From Solobacterium sp. (GTDB taxonomy: Bacteria; Bacillota_I; Bacilli_A; Erysipelotrichales; Erysipelotrichaceae): a stretch of DNA of 48,740 nucleotides. The stretch covers positions 1 through 48,740 of the forward strand of contig JAFWEW010000025.1 in assembly GCA_017512725.1 (NCBI GenBank), in the 5' to 3' direction. Positions within the stretch are counted from its first letter, which is position 1. Each line of letters starts with the position of its first letter. The translations under genes and the position numbers were made by a program. Below are positions 1 to 48,740 of this stretch, in pieces. The notes beneath the pieces were generated by a model, which saw nothing but the letters and a program-made list of their open reading frames with translations, made no database searches and was not told where the DNA came from.

Positions 1-141
1 CCTCAAGTTCAATACCTATTGATAATCAACCGTACAGTTTTTGACTGTGCATTGTTCTTTTGCGCTCTTCTGCCTGTTCTTTTTTTCATTGACTTCTCAT
101 TTAAAAAAAAGCGCTCACCCATTTTTGGGTTTACGCCATTG

Positions 142-165
142 ACCGCGCGTCGCTGCGGTTTTTAT
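142..165 (+). terminator. Rho-independent terminator of a gene upstream of the window
   Basis: Arms ACCGC (142-146) and GCGGT (155-159) enclose an 8-base loop and run into TTTTTAT. It points rightward, so it would end a gene lying before the window. The first 141 bases hold no convincing reading frame; a small ACAGT/ACTGT hairpin (34-48) and an ACCCA/TGGGT hairpin (117-130) are the only other structures I see there. Confidence 0.5.
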
Positions 166-203
166 ATTGGATTCTTTACTGAAACCAGATAATTTTTGCC
201 GAA

Positions 204-225
204 GGTATTAATTGGTATTACCAAT
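204..225. promoter_or_regulatory. Phased GGTATTA repeats and a 15-bp palindrome (candidate operator)
   Basis: GGTATTA occurs at 204-210 and again at 214-220, exactly 10 bp apart. The second copy is the left half of a perfect odd palindrome, ATTGGTA-T-TACCAAT (211-225). A third GGTATTA lies at 320-326 next to the presumed transcription start of the gene at 350. Ribbon-helix-helix dimers typically bind short repeats about one helical turn apart, and the gene at 350 has an RHH-like region, so autoregulation is an inference. Confidence 0.4.
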
Positions 226-291
226 AGATTATTTCATTAAGTATTCAAATCGGCATCTAATCATATTTATATCAGATAAAATAACGCTATA

Positions 292-333
292 TGGATTTTT
301 GGTATATATCAGATATAATGGTATTAACAATAC
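292..333 (+). promoter_or_regulatory. Promoter of the 350-979 gene, with inverted repeat over its start
   Basis: A perfect -10 box TATAAT lies at 314-319 with a weak -35 (TGGATT, 292-297). The inverted repeat GTATT-AAC-AATAC (321-333) falls on the expected start point. An 11-bp direct repeat (TATATCAGATA at 268-278 and 305-315) also overlaps this promoter. Confidence 0.5.
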
Positions 334-349
334 TGGCAGAGGGATTATT

Positions 350-979
350 ATGAATGATAATAAGCAAAATTCAGAAAACACGCGTGCAGAGAATACCGCA
401 GTCCGTCCGGCAGCAGAAGACGGGAAAAAGAAGATCATTTCCATGGCGATGAAAGTGGATGAGGGGATCGCAAATGAATTCCGGAAAATGGCAAAGGAAA
501 CCGGAATGGAACAGGGGAATCTTCTCAACGCAATGATCGAAAATTACCGGCTGAATGAAGACCGGATACTTTACAAAGAACATGCGGATGATATTCAGCT
601 GATGCGGGACCTTACCGCAACCATTAATTACAAATACCTTGCGCTGATTGCGCAGAACAAGGTTGAGGCAGAACGGATCCGTGCCAAGGATGCGAAGCGG
701 ATCGAAAAACTGGAGAAGGATAAACAGAATCTTCTCGAGGATCGGGAGAACTGGAAAGGTTCCGTAGAGCGGAACACCCAGCTGGAACATGAAGTAATTG
801 AACTGAAGGATCAGATCCGGAAGCTGGAAACCATGATCGATCAGCTGACCACGTCGCATAAGAATGAAATCGACGCATTGAATAATAAGCATAATGCTGC
901 CATGACCGCCATGGCCCAGGAATATGCGCAGAAATATATGAAGTTTGTTGAAGATACGACATCCGGAAAAACGAAATGA
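350..979 (+). CDS. Ribbon-helix-helix-like coiled-coil protein, function unknown
   Basis: I do not recognise this 209-residue protein as a named family. After a polar N-terminus, residues about 29-68 (starting IISMAMKVDEGIANEF) have the beta-helix-helix pattern of a ribbon-helix-helix DNA-binding fold. Residues about 100-190 are a charged coiled coil rich in K, E and Q. There is no signal peptide or membrane segment, so it should be cytoplasmic. I chose the ATG at 350; the frame stays open back to 212, but that upstream part contains the promoter and palindromes. The gene has its own promoter and repeats at 204-225 and 321-333. It is followed 21 bp later by a short-chain dehydrogenase and probably shares its transcript. 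A plasmid-style KfrA-like or chromosome-organising role is possible but unproven. Confidence 0.6.
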   Translation: MNDNKQNSENTRAENTAVRPAAEDGKKKIISMAMKVDEGIANEFRKMAKETGMEQGNLLNAMIENYRLNEDRILYKEHADDIQLMRDLTATINYKYLALIAQNKVEAERIRAKDAKRIEKLEKDKQNLLEDRENWKGSVERNTQLEHEVIELKDQIRKLETMIDQLTTSHKNEIDALNNKHNAAMTAMAQEYAQKYMKFVEDTTSGKTK

Positions 980-1000
980 GCGTAAAGGTAACGGAACGTT

Positions 1001-1714
1001 ATGGATGCATTTAAAGGAAAAGTTGCGGTTGTCACCGGCGGGGCACACGGGATAGGAAAGGCGGTCGCAGATGCCTTTGCGAAGGAAGGTGCTGCAATCT
1101 ATGTAATTGACCGGGAACCGGGTGACTGGTTTGTCGGGGATATCTCAGATCCGAACTTACTGGAGAAATTCTCCAGATACGTTATTCAGGAACAGGGAAG
1201 GGTTGATTATCTGATTAATAATGCGAAACCTCCGATGATCGGAATCGATGAATGCTCCTGGGATGCGTTTGTACAGGCGTTGAATATTGGAGTGACAGCA
1301 CCGTTTTATCTGACAAAACTGTTTGTACCTTATTTTGGCAAAGGCGCATCCGTAATCAATATCTCATCGTCAAGAGACCGCATGAGTCAGCCGCAGACGG
1401 AAAGCTATACCGCCGCAAAAGGCGGGATAGCTGCTCTGACCCACGCCTTTGCCATCAGTCTTGCCGGCCGCGTCAGAGTCAACAGCATTTCTCCGGGGTG
1501 GATCGATACTACTGAAAGTACGTTTACTGGCCCGGATATTCTTCAGCATCCATCCGGAAGAGTCGGGAAACCGGAAGATATCGCAGAAATGGTCTTGTTC
1601 CTGTGCTCGGAAAAAGCAGGATTCATTACTGGTGAAAATATCTGTATTGATGGCGGAATGACAAAACAGATGATTTATCATGGCGACCATGGATGGGATT
1701 ATTCTGCTGATTAA
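1001..1714 (+). CDS. SDR-family NAD(P)-dependent oxidoreductase
   Basis: This is a classical short-chain dehydrogenase/reductase of 237 residues, normal for the family. Residues 12-19 form the nucleotide-binding TGGAHGIG loop, NNAK (about 73-76) replaces the usual NNAG, and the catalytic Ser (NISSS) and YTAAK follow. VNSISPGWIDT and a C-terminal ENICIDGGM motif are typical of the FabG-like branch. The enzyme should reduce or oxidise a carbonyl or alcohol with NAD(P)H in the cytoplasm; the substrate cannot be read from sequence. The last 15 residues (YHGDHGWDYSAD end) are an unusual acidic/aromatic extension. It lies 21 bp downstream of the coiled-coil gene, probably cotranscribed. No clear terminator follows it. 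The NNAK change could affect activity slightly but does not remove the catalytic Tyr/Lys. Confidence 0.85.
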   Translation: MDAFKGKVAVVTGGAHGIGKAVADAFAKEGAAIYVIDREPGDWFVGDISDPNLLEKFSRYVIQEQGRVDYLINNAKPPMIGIDECSWDAFVQALNIGVTAPFYLTKLFVPYFGKGASVINISSSRDRMSQPQTESYTAAKGGIAALTHAFAISLAGRVRVNSISPGWIDTTESTFTGPDILQHPSGRVGKPEDIAEMVLFLCSEKAGFITGENICIDGGMTKQMIYHGDHGWDYSAD

Positions 1715-1747
1715 TATTAAATAAGATAAGAAAAATAAACGAATCAC

Positions 1748-1776
1748 TTGATGCATGATCCGGTCTATGGTATATT
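1748..1776 (+). promoter_or_regulatory. rpsO promoter
   Basis: TTGATG (1748-1753), a 17-bp spacer and TATATT (1771-1776) form a good vegetative promoter. It gives a leader of about 75 nt before rpsO. Confidence 0.6.
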
Positions 1777-1783
1777 ATATAAG

Positions 1784-1858
1784 CTTTTGAGCTGGGATGT
1801 TCGCGTCTCCTGCGGCAGGCTCGGCACAAAAGGACTGTTAGAGAAAAGGAGAAATAAC
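1784..1858 (+). promoter_or_regulatory. Structured rpsO 5' leader, possible S15 autoregulatory site
   Basis: The leader contains self-complementary segments: GAGC near 1789 pairs with GCTC near 1819, enclosing a CCTGC/GCAGG stem, followed by the ribosome site AAAGGAGA. S15 represses its own mRNA through leader structures in several bacteria, so this is the expected place for such control. The exact fold here is my inference. Confidence 0.3.
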
Positions 1859-2125
1859 ATGCTCGAAAAAGAGGCAAAGGAACGCATCATCAAAGAGTTT
1901 GGCCGTAAGGAAGGCGATACCGGTTCGGTAGAAGTTCAGGTCGCAATGCTGACAGAACAGATCAACCGTCTGACGGTTCACATGAAGGCCAACAAGAAGG
2001 ACTACAGCTCCAACCGTGGTCTTCTGAAGATGGTAGGCCGCAGAAAGAACCTGATGGAATACCTCAAGAAAAATGATGTTAACCGTTACAGAGATCTCGT
2101 AAAGAAACTCGGTCTCAGAAAGTAA
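1859..2125 (+). CDS. rpsO: 30S ribosomal protein S15
   Basis: S15 binds the central domain of 16S rRNA early in small-subunit assembly. The 88-residue product matches the family length exactly and has its hallmarks: [17 protein letters not shown] near the N-terminus, the H[11 protein letters not shown] segment and a C-terminal [11 protein letters not shown]. The start at 1859 is fixed by AAAGGAGA seven bases upstream and by the family's N-terminus; the frame is open further upstream, but that is the leader RNA. It has its own promoter (1748-1776) and a strong terminator right after. In many bacteria rpsO is directly followed by pnp; here pnp is 4.9 kb away with a permease and desulfoferrodoxin in between. 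Confidence 0.97.
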
Positions 2126-2138
2126 TCGGAACCTTGGA

Positions 2139-2163
2139 AAGCAGGCAAAACCTGCTTTTTTTT
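2139..2163 (+). terminator. rpsO terminator
   Basis: AAGCAGG (2139-2145), loop CAAAA and CCTGCTT (2151-2157) lead into a run of T to 2163. This is a textbook intrinsic terminator 13 bp after the rpsO stop. Confidence 0.9.
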
Positions 2164-2177
2164 ATTGTTTTCGATGG

Positions 2178-2216
2178 TTTGTGTCCCAATCATCTCTGTA
2201 TTTGTGTCCCAATCAT
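2178..2216. repeat. Two perfect 16-bp direct repeats upstream of the permease gene
   Basis: TTTGTGTCCCAATCAT is found at 2178-2193 and again at 2201-2216, a period of 23 bp. The pair lies just upstream of the TATAAT at 2230-2235 that should drive the permease. It is either a regulator binding site or the eroded end of a mobile element; no transposase is present. Confidence 0.8.
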
Positions 2217-2229
2217 GTCGTTTGCTAAA

Positions 2230-2235
2230 TATAAT
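2230..2235 (+). promoter_or_regulatory. -10 box of the permease gene
   Basis: A perfect TATAAT with no good -35 at the right spacing; the direct repeat occupies that region, which suggests activator-dependent or operator-controlled transcription. Only about 9 bases of leader would precede the ATG at 2251. Confidence 0.45.
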
Positions 2236-2250
2236 TAAAAATTACTTAGA

Positions 2251-5200
2251 ATGAAAACGCTTTTAAAAAATGCCAATCGTCTAATTCTTAAAACACGCGG
2301 TAGATTTCTTTCTCTTATCGCGATTGTTGCTTTGGGAACGGCTTTTTTCATTGGCATTTCTGCAGTTTCATCGGTCATGGCAGCTTCTGTCAAAGAATAC
2401 GATGACAAGATGAACCTGAAAGACATCACAATCTACTCCAATTACGGGTTTGATGACGATGATGTTGCGGCGTTGAACAAAATGGATTCCGTTGCGCTGG
2501 CAGAAGGGGCAAAATTTACAGATGTTCTGGCCAGTGACAACGAGGACAATTGTGTGACCCGTATTCATTCCTATTCTCCGGATGCACAAATCAATAAATT
2601 TGTGCTTTCGGAAGGACGTCTTCCGGAAAACAGTCATGAGGTACTGTCGGATAAAGGAAATACGATCCTTCCGGGTTTCCCGCTCGGGGCACAGATAAAA
2701 CTCTCGAGACCGGATAATGATCTGGAGGATATTCTATCGGTTGATACCGTAACCGTCGTCGGTATTATTGAAACACCGCTTTATCTTTCCGGCACAAGAG
2801 AACCAACCACGCTCTCCAATCAGGTGATGCGTACCTTTTTGTATATCCCAGAAGAAGCCTTTGTTCAAGACTTTTATACTGAAATCAATGTTCTGATTGA
2901 AGACGGCAAATCCTATGATGAGTTTTCGGAAGAATACCGTAACTATGCAGCTTCCATTAAGGAAGAAATCACTGTCCTTGCAGAGACACAGAAAGATTCC
3001 AGAAGAAACAAGATCGTCGATGAGGCGATGGAAGAATATAACAAAGGCCTGAAAGAGTATCAGGATGGTCTTGCGAAATATCATAAAGAAACCACCAACG
3101 CTGCCCAGAGGCTGAAGAGTGCAGAAAAAGAAATCGCAGACGGCTGGGCGAAAATCTTTGAAGGGGAAGCGCAGCTGGAAGATGCACAGCGACAGCTGGA
3201 TCAGGCGCGCATCGACTATACTGCCCAGATTGCGGATGGAAAGGCACAGCTGGCCGATGGGTATCGGCAGCTGGAAGAAGGCAAACAGGAGTTTGCAAAG
3301 AAGGAACAGGAATATCTTGGGATTCGCGGTCAGCTCTCTACGGCATTGACCGAACTGAACAAACCGATACTTGACCGGAATATGAAACTATCTGCACTGC
3401 TGTTCTGCCTGAGTGAGGAAGACCGTCAGTGTGTTTTGGAAGCGCTGAAGAAAATTGGAATCGACCTTGAAAGCATCACGGTTGAAATGGTTTCGAACTA
3501 TCTGAATTCGACCTACAGTGACGAAGCAATCGCTGTCATGAATGAACGAATCCAGCAGGTGATCAAGGACAGCGAATATATTGAGAAAATTCATGAGGAT
3601 GGGGTCAGCGAAGAAGATACCGAAGAATTCGTGGAAAAGCTCAAAGAAGCCGCGAAGATCGAAGAATCTGAAATGGACACAGAAACGGATACAGATGAAG
3701 AAGAGCTGATAGAATCCGAAGATGAAGACCTTGAAGAAGGGGTAGAGGAAGAAGAAAATCCAGACGAATCGAAGCCTGAAGAACCGGTGGAACAGGAAGA
3801 AATACCGCCTGCACCAATCGTTACAGAACCGGTAATTGTAGAACCGGTGGTCCCGGAACAGCAGATGGAAGAGGCATCTCAACCGGAAGTCCTGGAAGAC
3901 TTCGAACAGCCCCAGGAAGAAACCGCAGAAGTTCCTGTAGAAGAAGAACCGGCACCGATCGAAATGCCAGCTGAAAATGAAGCAGAAGAACAGATTGTAG
4001 AACAGGTCTTCCTGATGGACGAAGAAGGCACTGTTTTCACCGATGGCGCTTCGGATACAACCGATACCGGAGTTATTGAAAAGAAACACGGAATTGAGAC
4101 ATTTGGTGAACTCCGGGATGCGATGGGAGATTCAAATTATACGTTCTCAGAACTGACAAGGGTCTCGTTCTGGCCCCCGGGAAGAATAAATGTCGATACT
4201 GGCATAAATATAATAAATGACGAAGCACGTCTGCTTGGCCTTTCGGGATTTATTGTCGATCAGGCAATCAACTCACCGCTTTCCGATGAGATACATGTAG
4301 ATGCGCTTGCGGCAATCAATCCGCAGATCATGGAGCTGGTACAGCAGCTTGGCCTGCCTGCCGATGCGACGCTCGGACAGGTAAGAACTACGATTTCTTC
4401 GCGTATCAGCGAGATCGATTCCGGCCTTGCTTCTGGCAGGGCACAGCTGAGTGAAGCAGAAGCTTATCTGCATCAGATGGAACAACAGCTGGCCGAGGCG
4501 GAAGAAGAGCTGAACCGGAAGCTTACCGAAGGGCAGGCAGAGATCGATAACGGCTGGGCCGAAATCGCTTTGAACCGGAATAAGTTATATAACTCAGCCC
4601 ATGCGCTGGCAGCCGGAAAGGCACAGTTTGAAGCAGAAAAGAAAGAAGCCTGGGACAAACTGACGGATGCGAAAGAACAGCTGGATAACGCAAAGGAAGA
4701 AATTGACGGACTGGAAGAAGCGGAATGGACGATTCTTGACCGTTCGCAACATTTTGCCTCGGAATCCTATCGGCAGACGATCCTTCAGATGAAGGCGATC
4801 TCCCGCGTTTTCCCGGTATTCTTTATCGCAGTTGCAGCGCTTGTGTGTCTGACGACAATGACGAGAATGGTCAATGAAGAACGCGGACAGATCGGTATCT
4901 TCCGCGCCCTTGGCTTCCATACCGGTCAGTGTTCATTCACTTATCTGTATTATGCAGGACTGGCGTCAATCATCGGCTCTCTGATTGGATCTGTGGGCGG
5001 ACTTGCCGTATTCCCGTCGATCATCTACAACACTTGGAGGATGTTGTATATATTGCCGAAGATGAAGCTGGAGATTCCATGGGATTACGTATTCGGCTCG
5101 CTGATCGTATTCTTCCTGTTGATGGAAGCTGTGACCGCCTATGTACTGTATGGAGACATGAAAGAGGCACCCGCAGCAGTTCTGAGGCCTAAGCCGCCGA

Positions 5201-6399
5201 AGTTGGGTACCGACATTCTGCTGGAGAAGATCACCTTCATTTGGAATCGTCTTTCCTTCTCCTGGAAAGTCACAATTCGAAATCTGATGCGTTACAAGAG
5301 GAGATTCGTAATGACCGTTATCGGTGTTGCGGGCTGCTCTGCTTTACTCGTGACCGGATTTGGCATTTCTGACTCGATTAACGCAATTCTCGATGTGCAA
5401 TTCAAAGATATCAGCAATACCAGCGGATATATCTATCTTTCCTCTGATGCCTGTGAACCGGCAAAGCGAAAAGAAGTCATTCGGAAAATCAAACAGCTAA
5501 ACGACACAAAAGAGGTATACAGCTCACTGACCTATAACGGGAAAGTGCTTAATTCCGCGGGATATGATGAAGTTGCATATGTAGAAATATATAAGAATGA
5601 TGAGGCACTCAAAAAAGTCTATAACGTCCGGGAGCGAACGTCACAGAAACCGCTGTATCTCAAAACGGGTGAGGTCATTGTGTCGGAAAAGATGGCCGAG
5701 AACCTGGGACTTCATGTCGGAGACACCATTCAGGTAGAGAGCTACAGCGGAACACTGAAAGAAGTCCCGATCAGCGGCATTATGGAGATGTATGTCTATC
5801 ACTATGTCCTGATGGATTCGGAGACGTATCGGGATCTGTATGGGAATCTGCCAAGCGACAATACCCTGTACCCGGTACTGAAAGACGACGTGAAGATCAG
5901 TCCGGATTATATCAGCCGTGTTGCGGAGATCGACGGGGTGGAGTCGGTTACGTTCAATGAATCGGTCGAAAACAACTTCAATCAGATGATCACCGGCATT
6001 AACGGAGTTGTGCTTGTTTTGATCCTGTCTTCCATGGCACTTGCTTTCGTCGTGCTCGGAAACCTTACGAATGTCAATATTTCGGAGCGTCTGAGGGAGA
6101 TTGCGACATTAAAAGTTCTCGGATTCCGGCAGAAGGAAGTCCAGAACTATATCTATAAAGAAAATAACGTACTAGTAGCGGCAGGGGCTGCCGTGGGTCT
6201 GCCGATGGGAATGGTCCTGCACCGATATGTCATGCAGGAAGTGGAACTGACCAACGTCATGTTCGGCCGGTCGGAGCGGGCAGAGACATTTGTCTATGCC
6301 TTTGTACTGACTGTACTCTTCGGTCTGCTGGTCAATTTCTTCATGCGCCGGAAACTGGATAAGATCCTGATGGTGGAATCGCTTAAGAGCGTTGAATAA
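2251..6399 (+). CDS. Giant FtsX/MacB-type ABC transporter permease with acidic extracellular insert
   Basis: The 1382-residue product has the layout of a double FtsX-like permease. One N-terminal membrane segment (about 18-45) is followed by a long extracytoplasmic region. Three membrane helices form the first FtsX domain (about 853-970, with the signature NEERGQIGIFRALGF). A further membrane segment (1019-1040), a second extracytoplasmic domain and a C-terminal FtsX domain (1250-1375, REIATLKVLGFR) follow. The extracytoplasmic region has two coiled-coil arms (about 250-355 and 715-825, with repeated QL-x-x-G patterns). Between them is a 360-residue insert whose core (about 450-595) is extremely rich in Glu, Asp, Pro and Val. 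Such permeases need a separate ATPase, and none is encoded nearby. No Shine-Dalgarno sequence precedes the ATG. Cargo is unknown; lipid, peptide or cell-wall enzyme control are possibilities. Confidence 0.85.
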   Translation: MKTLLKNANRLILKTRGRFLSLIAIVALGTAFFIGISAVSSVMAASVKEYDDKMNLKDITIYSNYGFDDDDVAALNKMDSVALAEGAKFTDVLASDNEDNCVTRIHSYSPDAQINKFVLSEGRLPENSHEVLSDKGNTILPGFPLGAQIKLSRPDNDLEDILSVDTVTVVGIIETPLYLSGTREPTTLSNQVMRTFLYIPEEAFVQDFYTEINVLIEDGKSYDEFSEEYRNYAASIKEEITVLAETQKDSRRNKIVDEAMEEYNKGLKEYQDGLAKYHKETTNAAQRLKSAEKEIADGWAKIFEGEAQLEDAQRQLDQARIDYTAQIADGKAQLADGYRQLEEGKQEFAKKEQEYLGIRGQLSTALTELNKPILDRNMKLSALLFCLSEEDRQCVLEALKKIGIDLESITVEMVSNYLNSTYSDEAIAVMNERIQQVIKDSEYIEKIHEDGVSEEDTEEFVEKLKEAAKIEESEMDTETDTDEEELIESEDEDLEEGVEEEENPDESKPEEPVEQEEIPPAPIVTEPVIVEPVVPEQQMEEASQPEVLEDFEQPQEETAEVPVEEEPAPIEMPAENEAEEQIVEQVFLMDEEGTVFTDGASDTTDTGVIEKKHGIETFGELRDAMGDSNYTFSELTRVSFWPPGRINVDTGINIINDEARLLGLSGFIVDQAINSPLSDEIHVDALAAINPQIMELVQQLGLPADATLGQVRTTISSRISEIDSGLASGRAQLSEAEAYLHQMEQQLAEAEEELNRKLTEGQAEIDNGWAEIALNRNKLYNSAHALAAGKAQFEAEKKEAWDKLTDAKEQLDNAKEEIDGLEEAEWTILDRSQHFASESYRQTILQMKAISRVFPVFFIAVAALVCLTTMTRMVNEERGQIGIFRALGFHTGQCSFTYLYYAGLASIIGSLIGSVGGLAVFPSIIYNTWRMLYILPKMKLEIPWDYVFGSLIVFFLLMEAVTAYVLYGDMKEAPAAVLRPKPPKLGTDILLEKITFIWNRLSFSWKVTIRNLMRYKRRFVMTVIGVAGCSALLVTGFGISDSINAILDVQFKDISNTSGYIYLSSDACEPAKRKEVIRKIKQLNDTKEVYSSLTYNGKVLNSAGYDEVAYVEIYKNDEALKKVYNVRERTSQKPLYLKTGEVIVSEKMAENLGLHVGDTIQVESYSGTLKEVPISGIMEMYVYHYVLMDSETYRDLYGNLPSDNTLYPVLKDDVKISPDYISRVAEIDGVESVTFNESVENNFNQMITGINGVVLVLILSSMALAFVVLGNLTNVNISERLREIATLKVLGFRQKEVQNYIYKENNVLVAAGAAVGLPMGMVLHRYVMQEVELTNVMFGRSERAETFVYAFVLTVLFGLLVNFFMRRKLDKILMVESLKSVE

Positions 6400-6486
6400 G
6401 CAAAACGCATTTTACCCGTGTTGGGCATTGCAATTGCACCAATGGTAATAATCCATCATAATAAAATCAACAGGAGGATTCTGATC

Positions 6487-6861
6487 ATGGAATTCAAGGT
6501 TTATCGCTGCAACAAGTGCAAGAAAATGGTGATTGAAGTACAGGGAAGCGGCTGCCCGACAATGTGCTGCGGAGAGGAAATGGTCCTGCTCAAGGCTAAT
6601 ACAACCGACGGTGCTGCCGAGAAACATGTTCCGGAAGTAACCGTTGACGGTCAGAAGGTCATTGTCAACATCGGCTCCGTGGATCATCCAATGCTTGAAG
6701 AGCACTACATCATGTTTGTCGTTCTCGAGACAGCTTCCGGCATCCAGGTGAAGTACCTGAAACCAGGTGAAGCACCGCACGCTGAATTCATCACAGAAGA
6801 GGCTCCGGCTGCGGTATACGAATACTGCAATCTGCACGGTCTCTGGAAAACAGAACTGTAA
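6487..6861 (+). CDS. dfx: Desulfoferrodoxin (superoxide reductase)
   Basis: This small cytoplasmic iron protein reduces superoxide to hydrogen peroxide without making oxygen, a typical defence of anaerobes. The 124 residues contain both metal sites. Cys8, Cys11, Cys27 and Cys28 form the desulforedoxin-type centre. His47 (in EKHVPE), His67, His73, Cys114 and His117 (YCNLHGLW) form the catalytic Fe(His)4Cys centre, with the conserved Glu46-Lys pair before His47. The start at 6487 is set by AGGAGG nine bases upstream and by family length. A 10-bp palindrome TGCAATTGCA (6429-6438) lies in the upstream region and could be a regulator site. A strong terminator follows, so it is probably its own unit or the end of the permease transcript. 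Confidence 0.96.
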   Translation: MEFKVYRCNKCKKMVIEVQGSGCPTMCCGEEMVLLKANTTDGAAEKHVPEVTVDGQKVIVNIGSVDHPMLEEHYIMFVVLETASGIQVKYLKPGEAPHAEFITEEAPAAVYEYCNLHGLWKTEL

Positions 6862-6873
6862 TGCAGAACATTG

Positions 6874-6906
6874 ACATTCCGGCATGACCTGCCGGGATGT
6901 TTTTTT
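6874..6906 (+). terminator. dfx terminator
   Basis: An 11-bp stem, 6874-6884 against 6890-6900 with one G-U pair, loop TGACC, then a run of seven T. Very strong intrinsic terminator. Confidence 0.93.
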
Positions 6907-6917
6907 ATGCATCCTTA

Positions 6918-6945
6918 TTGCATTACGATGCCCCTGTGTTACAAT
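6918..6945 (+). promoter_or_regulatory. pnp promoter (extended -10)
   Basis: TTGCAT (6918-6923), 16-bp spacer and TACAAT (6940-6945), preceded by an extended -10 TGT. pnp therefore has its own promoter in addition to any readthrough from upstream. Confidence 0.7.
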
Positions 6946-6992
6946 AGGCAAGGTTTAATTTAAAGAGGATATATTAGAGTAGGTTAGAAAAA

Positions 6993-9236
6993 ATGGAAAA
7001 GTTTAAGAAAAGTTGGGATTTCCATGGCCGCACGATCACCGTCGAAAACGGGGAGATCGCAAAACAGGCCGGCGGATCGGTTCTGGTCCGCTACGACGAC
7101 ACGGTGGTACTTTCCGCCGCGACAGCAAGTTCTCAGGCGAAGGATACGGATTTCTTTCCCCTGACCGTTGTGTACAACGAAAAGATGTATGCCAAGGGTG
7201 AGATCCCGGGCGGTTTTCTGCGCAGAGAAGGCAGACCGACCGAGCACGCAACCCTGACTGCCCGTCAGATCGACCGTCCGATCCGTCCGCTGTTTGCGGA
7301 AGGATTCCGGAACGAGGTTCAGATTGTAAATACAGTACTTTCCTGTGATCCGGACCGTGATGCCGGCATGACAGCACTGTTTGGTTCCTCCCTGGCACTG
7401 TGTGTTTCCAATATTCCGTTCAATGGTCCGGTAGCCGGTGTCATCATCGGCAAAGTCGATGGCCAGCTGGTCATCAACCCGACCGAAGAGGAAGTCGAAA
7501 ACAGCACCCTCAACCTGACGGTTGCCGGCACAAAAGATGCCATCAACATGGTTGAAGCAGGTGCGAAGGAAGTTTCGGAAGAAGAAATGCTCGAAGCACT
7601 GATGACCGGTCACGCGGCTATCAAAGAGCTCTGTGCGATCCAGGAAGAAGTAATCGCTGCCTGCGCAAAGCCGAAGATGGAAGTTGTTCTCTATGAGATC
7701 AACCCGGCAATCAAAACGTTTATCGATGCCAACGGCAAAGACCGCATCATCGCTGCTGTTTCCACGCATGGCACCAAGGAAGAACGCTATGGTGCAGTCG
7801 AAAAAATGAATGAGGAGATGGTGGAACGTGTTGCCACAGAACTGCAATGGATAAGTGAAAAAGAACTCGACAAGGCAAAACAGCAGGCTCTGGAATACTG
7901 CGTTGAACTTGAGGCGCAGGAAGTCCGCCGTCTGATCTCCGAAGACAAGATCCGTCCGGATGGAAGAAAACTCGATGAGCTGAGACCGCTGAACTCACAG
8001 GTAGATCTTCTGCCGCGTGCACACGGCAGTGCGATGTTCACCCGTGGTGAGACACAGGTTATCTCCGTTACTACACTGGGCCCGCTCGGTGAAGCACAGA
8101 TCATTGAAGACCTGACCAGCCAGACCGAGAAGCGGTTCATGCACCAGTACAACTTCCCGCCGTTCTCCGTCGGTGAAGTCGGCCGCATGGGTTCTCCGGG
8201 AAGAAGAGAAATCGGACACGGTGCGCTTGGTGAGCGTGCGCTTCTGCAGGTACTTCCTTCCAAGGATGAATTCCCGTATACGATCCGTACCTGTGCAGAA
8301 GTTGTTGAGTCCAACGGTTCTTCTTCACAGGCCAGCATCTGCGCCGGCACCATGTCGCTGATGGCGGCAGGTGTCCCGATCAAGGCGATGGTCGCTGGTG
8401 TTGCGATGGGTCTGATTACCGTCGGAGATACGTATTCCATTCTGACGGATATTCAGGGTGTGGAAGACCACTATGGCGATATGGACTTCAAGGTTGCCGG
8501 AACAAGACAGGGCATCACTGCACTGCAGATGGATATCAAGGTTGAAGGCATCTCGGAAACCATTCTGAGAGAAGCACTCGCACAGGCACATAAGGGCCGT
8601 ATGGAGATCCTCGACAACATGGAAACAGCGATCTCTGAACCGAGACCTGATGTCTCGAAATGGGCTCCGAAGTTTGCCGTACTGCATATTCCGACCGACA
8701 AGATCCGTGATGTCATCGGTGCCGGCGGAAAGACGATCAACCAGATCATCGAGGACTGCGATCAGGTCAAGATCGATGTTGAGGAAGACGGAACCATTGC
8801 GATCTATCATATGGACCGTGAGATGATCAACAAGGCGAAGGCAATCATTGAGGATCTGACCCGTGTTGCCAAGGTCGGTGAAGAATACGACGCAACGGTT
8901 ACGGAGATCCGTGACAGCTTCGCATTCGTCAACCTGTTTCAGGGAACCGATGCACTGCTGCACATCTCTGAGATCAGCTGGGAACGCACACCGGATATCA
9001 AGAGTGTTCTGCATGTCGGCGATCCGATCCATGTCAAGGTCATTGCGATCGATGACTCGACCGGAAAGGTGAAAGTCAGTGCCCGTGAGTGCACAGAAAA
9101 ACCGGAAGGCTATGTGGAACCGAAGCGTTCTTCGAGACCTGCCCGTTCTTCGAACCGTCAGAACAACCGGCATTCCGGGGAAGCGTTCAGCTCCTCCAAA
9201 GTAGACCGCCGCGTATTCCGCCGCAGAGAAGAGTAA
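6993..9236 (+). CDS. pnp: Polyribonucleotide nucleotidyltransferase (PNPase)
   Basis: PNPase degrades RNA 3' to 5' by phosphorolysis and is a central part of mRNA turnover. The protein begins with the first RNase PH domain (WDFHGRTITVENGEIAKQAG, then GGFLRREGRPTE). It has the second catalytic core in the middle (SPGRREIGHGALGERAL), a KH domain at about 563-624 (VIGAGGKTINQI) and an S1 domain at about 630-700. At 747 residues it is somewhat longer than the usual 700 or so because of a basic Arg/Ser/Asn-rich tail of about 45 residues, which may bind RNA. The ATG at 6993 gives the normal N-terminus, although the ribosome site is weak. A terminator follows at once. pnp and rpsO are separated here by an insertion of 4.9 kb. 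Confidence 0.97.
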   Translation: MEKFKKSWDFHGRTITVENGEIAKQAGGSVLVRYDDTVVLSAATASSQAKDTDFFPLTVVYNEKMYAKGEIPGGFLRREGRPTEHATLTARQIDRPIRPLFAEGFRNEVQIVNTVLSCDPDRDAGMTALFGSSLALCVSNIPFNGPVAGVIIGKVDGQLVINPTEEEVENSTLNLTVAGTKDAINMVEAGAKEVSEEEMLEALMTGHAAIKELCAIQEEVIAACAKPKMEVVLYEINPAIKTFIDANGKDRIIAAVSTHGTKEERYGAVEKMNEEMVERVATELQWISEKELDKAKQQALEYCVELEAQEVRRLISEDKIRPDGRKLDELRPLNSQVDLLPRAHGSAMFTRGETQVISVTTLGPLGEAQIIEDLTSQTEKRFMHQYNFPPFSVGEVGRMGSPGRREIGHGALGERALLQVLPSKDEFPYTIRTCAEVVESNGSSSQASICAGTMSLMAAGVPIKAMVAGVAMGLITVGDTYSILTDIQGVEDHYGDMDFKVAGTRQGITALQMDIKVEGISETILREALAQAHKGRMEILDNMETAISEPRPDVSKWAPKFAVLHIPTDKIRDVIGAGGKTINQIIEDCDQVKIDVEEDGTIAIYHMDREMINKAKAIIEDLTRVAKVGEEYDATVTEIRDSFAFVNLFQGTDALLHISEISWERTPDIKSVLHVGDPIHVKVIAIDDSTGKVKVSARECTEKPEGYVEPKRSSRPARSSNRQNNRHSGEAFSSSKVDRRVFRRREE

Positions 9237-9249
9237 CCGAATCATAAAA

Positions 9250-9278
9250 GGGGAAGCCGTAAAAAGCTTCTCTTTTTT
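9250..9278 (+). terminator. pnp terminator
   Basis: GGGGAAGC (9250-9257) pairs with GCTTCTCT (9266-9273) with two wobble pairs, followed by T to 9278. Confidence 0.8.
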
Positions 9279-9299
9279 GAATGAAAAACAGAGCGGGAA

Positions 9300-9308
9300 T
9301 GCTAGAAT
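9300..9308 (+). promoter_or_regulatory. Extended -10 promoter giving a leaderless transcript
   Basis: TGC-TAGAAT ends at 9308 and the ATG of the next gene begins at 9315, six bases later. Transcription would start on or beside the A of the start codon, and there is no Shine-Dalgarno sequence. Confidence 0.5.
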
Positions 9309-9314
9309 CAGATT

Positions 9315-9749
9315 ATGTATGACACAAAGGAAGAACGCATCGAACATGCAGGAATGCTGATACGGGAAATTGATCAGATCGGCAGTTCGATCCGTCATGA
9401 ATCGATACGCACAAGGCTGGAAGAAATGAAGCGGAACCTGGCAGATCTCAGGGATACGCAGTATCTGTTTGACAGCGGGGAAAAAGAACTGATCCGTTTA
9501 TATGAACGGTATATGCCGTACTTCATGGATATCCTGAAACAGTATGCCTCTCTTGAGGTTTCCGGGAACTATGATGCGATTCAGAAAAGCCGTTTGCAGC
9601 TGGAACAGACGGTGATCAAGATGAATGAAACCATTCGTGCCATTATCAAAATCCTGCCGCAGGATGAGATCGATGAAGCCAACGCAAGAGCGAGAGCGGA
9701 AGAGCTGCAGCGGATGCTCGAAGAACAGCGCCGCAGTGTGATAAAATAA
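9315..9749 (+). CDS. Helical protein resembling the XpaC family
   Basis: This 144-residue protein is entirely helical and charged, with no signal peptide or membrane segment. Its pattern (LIREIDQIGSSI...RLEEMK...YERYMPYFMDILKQYASLE...QTVIKMNETI) resembles the C-terminal part of XpaC-like proteins, once named for hydrolysis of 5-bromo-4-chloroindolyl phosphate. There the same 'Y-LP--L-LLEKYAEL' motif lies between two helical bundles. The true function of that family is unclear. The N-terminal membrane part of typical XpaC proteins is missing here. The gene starts a probable operon with trmB nine bases later and the lipoprotein gene. Its ATG is six bases after an extended -10 box, which suggests a leaderless message. 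The family assignment is from recall of the motif pattern and is tentative. Confidence 0.55.
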   Translation: MYDTKEERIEHAGMLIREIDQIGSSIRHESIRTRLEEMKRNLADLRDTQYLFDSGEKELIRLYERYMPYFMDILKQYASLEVSGNYDAIQKSRLQLEQTVIKMNETIRAIIKILPQDEIDEANARARAEELQRMLEEQRRSVIK

Positions 9750-9758
9750 GTCAGTCTT

Positions 9759-10409
9759 ATGAGAATGCGCAAAAAGAAATGGGCAGAGCCGTATCTTTCG
9801 GATCACCCCGAAATCGCTCTGAATGACCCTGCTGTATATAAAGGAAAATGGAAACAGCTGTTTGGCTGTGAAACCCTCCATGTCGAGATTGGAATGGGCA
9901 AGGGGGACTATCTTCATCACATGGCCCATGCGTATCCGGATGAAGGATGGGTAGGCATTGAGAAGGACCGCAGTGCTGCTGCGGTAGCCGTACGCAAGCT
10001 TGCGGAATCGGAAGAATTCACCGGTGAAAATGAACGGGTAATCGTCAGTGATGCGGCTGCTCTGACCGAGTGGTTCGCTCCGGGAGAAATCGATGTGATC
10101 CATCTGAATTTCTCTGATCCGTGGCCAAAGACCTACACTCATAAGCGCCGTCTTTCTTCAAAGCAGTTTCTTGAGCGCTACCGTCAGGTTCTGGCAGAAA
10201 ACGGAACGATCCGGATGAAGACCGACAACAAGGGACTGTTTGAAGACAGTGTTCTGTATTTTTTGGAAAATGGATTTACGTTTACGGAATTCTCGGTCGA
10301 TTACCGCAGGACAGAACATCCGGAAGATGCGGTGACGGAATACGAGAGCCGGTTTATGGAACTGGGACAGCCGATCTATCAGTTATGTGCGGCTGTGCGG
10401 GAGAATTAA
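9759..10409 (+). CDS. trmB: tRNA (guanine-N7-)-methyltransferase
   Basis: TrmB uses S-adenosylmethionine to methylate N7 of G46 in the variable loop of tRNAs. The 216-residue product has the full signature: LHVEIGMGKGDYL at about 40-52 is the SAM-binding motif I, NFSDPWPK near residue 125 is the family fingerprint, and TEYESRFMELGQPIYQL near the C-terminus is the substrate-binding end. Length is normal. The start at 9759 has no clear ribosome site and could also be the next ATG at 9765; translation is probably coupled to the gene just before it. The stop codon is directly followed by the ATG of the lipoprotein gene. In Bacillus trmB (ytmQ) lies in the same general region as murC and ccpA. Confidence 0.95.
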   Translation: MRMRKKKWAEPYLSDHPEIALNDPAVYKGKWKQLFGCETLHVEIGMGKGDYLHHMAHAYPDEGWVGIEKDRSAAAVAVRKLAESEEFTGENERVIVSDAAALTEWFAPGEIDVIHLNFSDPWPKTYTHKRRLSSKQFLERYRQVLAENGTIRMKTDNKGLFEDSVLYFLENGFTFTEFSVDYRRTEHPEDAVTEYESRFMELGQPIYQLCAAVREN

Positions 10410-11285
10410 ATGAAGTATTTATTAAAAATAATCGCATCACTCAGTCTGCTTGTTCTGTGGGGATGTGCATCTTATTCCGGAAGCTTTGAAGAAGAGCTGA
10501 ACCGGAGAGTGGAGCGGGCCGTCACCTCTGAAGCGGCCAAGCCGAACTATTCGCACGGTGTCTATTCCTATTATAAGGAACCGCTTGTCGGACGGATCCG
10601 TTCGGAAGAGACAAGCAATACATTTGTGCTGGATAATGTGAAGTTCGTCATGAACCTCAGGATCTCGTCGATCATCAATCAGAAGTACTACAGTGATGTT
10701 AAGGAACAGACCGGTCATGCGGATCTTCAGCCGGCGGCACAAAGCAGCGGAACCTTTCTGGATTACGAAGGAAAAGAACATCCGTTCCAGGTAACCCTGT
10801 ACCGTCTCAATGACAGTATTTATACCTATGCCTCATCGGATCAGGTGGAATTCTTTGCGATCAGCTCAGAACTTGAAGCACTGCAGCTTGCCGAAGCGAT
10901 GATCCGCATGGCGCGTTCGATCCGGGTGGATAATAATGCGGTGATCGCAAACTATTCCAGCCGGCAGACGATCGAATATTCCCGCAAACGCCTGGAACTG
11001 TTCCAGAATATCGTGCCGGAGAACGGCGTGATCGAAGAACTGTTTGAAGGTTATGGCAGCTATGCCGGTCAGGCAGACGGGGAATACTACGGCGATAACT
11101 ACAACGATGATACGGTTGATTCCGGGGATCTTGATTTCTCGCAGGGTGATGAGCAGCTGGACGACTACACGACGCAGAATAAGCCAGCCGCACCTGCGGA
11201 AGAACGGGAAGCGGATTATCTCGAAGAAGGACATGAATATACCGGAGAAGAACTGCCGGAAGGAACAGAGGAACCGACGGAATGA
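10410..11285 (+). CDS. Lipoprotein of unknown function with acidic C-terminus
   Basis: The protein (291 residues) starts with a lipoprotein signal: MKYLLKIIASLSLLVLWGC, with the lipobox LWGC and lipidation at Cys19. It should be anchored on the outer face of the membrane. Residues about 30-190 form a mixed domain beginning EEELNRRVERAVTSEAA, with a YYKEPLVGRI segment, that I do not recognise. The last 75 residues are acidic and low in complexity (GDNYNDDTVDSGDLDFSQ, many E/Y/D). The ATG follows the trmB stop without a gap, so translation is coupled. A sequence-similar role to the lipoprotein at 17581 is not evident. It belongs to the trmB-murC cluster, so an envelope role is reasonable but not shown. 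Confidence 0.75.
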   Translation: MKYLLKIIASLSLLVLWGCASYSGSFEEELNRRVERAVTSEAAKPNYSHGVYSYYKEPLVGRIRSEETSNTFVLDNVKFVMNLRISSIINQKYYSDVKEQTGHADLQPAAQSSGTFLDYEGKEHPFQVTLYRLNDSIYTYASSDQVEFFAISSELEALQLAEAMIRMARSIRVDNNAVIANYSSRQTIEYSRKRLELFQNIVPENGVIEELFEGYGSYAGQADGEYYGDNYNDDTVDSGDLDFSQGDEQLDDYTTQNKPAAPAEEREADYLEEGHEYTGEELPEGTEEPTE

Positions 11286-11362
11286 GATCAGCCTCTTAAC
11301 AACGGAAGCGAAATAGAATAAAATCAATGAGTATATATTTTAGGAATTAAAGGAGATACGCA

Positions 11363-12367
11363 ATGCTGAAGAAATTACAGAATCTCTTGTTTGAAGATGA
11401 AGAACTGGAAGACGAAGAACTCGAAGAAGACGACGAAGAAGCGGAAGAAGAGGAAGTCGTAGTTAAAAAAGAAAAGCCTGCACGCAGAAGACGCGGCAGA
11501 CGTCATGAAGAAGAGGAAACAGAAGAAGTTGTTGAGGAACCTCCGGTTCAGAAGCCGGTCTACCAGGCAAAACCGGAACCCGCTCCGGCCGCAAAGCCGG
11601 TTCTCAAACGGGTGGAAGTGACTCAGGCGATTTCGGTTCCGAAAGCGGAACAGCCTGCACCTCAGGAAGCACCGGCTGTCCGTAAGCCGAATGCCGGATA
11701 CAACAATGCGGCATTCCAGAAGCCGGCAGCTCCTGTTCAGCATGCGACGCCGCGGCCGATTTATGAAAACCGTCCGGCCAAAGAAGCCGCTCCGGTATTC
11801 AAGACACCGGAACCCCAGCCGGCATCTTCCTTTGGTATTTCCGCAGATGATACAGCTGGTGCTGCAGTGAGAACCCAGCCCCGCCGTCCGGAACCGCAGC
11901 CGACCCAGACTGTAAAGCGCCCGGGTGCGGTTTATGAATTCCGTCCGGTCATTTCTCCGATGTTTGGAGTCGATGAAAAGGATATCAATGCGATGGCCTA
12001 CATCGCAAAACCGGAACCGGTGGATGAACCGGATCCGACGCATCATGCGACACAGCTTCTTTCCCCAATCTATGGGGTGAATGAAGGAACACCGGAGGAG
12101 AATAATCCGGCAGTCAATGAGGTTCCGCCGATCCCGAGCTTTGACGGATCTGCCTATCAGCCGCAGCCGCAGCCGGATGAAAACACATTCCCGGAATTCT
12201 CATTGGATGATATTCTCTCGGCTCGGGATGAAGAGTTCACCCGTCAGAACGTGTTCAACAACAACCAGGAATACCGCACACCGGATATCGATGAAACAGC
12301 AGTCATTGATTCCAACCAGTATTCCCCCTATGATCAGCAGACGCTGGACTTTGACCGGAAACGATAA
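11363..12367 (+). CDS. Acidic/proline-rich disordered protein with SP-x-[FY]-G motifs
   Basis: I do not recognise a domain in this 334-residue protein; it looks largely disordered. Residues 11-35 are almost pure Glu/Asp, 40-47 are Arg-rich, and 60-190 are Pro/Ala/Glu-rich linker. The C-terminal third has two copies of a short motif, SPMFGVDE at 198-205 and SPIYGVNE at 234-241, plus SPYD at 321-324. Repeated SP-[IMV]-[FY]-G segments suggest docking sites for a partner protein. There is no signal peptide or membrane segment. The gene has a clear AAAGGAGA ribosome site. It ends two bases before murC, so the two are cotranscribed and a role in cell-wall synthesis or division is an inference from context. 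Similar motif proteins occur, from memory, in Erysipelotrichia and relatives. Confidence 0.75.
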   Translation: MLKKLQNLLFEDEELEDEELEEDDEEAEEEEVVVKKEKPARRRRGRRHEEEETEEVVEEPPVQKPVYQAKPEPAPAAKPVLKRVEVTQAISVPKAEQPAPQEAPAVRKPNAGYNNAAFQKPAAPVQHATPRPIYENRPAKEAAPVFKTPEPQPASSFGISADDTAGAAVRTQPRRPEPQPTQTVKRPGAVYEFRPVISPMFGVDEKDINAMAYIAKPEPVDEPDPTHHATQLLSPIYGVNEGTPEENNPAVNEVPPIPSFDGSAYQPQPQPDENTFPEFSLDDILSARDEEFTRQNVFNNNQEYRTPDIDETAVIDSNQYSPYDQQTLDFDRKR

Positions 12368-12369
12368 TC

Positions 12370-13686
12370 ATGTATTACTTTATAGGAATTAAAGGGACAG
12401 GCATGGCAGCACTTGCCTGTCTCCTTGACGATTTAGGGGAAGAAGTGATGGGAAGCGATCTTTCCAGACACTTTTTTCCGGAAGATGAGCTGCGCAGAAG
12501 AGGAATCCGAATTGTTGATTTTGATCCTGCGAATATTCAGGACAACATGCATGTCATCATTGGGAATGCCTTTCTGGAGGATTTCCCTGAGGTGGCGGCA
12601 GCACGCGCCAATCCGACCTGCACCTGTCAGCGTTACCATGAGTTTGTCGGAACGTTTATCCGCAATTACACTACGATTGCCGCAGCCGGATCGCATGGCA
12701 AGACCACGACGACCGGTATGCTTGCGTGCATGATGCAGGAAGCCGGTGAGACCGGCTGGCTGATCGGCGACGGCGGCGGGCATGTAACAAAGACCACGAA
12801 ATACTTCTGCCTGGAGGCGGATGAGTTTCAGCGTCATTTTCTGGAGTATTATCCGGAATACGCGATCATTACCAATGTGGAAATCGATCACGTCGACTAT
12901 TTCAAAGATGAGGCGGATTACCGCAGTTCCTATGAGGCCTTCTCCAATCAGATATCCAAGGCACTGGTGATCTGGGGAGAAGATTCCGAAGCCAGAAAGC
13001 TGAAACTTTCCGACAATGTGCCGCACTACTGGTACGGCGAGTCGGAAGACGACGATTTCCAGGCAGTCGATATCGAAGAGACTTCACAGGGCATGACCTA
13101 CAGCATTCTCTTCAACGGGGTAAAGCATGGACCGTTCCATCTGCCGTTTGTCGGCCATCATCTGCTTTTGAACAGTATGGCCTGCGCTGCCGTCGGAATT
13201 CTGGAAGGCATGAGCGATGAAGCGATCGAGCGCGGACTTTCTCAATTTAAAGGGAGAAAGCGCCGCTTTGTGATCGAGGAAGCAGGGGAGAACATCTTCG
13301 TGGATGACTATGCACATCATCCGACCGAAGTTGCGGTTACTCTGGATGCCGCAAGAAAACGCTATCCGGACAAAAAGATCACGGCTGTATTCAAGCCGCA
13401 CCGGGCCAGCCGGGTGAAATACTTTGCGGAGGATTTTGCCAAAGCTCTGCAGAAAGCAGACCGGATCTTCCTGCTGGATTTTACCTCCATTGATGACAAG
13501 CAGGACGGGACGGATATTGATATCACTTATCTGCAGGAACGTACACCCGGTTCGATCGTCATCGATGAAGAGGACCACGGCGCAAAGGTACTGGCTGAGG
13601 AACATCCTTCCTGCTATGTATTCATGAGTTCAAAAGATATCTATGAACTCAAGGACAAGGTAAAAGACCTTCTGAATAAGGATTAA
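12370..13686 (+). CDS. murC: UDP-N-acetylmuramate--L-alanine ligase
   Basis: MurC adds L-alanine to UDP-MurNAc with ATP, the first step of the peptidoglycan stem peptide, in the cytoplasm. The 438-residue protein has the N-terminal dinucleotide-type loop (FIGIKGTGMAALA), the ATP-binding P-loop AGSHGKTTTTGM near residue 107, the LEADEFQRHFL segment and NVEIDHVDYF for metal and ATP. It also has the family motif VDDYAHHPTEV and the C-terminal FKPHRASRV. All core residues are present and the length is typical. It directly follows the acidic SP-motif gene and is ended by a terminator. The order murC-ytxG-ytxH-ccpA matches Bacillus subtilis as I recall it, which strengthens the calls on both sides. 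Confidence 0.95.
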   Translation: MYYFIGIKGTGMAALACLLDDLGEEVMGSDLSRHFFPEDELRRRGIRIVDFDPANIQDNMHVIIGNAFLEDFPEVAAARANPTCTCQRYHEFVGTFIRNYTTIAAAGSHGKTTTTGMLACMMQEAGETGWLIGDGGGHVTKTTKYFCLEADEFQRHFLEYYPEYAIITNVEIDHVDYFKDEADYRSSYEAFSNQISKALVIWGEDSEARKLKLSDNVPHYWYGESEDDDFQAVDIEETSQGMTYSILFNGVKHGPFHLPFVGHHLLLNSMACAAVGILEGMSDEAIERGLSQFKGRKRRFVIEEAGENIFVDDYAHHPTEVAVTLDAARKRYPDKKITAVFKPHRASRVKYFAEDFAKALQKADRIFLLDFTSIDDKQDGTDIDITYLQERTPGSIVIDEEDHGAKVLAEEHPSCYVFMSSKDIYELKDKVKDLLNKD

Positions 13687-13720
13687 GAAACAGGGCATGG
13701 ACGACATGTCCTTGTTTTTT
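13687..13720 (+). terminator. murC terminator
   Basis: AACAGGGCATG and CATGTCCTTGTT form a long stem with one bulge, loop GACGA, then a T run to 13720. Confidence 0.85.
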
Positions 13721-13729
13721 AGCGAAAAA

Positions 13730-13743
13730 AGATAGCGCTATCA
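13730..13743. promoter_or_regulatory. cre-like palindrome, candidate CcpA site
   Basis: AGATAGCGCTATCA contains the perfect 12-bp palindrome GATAGCGCTATC (13731-13742) flanked by A6 and T6. It matches the catabolite-responsive element form TGAAAGCGCTTTCA at 11 of 14 positions, including the central AGCGCT. It lies just upstream of the -35 box of the operon that ends with ccpA. Confidence 0.55.
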
Positions 13744-13750
13744 TTTTTTA

Positions 13751-13778
13751 TTGAAACATTTTCATTTAACGATATAAT
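13751..13778 (+). promoter_or_regulatory. Promoter of the ytxG-ytxH-ccpA operon
   Basis: TTGAAA (13751-13756), 16-bp spacer, TATAAT (13773-13778): a strong vegetative promoter, with the cre-like palindrome ending seven bases before it. Confidence 0.8.
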
Positions 13779-13801
13779 TTTGTGTATACGAGGTGATGAT
13801 A

Positions 13802-14197
13802 ATGATTGATTCTCTGCTTGTTTCTTTAGGGGCTGTCTGTGCACAACTCCTGCCAATTTTAGGTGCGCTGGCACTGGTATTTCTGTGTATCGTACTGAAG
13901 CGTCTCGCGGATGTGATGGGTGAACTTACCAGAACGGTCAAGAATCTGGACCCTGCGGTCAAATCGGTCAATGACAGTATGGTAAAGATCCAGGCACCGC
14001 TTGATACCGTCGTCAAGTACAGCCATACCCTGGATGACGTACATGACAAGACCGTTGATTCCGTCGGCAAAGTGGCAGAATCCCTGAGCGACAGCGTGGA
14101 AAAAGTAAAAGATTTTGTGGTTGAAAAAATCAAGGATGTGGATCCGTATGATGAGGTCCGTCCTGCAAGTGAAGAGGAAATTCAGGAGGCTAAATAA
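13802..14197 (+). CDS. ytxG: DUF948-family membrane protein (YtxG-like)
   Basis: The 131-residue protein has one N-terminal membrane helix (about 4-31), followed by a long amphipathic cytoplasmic helix with the repeated pattern of DUF948 proteins (LKRLADVMGELTRTVKNLD, then VNDSMVKIQAPLDTVVKYS). In Bacillus ytxG lies between murC and ytxH upstream of ccpA, exactly as here; it is known there as a general-stress gene of unclear function. The start at 13802 is chosen because GAGG (13790-13793) lies eight bases upstream; GTG at 13793 and ATG at 13796 overlap the ribosome site. The ytxH ribosome site AGGAGG lies within the last codons of this gene. Confidence 0.8.
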   Translation: MIDSLLVSLGAVCAQLLPILGALALVFLCIVLKRLADVMGELTRTVKNLDPAVKSVNDSMVKIQAPLDTVVKYSHTLDDVHDKTVDSVGKVAESLSDSVEKVKDFVVEKIKDVDPYDEVRPASEEEIQEAK

Positions 14198-14199
14198 TC

Positions 14200-14937
14200 A
14201 TGAGCGAAGAAAACAAAACACCGGATGAAGTATTTGAAGACGTAAAAAAGGAAGCGGAAGAAGCGGCCGAAAACCTCAAGAAGGGGCTGGCGGATGCGAT
14301 GGATACCATAAAGGATAATTCGTCCGAACCGATCCAGTCGATCGAAAAAACAGTTGAGGACCTGAAGAAAAAGATTCAGAACCTTTCTTCGGAAGAAAAC
14401 GGGGAAAGCAAGCCGGGCATTGATCTCAAGCTGAGTGAAGAAAATAAGGAAAAGATTGAAACGATCAAGAACAACACGATCAATACCGTGAATGAGACCA
14501 TCGGCCAGGCAAAGAAGGCTGCACAGGATATGACCAACAAAGAAGAACTGAGCAAGACGCTCGAATATCTGAAGGCCAATGCCATGAAGGCAGTTGATAC
14601 GGCAAAAGAAACCATCAGCAATCTTATGGAAAATGCCGATGTCAAGAAGACGATTGATTCCGCGGAATCCATGGTCAAGGAGTTCGGTGAAAAGACGTCC
14701 AAGACGATCGAAGGCTTCCTGCCGGAAGATAAAAAGGAATCGATCCGCAAAGGCCTGGAACAGGCAGGCGAAGCAGTCAGTGAAACGGTTGACAAGACAT
14801 CCAAGGCAATCGATGAGTTTGTAAAGAAGCCTGAGGTTCAGGATACGATTGAAAAGACAGTAACCGGCGCAAAGGATCTTGCGAACAAGGGTGCTGAAAT
14901 GATTAAGGACCTGTTGGATAAAGACGAACAGAAATAA
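14200..14937 (+). CDS. YtxH-position amphipathic helical protein
   Basis: This 245-residue protein is almost wholly Glu/Lys-rich amphipathic helix with a period near eleven residues (KKAAQDM, KETISNLMENADV, SKTIEGFLPED, SKAIDEFV), like LEA or apolipoprotein repeats. There is no signal peptide or hydrophobic anchor, unlike classical YtxH, which has an N-terminal glycine-rich membrane segment. It starts two bases after ytxG with AGGAGG ten bases upstream. Position and style suggest it is the functional counterpart of YtxH, but homology is not certain. It may associate with the membrane or with the YtxG helix by coiled-coil contacts. The ccpA gene follows 39 bp later on the same transcript. Confidence 0.7.
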   Translation: MSEENKTPDEVFEDVKKEAEEAAENLKKGLADAMDTIKDNSSEPIQSIEKTVEDLKKKIQNLSSEENGESKPGIDLKLSEENKEKIETIKNNTINTVNETIGQAKKAAQDMTNKEELSKTLEYLKANAMKAVDTAKETISNLMENADVKKTIDSAESMVKEFGEKTSKTIEGFLPEDKKESIRKGLEQAGEAVSETVDKTSKAIDEFVKKPEVQDTIEKTVTGAKDLANKGAEMIKDLLDKDEQK

Positions 14938-14976
14938 TCGGATCAGGCGGTATTGCCGTACCGGAACAGGGGATGA

Positions 14977-15975
14977 ATGACTATGAAACGTGTAACGATA
15001 TATGATGTCGCGAAAGAGGCAGGTGTTTCACTTGCGACGGTTTCGCGTGTGATCAATGGTTCTACCGTTGTAAAGGAACCGACCCGGCAGCGGGTCCAGA
15101 GTGCGATTGAAAAACTGGGATACAAGCCCAATGCGATCGCGCAGGGTCTTGCGCTGCAGAAGACGACTACCATCGGTCTGGTTGTACCGGAGGCATCTTT
15201 TACCTATACCGGCCAGATTATCAACGGTTTGATTGATGTTGCAAAGATCTATAACTACAACATCATGCTGCATACCATCACATCCGGAATAACGGAAATC
15301 AGCGACATCATCGAGGATATCATCAAATCCCGTGTGGACGGAGTCATCATCTACAATGACAAGCTCGAGATGTCGGAAGTGGAAGAACTCAAGAAATACA
15401 GCATTCCCATTGTTGTGATCGAGAACCGGGTCAACGCAGAGAATGTCTGCTGTGTCTATGTTGACATTGAAAAGGCGATCTATGAGCTGACGATGAAGTA
15501 TCTTGAGGAAGGAAAAGAAAAGATTGCGATCGTTGAAGACCGCAAGAGCCGCTTTTCCACGGAACAGATGGTCAAGGGTGCCGAAGCAGCGTTTAAGAAG
15601 CACGGAAAGAAATTCAAGGGACTCCTTCGGATTCCGGTGGCCAACCGTTCCAGTTATGAATTTCTGGTCGACTGGCTGCGGAATAATCATTACGATGTGA
15701 TGATCGGCAACCGGGACTCCCAGGCTATGGCGATCCTGAATGCCGCAACGGAAAACGGCATCAACGTTCCGGAGGAACTGGAGATCGTATGTGTGATCGA
15801 CACGAAGTACAACTCGATGGCACGCCCGCAGATCTCTTCCTTCTCGATTCCGTCCTATGATCTGGGAGCGGTATCGATGCGGGTGATGACCAAGATGCTG
15901 CAGGAACAGCCGGATTTCGAGCGCGAGATTGAGCTCAGTTACCTGTTTACGCCGCGTCAGACAACAAATAATTGA
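14977..15975 (+). CDS. ccpA: Catabolite control protein A (LacI family)
   Basis: CcpA is the global carbon regulator of Firmicutes; with Ser-phosphorylated HPr it binds cre sites. The 332 residues (the usual size) start with the LacI-type helix-turn-helix and hinge (TIYDVAKEAGVSLATVSRVI, then RPNAIAQGLA-like KPNAIAQGLALQKTTTIGLV). A periplasmic-binding-protein-like core follows, ending MARPQISSFSIPSYDLGAVSM, as in CcpA. Location after murC-ytxG-ytxH also fits CcpA rather than a sugar-specific LacI member. The ribosome site AGGGGA lies just before ATG 14977; ATG 14983 is an equally plausible start. A cre-like palindrome at the head of the operon (13730-13743) suggests autoregulation. The stop codon lies inside the -35 box of the tyrS promoter. 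Confidence 0.85.
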   Translation: MTMKRVTIYDVAKEAGVSLATVSRVINGSTVVKEPTRQRVQSAIEKLGYKPNAIAQGLALQKTTTIGLVVPEASFTYTGQIINGLIDVAKIYNYNIMLHTITSGITEISDIIEDIIKSRVDGVIIYNDKLEMSEVEELKKYSIPIVVIENRVNAENVCCVYVDIEKAIYELTMKYLEEGKEKIAIVEDRKSRFSTEQMVKGAEAAFKKHGKKFKGLLRIPVANRSSYEFLVDWLRNNHYDVMIGNRDSQAMAILNAATENGINVPEELEIVCVIDTKYNSMARPQISSFSIPSYDLGAVSMRVMTKMLQEQPDFEREIELSYLFTPRQTTNN

Positions 15976-16000
15976 CAGAACGAAAGCGGTTCAGTAATAT
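15972..16000 (+). promoter_or_regulatory. tyrS promoter overlapping the ccpA stop
   Basis: A perfect TTGACA (15972-15977) contains the ccpA TGA stop (15973-15975); a 17-bp spacer leads to TAATAT (15995-16000). Very strong promoter feeding the T-box. Confidence 0.8.
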
Positions 16001-16009
16001 GCAGTAAGG

Positions 16010-16212
16010 CAATGACCGGAAAGAGTAATCGGAACGGATTTCGGAACAGAGACACCCCGGCTGGTGAAAGGGGGCGAAAGACACCGGTGAATACACCCGC
16101 GAGCTGTTTTGGATAACAACAAACGTGAGTCAGCGTTAATGACACAGAGTGCACAGAAATGTGAACTAAGGTGGTACCGCGCGGAAGCGTCCTTAGATCT
16201 GGACGCTTTTTT
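16010..16212 (+). promoter_or_regulatory. Tyrosine T-box riboswitch
   Basis: The tyrS leader has the T-box sequence AAGGTGGTACCGCG at 16168-16181, which reads the free 3' end of uncharged tRNA. It is followed by a terminator stem AAGCGTCC (16185-16192) / GGACGCTT (16201-16208) and a T run. The specifier codon in stem I is TAC (16092-16094, in GGTGAATACACC), a tyrosine codon. Uncharged tRNA-Tyr should stabilise the antiterminator and allow tyrS expression. Confidence 0.95.
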
Positions 16213-16242
16213 ATATGGCACCGGTAAGGAGATGAAAACAAT

Positions 16243-17493
16243 ATGGAATTTTTGGAAGAACTGAAATGGCGGGGACTGGTTAAGGATGTTACGGATCTTG
16301 ACGGCCTCAGGGAAACACTGAAGAACCCGGTCACGATCTACTGCGGCTTTGATCCGACCGCAGATTCCCTGCATGTAGGGCACCTGCAGCAGATCATTCT
16401 GCTGCGCAGATATCAGCTGGCCGGACACCGTCCGATCGCGCTGTGCGGCGGATTTACCGGCATGATCGGCGATCCCCGGCCGACAACCGAGCGCAAGCTG
16501 CTGACCCATGAGGAAGTGCTGCACAATGCCGAATGCATCAAGCAGCAGCTGGTCATGTTCCTGTCGTTTGAAGGAGACAATGCGGCCGTCATGGAAAACA
16601 ACAACAACTGGCTCGGCTCTATGACGCTTCTCGATTACCTGCGGGATTACGGAAAGCTGTTTAATGTTTCCTACATGCTGCAGAAGGATACCATCAAAAA
16701 GCGTCTGGATTCCGGAATCTCCTATACGGAATTCTCCTACACGATCATGCAGGCGATGGACTGGCTCCATCTGTACCGCACGTATGACTGCTGGATCCAG
16801 ATCGGCGGCAGCGACCAGTGGGGCAATCTGACCACCGGAATGGAACTGATCCGAAAGGTACTGGGTGAGGAAGCTAAGCCGTACGGCATCACTTCACCGC
16901 TCATTACAAAGTCCGACGGTTCCAAATTCGGAAAGTCCGAAGGACGGAACATCTGGCTTGATCCGGAACGGACCAGTGCCTATGAGTTCTACCAGTTCTG
17001 GCTGAATACCCCGGACGCAGACGCAGTTGATTATCTGAAGCGTCTTTCTCTCCGTACGCCGGAAGAGATCATGGCACTTGAAGGTTCGCTTGCCGAGCAC
17101 CCGGAACAGCGGGAAGCGCAGAAGGCACTGGCAGAAGAACTGACGGCCATCGTGCATGGCGAGGAAGGCCTGGCAAAGGCACTTAAGATCACCGAGACGT
17201 TCTTCCGCGGCAACATCATGGACCTGACACCGCAGGAGATGCGGGAAGGCCTGGCAGATGCCCAGAAGGTAACCGTCACAGACGGCACAACACTGATCGA
17301 TGCACTGGTCGAGGCAGGGGTCTGCCACTCCAAGAGTGAAGCCCGCAAACTGATCCAGCAGGGCAGTGTCAGCGTCAACGGCGAGAAACAGACGGCGATC
17401 GATGCAGTGCTGCAGAAGGAAACTGCGGTCGACCATGATTTTTCGATCCTGCGCAAAGGAAAGAAGAATTATATCGTCATCACATTTGCATAA
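16243..17493 (+). CDS. tyrS: Tyrosyl-tRNA synthetase
   Basis: This class I synthetase attaches tyrosine to tRNA-Tyr. The 416 residues carry HVGH at 44-47 (HIGH motif), the GGSDQWGNLTTG tyrosine-pocket segment near 188-199, KFGKS at 228-232 (KMSKS motif) and a C-terminal S4-like RNA-binding domain (CHSKSEARKLIQQGSVSVNG). The length fits the bacterial TyrS type with an S4 domain. The start has a good ribosome site (TAAGGAGATG). Expression is controlled by the T-box just upstream and ended by the terminator at 17497. It is near ccpA in Bacillus as well. Confidence 0.97.
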   Translation: MEFLEELKWRGLVKDVTDLDGLRETLKNPVTIYCGFDPTADSLHVGHLQQIILLRRYQLAGHRPIALCGGFTGMIGDPRPTTERKLLTHEEVLHNAECIKQQLVMFLSFEGDNAAVMENNNNWLGSMTLLDYLRDYGKLFNVSYMLQKDTIKKRLDSGISYTEFSYTIMQAMDWLHLYRTYDCWIQIGGSDQWGNLTTGMELIRKVLGEEAKPYGITSPLITKSDGSKFGKSEGRNIWLDPERTSAYEFYQFWLNTPDADAVDYLKRLSLRTPEEIMALEGSLAEHPEQREAQKALAEELTAIVHGEEGLAKALKITETFFRGNIMDLTPQEMREGLADAQKVTVTDGTTLIDALVEAGVCHSKSEARKLIQQGSVSVNGEKQTAIDAVLQKETAVDHDFSILRKGKKNYIVITFA

Positions 17494-17496
17494 GGG

Positions 17497-17519
17497 AAAG
17501 GAGCGGCTGCTCCTTTTTT
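17497..17519 (+). terminator. tyrS terminator
   Basis: AAAGGAGC (17497-17504), loop GGCT and GCTCCTTT (17509-17516) run into T to 17519. Confidence 0.92.
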
Positions 17520-17555
17520 CTGTTTCGCTTTGTTACTCAACGGAAGGGGTCTTCG

Positions 17556-17564
17556 TGATATAAT
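17556..17564 (+). promoter_or_regulatory. Extended -10 promoter for the 17581 operon
   Basis: TGA-TATAAT (TATAAT at 17559-17564) has an extended -10 and no good -35. It leaves a short leader containing AGAGG before the ATG at 17581. Confidence 0.6.
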
Positions 17565-17580
17565 CGCAAAGAGGTATTTT

Positions 17581-18132
17581 ATGCGTAAATTACTGTGTTT
17601 ACTGCTTCTTATAGGATTAACTGCCGGATGCAAAGCGTCCGCAAAGGTATCGGAACAGATGATGGCTTCTTATGAAGGCTATTATCTTTCCGTACAGGAT
17701 AATGAACGTTTTCAGAATGGGTCGGATTATTACCGGATCTCCGGTGAAATCTCACAGATCGCAGACGGCAGCTACCGTTATTATATTTTCCTGGATTCTC
17801 CGCAGATTGCCATGTATGACGTCGTCATGCTGGCAGTCGAGGATGATATTCCGTTTGACAGCGCCGAAAAGATGATGCCGAGCATCGGTGTCTTTGAAAA
17901 GAAGGATTATTCGCTGGTTCCGTTTCAGACCAGAGTAACCGCCGGCTATGTCAAAGGTCTGGTGATCTCCGGTGAATGTGATCAGCCCAGTGTGAACCTG
18001 AAACTGATGGTGGAATGGCGGGACCAGTCCCGGAAAAACTCCGTTCGGGAATATCTTGCATTTACGCTTGACAGCAGCGGCTATGAAGCGGAAGGCAATA
18101 CGGAAACGCAAGGGGAAGCAGTAAATGACTGA
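17581..18132 (+). CDS. Small lipoprotein, function unknown
   Basis: The 183-residue protein begins MRKLLCLLLLIGLTAGC, a lipoprotein signal with lipobox LTAGC and lipidation at Cys17, so it should sit on the outer membrane face. The mature part is a compact mixed domain (SYEGYYLSVQDNERFQNGSD, then YRYYIFLDSPQIAMYDVVML) that I do not recognise; it may be a small beta-rich fold. The ATG at 17581 follows AGAGG and a clear promoter; the open frame further upstream has no support. The gene overlaps murJ by 8 bp, so the two are translationally coupled, which suggests a role near lipid II export or the envelope. No catalytic motif is visible. Confidence 0.75.
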   Translation: MRKLLCLLLLIGLTAGCKASAKVSEQMMASYEGYYLSVQDNERFQNGSDYYRISGEISQIADGSYRYYIFLDSPQIAMYDVVMLAVEDDIPFDSAEKMMPSIGVFEKKDYSLVPFQTRVTAGYVKGLVISGECDQPSVNLKLMVEWRDQSRKNSVREYLAFTLDSSGYEAEGNTETQGEAVND

Positions 18133-19777
18133 AGACGGAGCCAGGCGTGTACGACAGTCTTTTATTGCCGGTTCTCTGACCAGTTCGGCCGGCATTTTTC
18201 TGTCCAAGGCGATTGGTCTTTTTTATGTCGTTCCGTTTACTGCGATTGCGACGGAAAACAACATGGTGTTTTACACCGGTGCCTATAACTATTACAACAT
18301 TCTCCTTCAGATCAGTTCTGCAGGACTCCCGTATGCGATAGCGGCAGTCATCGCCAAGTATGCAAGCAGGGATGATTATAAGACAGTTCTTTTGGTCCGC
18401 AGGCTCAGTACACTGATCCTCGGGGTCAGCGGTGCAATCATGATGCTGGCATTTATTGTCTTTTCCGGAAGCCTTTCCAGGGCGGTTCTTGGCCCGGGCG
18501 CGACACCGATCGACATCTCCCAGATGCGTACCTGCTTTATCATTCTCAGTGCGGCACTGTTCCTTGTACCGATGCTGTACAGTTACCGGAGCTTCTATCA
18601 GGGCCTCAAGGATCTGAAGGTCTATGCCGAATCCCAGGTCATTGAACAGATGTCCAGAGTATTCGCACTGCTTGCTTTGGGTGCCATTGTTGTTTATGTG
18701 TTCCATCTGCCGCGGATCTGTGCCATCTACATGGCCGTGCTTTCGACGTCGATCGGCGCACTGACGGCAATTCTGTATTATGTGCGCTATGATCACCGTC
18801 ATATCGGCCCGATCAACCGTCTGGCCCGGGCCCAGGAAAAAGAAGCGGCAGACCAGGGGCTGATCCTGCAGGAACTGTTTGCTTTCGGTGTTCCGTATCT
18901 GATCGTTTCGATCCTCGGCAATTCCCAGATGCTGATCAATACCCAGTTCTTTATTTCCCTCAACACAAAGTTCGGCATGCCCTATGAGACTGCCAAACTG
19001 CTGTATGGAATCATTCAGATGCAGTGTGACAAGATCACGTCGATCCCGCAGGTATTAGGAATCGGTTTCTCGGCCGGCGTTGTTCCGTATATGACGATTG
19101 CGCTGGAGAAGCGGGATTTCAAGGAACTGCAGAAGAATGTACGGGAATGCCTGGATACGGTGTTCTATATTGCACTTCCGATCTGTTTTGCGATGTATGT
19201 ACTGGCAAGGCCGATCTATTTTCTGATGTACGGCGGTGCGAACCTCAACTATGGAGAAGATGCGCTGCGCTGGTCCAGTTTTCTTGCGCTGGCAACGACG
19301 ATCACTCCGATCTGCAGTTCGATGATGATGACACTGCATCTTCGCAGCAACAGCATCTTCTATCTGTTTGTCGGCTTTGTCGTTAAGTGTGTTTCGTTCT
19401 ACCCGTTGATCCGCTATACCGGCTACAGCGGCGCGATCACTTCGAGCGTGCTTTGTTCGATGACGATCATCTATCTCTGTCTGGCCAAGATCTCCAACAA
19501 ATTCGGCATCAATTACAGCCTGACCGTCAAGCGGGTGCTGAAGATGCTGCTGTGCTGTCTGTGTATGAACGGCGGCTTTGTGATCCTGAAATGGCTCGGT
19601 TTTACCTTCAGTGAATCCAGCCGCGGAATTGCATTATTGCAGATGGGGGTCTATGCGGTGATCGGTGCTGGCATTTATGCCTATACCAGCTATCTGATGA
19701 AGCTGCCGCAGATGATCTTCCATATCGATTCCTTCAAGGAACTGCTCGGCAGGTTCCTCAGAAGAGGAAAAAAATGA
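18125..19777 (+). CDS. murJ: Lipid II flippase, MurJ/YtgP type
   Basis: This polytopic membrane protein of 550 residues has about 14 predicted helices and belongs to the MOP superfamily. It flips lipid II (the peptidoglycan precursor) across the membrane. The N-terminal segment (FIAGSLTSSAGIFLSKAIGLFYVVPF), the YRSFYQGLKDL motif near residue 156 and Arg/Asp/Glu residues within helices match the YtgP/SpoVB branch. In Bacillus ytgP is followed by an RsuA-like pseudouridine synthase, as here, which favours MurJ over a polysaccharide exporter. It starts within the end of the lipoprotein gene and its stop overlaps the next start (ATGA, 19774-19777). SpoVB-type function is less likely but cannot be excluded. 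Confidence 0.88.
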   Translation: MTEDGARRVRQSFIAGSLTSSAGIFLSKAIGLFYVVPFTAIATENNMVFYTGAYNYYNILLQISSAGLPYAIAAVIAKYASRDDYKTVLLVRRLSTLILGVSGAIMMLAFIVFSGSLSRAVLGPGATPIDISQMRTCFIILSAALFLVPMLYSYRSFYQGLKDLKVYAESQVIEQMSRVFALLALGAIVVYVFHLPRICAIYMAVLSTSIGALTAILYYVRYDHRHIGPINRLARAQEKEAADQGLILQELFAFGVPYLIVSILGNSQMLINTQFFISLNTKFGMPYETAKLLYGIIQMQCDKITSIPQVLGIGFSAGVVPYMTIALEKRDFKELQKNVRECLDTVFYIALPICFAMYVLARPIYFLMYGGANLNYGEDALRWSSFLALATTITPICSSMMMTLHLRSNSIFYLFVGFVVKCVSFYPLIRYTGYSGAITSSVLCSMTIIYLCLAKISNKFGINYSLTVKRVLKMLLCCLCMNGGFVILKWLGFTFSESSRGIALLQMGVYAVIGAGIYAYTSYLMKLPQMIFHIDSFKELLGRFLRRGKK

Positions 19778-20481
19778 GCGGCATGCGTCTTGACAAGATG
19801 CTCTCATCCATGGGCATCGGAACCCGGAGCGGGATCCGCAGGGCATGCAGGGATAACCGCATTATGGTGAATGGTGCAGTCATCCGGGATCCGTCCGTTC
19901 ATATTGATCCGGAGGCAGACATTGTTACTCTGGATGAAGAACCGGTTCTGTTTACCCGCTATTTGTATTTCATGCTGAATAAACCGGCCGGTACGATCAG
20001 TGCCACCAGCGACAGCCGTGCAACGGTGCTGGATCTGATCGACTGTCCGGTAAAAGGCCTCTATCCGGTCGGACGGCTGGATCTCGATACGGAAGGGCTT
20101 CTGATGATTACCAATGACGGCCCGCTCGGGCATCAGCTGCTATCCCCAAAACATCATGTGGAGAAGGAATATCTGGTCCAGCTGAAAACGGATATTCAGG
20201 ACGAAGATCTTGAACCGATCCGAAAGGGGATCCGGCTGAATAAAGACGAAACATGCCTCCCGGCGGAAGTGCGCATTACCGGGGAACGGGAATGCCGCAT
20301 CATTCTGCAGGAAGGCAAGTTCCATGAAATCAAACGGATGTTTTCTGCGATTGGCAATGAAGTGGTCTATCTGAAGCGTCTTCGCATGAAAGACCTGGTA
20401 CTGGATGAATCACTGGCCCCGGGCGAATACCGGGAACTGAGCGAAGCGGAGATTGCCGGTCTTAAAGAATCGGCTCACTGA
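19774..20481 (+). CDS. Small-subunit rRNA pseudouridine synthase, RsuA family
   Basis: The 235-residue enzyme should convert a uridine of 16S rRNA (or a similar RNA) to pseudouridine. An N-terminal S4 domain (MRLDKMLSSMGIGTRSGIRR) is followed by the catalytic domain with GRLDLDTEGLLMITNDG, where the second Asp is the catalytic residue, and by the motif LQEGKFHEIKRMF. It is coupled to murJ by an ATGA overlap, the same neighbour pair as ytgP-ytzG in Bacillus. Its last 20 bp overlap the end of ispH on the other strand, so the two transcripts converge with overlapping coding ends and no terminator between them. The exact target position is not readable; U516 is the RsuA precedent. Confidence 0.9.
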   Translation: MSGMRLDKMLSSMGIGTRSGIRRACRDNRIMVNGAVIRDPSVHIDPEADIVTLDEEPVLFTRYLYFMLNKPAGTISATSDSRATVLDLIDCPVKGLYPVGRLDLDTEGLLMITNDGPLGHQLLSPKHHVEKEYLVQLKTDIQDEDLEPIRKGIRLNKDETCLPAEVRITGERECRIILQEGKFHEIKRMFSAIGNEVVYLKRLRMKDLVLDESLAPGEYRELSEAEIAGLKESAH

Positions 20482-21364
20482 GCTTCTTAATCTGAAAGAT
20501 GCCGGTGCGTGCATAGTCTTCCAGTGTTTCGATTACCGCATTGGTTAACGGCGTCGGGGTGGAACTGCCGGAAGTGACAGCGATCCGCTGTGCACCCGTT
20601 ATCATTTCTTCCCTCAGGTCATCTGCCGTTTCAATCAGAAGTGCAGCGGGAATTCCCGCTTTTTTTCCGATTTCCTTCAGCTGGTTTGAGTTGTTGGAAT
20701 GCGGATCTCCGACGACGATCAATAAATCAATATCGTTCAGGTCCATGACGGCTTTCTGGCGCATGGTGGTCGCATTGCAGATCTCGGCCTGTACGGATGC
20801 CTCGGGATAGTGCTTCAGACATTCCTGGATCAGCTCCTGGTTATCCAGCATGGAGAGGGTAGTCTGATTGGTAATCAGCACATTCTCAAGACTGCCGAGT
20901 GCTTCCAGATCTTCTTTGCAGGAGATCAGGTGCACGCGGTCTCCGATCCCGACTGCACCTTCCGCTTCCGGATGGGCTTTCTTTCCGATATACAGCACAT
21001 CTCCGTCTGCGATATGTTCCCGGATGAGACGATGGGTTTTCTCAACATCCGGGCAGGTCGCATCAACGATCATAAGTCCTTTGGCACGGGCCTTTTCAAA
21101 GACCGCATCACTGACGCCGTGGGCCGTAAAGATTACGACTCCGGAAGGAATCTGATCGAGCAGGTCAAGCCTCGAGGTGCCGCTTGCCTCGAGACACCGG
21201 ATCCCGAGCTGTTCACAGGCATCCACCACGAAACGGTTGTGCACGATCATGCCGAGCATGTAAATCGGCTGATCCGGATACTGTTCTGCGGTCTGTCTGG
21301 CGATGCGGATCGCCCGTACGACCCCCTGACAGTAACCGCGCGGTACGACTTTGATAATCTCCAT
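20462..21364 (-). CDS. ispH: 4-hydroxy-3-methylbut-2-enyl diphosphate reductase
   Basis: IspH (LytB) makes IPP and DMAPP in the last step of the MEP isoprenoid pathway, using an iron-sulfur cluster. The 300-residue protein has the three cluster cysteines, Cys12 (PRGYCQGV), Cys104 (VDATCPDVEK) and Cys196 (EICNATTMRQ). It also has the AHGV loop, HPEAEGAVG with its catalytic His/Glu, and TSGSSTPT near the C-terminus. A GTGAGG ribosome site precedes the ATG. Its promoter overlaps that of cshB. Together with ispG at 23721 it shows that the organism uses the MEP route. In Bacillus ispH (yqfP) also lies close to cshB and nfo. Confidence 0.96.
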   Translation of the reverse strand: MEIIKVVPRGYCQGVVRAIRIARQTAEQYPDQPIYMLGMIVHNRFVVDACEQLGIRCLEASGTSRLDLLDQIPSGVVIFTAHGVSDAVFEKARAKGLMIVDATCPDVEKTHRLIREHIADGDVLYIGKKAHPEAEGAVGIGDRVHLISCKEDLEALGSLENVLITNQTTLSMLDNQELIQECLKHYPEASVQAEICNATTMRQKAVMDLNDIDLLIVVGDPHSNNSNQLKEIGKKAGIPAALLIETADDLREEMITGAQRIAVTSGSSTPTPLTNAVIETLEDYARTGIFQIKKLSEPIL

Positions 21365-21384
21365 AGCGCCTCACTTTCAAATCC

Positions 21385-21392
21385 ATTATAAT
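21385..21392. promoter_or_regulatory. Overlapping divergent -10 boxes between ispH and cshB
   Basis: ATTATAAT reads as TATAAT on both strands: plus strand 21387-21392 towards cshB, minus strand 21390-21385 towards ispH. Neither has a clear -35, and RNA polymerase could not occupy both at once. Confidence 0.5.
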
Positions 21393-21430
21393 TGGTATGC
21401 TTTCCGACCGGGAAAGGAGGTATCTCGAAA

Positions 21431-22789
21431 ATGAAAAAGTTTGAAGACTTTCATTTACATATAAATACGATGAAATTCATTGCCCTGAACCACTTCAAGG
21501 CTCCGACACCGATTCAGGAAGAAGTGATCCCGGCAATGCTAAGGAAAAAGGATGTGATCGGTCTTTCAAAGACCGGTACCGGCAAGACCCATGCGTATCT
21601 CATACCGCTCATGGAAATGTGTGATTCTTCGAGCAGTGATGTTCAGGCCGTCATAACGGCTCCGACAAGAGAACTGGCGGTTCAGATCTTTGAGAAGGCA
21701 AAGGTCATGCAGGAAGCCGATCCGAAACTCCGCGTCCGTCTCTATGTCGGCGGCAAGGACCGGGAAAAAGATTTGCGGCAGCTGAATGCGTCTCAGCCGC
21801 ATATTGCCATCGGCACCCCCGGCAGAATCAAAGATCTCTTTCTGGATGAAGGGGCACTGCGTCTCGACAAGGCTTCGGTACTGATTGTGGATGAGGCGGA
21901 TATGACGCTGGAATACGGCTTTCTCAATGAGATCGACGCATTTGCAGGGCGCATGAGTGAGCCGCTTCAGATGGCTGCCTTTTCAGCTACGATGCCGGAA
22001 CAGCTTAAGCCGTTCCTGAAGAAATACATGCATCATCCTCTGACATTCCGTACGGAAGAAGATGCACGGTTCAATCCCGATATTACGCATGTGCTGGTAC
22101 CCTGTTACCATCACAGCTATACCGAGGTGATCCGTTCGATCCTTCCGGGCTTTCAGCCCTATGTCTGTCTGATCTTTGCCAATACCCGTGAGACTGCTCA
22201 TGAGATCGCAGAAGATCTGCGTTCCATGAAACTGCCGGTGACGGAACTCCATGGCGACCTGGAAAGCCGCAGGCGCAAACAGGCTATGAAAGAACTGGCG
22301 ATGGGCATCAATTCCTATGTTGTCGCTACGGACCTGGCCGCAAGAGGCATTGATCTCGATACCGTTACGCATGTCATTTCCTGCGGGTTCCCGGAAGATC
22401 TGGAATTTTATATTCACCGGGCCGGACGTACCGCAAGAGCCGGGTCGACCGGAACCTGTTATGCACTGTACCGGGAAAGCGATGATGCGGCGATCCGTTC
22501 CCTGATGAAGCAGGGGATCCACTTTGAGCATCAGCGCTATCGGAAAGACGGCTGGCAGAACCTGCACCCGTACGGTCAGAAACGTCTGAAGAAAGACGAT
22601 GAGATTGAAAAGCAGATCTCGATGATCATGACCAAGAAGAATAACAAGGTCAAACCCGGATATAAGAAGAAACGGGCCGCAGAGATCGAACGCATTCACC
22701 GGAAAAAGAAACGGGAATTCATCCGTTCCAAGATCAAAGAGGAAAAGCTTGCCCGTTATAAGGAAAGCAGCCGGGAGAAAAACAAATGA
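21431..22789 (+). CDS. cshB: DEAD-box RNA helicase, CshB type
   Basis: This ATP-dependent RNA helicase (452 residues) has the full set of motifs in order: the Q-motif region (TPIQEEVIPAML), motif I TGTGKT near residue 52, PTRELAVQ, VDEAD, SAT, then TDLAARGID and HRAGRTARAG in the second RecA domain. The C-terminal 50 residues are very Lys/Arg-rich and should bind RNA. DEAD-box proteins of this group unwind short duplexes during cold adaptation, ribosome assembly or RNA decay. The ATG at 21431 is fixed by a perfect AAAGGAGGT ribosome site (21413-21421). The ATGA overlap with nfo, and ispH nearby, match the Bacillus yqfP-cshB-nfo cluster, hence CshB. Confidence 0.9.
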   Translation: MKKFEDFHLHINTMKFIALNHFKAPTPIQEEVIPAMLRKKDVIGLSKTGTGKTHAYLIPLMEMCDSSSSDVQAVITAPTRELAVQIFEKAKVMQEADPKLRVRLYVGGKDREKDLRQLNASQPHIAIGTPGRIKDLFLDEGALRLDKASVLIVDEADMTLEYGFLNEIDAFAGRMSEPLQMAAFSATMPEQLKPFLKKYMHHPLTFRTEEDARFNPDITHVLVPCYHHSYTEVIRSILPGFQPYVCLIFANTRETAHEIAEDLRSMKLPVTELHGDLESRRRKQAMKELAMGINSYVVATDLAARGIDLDTVTHVISCGFPEDLEFYIHRAGRTARAGSTGTCYALYRESDDAAIRSLMKQGIHFEHQRYRKDGWQNLHPYGQKRLKKDDEIEKQISMIMTKKNNKVKPGYKKKRAAEIERIHRKKKREFIRSKIKEEKLARYKESSREKNK

Positions 22790-23667
22790 TCATCGGTTCC
22801 CATGTATCCATGAGTACACCGGAATTTGTGCTTGGATCCGTAAAGGAAGCACTCAGCTATGGTGCCAATGCCCTGATGCTGTATACCGGAGCACCGCAGA
22901 ATACCCGCCGGAAACCGGTTGAGGAACTTCGAATTGAAGAAGCCCAAGCGCTGATGGAAGAAGAGGGGATCCCAATGGAAAACCTGATCATTCATGCGCC
23001 GTATGTAATCAATCCGGCAAACTCCGTCAAGCCGGAAGTCATGGAGCTTGCAAGAACCTTTCTGATCGAAGAGTCCCATCGCACCGCAAAGACCGGAGCT
23101 ACCTATCTGGTGCTGCATCCGGGCAGTTATACGACCACCGACCCTGATATGGGATTAAAAACGGCGGCACAGCAGTTAAACGAGATCGATCCGGAACTCG
23201 CAGAGGGAGTAACGATCTGCCTTGAGACCATGGCCGGCAAGGGGAGTGAGATCGGAACCTCCTTTGAACAGCTGGAAGAACTGCTGAGCAGTCTTCAGAA
23301 TGCCGATCGCTACGGCATCTGCCTCGACACGTGCCATATCAATGATGCAGGTTATGATGTCAGTGATTTTGATACGGTACTGGATGCGTTTGACCGGATC
23401 ATCGGACTAGGATTGCTCCATGTGATCCATCTGAATGATTCGAAGAATCCGATCGGTGCACATAAAGACCGTCATGAAAACATCGGATTTGGAACAATCG
23501 GCTTTGACGCGCTCCATGCGGTCGCAGCCAACCCGCGTACGGCGCACATCGCCAAGATCCTGGAAACGCCCTGGATAAAGGGGAACGCACCCTACGGCAT
23601 CGAGATTGATATGCTGAAAAGAGGAGTGTTTGAACCGGAACGGATCAGGGCACTTGGTCACGAATAA
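22786..23667 (+). CDS. nfo: Endonuclease IV
   Basis: This zinc-dependent AP endonuclease cleaves DNA 5' to abasic sites in base-excision repair. The 293-residue protein is a TIM barrel with the metal ligands spread along it: IIGSHVSM, the IHAPYVINPAN strand, YLVLHPGSYT, ICLETMAGKG, GICLDTCHINDAGYD, VIHLNDSKNPIGAHKDRHENIG and the C-terminal ILETPW. All family signatures and the length are normal. Translation is coupled to cshB by an ATGA overlap. A long-stem terminator follows that probably serves ispG on the opposite strand too. Confidence 0.96.
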   Translation: MIIGSHVSMSTPEFVLGSVKEALSYGANALMLYTGAPQNTRRKPVEELRIEEAQALMEEEGIPMENLIIHAPYVINPANSVKPEVMELARTFLIEESHRTAKTGATYLVLHPGSYTTTDPDMGLKTAAQQLNEIDPELAEGVTICLETMAGKGSEIGTSFEQLEELLSSLQNADRYGICLDTCHINDAGYDVSDFDTVLDAFDRIIGLGLLHVIHLNDSKNPIGAHKDRHENIGFGTIGFDALHAVAANPRTAHIAKILETPWIKGNAPYGIEIDMLKRGVFEPERIRALGHE

Positions 23668-23668
23668 G

Positions 23669-23716
23669 AAAAGCACATCTGACAGACCGGTACTCCGATC
23701 GGAAAGATGTGCTTTT
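23669..23716. terminator. Bidirectional terminator between nfo and ispG
   Basis: AAAAGCACATCT (23669-23680) pairs with AGATGTGCTTTT (23705-23716) around a structured loop. T runs flank it in both directions, so it can end both nfo (plus) and ispG (minus). Confidence 0.85.
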
Positions 23717-23720
23717 TTGG

Positions 23721-24788
23721 TTACTGACGCTGTTCTTTGACCATCCGGTCAATTTCTTTTTTCAGCTCTGCCGCAAGATCCTTCTGCGGTACCTGCCGCA
23801 GGATCTCTCCATGTTTGAAGAGAATACCGCTGTCATAGGATCCGGCAACACCGATATCCGCACGGCTGGCTTCCTGCATGCCGTTGACCGGGCAGCCCAT
23901 GACGGCAACGGTGATTTTCGCATGGACCGTGTTCAGATATTCTTCGATTTCCTTTACAATCGGCAGCATGTCATACTGGATCCTTCCGCAGGTCGGACAG
24001 GCAATGAGATCCGGCTGATTGTCAATGAGGCCGAAGCAGTTGAGCAGCTGTTTTGCGATGATGAGTTCTTCTTTCGGAGGTCCGGATACCGATACCCGGA
24101 TCGTATCTCCGAGCCCTTCATGAAGCAGGGTGCCAAGCGCTGCAGAACTCTTGACGGCAGAACCGGTAAAACTGCCGGCTTCCGTTACGCCAAGGTGCAG
24201 CGGGTAGGGGAATTCCTTTGAAGCAGCCTCATAAGCTGCGATCGTCAGTTCCACATTGCTGGACTTAAACGACAGGCAGATGTCATGGAAATCCAGGTCT
24301 TCCAGGATCTGTACATGGCGCTTTGCGCTTTCCACCATTGCCTCAGCACAGGGCTTTCCGTATTTTTCCAGCAGCGGTTTTTCAAGGGAACCGCTGTTGA
24401 TGCCGATCCGGATCGGAACATTCCGTTCTCTGCATTTATTGACGACTGCTTCGGTATGGGCGCGTTCCCCGATATTGCCGGGATTGATGCGGATCGCATC
24501 GACTCCCTGATCCAGACAGTTCAGCGCAAGCAGATGATTGAAGTGGATGTCCGCAACGACAGGGATGTGGATCTCCTTTTTCAGTGCGGCAATCGAACGG
24601 CTGTCTTCTTCGTCCAGCACTGCGACACGAATGATTTCACATCCGTGATCTTCCAGTTCCAGAATCTGATCTCTGCTTTTTGCAGTATCTTTAACCGGCA
24701 CATTGGTCATGGACTGCAGCACACAGCGGTTCTGACCTCCGATCTGTACGGGACCGACATGGATCGGTCTGGTTTCTGTTCGTTTCAT
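23721..24788 (-). CDS. ispG: 4-hydroxy-3-methylbut-2-en-1-yl diphosphate synthase
   Basis: IspG (GcpE) catalyses the step before IspH in the MEP pathway with a 4Fe-4S cluster. The 355-residue protein has the N-terminal TIM barrel (VQIGGQNRCVLQSMTNVPVKD, VADIHFN, AIRINPGNIG) and the C-terminal cluster domain with CPTCGR and VMGCPVNG, which supply the three cysteines, plus a Glu ligand downstream. The start at 24788 is chosen because GGAGG lies eight bases upstream; an in-frame ATG at 24812 has no ribosome site and overlaps the -10 region. It is transcribed toward nfo and ends at the shared terminator. Both IspG and IspH are monocistronic here. Confidence 0.96.
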   Translation of the reverse strand: MKRTETRPIHVGPVQIGGQNRCVLQSMTNVPVKDTAKSRDQILELEDHGCEIIRVAVLDEEDSRSIAALKKEIHIPVVADIHFNHLLALNCLDQGVDAIRINPGNIGERAHTEAVVNKCRERNVPIRIGINSGSLEKPLLEKYGKPCAEAMVESAKRHVQILEDLDFHDICLSFKSSNVELTIAAYEAASKEFPYPLHLGVTEAGSFTGSAVKSSAALGTLLHEGLGDTIRVSVSGPPKEELIIAKQLLNCFGLIDNQPDLIACPTCGRIQYDMLPIVKEIEEYLNTVHAKITVAVMGCPVNGMQEASRADIGVAGSYDSGILFKHGEILRQVPQKDLAAELKKEIDRMVKEQRQ

Positions 24789-24849
24789 AATAAGCCTCCG
24801 CTCTGTTGTCATTATACACGGTATACCTTTCCCAAAAATAAGGAATGAA

Positions 24850-24878
24850 TTGCATATACGAACGAACGGTCGTATAAT
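24850..24878 (+). promoter_or_regulatory. tetR-operon promoter with embedded inverted-repeat operator
   Basis: TTGCAT (24850-24855), 17-bp spacer and TATAAT (24873-24878). The inverted repeat TATACGA (24855-24861) / TCGTATA (24870-24876) fills the spacer and touches both boxes, an ideal place for repression by the TetR protein encoded just downstream. A CGAACGAA direct repeat overlaps the site as well. Confidence 0.75.
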
Positions 24879-24893
24879 AACGAACGAAAGGGT

Positions 24894-25526
24894 GTGAGTG
24901 CTTTGACAAAACAGGAAATACTGGAAGCGACCCTGGAACTGGCATGTGAGAAAGGGCTGCGAAGTCTTTCGATGTCAATGATCGCAGACCGCGTAAATCT
25001 GAAAAAATCATCGCTGTACAGTCACTTCCGCTCAAAGGAAGATCTGATCCAGTGCATGTATGAGACCTTCCGGGAACAGTCGAAACAGCAGCGGGGCGTT
25101 CCGGAAGTCGACTATGACCAGCTGTTCGCAGACCGTTCGCTGTATGAGATTCTGGAGAATGCGGTCAATAACTACCGGTCGATCAGCCGGAGCCCGGTAA
25201 TGGAACAGTTTTACCGCATGATCCTCTCAGAACGGACACTGGATCCCACTGCAGCAATGGTGCTTGTGGAAGAAACGAGGCGGATGATCCAGGCGACAAA
25301 AACGCTCTTTTATGCGCTCTGTGCTAAAAAGATTCTCATACTGGAAGATCCGGATGCGGCAGCGTTCAGTTTTGCGATGGGCGTACATGCGGTTATTGAA
25401 TACGAAGCAGATGCGGAACGTGCGGGTGTTCAGGATGCGAATACTGCCATGGAACAGTATCTGCGGGAGTTCTGCAGGATCTATGGACCCGAACCAAAGA
25501 AGAAAGGAACGAAGAAACGCGTATGA
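24894..25526 (+). CDS. TetR-family transcriptional regulator
   Basis: The 210-residue protein has the N-terminal TetR helix-turn-helix (ILEATLELACEKGLRSLSMSMIADRV, then KKSSLYSHFRSKEDLIQCMY) and an all-helical ligand domain. It should repress its own operon through the inverted repeat at 24855-24876. The frame starts with GTG at 24894, but the ribosome site AAAGGG ends only a base or two before it. TTG at 24903 (giving LTKQEI) has better spacing and may be the true start. It overlaps the DUF998 gene by four bases (ATGA), so regulator, DUF998 and DUF3795 are one coupled operon. The inducer is unknown. Confidence 0.88.
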   Translation: MSALTKQEILEATLELACEKGLRSLSMSMIADRVNLKKSSLYSHFRSKEDLIQCMYETFREQSKQQRGVPEVDYDQLFADRSLYEILENAVNNYRSISRSPVMEQFYRMILSERTLDPTAAMVLVEETRRMIQATKTLFYALCAKKILILEDPDAAAFSFAMGVHAVIEYEADAERAGVQDANTAMEQYLREFCRIYGPEPKKKGTKKRV

Positions 25527-26173
25527 AACGAAAGCTGATCAACTGGCTTGGACTGACCGGAGTCATTTCCTTATTATCCTATACCGCTGCCGTGCTCTTT
25601 GCGCCGAGCGCTTATCCGGGCTATAACTGGATGGCACAGGCCGTCAGTGACCTGTCGGCGGAAACCGCACCTTCCAGAATGCTGTGGAACCAGCTTGCGG
25701 CATTATACGGGAAATGCAGTATTGTCTGTGTGACCTGTGTATCCATCTTTTTTTCGGAACATAAGCTGTTTCCGAAAGCATTCCGGGTTGGAATCTATCT
25801 CTTTACCGTCATGAGCTGGATCTCCGGAGTCGGTTATGCCATGTTTCCGCTGGCGGACAGCGGAAACGAGATCACATCGTTTCAGGAAGTCATGCATATG
25901 GCTGTGACTGCACTGGTTGTTGTATTGTCGATCGTTTCTCTGATCCTGCTGATTGTAAGCGGGATGAAACAGCGGGAAACCCGAACGATCGGGATCTTTG
26001 CGGCGATTGCCTTTTTTATGATGATGACCGGCGCAATCGGCATAAACGCATTTCCTGCTGAGTATTTCGGCATTGCGGAGCGGTTCAGCGTATTTGCGGC
26101 AGTCGGATTTACAGCGGTGCTTGGAATTGCACTCTTTAATAATTTTCATCTTACGGAAGGAGAGACGGAATAA
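25523..26173 (+). CDS. DUF998-family membrane protein
   Basis: The 216-residue protein has about six membrane helices and the features of DUF998: an N-terminal LLSYTAAVLFAPSAYPGYNWMAQAVSDLSAE segment (the conserved '-N-V-SDL-A' motif after the first helix), GVGYAMFPLAD in the middle, and further helices. The function of the family is unknown; members are small integral membrane proteins of Firmicutes and Actinobacteria. It is coupled to the TetR gene upstream and to the DUF3795 gene downstream (TAATG overlap), so it is probably derepressed when the regulator binds its signal. It is not related to an efflux pump, the more usual TetR target. Confidence 0.85.
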   Translation: MKRKLINWLGLTGVISLLSYTAAVLFAPSAYPGYNWMAQAVSDLSAETAPSRMLWNQLAALYGKCSIVCVTCVSIFFSEHKLFPKAFRVGIYLFTVMSWISGVGYAMFPLADSGNEITSFQEVMHMAVTALVVVLSIVSLILLIVSGMKQRETRTIGIFAAIAFFMMMTGAIGINAFPAEYFGIAERFSVFAAVGFTAVLGIALFNNFHLTEGETE

Positions 26174-26535
26174 TGGACCGAAACTATATTGGCTTCTGCG
26201 GGCTGAACTGTGAAACCTGTGAAGCCCGGATTGCGACGATTACAAATGATGATGCACTGCGGTGTGAAGTAGCCCGAAAATGGTCGGAACTGAACCATGC
26301 CGAGATCACACCGGAAATGATCAACTGCAGCGGCTGCCGGATCGAAGGCGCGAAAACACCGTTCTGTGATGCGTTCTGTGCGATCCGTAAATGCGGACTG
26401 GAAAAAGGGGTTGAGACCTGTGCGCAGTGTTCTGCAGTAAACAGCTGTTCCACGCTGGCTGTTATTACGAAAAACAGCCCGGAAGCGCTGTCAAACCTGA
26501 TGTGTCTGAAAGAAAATGATGCGAAGAGTCAATGA
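26173..26535 (+). CDS. DUF3795-type cysteine-rich protein
   Basis: The 120-residue protein is packed with cysteines in pairs: FCGLNCETCEAR at the start, NCSGCR in the middle, FCDAFCAIRKCG, then ETCAQCSAVNSCS. This matches the DUF3795 family of small presumed metal-binding proteins common in anaerobes. It is cytoplasmic by sequence. Function is unknown; zinc or iron-sulfur binding is likely from the cysteine pattern. The ribosome site GGAAGGAGAG is strong, and the ATG shares one base with the DUF998 stop, making it the last gene of the TetR-controlled operon. Confidence 0.85.
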   Translation: MDRNYIGFCGLNCETCEARIATITNDDALRCEVARKWSELNHAEITPEMINCSGCRIEGAKTPFCDAFCAIRKCGLEKGVETCAQCSAVNSCSTLAVITKNSPEALSNLMCLKENDAKSQ

Positions 26536-26540
26536 ACTGT

Positions 26541-26568
26541 TTGCATCTTCAGACCTTTATGCTAGAAT
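26541..26568 (+). promoter_or_regulatory. rpmG promoter (extended -10)
   Basis: TTGCAT (26541-26546), 16-bp spacer, TAGAAT (26563-26568) with extended -10 TGC. Confidence 0.75.
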
Positions 26569-26600
26569 ACCTTTTGCGTATTGAAACAGGAGGTTAGACG

Positions 26601-26753
26601 ATGCCCAGAGAGAATATTACATTCAAGTGCAGTGTCTGCGGTGAAGAAAACTATATCGGTACCCGTAACAAGCGTAAGCATACCGAAAAGATGGAAATCA
26701 AGAAGTACTGCCCGCGCTGCAACAAGAAGACAACTCACAAGGAGAAAAAGTAA
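26601..26753 (+). CDS. rpmG: 50S ribosomal protein L33
   Basis: L33 is a small protein of the large ribosomal subunit near the E site. The 50 residues start MPRENITFKCSVCGEENY and end NKKTTHKEKK, with the zinc-ribbon cysteines Cys10, Cys13, Cys37 and Cys40, so this is the zinc-containing (C+) form. Firmicutes often carry a second, cysteine-free copy for zinc starvation. AGGAGG lies nine bases before the ATG, and an extended -10 promoter precedes it. The stop codon lies inside the stem of its own terminator. Confidence 0.96.
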   Translation: MPRENITFKCSVCGEENYIGTRNKRKHTEKMEIKKYCPRCNKKTTHKEKK

Positions 26754-26772
26754 TCTTTGGATTGCTTTTTTT
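26748..26772 (+). terminator. rpmG terminator containing the stop codon
   Basis: AAGTAATC (26748-26755, including the TAA stop at 26751-26753), loop TTTG, GATTGCTT (26760-26767), then T to 26772. A ribosome at the stop codon would cover the 5' arm. Confidence 0.75.
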
Positions 26773-26780
26773 ATTAATAT

Positions 26781-27398
26781 ATGAAGATTGAAACCCTTCC
26801 AATCGGACTGTACGGAGAGAATTCGTATGTGCTTCATGACAATGGGCATGTCCTTTTCATTGACCCCGGACGGTTCGCACAGGAGATTGCACGGCATGTC
26901 GCAGAAGATGAGACCGTCGACGCCATTCTTCTGACCCATGGCCATGAAGATCATACCGGTGCCGTAGATGATCTCTACGAGATCTATCACTGTCCCGTTT
27001 ATCTCCATGAAGGGGATTTTGAGATGGTTGATCCCGCCAAAGGAAAAAGTGCCTACTCCGTACCGCTCTACTGTCCGCTGAATCCGCTGACAGCAGGAGA
27101 GATGAAGATCGGCACCTTTGATCTCGAAATCATTCCGACACCCGGTCATTCCAAAGGATCCGTGCTGATCCGTTACCGCAACCGGATCTTTTCGGGAGAT
27201 ACACTGTTTGCCGGTTCGATCGGCCGGACGGATCTCTTCGGCGGGGATGAAACAGAAATGGTGGAATCGCTCCGCCTGATCAAAGAGCGATTCACGGATG
27301 ATCTCTGGGTCTATCCCGGACACGGGGATGCGACAACGATCGGTCAGGAAAAGAAGACCAATCCGTTTCTGGTTTACCTGAGAACAGAGCTCTTCTGA
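26781..27398 (+). CDS. Metallo-beta-lactamase-fold hydrolase, glyoxalase II-like
   Basis: The 205-residue protein has the complete metal-binding set of the MBL fold: THGHEDHTGA (HxHxDH) near residues 53-62, the TPGHSKGS histidine, the FSGDTLFAGSIGRTDL aspartate and the YPGHGDATTIG histidine at the end. It is closest in style to the YcbL/YqgX group of small glyoxalase II-like hydrolases, which act on thioesters such as S-lactoylglutathione or bacillithiol analogues; the substrate here is unknown. The ATG has no ribosome site and lies nine bases after the T run of the rpmG terminator, so translation may be weak or leaderless. It converges on the comG operon. In Bacillus yqgX is also in the neighbourhood of comG. 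Confidence 0.88.
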   Translation: MKIETLPIGLYGENSYVLHDNGHVLFIDPGRFAQEIARHVAEDETVDAILLTHGHEDHTGAVDDLYEIYHCPVYLHEGDFEMVDPAKGKSAYSVPLYCPLNPLTAGEMKIGTFDLEIIPTPGHSKGSVLIRYRNRIFSGDTLFAGSIGRTDLFGGDETEMVESLRLIKERFTDDLWVYPGHGDATTIGQEKKTNPFLVYLRTELF

Positions 27399-27402
27399 CA
27401 AC

Positions 27403-27430
27403 AACGCTGCTGAGGCGGCGTTTTTCTTTT
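27403..27430 (+). terminator. Terminator after the MBL hydrolase
   Basis: AACGCTGC (27403-27410), loop TGAG, GCGGCGTT (27415-27422) with one wobble, then T-rich to 27430. It overlaps the last codon of comGG on the other strand; on that strand the following bases are not U-rich. Confidence 0.8.
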
Positions 27431-27833
27431 ATGCAGGTTCTTCCGACCGGATGACATCATAGTCATAGATATGTTTCTCATCAGAACTGAAGGTGATATC
27501 CAGCACTTCTGGATAGGGAGAACCGATCGATACATTTGCGCCGTGGGCGGTCCTGCAGATACTGAAACAGACCCCGTTTTCTTCCTGCGAGCCATCTTCG
27601 AGATGTTCATTGATCAGGGCACACTTAATGTATGAAAGCACTGCGGCTTCTTCCATGGCCAGCTGATCTGCTTTTCGGACATTGATCTCTGTTTTCAGCC
27701 GGTTTTCCTGAATGGTCATCGCAGTCGTTATGATAGTGATACAGAGCAGAAAGATCATCAGGAAATACAGGCAGACAAACCCGTCAGACATGGCCAAGGC
27801 ACCGGGTTTCCGGGTCTTTTTCAAAATGTGCAT
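27429..27833 (-). CDS. comGG: ComGG-like competence protein
   Basis: The last gene of the comG operon encodes 134 residues. A membrane helix lies near the N-terminus (GFVCLYFLMIFLLCITIITTAM), followed by a helical and then a small polar domain. There is a Gly-Phe at the pilin-type cleavage point, but the usual Glu at position 5 is Tyr, so processing is uncertain; Bacillus ComGG is likewise an atypical minor pseudopilin. Identification rests mainly on position (seventh gene) and architecture. It overlaps comGF by 50 bp. It would be a minor component of the DNA-uptake pseudopilus. Confidence 0.65.
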   Translation of the reverse strand: MHILKKTRKPGALAMSDGFVCLYFLMIFLLCITIITTAMTIQENRLKTEINVRKADQLAMEEAAVLSYIKCALINEHLEDGSQEENGVCFSICRTAHGANVSIGSPYPEVLDITFSSDEKHIYDYDVIRSEEPA

Positions 27834-28206
27834 AGTTGATAATGATTACGTCTCCTTCCAGATAAAAATTCACATCGGAAAGATCGGACAGAAAAATCTG
27901 GGTACCCGGATCGATCAGACAGAGATTTCCGTTCCGCAGCACCAGCCTTTGCCGCTTTTCATGATGCATGAACGACAGTTCACTGCCCGAACATTCAAAA
28001 TCATATCCGGTGTTGATCACATGACGCAGCTGGCTGATGGATACTTCATCCTGAAGATCCATCGGACAGGAAAGCTCTCTGGAAAGTGTACCGAGCAGAA
28101 CCACGGTCACCGGAATCAGAAAGGTACAGATTCCAAGGGTAATCAGGAGCTGTTCGAGGATATATCCTCCGGTGTTTCTTCGGGTGTTTCTTCTTCGCAG
28201 ACACAT
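27784..28206 (-). CDS. comGF: ComGF-like minor pseudopilin
   Basis: The 140-residue protein has a hydrophobic N-terminal helix after two glycines (GGYILEQLLITLGICTFLIP); cleavage between the glycines would put Glu at position 5. The C-terminal half (RQRLVLRNGNLCLIDPGTQIFLSDLSDVNF onwards) has the beta-strand pattern of ComGF, with a strand register like Bacillus ComGF. It is a minor pseudopilin of the competence DNA-uptake machine. The ATG is preceded by AGAGG about ten bases upstream. It overlaps comGE by 64 bp and comGG by 50 bp, so expression is tightly coupled. Confidence 0.78.
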   Translation of the reverse strand: MCLRRRNTRRNTGGYILEQLLITLGICTFLIPVTVVLLGTLSRELSCPMDLQDEVSISQLRHVINTGYDFECSGSELSFMHHEKRQRLVLRNGNLCLIDPGTQIFLSDLSDVNFYLEGDVIIINYAHFEKDPETRCLGHV

Positions 28207-28409
28207 TCTCCGATTCCTCTCATAAAGTCTTCATATTCCGCATCGGATTCCGCAGCGGCTTCTTCCAGTATTCGTTTGGTATGGACGGCAGACATCACGC
28301 AGCGCTGTGTCAGCAGGGCAAGAAGCGCTACGATCACGACTGCGATCAGGGCATCGGACAGCACGAACCCCTTACCGCCGGAAGACCAGCGCACCGGGGC
28401 CGAGTTCAA
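28143..28409 (-). CDS. comGE: ComGE-like minor pseudopilin
   Basis: I place the start at a TTG (28409) with GGGAG seven bases upstream, giving 88 residues; the frame is open to an ATG at 28556, but that would overlap comGD by 185 bp without a ribosome site. The protein has a short basic/glycine leader and the pilin-type segment GKGFVLSDALIAVVIVALLALL, with Asp rather than Glu at position 5. An acidic Cys/Glu-rich tail follows. It is a minor pseudopilin by position between comGD and comGF; it overlaps comGD by 38 bp. The C-terminal tail is encoded by the DNA that also encodes the Arg-rich start of ComGF. Confidence 0.68.
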   Translation of the reverse strand: MNSAPVRWSSGGKGFVLSDALIAVVIVALLALLTQRCVMSAVHTKRILEEAAAESDAEYEDFMRGIGECVCEEETPEETPEDISSNSS

Positions 28410-28740
28410 TAACGATCTCCCGGATGTTTGTTCCGCAGACGAAGGAAAGGGTCCTTGCCTGATTGACGGTTCCGTTTTCCTGAAAGTAAATTGCCGGGTA
28501 ACTGGTTTCGGTATCATCTTCATATTCATGACGCTGGCCGGTAAGCAGGGATTCACTTTTAATGCGGGTGTACTGGCTGGGAAAGAGGTAATAAGCTTCA
28601 GAGGAGAATCGCACGAATATTACAGACAACGACGTAAGCACAGCCAGTACACACACCGCAACCAACAGTTCCAGCAGGGCAAAGCCGCTACGATGCGACT
28701 GCCTGCCCGCCGGAGACGGAAATCGTTCTTCCATCATCAC
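28372..28740 (-). CDS. comGD: ComGD-like pseudopilin
   Basis: The 122-residue protein has a positively charged leader and a canonical type IV prepilin site, G/FALLELLVAVCVLAVLTSLS, with Glu at position 5 of the mature chain, followed by a polar beta-rich head. It is a minor pseudopilin of the competence machine, processed by a prepilin peptidase (ComC) not encoded in this window. The first codon is GTG at 28740, with ATG at 28737 and 28734 as alternatives; a GAGGA lies upstream. It overlaps comGC by 53 bp. Confidence 0.82.
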   Translation of the reverse strand: MMMEERFPSPAGRQSHRSGFALLELLVAVCVLAVLTSLSVIFVRFSSEAYYLFPSQYTRIKSESLLTGQRHEYEDDTETSYPAIYFQENGTVNQARTLSFVCGTNIREIVIELGPGALVFRR

Positions 28741-28999
28741 AATGCGTCTGTTCCTCGGTCAGAAGCCCTGCATTGATCAGATCACTGGTACTTCCGGGGT
28801 TCTCGTCATACTCCAGGTGGTACTGAAGAATTGCAGAATCCACGGTTTTGGTAAGGGCGTTGCAGCCTTTCTTATCCACAATGCCCAGTGTTTTCTGGAT
28901 ATTCGGCACCGTCAGCAGAAACAGAATCGCGATGATCGTTACGACGATGACCATTTCCAGAAGCGTAAAACCATTCTTGTTTATCGTTTTCAGTTTCAT
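28688..28999 (-). CDS. comGC: ComGC major pseudopilin
   Basis: The 103-residue protein is the main subunit of the competence pseudopilus that draws DNA through the cell wall. The leader MKLKTINKNG is followed by FTLLEMVIVVTIIAILFLL, the classic prepilin motif with Glu5. The mature domain has two cysteines (GCNALTK and THCDDG), which could form the disulfide known for ComGC. AAAGGAAA precedes the ATG. It lies 12 bp after comGB. This is the most conserved pilin of the operon and supports the identity of the whole set. Confidence 0.93.
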   Translation of the reverse strand: MKLKTINKNGFTLLEMVIVVTIIAILFLLTVPNIQKTLGIVDKKGCNALTKTVDSAILQYHLEYDENPGSTSDLINAGLLTEEQTHCDDGRTISVSGGQAVAS

Positions 29000-29011
29000 A
29001 ACATTTCCTTT

Positions 29012-30088
29012 CTACATCTGTGTAAGTATCTGCAGCGGCAGCATCAATACCTCATACACCAGGATCAGAATCACGCCGATACAGGCATAGGAGAGGATCT
29101 GTACGGTCCGGGTGATGCGGATGCACTGCCGGCGGCTTCGTTCATGCGCCATTTCCAGATATCCTTCCAGCATGGATTCCATTTCGGATGAATAAAAGGC
29201 AATCTTCAGGAACCGCAGCAGGGATGGATCCAGCCATGGGATATCGACGGCCTCTTCGAAGGAATCACCGCTGAGCAGGGCACGTTCAATGGTCTCCGCC
29301 AGAAAGCGGATCACCGGCTTATGATCGATCGATGCCAGAATGCGGATGCTTTCCCGCGTCGGTACACTCATCCGGATGCACTGCAGGAAGAACCGGATGA
29401 AATCCACCGATTCATACTGCACATAGATCGAAGACGGCAGGTACCGTGCGCACAGCCGGTATCCCGCAACCCGGTGGCTTTCCTTCCGGTACCAGAACAG
29501 CACGATCAGCCCGGCGGTCAGGATCAGGATCACGGTAACGGAAAAGATCCGCAGGAAGATACGCAATGTTTCATAATTGTTTCCTTCGACATGGAACCCC
29601 CGCATCATGGACAATAGCGGCGGAAAACAGGCTTCGTTGAACAGAATGACGCCGGCAATCGTACAGAGGAACATCATGCAGGGATAGAAGAGGCCTCTGC
29701 GGTATTCCTTTTTCTGTGCCTCCTCTCCATTGACGACTTCCATGCACAGGGTCAGCGATTCCGAGAAGGAAAGGCATTTGAGGAATCCGGAAAGATAGGT
29801 CCGGTAGGATTTCGGACAGAGGTCCGCAAAGAATCCCGTCAGTTCGTCGCCGTTTTTCAGTTTCTCCCGGATCATGTCAAAGACTGCTTTGTTGGAGGGA
29901 CTTTCCAGCAGGGAAAGCGCATCCTGCAGGGTGAAGCCGTTTGCCATCAGCCGGGCAATTCCCTCACAGTCCAGCCGGTCAATCGAGATCCTGCGATGCC
30001 TGCTCAGGACGAATGGCGCCGAGCGAAACCGCTTCTTTGATTTTTTCGGCAAGGGGTTGGAAGGAACTGCTGGTTCGATGGTGTTCAA
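29012..30088 (-). CDS. comGB: ComGB, type II secretion F-like membrane protein
   Basis: ComGB is the polytopic platform protein of the competence pseudopilus. The 358-residue frame has two GspF-type domains. The first runs FTLQDALSLL..GDELTGFFADL up to a membrane helix near 135-155, then a second helix near 190-208; RFFLQCIRMSVPTRESIRIL starts the second domain, ending with a third helix near the C-terminus. The start is a TTG at 30088 inside comGA, with AAGGAGAT 13 bases upstream; it gives a 110-bp overlap. A shorter protein starting at a later codon is possible. Between comGA and comGC, its position is canonical. Confidence 0.88.
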   Translation of the reverse strand: MNTIEPAVPSNPLPKKSKKRFRSAPFVLSRHRRISIDRLDCEGIARLMANGFTLQDALSLLESPSNKAVFDMIREKLKNGDELTGFFADLCPKSYRTYLSGFLKCLSFSESLTLCMEVVNGEEAQKKEYRRGLFYPCMMFLCTIAGVILFNEACFPPLLSMMRGFHVEGNNYETLRIFLRIFSVTVILILTAGLIVLFWYRKESHRVAGYRLCARYLPSSIYVQYESVDFIRFFLQCIRMSVPTRESIRILASIDHKPVIRFLAETIERALLSGDSFEEAVDIPWLDPSLLRFLKIAFYSSEMESMLEGYLEMAHERSRRQCIRITRTVQILSYACIGVILILVYEVLMLPLQILTQM

Positions 30089-30953
30089 AATAGTATTCGA
30101 TCTCCTTTCTGTTCATGATTTCATAGACACCGATTTTTCCGCCGGCAGGATCGTCATACAGACGCTGATTACTCATGCCGGAAAGAATGTCAGACAGCTG
30201 CAGGGGACTGACCCCAAGGTCGATCAGCCGGTTGATCGCATTGACGCAGGAACCGGAATGCAGGGATGTCAGTACCAGATGACCGGTTAAGGCCGAGCGG
30301 ACTGCCATCTCTGCCGCGGTTGCGTCGCGGACTTCCCCGATCATGATGATATCGGGGTCATGGCGCATGAGCTGACGGATCCCGTCGGCGTAGGACAGGT
30401 GCCGTTTGTCATTGACCGCAAGCTGTACGTATTTCTCACTCAGCACTTCGATCGGATCTTCCAGGGTAAAGATCTTTTTTCCCTGAACTTCATTCAGGAT
30501 CGTATAGAGCGTTGTGGTCTTTCCGCTTCCGGTCGGGCCGGAGAATACGTACAGACCGCTGCGGTGGGTACAGATCGACCGGAACCATTCTGCCTGACGG
30601 GGATCTGCAGTCAGTAAATCCGAAGACAGTGCCCCATGATTGTTCAGGATCCGCAGAACACCGCTGGTAACCCGGTAGCTGGATACGGTCGCAAAGCGGA
30701 GGGCCAGCGTACGGCCATTGACCACTGCTTCGAACCGGCCGGTCTGTGGTTCAAGCGAGGAGGAAAGATCGAGATTGGCCCGATACATCAGATAATGAAA
30801 GAACTTTACGTCATCCGGCTTGGACCGGATACGGCGGATCGCACCGCTGACCCGCATTTCGATCATGCACGTTTCATCCGAGAGACTCAGATGGATATCG
30901 GTGACATGGTGCTTCAGTGCGATCTTCAGAATCTGGTTCAGCCGTTCTTCCAT
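29979..30953 (-). CDS. comGA: ComGA, competence pseudopilus assembly ATPase
   Basis: ComGA is the cytoplasmic GspE/PilB-type ATPase that drives pseudopilus assembly for DNA uptake. The 324-residue protein has the Walker A GPTGSGKTTTLYTIL near residue 138, an Asp box (FTLEDPIE), Walker B IIMIGEVRD near residue 200 and the His box LTGHLVLTSLHSGS. It is somewhat shorter than Bacillus ComGA. No zinc-type CxxC is visible in its C-terminal part. The ATG at 30953 follows AGAGGAGG by five bases; the upstream in-frame GTG is too close to the ribosome site. It is the first gene of the seven-gene comG operon and is divergent from efp. Confidence 0.95.
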   Translation of the reverse strand: MEERLNQILKIALKHHVTDIHLSLSDETCMIEMRVSGAIRRIRSKPDDVKFFHYLMYRANLDLSSSLEPQTGRFEAVVNGRTLALRFATVSSYRVTSGVLRILNNHGALSSDLLTADPRQAEWFRSICTHRSGLYVFSGPTGSGKTTTLYTILNEVQGKKIFTLEDPIEVLSEKYVQLAVNDKRHLSYADGIRQLMRHDPDIIMIGEVRDATAAEMAVRSALTGHLVLTSLHSGSCVNAINRLIDLGVSPLQLSDILSGMSNQRLYDDPAGGKIGVYEIMNRKEIEYYFEHHRTSSSFQPLAEKIKEAVSLGAIRPEQASQDLD

Positions 30954-31001
30954 CACAACCTCCTCTGTTTTACTCTTAGCCCGAAAGCGGAAAATCCCCG
31001 C

Positions 31002-31030
31002 AAAAAAGATTCTGATTTTTTCGGAATCTT
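31002..31030 (-). terminator. Minus-strand hairpin with U run in front of comGA
   Basis: On the minus strand AAGATTC (31030-31024) pairs with GAATCTT (31012-31006), loop of 11, followed by six U (31007-31002). This has the form of an intrinsic terminator lying 50 bases upstream of comGA. No minus-strand gene precedes it, so it would end antisense transcription or act as an attenuator of comG. Confidence 0.55.
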
Positions 31031-31058
31031 CTGAAACCGCATATGTATGCGCTTTTTA

Positions 31059-31086
31059 TTGACAAAGAAAACATGATCAATAAAAT
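31059..31086 (+). promoter_or_regulatory. efp promoter
   Basis: Perfect TTGACA (31059-31064), 16-bp spacer, TAAAAT (31081-31086). Confidence 0.8.
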
Positions 31087-31110
31087 ATTGTTGGTAGGAG
31101 AGAGGTAGTT

Positions 31111-31671
31111 ATGATTCTTGTAAATGATTTGAAACCAGGAACAACATTTGAAAATGAAGGTAATATCTACAGCGTTCTTGATATTGATCATAATAAGACG
31201 GCGATGCGCCAGATGATCGTCAAGGTAAAGGTCAAGAACCTGCGTACCGGTGTTATCAACGAGATTTCCTTCACCGGCGGTGACAAAGTCGAACAGGCCC
31301 ACATCGACAAGAAGGAAATGCAGTATCTGTATGATGACGGCGACAACTTTGTCTTCATGGACAACGAAACCTATGAACAGATCGAGATTCCGAAGTCCCG
31401 TCTGGAATGGGAAAAACAGTTCATGAAGGAGAATGACAACGTGACCATTTCCATGTATGAAGGAAAAGAGATCCTCGGTGTCATTCTGCCGGATAAGGTA
31501 GAACTGCAGATCGTGGAATGCGAACCGGCAGTCAAGGGAGATACCGCTACTTCCGCAACCAAGAATGCGAAGGTAGAGACCGGTCTTGATATCCGTGTCC
31601 CGCTGTTCATTCAGAATGGAGAAATGGTTCTGATTTCCACAGCAGACGGAAAGTATTCCGGACGCGCCTAA
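31111..31671 (+). CDS. efp: Elongation factor P
   Basis: EF-P enters the ribosome between the P and E sites and rescues stalling at proline runs. The 186-residue protein has its three beta-barrel domains and the C-terminal signature (VPLFIQNGEMVLISTADGKY). The tip loop of domain I is unusual: where most EF-Ps have PGKG with the modified Lys/Arg, this one reads KTAMRQM (residues 29-35), with Met at the tip position (residue 32) and Arg33 next to it. From memory, Mollicutes EF-P has the same KTAMRQ loop. The start has a good AGGAGAGAGG ribosome site. Promoter and terminator make it a single-gene unit. Confidence 0.97.
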   Translation: MILVNDLKPGTTFENEGNIYSVLDIDHNKTAMRQMIVKVKVKNLRTGVINEISFTGGDKVEQAHIDKKEMQYLYDDGDNFVFMDNETYEQIEIPKSRLEWEKQFMKENDNVTISMYEGKEILGVILPDKVELQIVECEPAVKGDTATSATKNAKVETGLDIRVPLFIQNGEMVLISTADGKYSGRA

Positions 31672-31682
31672 TCGAGCCAAAG

Positions 31683-31709
31683 CTGTACCGACTGCGGTAC
31701 AGTTTTTTT
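31683..31709 (+). terminator. efp terminator
   Basis: CTGTACCG (31683-31690), loop ACTG, CGGTACAG (31695-31702), then seven T. Confidence 0.94.
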
Positions 31710-31751
31710 GATTATTATTTAAAGTGATCGTATTCTGGAACGAATTTCGGT

Positions 31752-31781
31752 TATAATATTTTTTGCCTGTTTTAATAGGCA
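31752..31781 (+). promoter_or_regulatory. -10 box and small leader hairpin of the coiled-coil gene
   Basis: TATAAT at 31752-31757 has a weak -35. In the leader TGCCT (31764-31768) pairs with AGGCA (31777-31781), reaching into the AGGA ribosome site that serves the ATG at 31793. Confidence 0.45.
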
Positions 31782-31792
31782 GGATTCTTTTT

Positions 31793-34069
31793 ATGAGTTT
31801 AAACGATACGAAACAACACGAACCGAATACAGCGAATACCGCCGATTCGGCCCGCCGCAGCTTTCTTCAGGGGCAGGTAACTGCCGCAGAAATGGTTGCC
31901 AGGGCCGCACAGGCCAGAATTGATGCCAAAAAGCTTCCGGAAGTAAAGAAATGCAGCACTTCGAAAGAGGCGTGGAAGCAGTTTTGTTTTTACTGCAGCA
32001 GGCTGAAGAAGCATTTGTCTGCCGGGAAGAAAGTGAATGAAAACGGCGAAGTGGTTCCGGTTGAAGATCCGCTGTCCTATGAAGGCATCGGATCAGCGCT
32101 CTTCAAATCCTTCGGGGTGTGGCTCTGGATGGTGATACAGGAGATCGCCGTTGTGATCGCACTGGCGTTCAACTGGATATTCGTGAATCTCTGGAAGCTG
32201 ATCTGCTTTATCGGGTTCCAGATCGGACGCTTCTTCCGCTGGTGTAAAGACCGGCTTTACTGGAATTCCCTGAAACGGGATGTGGTCCATCGGCACCGGG
32301 AAGAACAGTTCAATATCTGGAAGGAAAAGAAACGAGCGGAGATCCACGAGAAGAACGTTGCCCGTCAGGTGGCAGCAGTTGAGCGCAAGACCAAGCGCCA
32401 GGAAGAAGCGGAACGCAAAGCTGCGATCCGAAAAGAAGAAAACGCAATCAAACAGGCCCGTCTCGAAGAGGCGGCTGCCAAGAAACATACGGAAGAGATT
32501 CAGGCTGAACTCGCGGCCATTGCCCTTCGCAGACGTGAGGAAGAAGATCGTGTAAGCCTGGAGATCCGCCGCAAGGAAGAGGCTGAGAGAATGCTGATGG
32601 AAGCCAAAGAGACGGAAGAAAAAGAACGTGCTGTTCTGGAGGCGAAACGCCTGGAACAGGAAGAAGCGCGCAAAGAAGCTCTCAAAATGGAAGAAGAGAG
32701 CCGGCAGCGTCTTGAGGTTCTTCGTCTGGAAGAGGAAGAACGTCAGCGTCTTGCGGCTGTCCGGGAAGAGGAGCTGAAACGGCTGAAGGCGGAAGAAGTA
32801 CGCCTGATGGAAGAAAAAAAGAAAGCCGAAGAAGAAGAGAAGCGGCTTGAAGAAGCCCGGGTCGCAGAAGAAGCGCATCTCGAAGCAGAAAAGAAACGCA
32901 TTGAAGAAGAACGGAAAGCTGCCGAAGAAGCGAAGAAGGCGGAAGCACTCCGGATCGAAGAAGAAAAGAAGAAAGCCGCAGAAGAGAAACAGAAAGAAGC
33001 GGACCGGATTGCGGAAGAAAAGGCAAGGGCTGATGAAGCCAAGCGCCTGGAAGAAGTACGCATTGCGGAAGAAAAGGCGAACGAAGAAAAGCGCCGGAAA
33101 GTACTTCAGGCTGCACAGGCTGAAATGAAACGGCAGGAAGAAGAACTTCGGATCGCAGAAGAGACCCGCAAAGCAGAAGAAACTCGAAAAGCAGAAGAAA
33201 CCCGCAAAGCGGAGGAATTTCGCAAAACAGAAGAAGTACAGAAGCAGAGGGCAGAAAAACCTGCCGAACCGGCTGTAACGAAAGCTGCTGAGCCCGAACC
33301 GCCTGCGAAGAAGGTTGCAGAACCGGTCAAAGAAAAGACACCGCTGATTCCATCGAATCTGACGGAAAAGCCGGCACTTGCGGCAATGGCAGTACGGGAT
33401 GCGGTCAAGACACTGCCCGCGACCCTTCCGAATGTTTCGATTCCAAATGCGGAAGAACGGGATCGGCTCCTGAGGGAAGCCCGGGACAAGACTTCGAACT
33501 TCATCCGCAAAGCGATCATCCGTTCGGAAATCGAATCGGTATACGACAATCCGGAGGAAGCAATCAAGCTGACGGTTATCAAGTATGCGATCATCGCACT
33601 GGTAACATCTGCCGGAGCTTATATCGGAGTGCTCAACCGTTCCGATGTCGCAGTGAGCCCGGGATTTGGAAACTTCCTGCTGCTGTTTCTCTCAATCCTG
33701 CTTCTTGGAGCCGGACTGGAGATTGGAGGCGGCATTCTCTGCGGTATTCTGCTGAACAGCACGATGACGGTTTCCAAGACGGCAGTGCTGGAAAAGAACA
33801 GTGTATATACCATCCTGCATGGTCTGCTGTTCTCCTTCGCCGGAGCACTTCTGGCATTTAGCCGGGACAAGTTCCTGGCCGTATTTGCGGCACTGGTACT
33901 GCTGGCGATGATCGGTCATATCTGGGTGCTCTACCGTGTCACAAAAGGAAAGAAGGGTTATTCCCTGGTCGTATATCTCCTGGTCGTGTTTGCGGTCGTA
34001 GCCGTCGTAATGCTTGCGGCAATCGTACTGCGCGGGCCGATCATGGATATCTGGCATGCATTAAAGTAA
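31793..34069 (+). CDS. Long coiled-coil membrane protein, TolA-like in composition
   Basis: I do not recognise this 758-residue protein as a family. After a polar N-terminus it has a hydrophobic stretch (about 105-148) with two possible membrane helices, rich in Trp and Phe. Then about 330 residues (roughly 170-500) of nearly unbroken Glu/Ala/Lys/Arg coiled coil follow, including four tandem 6-residue repeats of the type AEETRK. A Pro/Ala linker leads to a C-terminal block of four to five membrane helices ending IMDIWHALK. The topology places a long rod between two membrane-anchored ends, either spanning the cytoplasm or folding back. It stands alone between efp and ribU with its own promoter and terminator. 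A scaffold or mechanical role in the envelope is a guess. Confidence 0.75.
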   Translation: MSLNDTKQHEPNTANTADSARRSFLQGQVTAAEMVARAAQARIDAKKLPEVKKCSTSKEAWKQFCFYCSRLKKHLSAGKKVNENGEVVPVEDPLSYEGIGSALFKSFGVWLWMVIQEIAVVIALAFNWIFVNLWKLICFIGFQIGRFFRWCKDRLYWNSLKRDVVHRHREEQFNIWKEKKRAEIHEKNVARQVAAVERKTKRQEEAERKAAIRKEENAIKQARLEEAAAKKHTEEIQAELAAIALRRREEEDRVSLEIRRKEEAERMLMEAKETEEKERAVLEAKRLEQEEARKEALKMEEESRQRLEVLRLEEEERQRLAAVREEELKRLKAEEVRLMEEKKKAEEEEKRLEEARVAEEAHLEAEKKRIEEERKAAEEAKKAEALRIEEEKKKAAEEKQKEADRIAEEKARADEAKRLEEVRIAEEKANEEKRRKVLQAAQAEMKRQEEELRIAEETRKAEETRKAEETRKAEEFRKTEEVQKQRAEKPAEPAVTKAAEPEPPAKKVAEPVKEKTPLIPSNLTEKPALAAMAVRDAVKTLPATLPNVSIPNAEERDRLLREARDKTSNFIRKAIIRSEIESVYDNPEEAIKLTVIKYAIIALVTSAGAYIGVLNRSDVAVSPGFGNFLLLFLSILLLGAGLEIGGGILCGILLNSTMTVSKTAVLEKNSVYTILHGLLFSFAGALLAFSRDKFLAVFAALVLLAMIGHIWVLYRVTKGKKGYSLVVYLLVVFAVVAVVMLAAIVLRGPIMDIWHALK
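33155..33226 (+). repeat. 18-bp tandem repeat within the coiled-coil gene
   Basis: Four consecutive 18-bp units (GCAGAAGARACYCGMAAA type) at 33155, 33173, 33191 and 33209, with a decayed fifth at 33227. Each encodes AEE-T/F-RK. The period keeps frame, so copy number can change without a frameshift. Confidence 0.85.
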
Positions 34070-34071
34070 AT

Positions 34072-34107
34072 GAGTGATGTGATGTTCACATCACTCTTTA
34101 TCTTTTT
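34072..34107 (+). terminator. Terminator of the coiled-coil gene
   Basis: A perfect 11-bp stem, 34072-34082 with 34086-34096 (GAGTGATGTGA / TCACATCACTC), loop TGT, followed by a T-rich tract. Confidence 0.9.
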
Positions 34108-34119
34108 GGAAGGAAGCCG

Positions 34120-34125
34120 TATAAT
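34120..34125 (+). promoter_or_regulatory. -10 box for the FMN riboswitch transcript
   Basis: TATAAT at 34120-34125 lies 12 bases before the aptamer; no good -35 is seen because the terminator of the previous gene lies there. Confidence 0.5.
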
Positions 34126-34136
34126 AGCACTTGGAA

Positions 34137-34242
34137 AACTCAGGGCAAGGTGAAATTCCTGACCGGCGGTAAACCCCGCGAGACCTGATGGTCTGAACCG
34201 GTGCAATTCCGGTGGCGACAGTACAGTCTGGATGGAAGAGTT
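34137..34242 (+). promoter_or_regulatory. FMN riboswitch (RFN element)
   Basis: The aptamer has all conserved RFN blocks: CAGGGCAAGGTGAAATTCC at the 5' side, GACCGGCGGTA, CCCGCGAG, CCGGTGCAATTCCGGTGGC and the 3' block CAGTCTGGATGGAAGAG. P1 closes as AACTC (34137-34141) with GAGTT (34238-34242). It senses FMN and controls the riboflavin transporter gene downstream through the terminator at 34268-34293. Confidence 0.97.
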
Positions 34243-34267
34243 GAAACATCTTTTATCAATTTCCTTG

Positions 34268-34293
34268 GGGTTTTTCTGTAAGACCCGTTTTTT
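34268..34293 (+). terminator. Riboswitch terminator of ribU
   Basis: GGGTTTT (34268-34274) pairs with AAGACCC (34280-34286), one wobble, followed by G and six T. Its 5' arm (GGGGTTT, 34267-34273) is also complementary to AAACCCC (34171-34177) in the aptamer, which provides an antiterminator. Confidence 0.8.
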
Positions 34294-34318
34294 ATTGGGT
34301 GAGGAGGAGAAACCAGAA

Positions 34319-34909
34319 ATGAAACAGAGTCAGACCCGCTTAATCGCAAAGATTGCCGTACTGGGAGCGATCGCATTCGTATTGATGCTGATTGAATTCC
34401 CGCTGCCGTTCGTACCGCCGTTCTACAAACTGGATTTCAGTGAAGTAGCTGTCATGGTCGGAGGGTTTGCCCTCGGCTGGCTGCCGGCTGTTGCCATCGA
34501 AGCCGTTAAGATCATTCTCAAGACCATATTCGCCGGAACCAATACTGCTTATGTCGGTGAGGCTGCCAGCTTTCTGATCGGCATTTCCTATGCCGTACCG
34601 GCAGCGCTGATCTATACAAAGCACAAATCCAAACAGAATGCCATCAAGGGACTTTGCATCGGTTCCCTGTGCATGATCATCGCCGGACTTCTGCTGAACG
34701 CACTCGTACTTCTTCCGGCATATTCCTATTTCTACCATATGCCGATGGATGCGCTGATCGGAATGGGCACTGCAATTGTGCCTCTGATCAAGGACCGCTT
34801 TACGTTTGTACTGTTTGCCACCACGCCGTTTAATATCGTCAAATCCATTGCGGTATCCCTTGTGACGATGCTGCTGTACAAGCGGATCTCACCGATCCTG
34901 CACCGCTAG
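34319..34909 (+). CDS. ribU: Riboflavin ECF transporter substrate-binding protein
   Basis: RibU is the membrane S-component of an energy-coupling-factor transporter that imports riboflavin. The 196-residue protein has about six helices and the typical PFVPPFYKLDFSEVAVMVGGFALG segment near residues 30-55, ligand-binding residues in the first loop. It needs the shared EcfA/A'/T module encoded elsewhere. The start at 34319 is set by GGAGGAG in front of it; the longer frame begins within the riboswitch. Regulation by FMN through the upstream riboswitch confirms the substrate. Expression of this single gene suggests that the cell depends on uptake of the vitamin. Confidence 0.95.
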   Translation: MKQSQTRLIAKIAVLGAIAFVLMLIEFPLPFVPPFYKLDFSEVAVMVGGFALGWLPAVAIEAVKIILKTIFAGTNTAYVGEAASFLIGISYAVPAALIYTKHKSKQNAIKGLCIGSLCMIIAGLLLNALVLLPAYSYFYHMPMDALIGMGTAIVPLIKDRFTFVLFATTPFNIVKSIAVSLVTMLLYKRISPILHR

Positions 34910-34934
34910 AAACCGGTTCAAATGCCCCTGTAAG

Positions 34935-34961
34935 ACGCTTAAACCATGCTATAATAAGCGT
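34935..34961 (+). promoter_or_regulatory. Extended -10 promoter flanked by a 7-bp inverted repeat
   Basis: TGC-TATAAT (TATAAT at 34950-34955) drives the gene at 34983. ACGCTTA (34935-34941) and TAAGCGT (34955-34961) form a perfect inverted repeat around the -10 box, suitable for a repressor. Confidence 0.55.
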
Positions 34962-34982
34962 GTTTGGAGAACAGATAGAACT

Positions 34983-36005
34983 ATGGCGAAGTATTCCAGA
35001 ATGCAGAAATACAAAGAGCTCAGAGACTCTCTTCAGAATGATTCCGAATCGAACATTCAGACCAGAGATCTTTATAAATATGAGCAGAAACTGAATCAGA
35101 TCGCTCCTGATCAGTTTAATGCACCTCAGGAACCTTCCCCGGAACGGAACAATTCTCCGCTTCATGCCAGTCAGGGGCGTCCGTATGTACCGGAAGAAAC
35201 ACAGGCACCTGTGCCGGCAGCGGAAAACATTCCCAGTAGTAAAGGGTTCTCCAAAGAGTATTTCCAGAACAGCGCCAATTATACAACCGCATTTAATAAT
35301 GAATATCTTGATGATTACATCCGGGAAGTAAAGGAATACAACATCAATCAGGGGGTTGCCGGATCAGCCAATACCGATCTGGATATTCTGAAGAATCTGC
35401 GGGGGGAAAGCACGGCTGCTCCGCGCAAGCCGTATCCGGAAGAAGAGGAAGAGCCTGCACCCAGACCGGTGAAGCCTTCCTACCAGGAAGCAGCTGCCAA
35501 GCCAGCTGTGAAAGAAGCGGATACCGCGGATATTTCCTTTGGCAATGACCGGAAGAAAGCTGCTTATGCAGAACCGGAACCATCTGCGGCAAAAGAAAAG
35601 CCGTATCTCGACTTCCTGGATGAGGAAGAGGAAGAAGAGGAAGCACGGCCGTATTCCGATACCCAGACAATGACGAAGGAAGATATCGCTGCCGAAGTAC
35701 AGCGTCTGATCAACGGTGCGCAGAAGAAGAATGAAAGTGCATCCAAGAAGGGCAGGAACCTCTTTGCGGATGATACGGATACGTACGGGGTGCCGCGTTC
35801 CACCAACCAGCAGATCCTGAATGAAACCACACAGATGCGTGCTCAGCTGGATGACTATGAGGACAACCTGAATGATGTGACCGACAAAGTCAATCATACG
35901 AACCAGATTCTGAATGTTGTGCTGATCATTCTGATCATTGCGCTTTCTCTGGTTCTGGCAGTGGTTATTTACTGGGTGCTGCTGTCGAAAGGAGTCATCA
36001 GCTGA
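34983..36005 (+). CDS. Acidic tail-anchored membrane protein, function unknown
   Basis: The 340-residue protein is mostly hydrophilic and low in complexity. A basic N-terminus (MAKYSRMQKYKELRDSL), Pro/Glu-rich linkers and a short conserved-looking block (SKEYFQNSANYTTAFNNEYLDDY, about 88-110) come first. Then follow an acidic run of Glu, a coiled coil near 265-305 and a single C-terminal membrane helix (NVVLIILIIALSLVLAVVIYW), with only seven residues after it. Most of the chain should therefore be cytoplasmic, anchored by its tail. I recognise no family. It overlaps cmk by one base (TGATG), so translation of cmk is coupled to it. An adaptor or division-related role is possible but speculative. 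Confidence 0.75.
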   Translation: MAKYSRMQKYKELRDSLQNDSESNIQTRDLYKYEQKLNQIAPDQFNAPQEPSPERNNSPLHASQGRPYVPEETQAPVPAAENIPSSKGFSKEYFQNSANYTTAFNNEYLDDYIREVKEYNINQGVAGSANTDLDILKNLRGESTAAPRKPYPEEEEEPAPRPVKPSYQEAAAKPAVKEADTADISFGNDRKKAAYAEPEPSAAKEKPYLDFLDEEEEEEEARPYSDTQTMTKEDIAAEVQRLINGAQKKNESASKKGRNLFADDTDTYGVPRSTNQQILNETTQMRAQLDDYEDNLNDVTDKVNHTNQILNVVLIILIIALSLVLAVVIYWVLLSKGVIS

Positions 36006-36679
36006 TGAAGAAGATCAATATTGCAATCGACGGACCGAGTGCTGCCGGAAAGAGCACGATTGCCAAGCGGCTCTGCAGCAAGCTTGGATATGTACATCTC
36101 GATACCGGGGCGATGTATCGCTGCACCGCTCTGAAATGTCTGAACAACAGCATTCCTCTGGATGATGAGGAAAGGGTTGTAGCAATGCTCAAGGATACCG
36201 ATATCGTACTGACGCCGGACGGGAAGGTGTTCCTGGATGGAGAAGATGTCTCAAAGGCAATTCGTGAGGATGCGGTCTCCATGGCTGCAAGCGATGTTTC
36301 CAAGCTCGAGAATGTGCGGAAGGAACTGGTCGCAAGACAGCAGAAGATGGCGGAAGCCAAAGGCTTCATCATGGACGGACGCGATATCGGAACCGTTGTT
36401 CTGACCGATGCGGAAGTCAAGATCTACATGACCGCCAGCGCACTTGCCAGAGCACAGCGGCGCTATAAGCAGAATATAGAAGCAGGCATCGAAACCTCCG
36501 ATGTGGAAACACTGGCGAAGGAAATCGAAGCACGTGACTATCAGGATATGCATCGGGAACATTCTCCCCTGAAGAAAGCAGACGATGCGGTTGAGATCGA
36601 TACGTCGGATCTCACGATTGAAGAAGTCGTAGACCGCATTTATCAGCTTGTGGAACCATATCTGCAGGAGAACGCATGA
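36005..36679 (+). CDS. cmk: Cytidylate kinase
   Basis: Cmk phosphorylates CMP and dCMP with ATP in pyrimidine nucleotide metabolism. The 224-residue protein has the P-loop GPSAAGKST at residues 10-18, the [15 protein letters not shown] substrate motif, [11 protein letters not shown] near residue 124 and RAQRRYKQ in the lid, all typical. The length is normal. The ATG overlaps the stop of the previous gene, and its own stop overlaps the start of der (ATGA, 36676-36679). In Bacillus cmk is likewise near der. No promoter lies between the three genes, so they form one operon. Confidence 0.96.
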
Positions 36680-37989
36680 AAACAGGTGTGATCGCGATCG
36701 TTGGCCGTCCGAATGTCGGAAAGTCAACGATTTTTAACAGAATCGCAGGCGAGAGAGTATCGATCGTCGAAGATGTGCCGGGGGTGACCCGGGACCGCAT
36801 CTATGCCCGCAGTGAATGGACCGGACATGAATTTCGGATCATTGATACCGGCGGGATCCAGATCGAAGACCAGCCTTATCAGAAAGAAATCCAGGCTCAG
36901 GTGACGATTGCCATCGAAGAGGCGGATGTCATTCTTTTTGTGGTGAACGGAAAGATGGGACTGACCGATGATGATCAGTACATTGCCCGGATGCTGCAGC
37001 GGTCCGACAAACCGGTGGTGCTTGCCGTAAACATGATTGATGATGAGTCCAGAATTCCGAATATCTATGAATTCTATGCCCTTGGCGTCGGTGATCCAAT
37101 TGCGGTATCCGGCGTGCACGGCATCGGCATCGGCGATGTTCTGGATGCCTGTGTGGAACAGTTCCCGGAAGAAGATTCCGAGGAAGAAAACAAGGGTATC
37201 CGCATTGCGGTCATTGGCGAACCCAATGTCGGAAAGTCATCGCTGGTCAATGCGATCCTGCAGGAAGACCGTGCTATTGTTGCCAATGAGCAGGGAACGA
37301 CAAGAGATGCGGTGGATACCGCCTTTGAGTTTGAAGGCAGACCGTATGTGATCGTTGATACGGCAGGGATCCGCAAGCGGGGCCGGGTATTCGAATCGAT
37401 TGAAAAGTATTCCGTACTGCGGGCACTCTCGGCAATCGAATCCTGTGATGTGGCAGTATTCCTGATCGATGCGGACGCAGGGATCCGGGAACAGGACAAG
37501 CATGTGGCAGGTTATGCCCATGATGCGGGGAAACCGGTGATCATCTGTGTCAACAAATGGGACCTGATTGAAAAGGATGAACATACGATGAATGAATTCA
37601 CCGAGAAGGTCCGCAAAGAATTTGTTTATCTCTCCTATGCGCCGATTCTGTTTATCTCTGCCAAGAACGGACAGCGGGTGCGCAACCTGATGCCGCTGGC
37701 AGACCGGGTATATGAAAACAGCAGGCGCCGTATTGCCACCAATGTACTGAATGAAGTGATTGCCGATACGCAGGTGACCACACCGGCACCGGCAAGAAAC
37801 GGCAAGCGGTTCCGGATCTATTATGCGACACAGGTCAGCATCCAGCCGCCGACGTTCGTGCTTTCCTGCAATGAACCAAAGCTCATGCACTTTACATATC
37901 AGCGGTTCATTGAGAATTCCCTGCGGGAAGCCTTCGACTTTGAAGGTACACCGATCCGGATCATCGCAAGAAGAAAGATCAGTGACTGA
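36676..37989 (+). CDS. der: GTPase Der (EngA), ribosome assembly
   Basis: Der has two consecutive GTPase domains and a KH-like C-terminal domain and helps mature the 50S subunit. The 437-residue protein shows G1 motifs GRPNVGKST (10-18) and GEPNVGKSS (181-189), DTGGIQ and DTAGIRKRG switch II motifs, and NKWD as G4 of the second domain. The G4 motif of the first domain reads NMID (119-122) rather than NKxD, which may weaken guanine recognition there. The C-terminal KH-like end ([19 protein letters not shown]) is intact. It is the last gene of the tail-anchored protein-cmk-der operon and is ended by a terminator. Confidence 0.96.
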
Positions 37990-38002
37990 AACAGACAGAC
38001 AC

Positions 38003-38034
38003 AAGACGGAAGTTCGAAGCGGGCTCCGTCTTTT
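38003..38034 (+). terminator. der terminator
   Basis: AAGACGGA (38003-38010) pairs with TCCGTCTT (38025-38032), 14-base loop, ending in TTTT. Confidence 0.8.
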
Positions 38035-38043
38035 CTGATACAG

Positions 38044-38069
38044 AAAAAGAGCTCCGCCGAAGCGGAGCT
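38044..38069 (-). terminator. Terminator of the penicillin-binding protein gene
   Basis: On the minus strand AGCTCCGC-TTCG-GCGGAGCT (38069-38050) forms an 8-bp stem with a C(UUCG)G tetraloop, followed by CTTTTT. Very stable intrinsic terminator. Confidence 0.92.
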
Positions 38070-38076
38070 GAAGTTC

Positions 38077-41000
38077 TTATTCGAGATGGAAACCGGTGTC
38101 ATCCCAGTGACCCTGGCCGACCCAGTTGCCGTTTTCATCCCAGTAACCATACTGGCTGTAATCGGGCTGTACTTCGATCTGTACCCAGTTGCCGTTCTCA
38201 TCAATATAACCATTCACATCCGGGTTTTCGTAGTACTGTGCAACCGTACATGCAGTATTGTCGCTGCCGTCTGCGGTTGATGATCCGCCGCAGACTTTTA
38301 CCTGACCATAGAGATCTCCGACATAGCCTTTATAGAACCCGTTGTTGGAAGAAATCTCACCGATCGGATTGTCATCGACATAGACCGTGCCCCAGTATTC
38401 ACCGCCTCCGACGAGCCAGGAGAGATCCGCAAGGCAGGCACCCCACTGGTCGATGTCATTGTAGGCGTCGTGGAGACTGATGTTCCGTTCCGAGCCGGAA
38501 CAGATGCCGTTGGCACCGCCCCAGGATACCGTCAGGATACCCATCTGATCGAAGCGGGCACTGATGCCGCCCAGACCAAGGTATTCCGATTCGGATGCGG
38601 CATACTGGAGGTATTCATCCACACTGACCATTGGCATGGATTCCAGACCAGCACTGGACACCAGAGAAGTAACGGTTCCGCCGCCGTCCATGGCGAATTC
38701 TGCACGGACATGCGGGAAGGTGCCGTAGATATAAGTGACCGACTGAACATCATCCGGTGCCGGAATCGCTTCCGGAACACCCCAGATCTCTTCTTCTTTG
38801 TTCAGAAGCAGACGGTTGATGTTGCCCGGAATGTTCAGCGAACTCTTGTAAGAGGTATAATACGTTTCTTTTCCTTTTTCTGCCTTGTCGTAACCAACCC
38901 ATACACAGTTGGTGTACTGCGAGGTGCTTGCGACCATCCATTTGTCTTTCATCTGGCCGCGGGGAATGCCATACTGCACACCGTCAGAACCCCAGTCGGT
39001 AGTACCGGTCTTCGCATAGACCGGATAGCTTCTTGCCAGTACCTGCATGTAGTTGAAGTACGAACCGGTTACGTTGTTGGCTTCCAGTTCCGTTGCGAGG
39101 TAGGCACTTCCGGAGGAAAGGGCACGGACATTCTGATTCGCGGAATAGTATTCCGAACCATCGGAAGACATTACGACTTTTTCAATCGTATGCGGCTGGT
39201 TGTAGATGCCCTTGTTGATGAGCATTGCGTGAGCGCCAGCCAGTTCCTTACAGGTTGTTTCAAACGTAGTTCCGCCGATCGCATAGGAGAGATGGAAATT
39301 TTCCTGCTTGACTCTTGAGAAGCCGATCGACTGCAGATATTCAACCACTTTTTCCGGACCGATCTTGTTCACGACACGTTCCAGTGTCAGGATCGCCGGA
39401 ATGTTGAGGGAGTTGCCGACCGCATCCTTGATCGTGACATCGCCGGCATAGTTGCCGCTGGCATTGACCAGGACCATGCTTTCCATCGGATAGGTAATTG
39501 GCTTATCCAGCAGGACTTCATCCAGCGAGTAGCCCAGATACTCAAATGCAAGGGCATAGGAGAGCAGGGGCTTGACGCTGGAACCCGGCTGTTTGTAGTT
39601 CATCGTGGCACGGTTCAGAAGACGGGCACCGTCATAGTTGCGGCCGCCGCCGATTGCGACAATCGCACCATTCCGGTTATCCATGGAGATCATGGCAACC
39701 TGGATCAGATCATCCGGGAAGACAACGGTGGATTCTCCGTTCTGGATCGTTTCCACTTCTTCCTGCATCTGCCGGTTGAGGTGGGTATAGATGCTCATGC
39801 CCCGTACCGTCGGGTCGGAACCGGTCAGTTCCATGGCTTCTTCGAGAACAACGTCAATGTACGACTGGTACTGACTGTCTTCGGTTGCTTCACGGACATC
39901 ACCGACCAGCGTATCTTCAACCTTGATGCCTTTTGCCAGTTTGAGTTCGTCATCCGTGATATAACCGTGGTACTTCATCAGCTGCAGAACTTCATTGCGG
40001 CGGGTCGTACCGTAATCCAGATAGTCATACGGGTTATACCGGTTCGGCAGGTTTACGATGCCTGCCAGCATGGCTGCTTCCGAAAGATTCAGCTCATTGC
40101 AGTTCTTGCCGAAGTAGTACTGTGAGGCACGCTGCACACCGCGGATATTGCCGCCGAAGTTCAGCTTGTTGAGATATAGCGTGAAGATTTCCTTTTTCGA
40201 CAGGAGCTTTTCCAGCTTCATCGCAAGATAGATCTGCTGAACTTTATACTCAATCGATTTGGTACGTTCGGTACCGGTATCTTCGGCGTTCATCGATTCC
40301 ACCGAGAAGTAGGTATTCTTTACCAGCTGCATCGTGAAGGTGGAACCGCCCTGACCGAAGGAATGAGTTTTGATGTTGTCGATGAGCGCTTTGGTAAAAC
40401 GCGGGATGTCAAATCCGAAGTGGGAGAAGAAGCGGCTGTCTTCGACCGACAGGAACGCATCGACCAGTGCTTCCGGACATTTGTCATATGTGATGTTCTG
40501 ACGCAGGTAGACACCGACTTCCGTAACGAGTTCGCCCTGATCGTCATAGATCTTTGTCGACTCTTCACCGACGAAGTCCGTCAGGTTGAGATCCGGAGAA
40601 TTGCTGGTCATCTTGTTGATCATGACAATTCCCGTAATGCCGGCGATCAGTTCAAGTACGACGGCAACGACAAGAACCGCCGTCAGGATGACAAACCATT
40701 TCTTCGGCTTACCGGAAGAACCGGCTTTCTTTTTACCGGGTCCATCCGGATCGTTCGGTCCGCCGGTACCCGTTTCGGTCTGTTTTGTCTTTTTGCCTTT
40801 GAGAGGAGTTATTTCTTCCGGCTGTTCTTCTTCCTCCTCGTCTTCATACTCGTCATCATCATATTCATCGTCGTATTCGTCATCATAGTCGTAATCATAT
40901 TCCTCATCGTCATCTTCATATTCTTTGGTCTTGGCGTGTTTGGAATCTTCATACTCGTAATCATCCTCGTAGTCATCGTAATCGTCATACGCGTCATACT

Positions 41001-42636
41001 CGGAATCCTTCGCTTTCTGGTCCAGACTGCGGACATCGGAAAGATCGACGGTAACGGTTTTGCTGTTATCTGCTGAAGGAGTGAGCGTGGAAGAATTGAA
41101 TACCGGAGGAACGGCAGGGGGCTCTTTTTTCAGTGCATCGGACTGCTGTTTTTTCTTCAGAGCAGCTGCGTTAAGTGCAGCAGTTCCTGCAGCGGTTGCG
41201 CCCAGCAGCATCCCCGAAGCGGCACCTGAAGCCGCGGCGGCTGTACCGGCAGAAGCGGCTTTGAATGCCGGAGCGGTATAAGAAGACTTTGCCGGTTCAC
41301 TGAAGACCGATGTCTTTGTGCCGGAGAACGAAACCTCTGGTTCCTTTACAGAAGAGAACGACAGGGTCGCACCGGAAGAAGGCGTGGAATAGGAATTCAC
41401 CGGCTTCTGGCTGGCAGGAGCAGGAGACTTCTGAGGAATATTGAATGCCGGAGGCTGAACCGCTTTGGCTCCTGCAGGCCTGGATGCCGGTGCAGAGGTA
41501 AAGCCAATGGAAGCGGAGCCGGAATCGGCAGATTTGAATACCGGTGCAGAAGCGCTGCCGGCTGCAGAAGAACCGGAACCGACCGGCTTGAATACCGGTG
41601 CGGAAGCGGTATTGGCCGAAACAGAAGCAGAGTCAACCGGCTTGAATACCGGAGGCTTGTTCTGCGTCTGGGAAGAGGTACTGTAAACCTTGGTCGCATC
41701 CTGAGAAGGTGCGGCACGCATGCCATCAAACGGACGGATACTCTGCATCGGCTGATAAACCTGTGTCTTGGAAGGATCTGCAGCTGCTTTTCTGGATGTT
41801 GTTCTCGGACGGAACGGATCATCCACCGTGCTGCTGGAAGAAGCAGAATAGGAACTGCCATAGGAGACAGAGGATAGCTTTGAATTAACAGTCGTCTTTG
41901 GTGCTTCAGAAACAAACGCCTTTGGCTGTGTACCATAACCCGCATTGGAAGATGCTGCAGGGCGGTTAGAAGAAGCGGCAGGAATCTGTGCCGTGTTACG
42001 GATCGAACGGGAATCCTCCGGGAAGAAATTATTGTCCGGTGTCAGGATCGGACCGGAAGAAGTCTTGCCGGCGGCGTTTGGTTTATAGGGGCTTGCCTGC
42101 TGTCTGGGCGCACGGCTGCTGTTAACCGGAGCCGAAGCGGTTCTTGGAGACGAAGTGCCGTTGGAAGAAGGCAGGATCTTTTCCAGGGAGGAACGGGTCG
42201 ATGCACCGGAGCTGGAACCGGACGGGAACACATTAGTGTCGGCGGTAAGAACACGGCCGGAGCCGCCGGCAGAACGGCGGGCACTCATCCGGGCACGCTC
42301 ACTGTCATTCATGTCACGGGTCGTCACGGGGTCTTCAAAAAAGGAAAGATCGTATGGAGAAAAGACACGGTTCGTGCTGATCGTGGGACGTGTTCGCGGG
42401 GATTTCAGCGGCTGCCGTTTCACCGGTTCACTGGCAGGTTCCGGAGAACTGCTGGCCGGTGCGGAAGCGGGCGAAGCCGAAGGAAAATCCGGCGGCGTTG
42501 TGCGCTTTACCGGTTCATTATTGTTATAAGATTCCGGCGGTACGTTAAATACCGACTTTCGGGCCGGTTTGCCGCTGAAATACTGTGTATCTTCATAATC
42601 ATTGAAATCCGATACGTTTTTTTCAAAATCTTCCAT
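38077..42636 (-). CDS. Giant class A penicillin-binding protein (PBP1A type)
   Basis: This 1519-residue bifunctional enzyme polymerises glycan and crosslinks peptides in the cell wall. A cytoplasmic head of about 645 residues is disordered: Ser/Pro/Ala-rich, with repeats and a Tyr/Asp/Glu-rich block near 545-605. One membrane helix (about 646-675) follows. The GT51 transglycosylase domain starts with VEDSRFFSHFGFD and GGSTFTMQLVKN. The transpeptidase domain has SSVK (Ser1019), SLN (Ser1076) and KTGT (Lys1209). After it comes an extracellular C-terminal region ending in DENGNW repeats. Usual PBP1A proteins are 700-900 residues. The ATG at 42636 has GGAGG eleven bases upstream; a TTG at 42654 overlaps that site. 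It is divergent from dnaE and ends at a UUCG-loop terminator. Confidence 0.93.
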   Translation of the reverse strand: MEDFEKNVSDFNDYEDTQYFSGKPARKSVFNVPPESYNNNEPVKRTTPPDFPSASPASAPASSSPEPASEPVKRQPLKSPRTRPTISTNRVFSPYDLSFFEDPVTTRDMNDSERARMSARRSAGGSGRVLTADTNVFPSGSSSGASTRSSLEKILPSSNGTSSPRTASAPVNSSRAPRQQASPYKPNAAGKTSSGPILTPDNNFFPEDSRSIRNTAQIPAASSNRPAASSNAGYGTQPKAFVSEAPKTTVNSKLSSVSYGSSYSASSSSTVDDPFRPRTTSRKAAADPSKTQVYQPMQSIRPFDGMRAAPSQDATKVYSTSSQTQNKPPVFKPVDSASVSANTASAPVFKPVGSGSSAAGSASAPVFKSADSGSASIGFTSAPASRPAGAKAVQPPAFNIPQKSPAPASQKPVNSYSTPSSGATLSFSSVKEPEVSFSGTKTSVFSEPAKSSYTAPAFKAASAGTAAAASGAASGMLLGATAAGTAALNAAALKKKQQSDALKKEPPAVPPVFNSSTLTPSADNSKTVTVDLSDVRSLDQKAKDSEYDAYDDYDDYEDDYEYEDSKHAKTKEYEDDDEEYDYDYDDEYDDEYDDDEYEDEEEEEQPEEITPLKGKKTKQTETGTGGPNDPDGPGKKKAGSSGKPKKWFVILTAVLVVAVVLELIAGITGIVMINKMTSNSPDLNLTDFVGEESTKIYDDQGELVTEVGVYLRQNITYDKCPEALVDAFLSVEDSRFFSHFGFDIPRFTKALIDNIKTHSFGQGGSTFTMQLVKNTYFSVESMNAEDTGTERTKSIEYKVQQIYLAMKLEKLLSKKEIFTLYLNKLNFGGNIRGVQRASQYYFGKNCNELNLSEAAMLAGIVNLPNRYNPYDYLDYGTTRRNEVLQLMKYHGYITDDELKLAKGIKVEDTLVGDVREATEDSQYQSYIDVVLEEAMELTGSDPTVRGMSIYTHLNRQMQEEVETIQNGESTVVFPDDLIQVAMISMDNRNGAIVAIGGGRNYDGARLLNRATMNYKQPGSSVKPLLSYALAFEYLGYSLDEVLLDKPITYPMESMVLVNASGNYAGDVTIKDAVGNSLNIPAILTLERVVNKIGPEKVVEYLQSIGFSRVKQENFHLSYAIGGTTFETTCKELAGAHAMLINKGIYNQPHTIEKVVMSSDGSEYYSANQNVRALSSGSAYLATELEANNVTGSYFNYMQVLARSYPVYAKTGTTDWGSDGVQYGIPRGQMKDKWMVASTSQYTNCVWVGYDKAEKGKETYYTSYKSSLNIPGNINRLLLNKEEEIWGVPEAIPAPDDVQSVTYIYGTFPHVRAEFAMDGGGTVTSLVSSAGLESMPMVSVDEYLQYAASESEYLGLGGISARFDQMGILTVSWGGANGICSGSERNISLHDAYNDIDQWGACLADLSWLVGGGEYWGTVYVDDNPIGEISSNNGFYKGYVGDLYGQVKVCGGSSTADGSDNTACTVAQYYENPDVNGYIDENGNWVQIEVQPDYSQYGYWDENGNWVGQGHWDDTGFHLE
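41493..41652 (-). repeat. 54-bp repeats in the PBP disordered head
   Basis: Three copies of an 18-residue unit starting PVFK-[PS] occur with a 54-bp period (PPVFKPVDSAS, APVFKPVGSGS, APVFKSADSGS). They are degenerate at the DNA level but keep frame. Confidence 0.7.
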
Positions 42637-42724
42637 ACGAAAAAAAACCTCCAAAAAGATGCCTGTTTATTTTACCATGCGCGATTATATATTAAAAGCC
42701 AATGATTCGCGGTGTTCCGGGCAG

Positions 42725-42733
42725 TGCTACAAT
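42725..42733 (+). promoter_or_regulatory. dnaE extended -10 promoter, leaderless geometry
   Basis: TGC-TACAAT ends at 42733, and the dnaE ATG is at 42740, six bases on, the same geometry as at 9300-9317. No Shine-Dalgarno sequence can fit. Confidence 0.5.
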
Positions 42734-42739
42734 AGGGGC

Positions 42740-45700
42740 ATGACGACACACCTGATGGTACGCAGCTGCTATACCATGCTTGGCAGTACCATACGGATCC
42801 AGGAACTGGTTTCAGCCGCAAAAAATCTCGGCTATGACGCGGTGGCTCTCTGTGATCACAATGTGATGCACGGTGCCGCGGCTTTTTCACATGCCTGTGC
42901 GAAAGAGGGCATCCGTCCTATTTACGGGCTGGAACTCGATGTGCAGATGGACGAAAAGGCAGTTCCGTTTCTTTTGCTGGCAAAAACCAATACCGGCTAT
43001 CAGAACCTCATGACATTAAGTACCAGTATTTCCTGTACGGAAACACCGGTGCCGTTTGCGGAATTCCGGGAACATCTCGACGGCCTCTCCGTGATCGTCT
43101 ACGGCGAAGGCGGATGGATGGAAAAAGAAATGCTGGAAGATGACCGGGAAGGCATCGTAACGAAGCTCGAAGTACTGCGCAGGGAACTGGGGGAATTTGA
43201 CGTCGCACTTTCCTATCAGGATGCTTCGATGTGGCGGATGAAGAACCGGCTTCTGAAATCCTGTGCTGCCGCTCTGCGCATTCCGACGGTGGCACTGAAT
43301 AAAATCTATTATCTCCGTTCCGAAGATGCCCGCATCTTTCATATGCTGCGGTGCATCCGCACCCAGCGGACCCTGCAGGATTCCTCGCTGCCGCAGATCA
43401 ACGGCCGCTGGTTCTGCTCCAAAGAAGAGATGGAAAAGCTCTATGATGCCGATGATCTTGCCCGTACCGATGCGATCGCTGCCGAATGCCGGGCAGACGG
43501 GCAGATGGAACAGACCAGTCTGCCGAATTATGAAGTGCCGGAGGGATTTACTTCTGATCAGTACCTGACGCGGCTCTGTCTTGCGGGGCTGCAGAAGCGC
43601 ATGCAGGGGAAACAGCCTTCGGGGGAATATCTTGACCGGCTGAAATATGAACTGGACGTCATCACCAAGATGAAGTTCTCTGATTATTTCCTGATCGTCT
43701 ATGACTTTATCCGTTTTGCCCGGAAACAGGGCATTTATGTCGGACCCGGACGAGGTTCCGCTGCAGGTTCACTGGTTTCCTACTGTATCGGTATTACGAT
43801 GGTCGATCCTCTGAAATACGGTCTTCTGTTTGAACGGTTTCTGAATCCGGACCGCGTGACCATGCCGGATATCGATACCGATATTCCCGATGACCGCAGA
43901 GATGAAGTAATTGCGTATGTACGGGACCGCTATGGAAGCGACCATGTCGCAAACATCGTTACCTTCAACACCTTTGGGGCCAAGCAGGTCCTGCGGGACC
44001 TCGGCAAGGTGATGGGCATCCCGTCGAGAGATATTGACATGCTCTGCCGGATGATTCCGAACGGTACCAAGGTAACGCTCCGTTCAGCATTACTGGATAA
44101 TCCGAAACTGCGTCAGATCGTAAAGGCGGAAGAGCGCTACAGCGAACTGTTCCGCAATGCCGCAAAGCTGGAAGGCCTGCCGCGCCATACCGGCATCCAC
44201 CCGGCGGGCGTGATCCTTTCTTCAAAATCCCTGGATCACATCCTGCCGATGATGAACGGAGAAGAAGGGCTGCGCACCAGCCAGTTCCCTTCGGAATACC
44301 TGGAAGAACGGGGCCTGATCAAGATGGATTTCCTGAGTCTACGCAACCTGACCATGATCGATGCGATGGTAAAGCGGATCCAGATCAAAGAACCGGACTT
44401 TAAAATCCTGGAGATTCCCGAGAATGATTCCGCGACCTTTGATGTGTTCCGCAGAGGAGATACCAACGGGATTTTCCAGTTTGAATCGGAAGGCATGAAG
44501 AACCTTCTGAAGCGTATCAAGCCAAACTGTTTTGAAGACATCGTTGCGGCCATGGCCCTGTTCCGCCCGGCCAGTTCCGACAGCATCCCTCTGTACCTGA
44601 AAAACAAGCAGGATCCTGCCAACATTGAATATCCGGCAGAGCATCTGGAAGATATCCTGAAGGATACCTATGGGGTATTGATTTATCAGGAACAGTCCAT
44701 GCGCCTGGCACAGAGGGCGGCCGGGTTCACGCCCGGACAGGCGGACCAGCTGCGGAAAGCGATGTCCAAGAAAAAGGAAGAAGAACTTCTCGGCATGAAG
44801 GATGCCTTTGTGAAAGGGTGTGTCAGAAACGGGTATTCGAAGGAAACGGGAGAAGAGCTGTTTGATCTTGTCCTAAAGTTCGGAGGATACGGCTTCAACA
44901 AATCCCATGCGGTCGCCTATGGCATGATCGCCTGGCAGACGGCCTGGCTCAAAGCGCATTATCCTTTGATTTTCTATGCGGCACTGATTGATTCACTTCT
45001 GGGAGACAGCGGCCGGATCGGCCAGTATGTCGATGAGTGCAGAAGAAGGAACATCCGCGTGTATGGACCGGATGTATCCTTATCCCAGTCGGCGACGGCA
45101 GAAGAAAACAGCGGGATCCGGCTCCCGCTTTCGGCAGTTAAAAATGTTGGGGAACATGCGGCTTCCATCATTCTGGAAGAACGGGAGAAACGGCCCTTTG
45201 ATGACTATTTTGACTTTGTGGCACGGGTCAGTGCCTGCCGTATTCCTTCTTCCGTCATCGAGGCACTGATCGATGCCGGTGCCCTGGACTGTTTTATGGA
45301 GAACCGGGCGACGATGAAACATGGTCTCGAAGAGGCGATCCGGTATGGGGAACTCGTACGGATTGAAGAAAACGGCCAGACCGTTCTGGATCTCTCTCTG
45401 GTATCCAAGCCGGTGCTCGTGAACATGCATGACGCAAAGGAAGTGTTAAGGGAAAAGGAGATCGAGACGCTTGGCTTTACGCTTGGCGCCCATCCGATCA
45501 TCGAAGTTCGTAACCGCCTTGGCATCCACAAGCCTTCCCTGGTGACATTGAACGGGGCACAGGGAAATGTATCTTCTTTTGCCTATGTCTCCTCCATGTG
45601 GAACCATATGACCAAAAAGGGAGAGAAGATGGCATTTCTGAAGGTTTCGGATGAAACGGCAGATCTGGATGTACTCGTTATGCCAAGACAGCTGCGGCAG

Positions 45701-45799
45701 TATGAGGATGTACTCCGGAAGGGCATCTACATCGAGTTTGATGGTAAAATGAGTGATGACGGGCGCTGCATCCTGAATACGATGCGGGTCGTTTCCTGA
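42740..45799 (+). CDS. dnaE: DNA polymerase III subunit alpha
   Basis: DnaE is a replicative C-family DNA polymerase; in Firmicutes it extends RNA primers before PolC takes over. The 1019-residue protein has an N-terminal PHP domain (MVRSCYTML, ALCDHNVMHG), the palm with VGPGRGSAAGSLVSYCIGIT and the catalytic aspartates in MPDIDTDIPDDRRDE. Fingers and helix-hairpin-helix regions (FNKSHAVAYGMIAWQTAWLK) and a C-terminal OB fold (NHMTKKGEKMAFLKVSDETA) follow. It is a little shorter than typical DnaE1. I start at 42740: earlier in-frame ATGs lie in the promoter region shared with the PBP gene, and homology begins here. Confidence 0.94.
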   Translation: MTTHLMVRSCYTMLGSTIRIQELVSAAKNLGYDAVALCDHNVMHGAAAFSHACAKEGIRPIYGLELDVQMDEKAVPFLLLAKTNTGYQNLMTLSTSISCTETPVPFAEFREHLDGLSVIVYGEGGWMEKEMLEDDREGIVTKLEVLRRELGEFDVALSYQDASMWRMKNRLLKSCAAALRIPTVALNKIYYLRSEDARIFHMLRCIRTQRTLQDSSLPQINGRWFCSKEEMEKLYDADDLARTDAIAAECRADGQMEQTSLPNYEVPEGFTSDQYLTRLCLAGLQKRMQGKQPSGEYLDRLKYELDVITKMKFSDYFLIVYDFIRFARKQGIYVGPGRGSAAGSLVSYCIGITMVDPLKYGLLFERFLNPDRVTMPDIDTDIPDDRRDEVIAYVRDRYGSDHVANIVTFNTFGAKQVLRDLGKVMGIPSRDIDMLCRMIPNGTKVTLRSALLDNPKLRQIVKAEERYSELFRNAAKLEGLPRHTGIHPAGVILSSKSLDHILPMMNGEEGLRTSQFPSEYLEERGLIKMDFLSLRNLTMIDAMVKRIQIKEPDFKILEIPENDSATFDVFRRGDTNGIFQFESEGMKNLLKRIKPNCFEDIVAAMALFRPASSDSIPLYLKNKQDPANIEYPAEHLEDILKDTYGVLIYQEQSMRLAQRAAGFTPGQADQLRKAMSKKKEEELLGMKDAFVKGCVRNGYSKETGEELFDLVLKFGGYGFNKSHAVAYGMIAWQTAWLKAHYPLIFYAALIDSLLGDSGRIGQYVDECRRRNIRVYGPDVSLSQSATAEENSGIRLPLSAVKNVGEHAASIILEEREKRPFDDYFDFVARVSACRIPSSVIEALIDAGALDCFMENRATMKHGLEEAIRYGELVRIEENGQTVLDLSLVSKPVLVNMHDAKEVLREKEIETLGFTLGAHPIIEVRNRLGIHKPSLVTLNGAQGNVSSFAYVSSMWNHMTKKGEKMAFLKVSDETADLDVLVMPRQLRQYEDVLRKGIYIEFDGKMSDDGRCILNTMRVVS

Positions 45800-45821
45800 A
45801 TACAGAAAGGAAGTACAACAT

Positions 45822-46484
45822 ATGGCAAAACTTCTGATCGTGGATGATGAAAAAAACATACGGCAGGTCGTAAAAGAGTATGCCGTTTTGAACGGATATG
45901 AAGCCGATGAGGCCGAGGATGGCCTGCAGGCAATCGAACTGTTCCGTGAGAATGAATATGACTGCGTGATTCTGGATATCATGATGCCCAAGCTGGACGG
46001 GTTTTCGGCCTGCAAACAGATCCGGGCCATCCGGCCGGTGCCGATGATCATGCTGTCGGCACGGCAGGAAGAATATGATAAGCTGTTCGGGTTCGAACTC
46101 GGCGTTGATGACTATGTCGTCAAGCCGTTTTCTCCAAAGGAACTGATGGCAAGAGTCAAGGTCGTGCTGGACCGTACCAGAAGAACCGATAATTCCATTC
46201 TGAATTTCGGCGGTTTAAAAATTGATGCGGCCGGCCGGAGTGTGACGGTGGATGGGGAGAAGGCGAACCTGACCCCCAAGGAGATCGATCTTCTGCTGTA
46301 CCTTGTCGAACACCGTAATACCGCACTTTCACGGACAAAGCTTCTGGAAGAAGTGTGGAATTATGATTATTTCGGAGATGACCGTACGGTCGATACCCAT
46401 ATCAAGATGCTGAGACATAATCTCGGTCCGTACCGGGACTATATCGTTACCGTACGCGGAATGGGGTATAAGTTTGAAGCTTGA
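45822..46484 (+). CDS. OmpR-family response regulator
   Basis: The 220-residue protein has a receiver domain with the acidic pair DDE (8-10), the phosphorylated Asp52 (CVILDIMMPKLDG), Ser/Thr in MIMLSAR and Lys in DYVVKPFSP. A winged-helix DNA-binding domain follows (LTPKEIDLLLYLVEHRNTALSRTKLLEEVW, then VDTHIKMLRHNLG, VRGMGYKFEA). It should activate or repress genes when phosphorylated by the histidine kinase encoded next, which it overlaps by 11 bp. A clear AGAAAGGAAG ribosome site precedes the ATG. The regulated genes and signal are not evident; no binding site is visible upstream. Confidence 0.94.
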   Translation: MAKLLIVDDEKNIRQVVKEYAVLNGYEADEAEDGLQAIELFRENEYDCVILDIMMPKLDGFSACKQIRAIRPVPMIMLSARQEEYDKLFGFELGVDDYVVKPFSPKELMARVKVVLDRTRRTDNSILNFGGLKIDAAGRSVTVDGEKANLTPKEIDLLLYLVEHRNTALSRTKLLEEVWNYDYFGDDRTVDTHIKMLRHNLGPYRDYIVTVRGMGYKFEA

Positions 46485-47937
46485 CAGACACGGGATCCGC
46501 TTCTCTTTCTGGCTGGTATTCATTCTGTTTGCGATCGGTGTGGTATTTCTGCTCGGCGTTCTTCAGTTTTCGCTGATCAAGCCGTACTACCGCAACAGCA
46601 AGCTCACGAATGTCAAAGAGATCGGGAATGAGATCCAGCAGTATGTAATCAATCAGAACGGAAACAGCGCGGCGATGAACCGCGCCTTTCAGGTTGCCGT
46701 AAACAACAATGTCTGCGTAGCGATCTACAATACCTCCGGCTTCAAGATCTACTCTGCAGACTCCCTTGGAAGCGGGTGTGTGTTCAATGCCGGCTCTTCC
46801 ACCGATTATGAGATCGATACTTCGGATGGCTATGCGATGAAGCAGCTGCTGGACAGCGGCAACGGGGAAGCCAGCATCAATCTGGTCAACCAGCGTACGA
46901 ATCAGGATATGGTCGTCTACGGGCGGAAGATCCATTCCAACCTGATGAACTATTACCTGTTCGTCAATTCCCCGCTGGAACCGGTCGATTCGATCGTTGC
47001 ATTCTTTGGCCGGCAGTACGTGATCTTTACGTTTGTGATCCTGCTGGCTGCCTCGTTTGTATCACTTCTGATCGCCGGAAGACTGGTACGGCCGATCGTT
47101 CATATGAACCAGGAAGCGGATAAGCTTGCGGCAGCGGATTACTCCTGTACGTTTGAAGGCGGATCCTTTACGGAAACCAAAGAACTTGCGGAATCGCTGA
47201 ATGATGCGACCCGGAAGCTTTCCAAGATCGATGAGCTGCGGAAAGACCTGATTGCCAATGTCAGCCATGATATCAAGACTCCGCTTACGTCGATCCGTGC
47301 CTATGCGGAGATGATCCGTGATATCTCCGGAGAGATTCCGGAGAAACGGGATGAACATCTGGATGTCATTATCTCGGAAGCAGATTATCTGGACCGTCTT
47401 GTCGTTGACATGAGCGAGCTTTCCAAACTGCAGAGCGGAACCTATGTGCTCAAGGAAGAAAACTTTGATCTTTCTGCCGTTATCCGCAATGTCGTCCGTC
47501 TGAATTCCGTCATGATCGAAGAGGGGAAGCTTCATGTGACGATCGATACCCCGCCGCTGCTGGTTGTTTACGGGGATGAGACCAAACTGACGGAAGTGAT
47601 CTACAACTTCCTGTCCAATGCGGTGAAGCATACACCGGAAAACGGCAATATTACGATCCGTGCATTTGTGAAAGAAGACGAAGAAACCGTCCGGGTCGAA
47701 GTAAAGGATGAAGGGGAAGGAATCTCCGAAGAAGAACTGCCGCTGATCTGGGACCGCTATCAGAAGTCAAGCCGTTCCTTTTCCAGATCGATGTCTTCCA
47801 CCGGTCTTGGTCTTTCCATCGTAAAGGCCATTCTGGACAGCCATCATGCCCAGTACGGGGTCGAGTCTGAAAAAGGCAAGGGTGCGATGTTCTGGTTCGA
47901 GCTCCATAACCCGAAAGTCGTCGAGGAAGAAGCCTGA
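46474..47937 (+). CDS. Sensor histidine kinase
   Basis: The 487-residue membrane kinase has one helix near 11-34, an extracellular sensor domain of about 140 residues, a second helix near 182-203, a HAMP linker, the phosphoacceptor His265 (ANVSHDIKTPLTSIRAYAEM) and a HATPase domain with N box (NFLSNAVKHTPENG), G1 (VKDEGEGISEEELP) and G2 (STGLGLSIVKAI). It starts with TTG at 46474 inside the regulator gene, with GGGGT six bases upstream; that start gives a normal N-terminus. It should phosphorylate the adjacent response regulator. The sensor domain (VAIYNTSGFKIYSADSLGSG) looks like a small dCache/PAS-type fold. The signal is unknown. Confidence 0.94.
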   Translation: MKLDRHGIRFSFWLVFILFAIGVVFLLGVLQFSLIKPYYRNSKLTNVKEIGNEIQQYVINQNGNSAAMNRAFQVAVNNNVCVAIYNTSGFKIYSADSLGSGCVFNAGSSTDYEIDTSDGYAMKQLLDSGNGEASINLVNQRTNQDMVVYGRKIHSNLMNYYLFVNSPLEPVDSIVAFFGRQYVIFTFVILLAASFVSLLIAGRLVRPIVHMNQEADKLAAADYSCTFEGGSFTETKELAESLNDATRKLSKIDELRKDLIANVSHDIKTPLTSIRAYAEMIRDISGEIPEKRDEHLDVIISEADYLDRLVVDMSELSKLQSGTYVLKEENFDLSAVIRNVVRLNSVMIEEGKLHVTIDTPPLLVVYGDETKLTEVIYNFLSNAVKHTPENGNITIRAFVKEDEETVRVEVKDEGEGISEEELPLIWDRYQKSSRSFSRSMSSTGLGLSIVKAILDSHHAQYGVESEKGKGAMFWFELHNPKVVEEEA

Positions 47938-48662
47938 TGGACTATCTTTACGGCACACCCTATGAAATCGAACAGCCCAAAGACATGTACCATTTCAGCA
48001 GTGACAGTGAACTGCTGGGCCGCTTTCTGAAGATTGAAAAAAAGGATACGGTGCTGGATATCGGTACCAATAATGGCGTGCTCCTGCTGTATGCCTCCAT
48101 GCATCAGCCGAAGCTGCTTGCCGGCATTGATCTGTTTGAAGAAGTCATTGGAACGGCCGGAAGAAATCTGGCACACAACGGCATCGAAGCAGAACTCTCT
48201 GCCATACCGCTGCAGGAGTATGTTCATGAACCGTTCACCCAGATCATCTGCAACCCGCCGTTTTTTACGAATCGGAACGATTCGCTGAAGAAAGAGAACC
48301 GGTACCTGCGGGCAGCCCGTCATGATGACAGGCTTAAGCTGAACGACCTGTTCCGCTGCAGTGCAAATCTCCTGGAAGAAGGAGGGATCTTTTCCATCAT
48401 TCTGCCTGCTGACCGGGTCCATGAAGCGCTGAGTCTTTCTGAAACGGAGGGCTTTGTCCTTTCCCGGATTGCTGTGGTGTATGACCGCAGGGGCGGAACG
48501 CTGAAACGGATCCTGATGGCGTTTCAGTACCGGAAGGAAGCGGATCTGCAGGTCGAACCGGCCCGGTACCTGGACCGGCTTCATGAAGATTCATTATTTA
48601 AGGCTATTCTTCGAATAAATGTTGGTAAAGCGTATTACGCTTTATATCTGAAAATGCCATAG
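47937..48662 (+). CDS. tRNA1(Val) (adenine-N6)-methyltransferase-like protein
   Basis: The 241-residue enzyme has the SAM-binding motif VLDIGTNNGVLLLYAS near residue 39 and the catalytic motif IICNPPFF near residue 104, which marks N6-adenine methyltransferases of the TrmN6/YfiC (YabB) type acting on tRNA A37 or related RNA. The N-terminal DYLYGTPYEIEQPKDMYHFSSDSELLGRF matches the usual 'qp-gfrfs-Da-LLa-f' start of that family. It begins on the last base of the kinase stop (TGATG), so it is cotranslated with the two-component system, an unusual partner. Its 3' end overlaps a minus-strand frame that runs off the window. Confidence 0.85.
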   Translation: MDYLYGTPYEIEQPKDMYHFSSDSELLGRFLKIEKKDTVLDIGTNNGVLLLYASMHQPKLLAGIDLFEEVIGTAGRNLAHNGIEAELSAIPLQEYVHEPFTQIICNPPFFTNRNDSLKKENRYLRAARHDDRLKLNDLFRCSANLLEEGGIFSIILPADRVHEALSLSETEGFVLSRIAVVYDRRGGTLKRILMAFQYRKEADLQVEPARYLDRLHEDSLFKAILRINVGKAYYALYLKMP

Positions 48663-48740
48663 TGATATTCAGAGTATGCATCATACAACGAGATCGGCTG
48701 ATCGCTTTTGCATATATCCTTAACGGGATAGGTCCCTTTA
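48635..48740 (-). other. Possible 3' end of a minus-strand gene running off the window
   Basis: On the minus strand a frame is open from the window edge to a TAA at 48637-48635 (34 codons, ending HYGIFRYKA). Aromatic and charged composition is protein-like, but another minus-strand frame is open too, so this is weak. If real, it overlaps the methyltransferase end by 28 bp. Confidence 0.2.

Follow-up and report, generated by a model that had tools for sequence, protein, structure and literature searches.

A few species are known to control their class A PBPs from the cytoplasmic side, mostly via short tails. In mycobacteria, PonA1 is a class A PBP with a long, unconserved cytoplasmic tail that is phosphorylated by PknB, and truncation of this tail speeds elongation (PMC4483258). 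In Bacillus, Listeria and Streptococcus, cytoplasmic mini-domains of class A PBPs are bound by GpsB (PMC6335420). The PBP1 of Clostridioides difficile has a disordered cytosolic tail of 46 residues, which is dispensable in laboratory conditions (PMC12539705). StkP carries a juxtamembrane disordered domain with Thr phosphorylation and recruitment, and the predicted StkP substrate motif fixes the residue class at pT+3 (PMC12077195). Nothing closer emerged from a search of the literature for further class A PBPs with very long heads, or for PBP condensates.

Here we looked at a class A PBP with a predicted cytoplasmic head of about 645 residues, encoded in a window (the whole stretch of DNA analysed, 48,740 nucleotides) from Solobacterium sp. 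The window's genome (G000) measures 2.72 Mb in 45 contigs, and it belongs to an uncultured gut bacterium whose nearest relatives among named records are Solobacterium-like Erysipelotrichaceae, assembled from the gut of cattle, sheep and deer; the owners of long heads are known here from metagenome assemblies. Like PonA1, the protein is a class A PBP with a long and poorly conserved tail, probably cytoplasmic, candidate Thr sites and a PASTA kinase in the genome, but it belongs to another phylum, and phosphorylation, demonstrated in PonA1, is conjectured here. It shares with the GpsB-bound mini-domains its place on a class A PBP and a putative arginine-helix docking element, whereas those tails are short and their SRxxR(R/K) motif is absent from this head. 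The C. difficile PBP1, also a class A PBP from Bacillota, likewise has an N-terminus that is cytosolic and disordered, yet this tail, dispensable in laboratory conditions, is about 14 times shorter. The StkP domain resembles the head in being a disordered juxtamembrane segment in wall-synthesis control, but it sits on the kinase itself. The features of the locus are collected in Table 1.

Table 1. Features of the PBP gene and of its product, with positions in the window.
Feature	Residues	Position	Strand	Basis or remark
Ribosome-binding site GGAGG		42648..42652	(-)	5' of ATG 42636
Whole gene, class A PBP	1519 aa + stop	38077..42636	(-)	start ATG 42636
Head, predicted cytoplasmic and disordered	1-645	40702..42636	(-)	AF2, composition
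Conserved island, TRPTISTNRVFSPYDLSFFEDPVTTRDMNDSERARMSARR	82-121	42274..42393	(-)	identity with relatives
Predicted helix	111-122	42271..42306	(-)	AF2, block pLDDT 76
LT-D-N-FP segment 1, VLTADTNVFP	129-138	42223..42252	(-)	
LT-D-N-FP segment 2, ILTPDNNFFP	197-206	42019..42048	(-)	
T-x-[IV]-[YF] motif TQVY	291-294	41755..41766	(-)	
T-x-[IV]-[YF] motif TKVY	315-318	41683..41694	(-)	resembles TKIY of short heads
Three 18-residue PVFK repeats	329-382	41491..41652	(-)	absent from relatives
Asp/Glu/Tyr block	546-604	40825..41001	(-)	absent from relatives
Transmembrane helix	646-672	40621..40701	(-)	AF2 pLDDT up to 95; hydropathy
Glycosyltransferase GT51 domain (PF00912)	703-887	39976..40530	(-)	E 7e-55
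Transpeptidase domain (PF00905)	about 983-1263	38848..39690	(-)	E 1.5e-18
Two GYxDENGNW motifs, extracellular C-terminus		38104..38220	(-)	

Judged from its domains and motifs, the catalytic part of this PBP is ordinary. The two domains expected of a class A PBP were found, GT51 with the motifs EDSRFF and GGSTFTMQ, and a transpeptidase domain with SxxK, SxN and KTG in the forms SSVK, SLN and KTG (residues 1019, 1076 and 1209), whose catalytic letters are invariant across 12 orthologues. PF00905 was missed with the full-length protein and was matched after removal of the head. The gene adjoins dnaE in the window, and dnaE also neighbours the head in genome G068. This PBP ends in two copies of a motif of type G[YW]WDENGNW, and the genome's third class A PBP ends in one (G000:C32:262-306), with a single weak match (E 0.01) elsewhere in the same genome; the motif may serve outside the cell as a tag for sorting or for binding to the wall.

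The original prediction, which described a 645-residue disordered head, would have been overturned by translation beginning near residue 640, so that the head is never made. We looked for such a start. Of the in-frame ATGs up to residue 676, none is preceded by a ribosome-binding site except ATG 42636. The ATGs closest to residue 640 are those of residues 672 and 676, and a start near residue 640 is unsupported because these lie within or past the membrane helix, which leaves no suitable internal start upstream of it. An internal start giving a short tail was thus rejected, since the other in-frame ATGs have no ribosome-binding site. The orthologues L006 and L008 have a start resembling that of the window's PBP. 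The head is also under purifying selection at the codon level, and long heads recur in independently assembled genomes. No evidence in favour of a start near residue 640 was found, and we consider this artefact extremely improbable. The head is encoded by an open reading frame that is under selection and has a start of its own.

The length of about 645 residues follows from the AF2 model, which places a single membrane helix at 646-672. If this helix is oriented as class A PBP topology and the basic juxtamembrane residues suggest, the head would lie in the cytoplasm and the catalytic domains outside the cell. AF2 modelling of residues 1-673 with seven sequences gave a mean pLDDT of 44.9, with 517 of the 673 residues under 50, which is consistent with disorder and no proof of it. 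Besides the helix at 111-122, the only predicted helix of at least four residues in the head spans residues 3-6. The composition (16.2% Ser, 12% Ala, 10.2% Pro) agrees with the Ser/Pro-rich head of the original prediction, and the sequence features that it listed were all seen again: the 18-residue PVFK repeats, which begin at 329, 347 and 365 and are thus spaced by exactly 18, the two [VI]LT-D-N-FP segments and the Tyr/Asp/Glu block near the membrane. No Pfam domain was matched in the head. NCBIfam matches to SepX/GlpR and to sigma factors were rejected, being low-complexity stretches below the cut-offs of these families.

Long low-complexity segments are common in the membrane proteins of this genome, which counts against the docking role proposed below. 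Near the PBP gene, the window encodes (34983-36005, + strand) a protein of 340 residues that has no match in Pfam. Most of it is acidic and of low complexity, a single hydrophobic helix lies at its C-terminus, and it is likely another disordered membrane protein. Another product without a Pfam match (31763-34069, + strand; 768 residues) contains a long Glu/Lys/Ala-rich probable coiled coil flanked on both sides by hydrophobic segments.

Comparison with related genomes, which the original prediction had proposed as a check, covered 75 heads of relatives with a median of 45 residues. The view that short tails are normal therefore stands among the relatives, although the long tail of the mycobacterial PonA1 goes against it as a general rule (PMC4483258). 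Heads of at least 399 residues were found only in this genome and in five others, and the six form one clade in a quick tree of the catalytic domain (SH-aLRT 98). The other long heads measure 525 (L066), 457 (L067), 399 (L068) and 404 (L070) residues, and that of G068, split across two contigs, about 527 once joined via a 30-residue overlap, from which we treated L065 as the same genome as G068. The nearest genomes, G010 and G028, are 94-97% identical over the part seen, their contigs being cut so that the heads fall outside this comparison. Two apparent 1600-residue frames in another family were rejected as long heads, their heads being short. Elsewhere, Anaerorhabdus furcosa (L098) has an independent 297-residue Lys/Thr/Ser-rich head on a relative of this PBP. 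In the window's genome the third class A PBP (L161:259-3120, - strand) has a low-complexity, Pro/Glu/Ala-rich head of about 240 residues, and a disordered head also arose in a paralogue of G005.

Rates of change were obtained from two close species, G007 and G068, a pair that stands outside the window's own genome; dN/dS was 0.28 in the N-terminal 343 codons and 0.13 in the C-terminal part of the head, as against 0.02 in the catalytic part. On these codon comparisons the rate in the head exceeds that in the catalytic part 7- to 14-fold, and the head is nevertheless under purifying selection. Conservation within the head is uneven: between the same two species aromatics are kept at 96% (Phe 18/18), ILVM at 89%, the whole head at 80% and Ser/Thr at 72%. 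The higher conservation of aromatics and ILVM than of Ser/Thr means that short binding motifs in tolerant filler fit better than a mass of phosphosites. A 41-codon stretch containing the island shows zero amino-acid replacements between G007 and G068. The island of the window's PBP is 65-73% identical in G007 and G022, and among 315 genomes of the order (G068 included) its four strong matches are all PBP heads, while the weak ones have E about 1e-3. The head is more than a chance feature: long heads recur in five more genomes of the clade, and the G007-G068 pair shows dN/dS of 0.13-0.28 and this unchanged stretch.

Not all of the features emphasized by the original prediction are shared. LT-D-N-FP is common to relatives, with related SGRILTPDNNVFPED segments in G007 and G068 and weaker ones in G022, whereas neither the PVFK repeats nor the Tyr/Asp/Glu block occur outside this genome, which makes both of them poor candidates for a core function. 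Their absence from relatives had been overlooked, as had the island with its helix, the T-x-[IV]-[YF] motif and the difference between Phe and Ser/Thr conservation. The T-x-[IV]-[YF] motif was found in 19 of the 20 heads of the wider clade against 1.14 expected by shuffling, where related heads are taken as independent. In short heads it lies within a longer motif, TKIYxVVHExP, close to the membrane. A TKIY-type HMM searched against 40 genomes gave matches at E below 1e-3 that are all at PBP heads, one being a contig-end fragment; in this genome it gave no match at E 0.3, and the four-residue core alone remains. We take the motif to be ancestral, inherited from the short heads.

The reading that we tentatively place first is a docking tether, disordered and multivalent, which arose in one clade as a short ancestral regulatory tail grew longer and which carries a kinase switch. 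The head would then be a docking strip that apparently grew recently, where a few short motifs are conserved and the filler around them changes fast. An ordinary class A PBP would have had its short cytoplasmic regulatory tail elongated in one small clade. Cytoplasmic wall-synthesis partners would dock on its conserved segments, namely LT-D-N-FP, the V/A-F motifs and the helix-bearing ISTNRVFSPYDLSFFEDPVTTREL...SERxRM island, and fast-changing Ser/Pro/Ala spacers would separate these segments. The PASTA Ser/Thr kinase would phosphorylate at least one T-x-[IV]-[YF] site inherited from the short heads and thereby switch binding or activity, as has been demonstrated for PknB on PonA1; the tether with its switch is proposed because of the analogy with the PonA1 tail phosphorylated by PknB. 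We infer in this way the cytoplasmic side, the binding of partners, the phosphorylation and its effect on activity. The original prediction had suggested a scaffold, a phosphorylation target or a phase-separating region; the comparative data, as patterns of residue conservation, favour docking. Phosphorylation is plausible only at T-x-[IV]-[YF] and not across the Ser/Thr-rich mass, and against a kinase switch Ser/Thr are on average less conserved than the remainder of the head; the Thr of one T-x-V-F in G007 is replaced by Ala in G068. The genome encodes one PASTA kinase, and its FHA matches are confined to a single FHA-ABC protein. A further protein (L158:5263-7125) has PASTA repeats but lacks a kinase domain; about 140 residues at its N-terminus form a segment that is rich in Tyr and Pro and probably cytoplasmic.

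One serious rival to the docking tether is that the disordered spacer grew mostly neutrally, by repeat expansion and low-complexity slippage, on a tail tolerant of length, and that the head adds little beyond a short tail. It is serious because much of the head is genome-specific and because the short C. difficile PBP1 tail is dispensable in laboratory conditions (PMC12539705). Only this genome has the PVFK repeats and the acidic block, head length within the clade ranges from about 400 to 645, dN/dS is 7 to 14 times higher in the head than in the catalytic part, and disordered heads arose also in Anaerorhabdus, in the genome's third PBP and in the G005 paralogue. Largely neutral growth fits poorly with a dN/dS of 0.13-0.28, with an island lacking replacements and with the retention of all 18 Phe, nor would it explain an island kept at 65-73% identity between species, and we consider this reading unlikely, though less so than the others that follow. 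Somewhat less likely still is a wider role, in which the head would be a clade-specific scaffold gathering several wall-synthesis proteins via repeated aromatic motifs and the 40-residue docking element, with kinase control at T-x-[IV]-[YF].

The island may instead bind GpsB or DivIVA, its N-capped arginine helix recruiting the enzyme to the machinery of division or elongation. In the tails of class A PBPs, GpsB recognizes a conserved arginine that adjoins a helix-capping residue (PMC6335420), the predicted helix at 111-122 opens with [ST]-E-[RK]-x-R in which the Arg is invariant, and the genome encodes both a GpsB-like and a DivIVA-like protein. This remains doubtful: the [ST]RxxR[RK] motif is absent from the head, the B. 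subtilis site is membrane-proximal while the helix here is about 525 residues distant from the membrane, the gpsB-like gene adjoins a different class A PBP with an Arg-rich tail, and a large part of the island does not belong to the helix. Condensation of wall-synthesis proteins, driven by aromatic stickers on the low-complexity chain, would agree with the sticker-and-spacer pattern of conservation and with the nine copies of [PSTDN][VAI]F in this head against 2.0 expected, an excess that comes partly from the tandem repeat. The excess is clear in G000 and G007 only, and aromatic residues are only modestly represented (F 3.9%, Y 3.9%), which makes condensation quite improbable.

For the study of class A PBPs, this head is a natural experiment on the growth of disordered regulatory tails and their binding, and its island provides a defined 40-residue candidate docking element.
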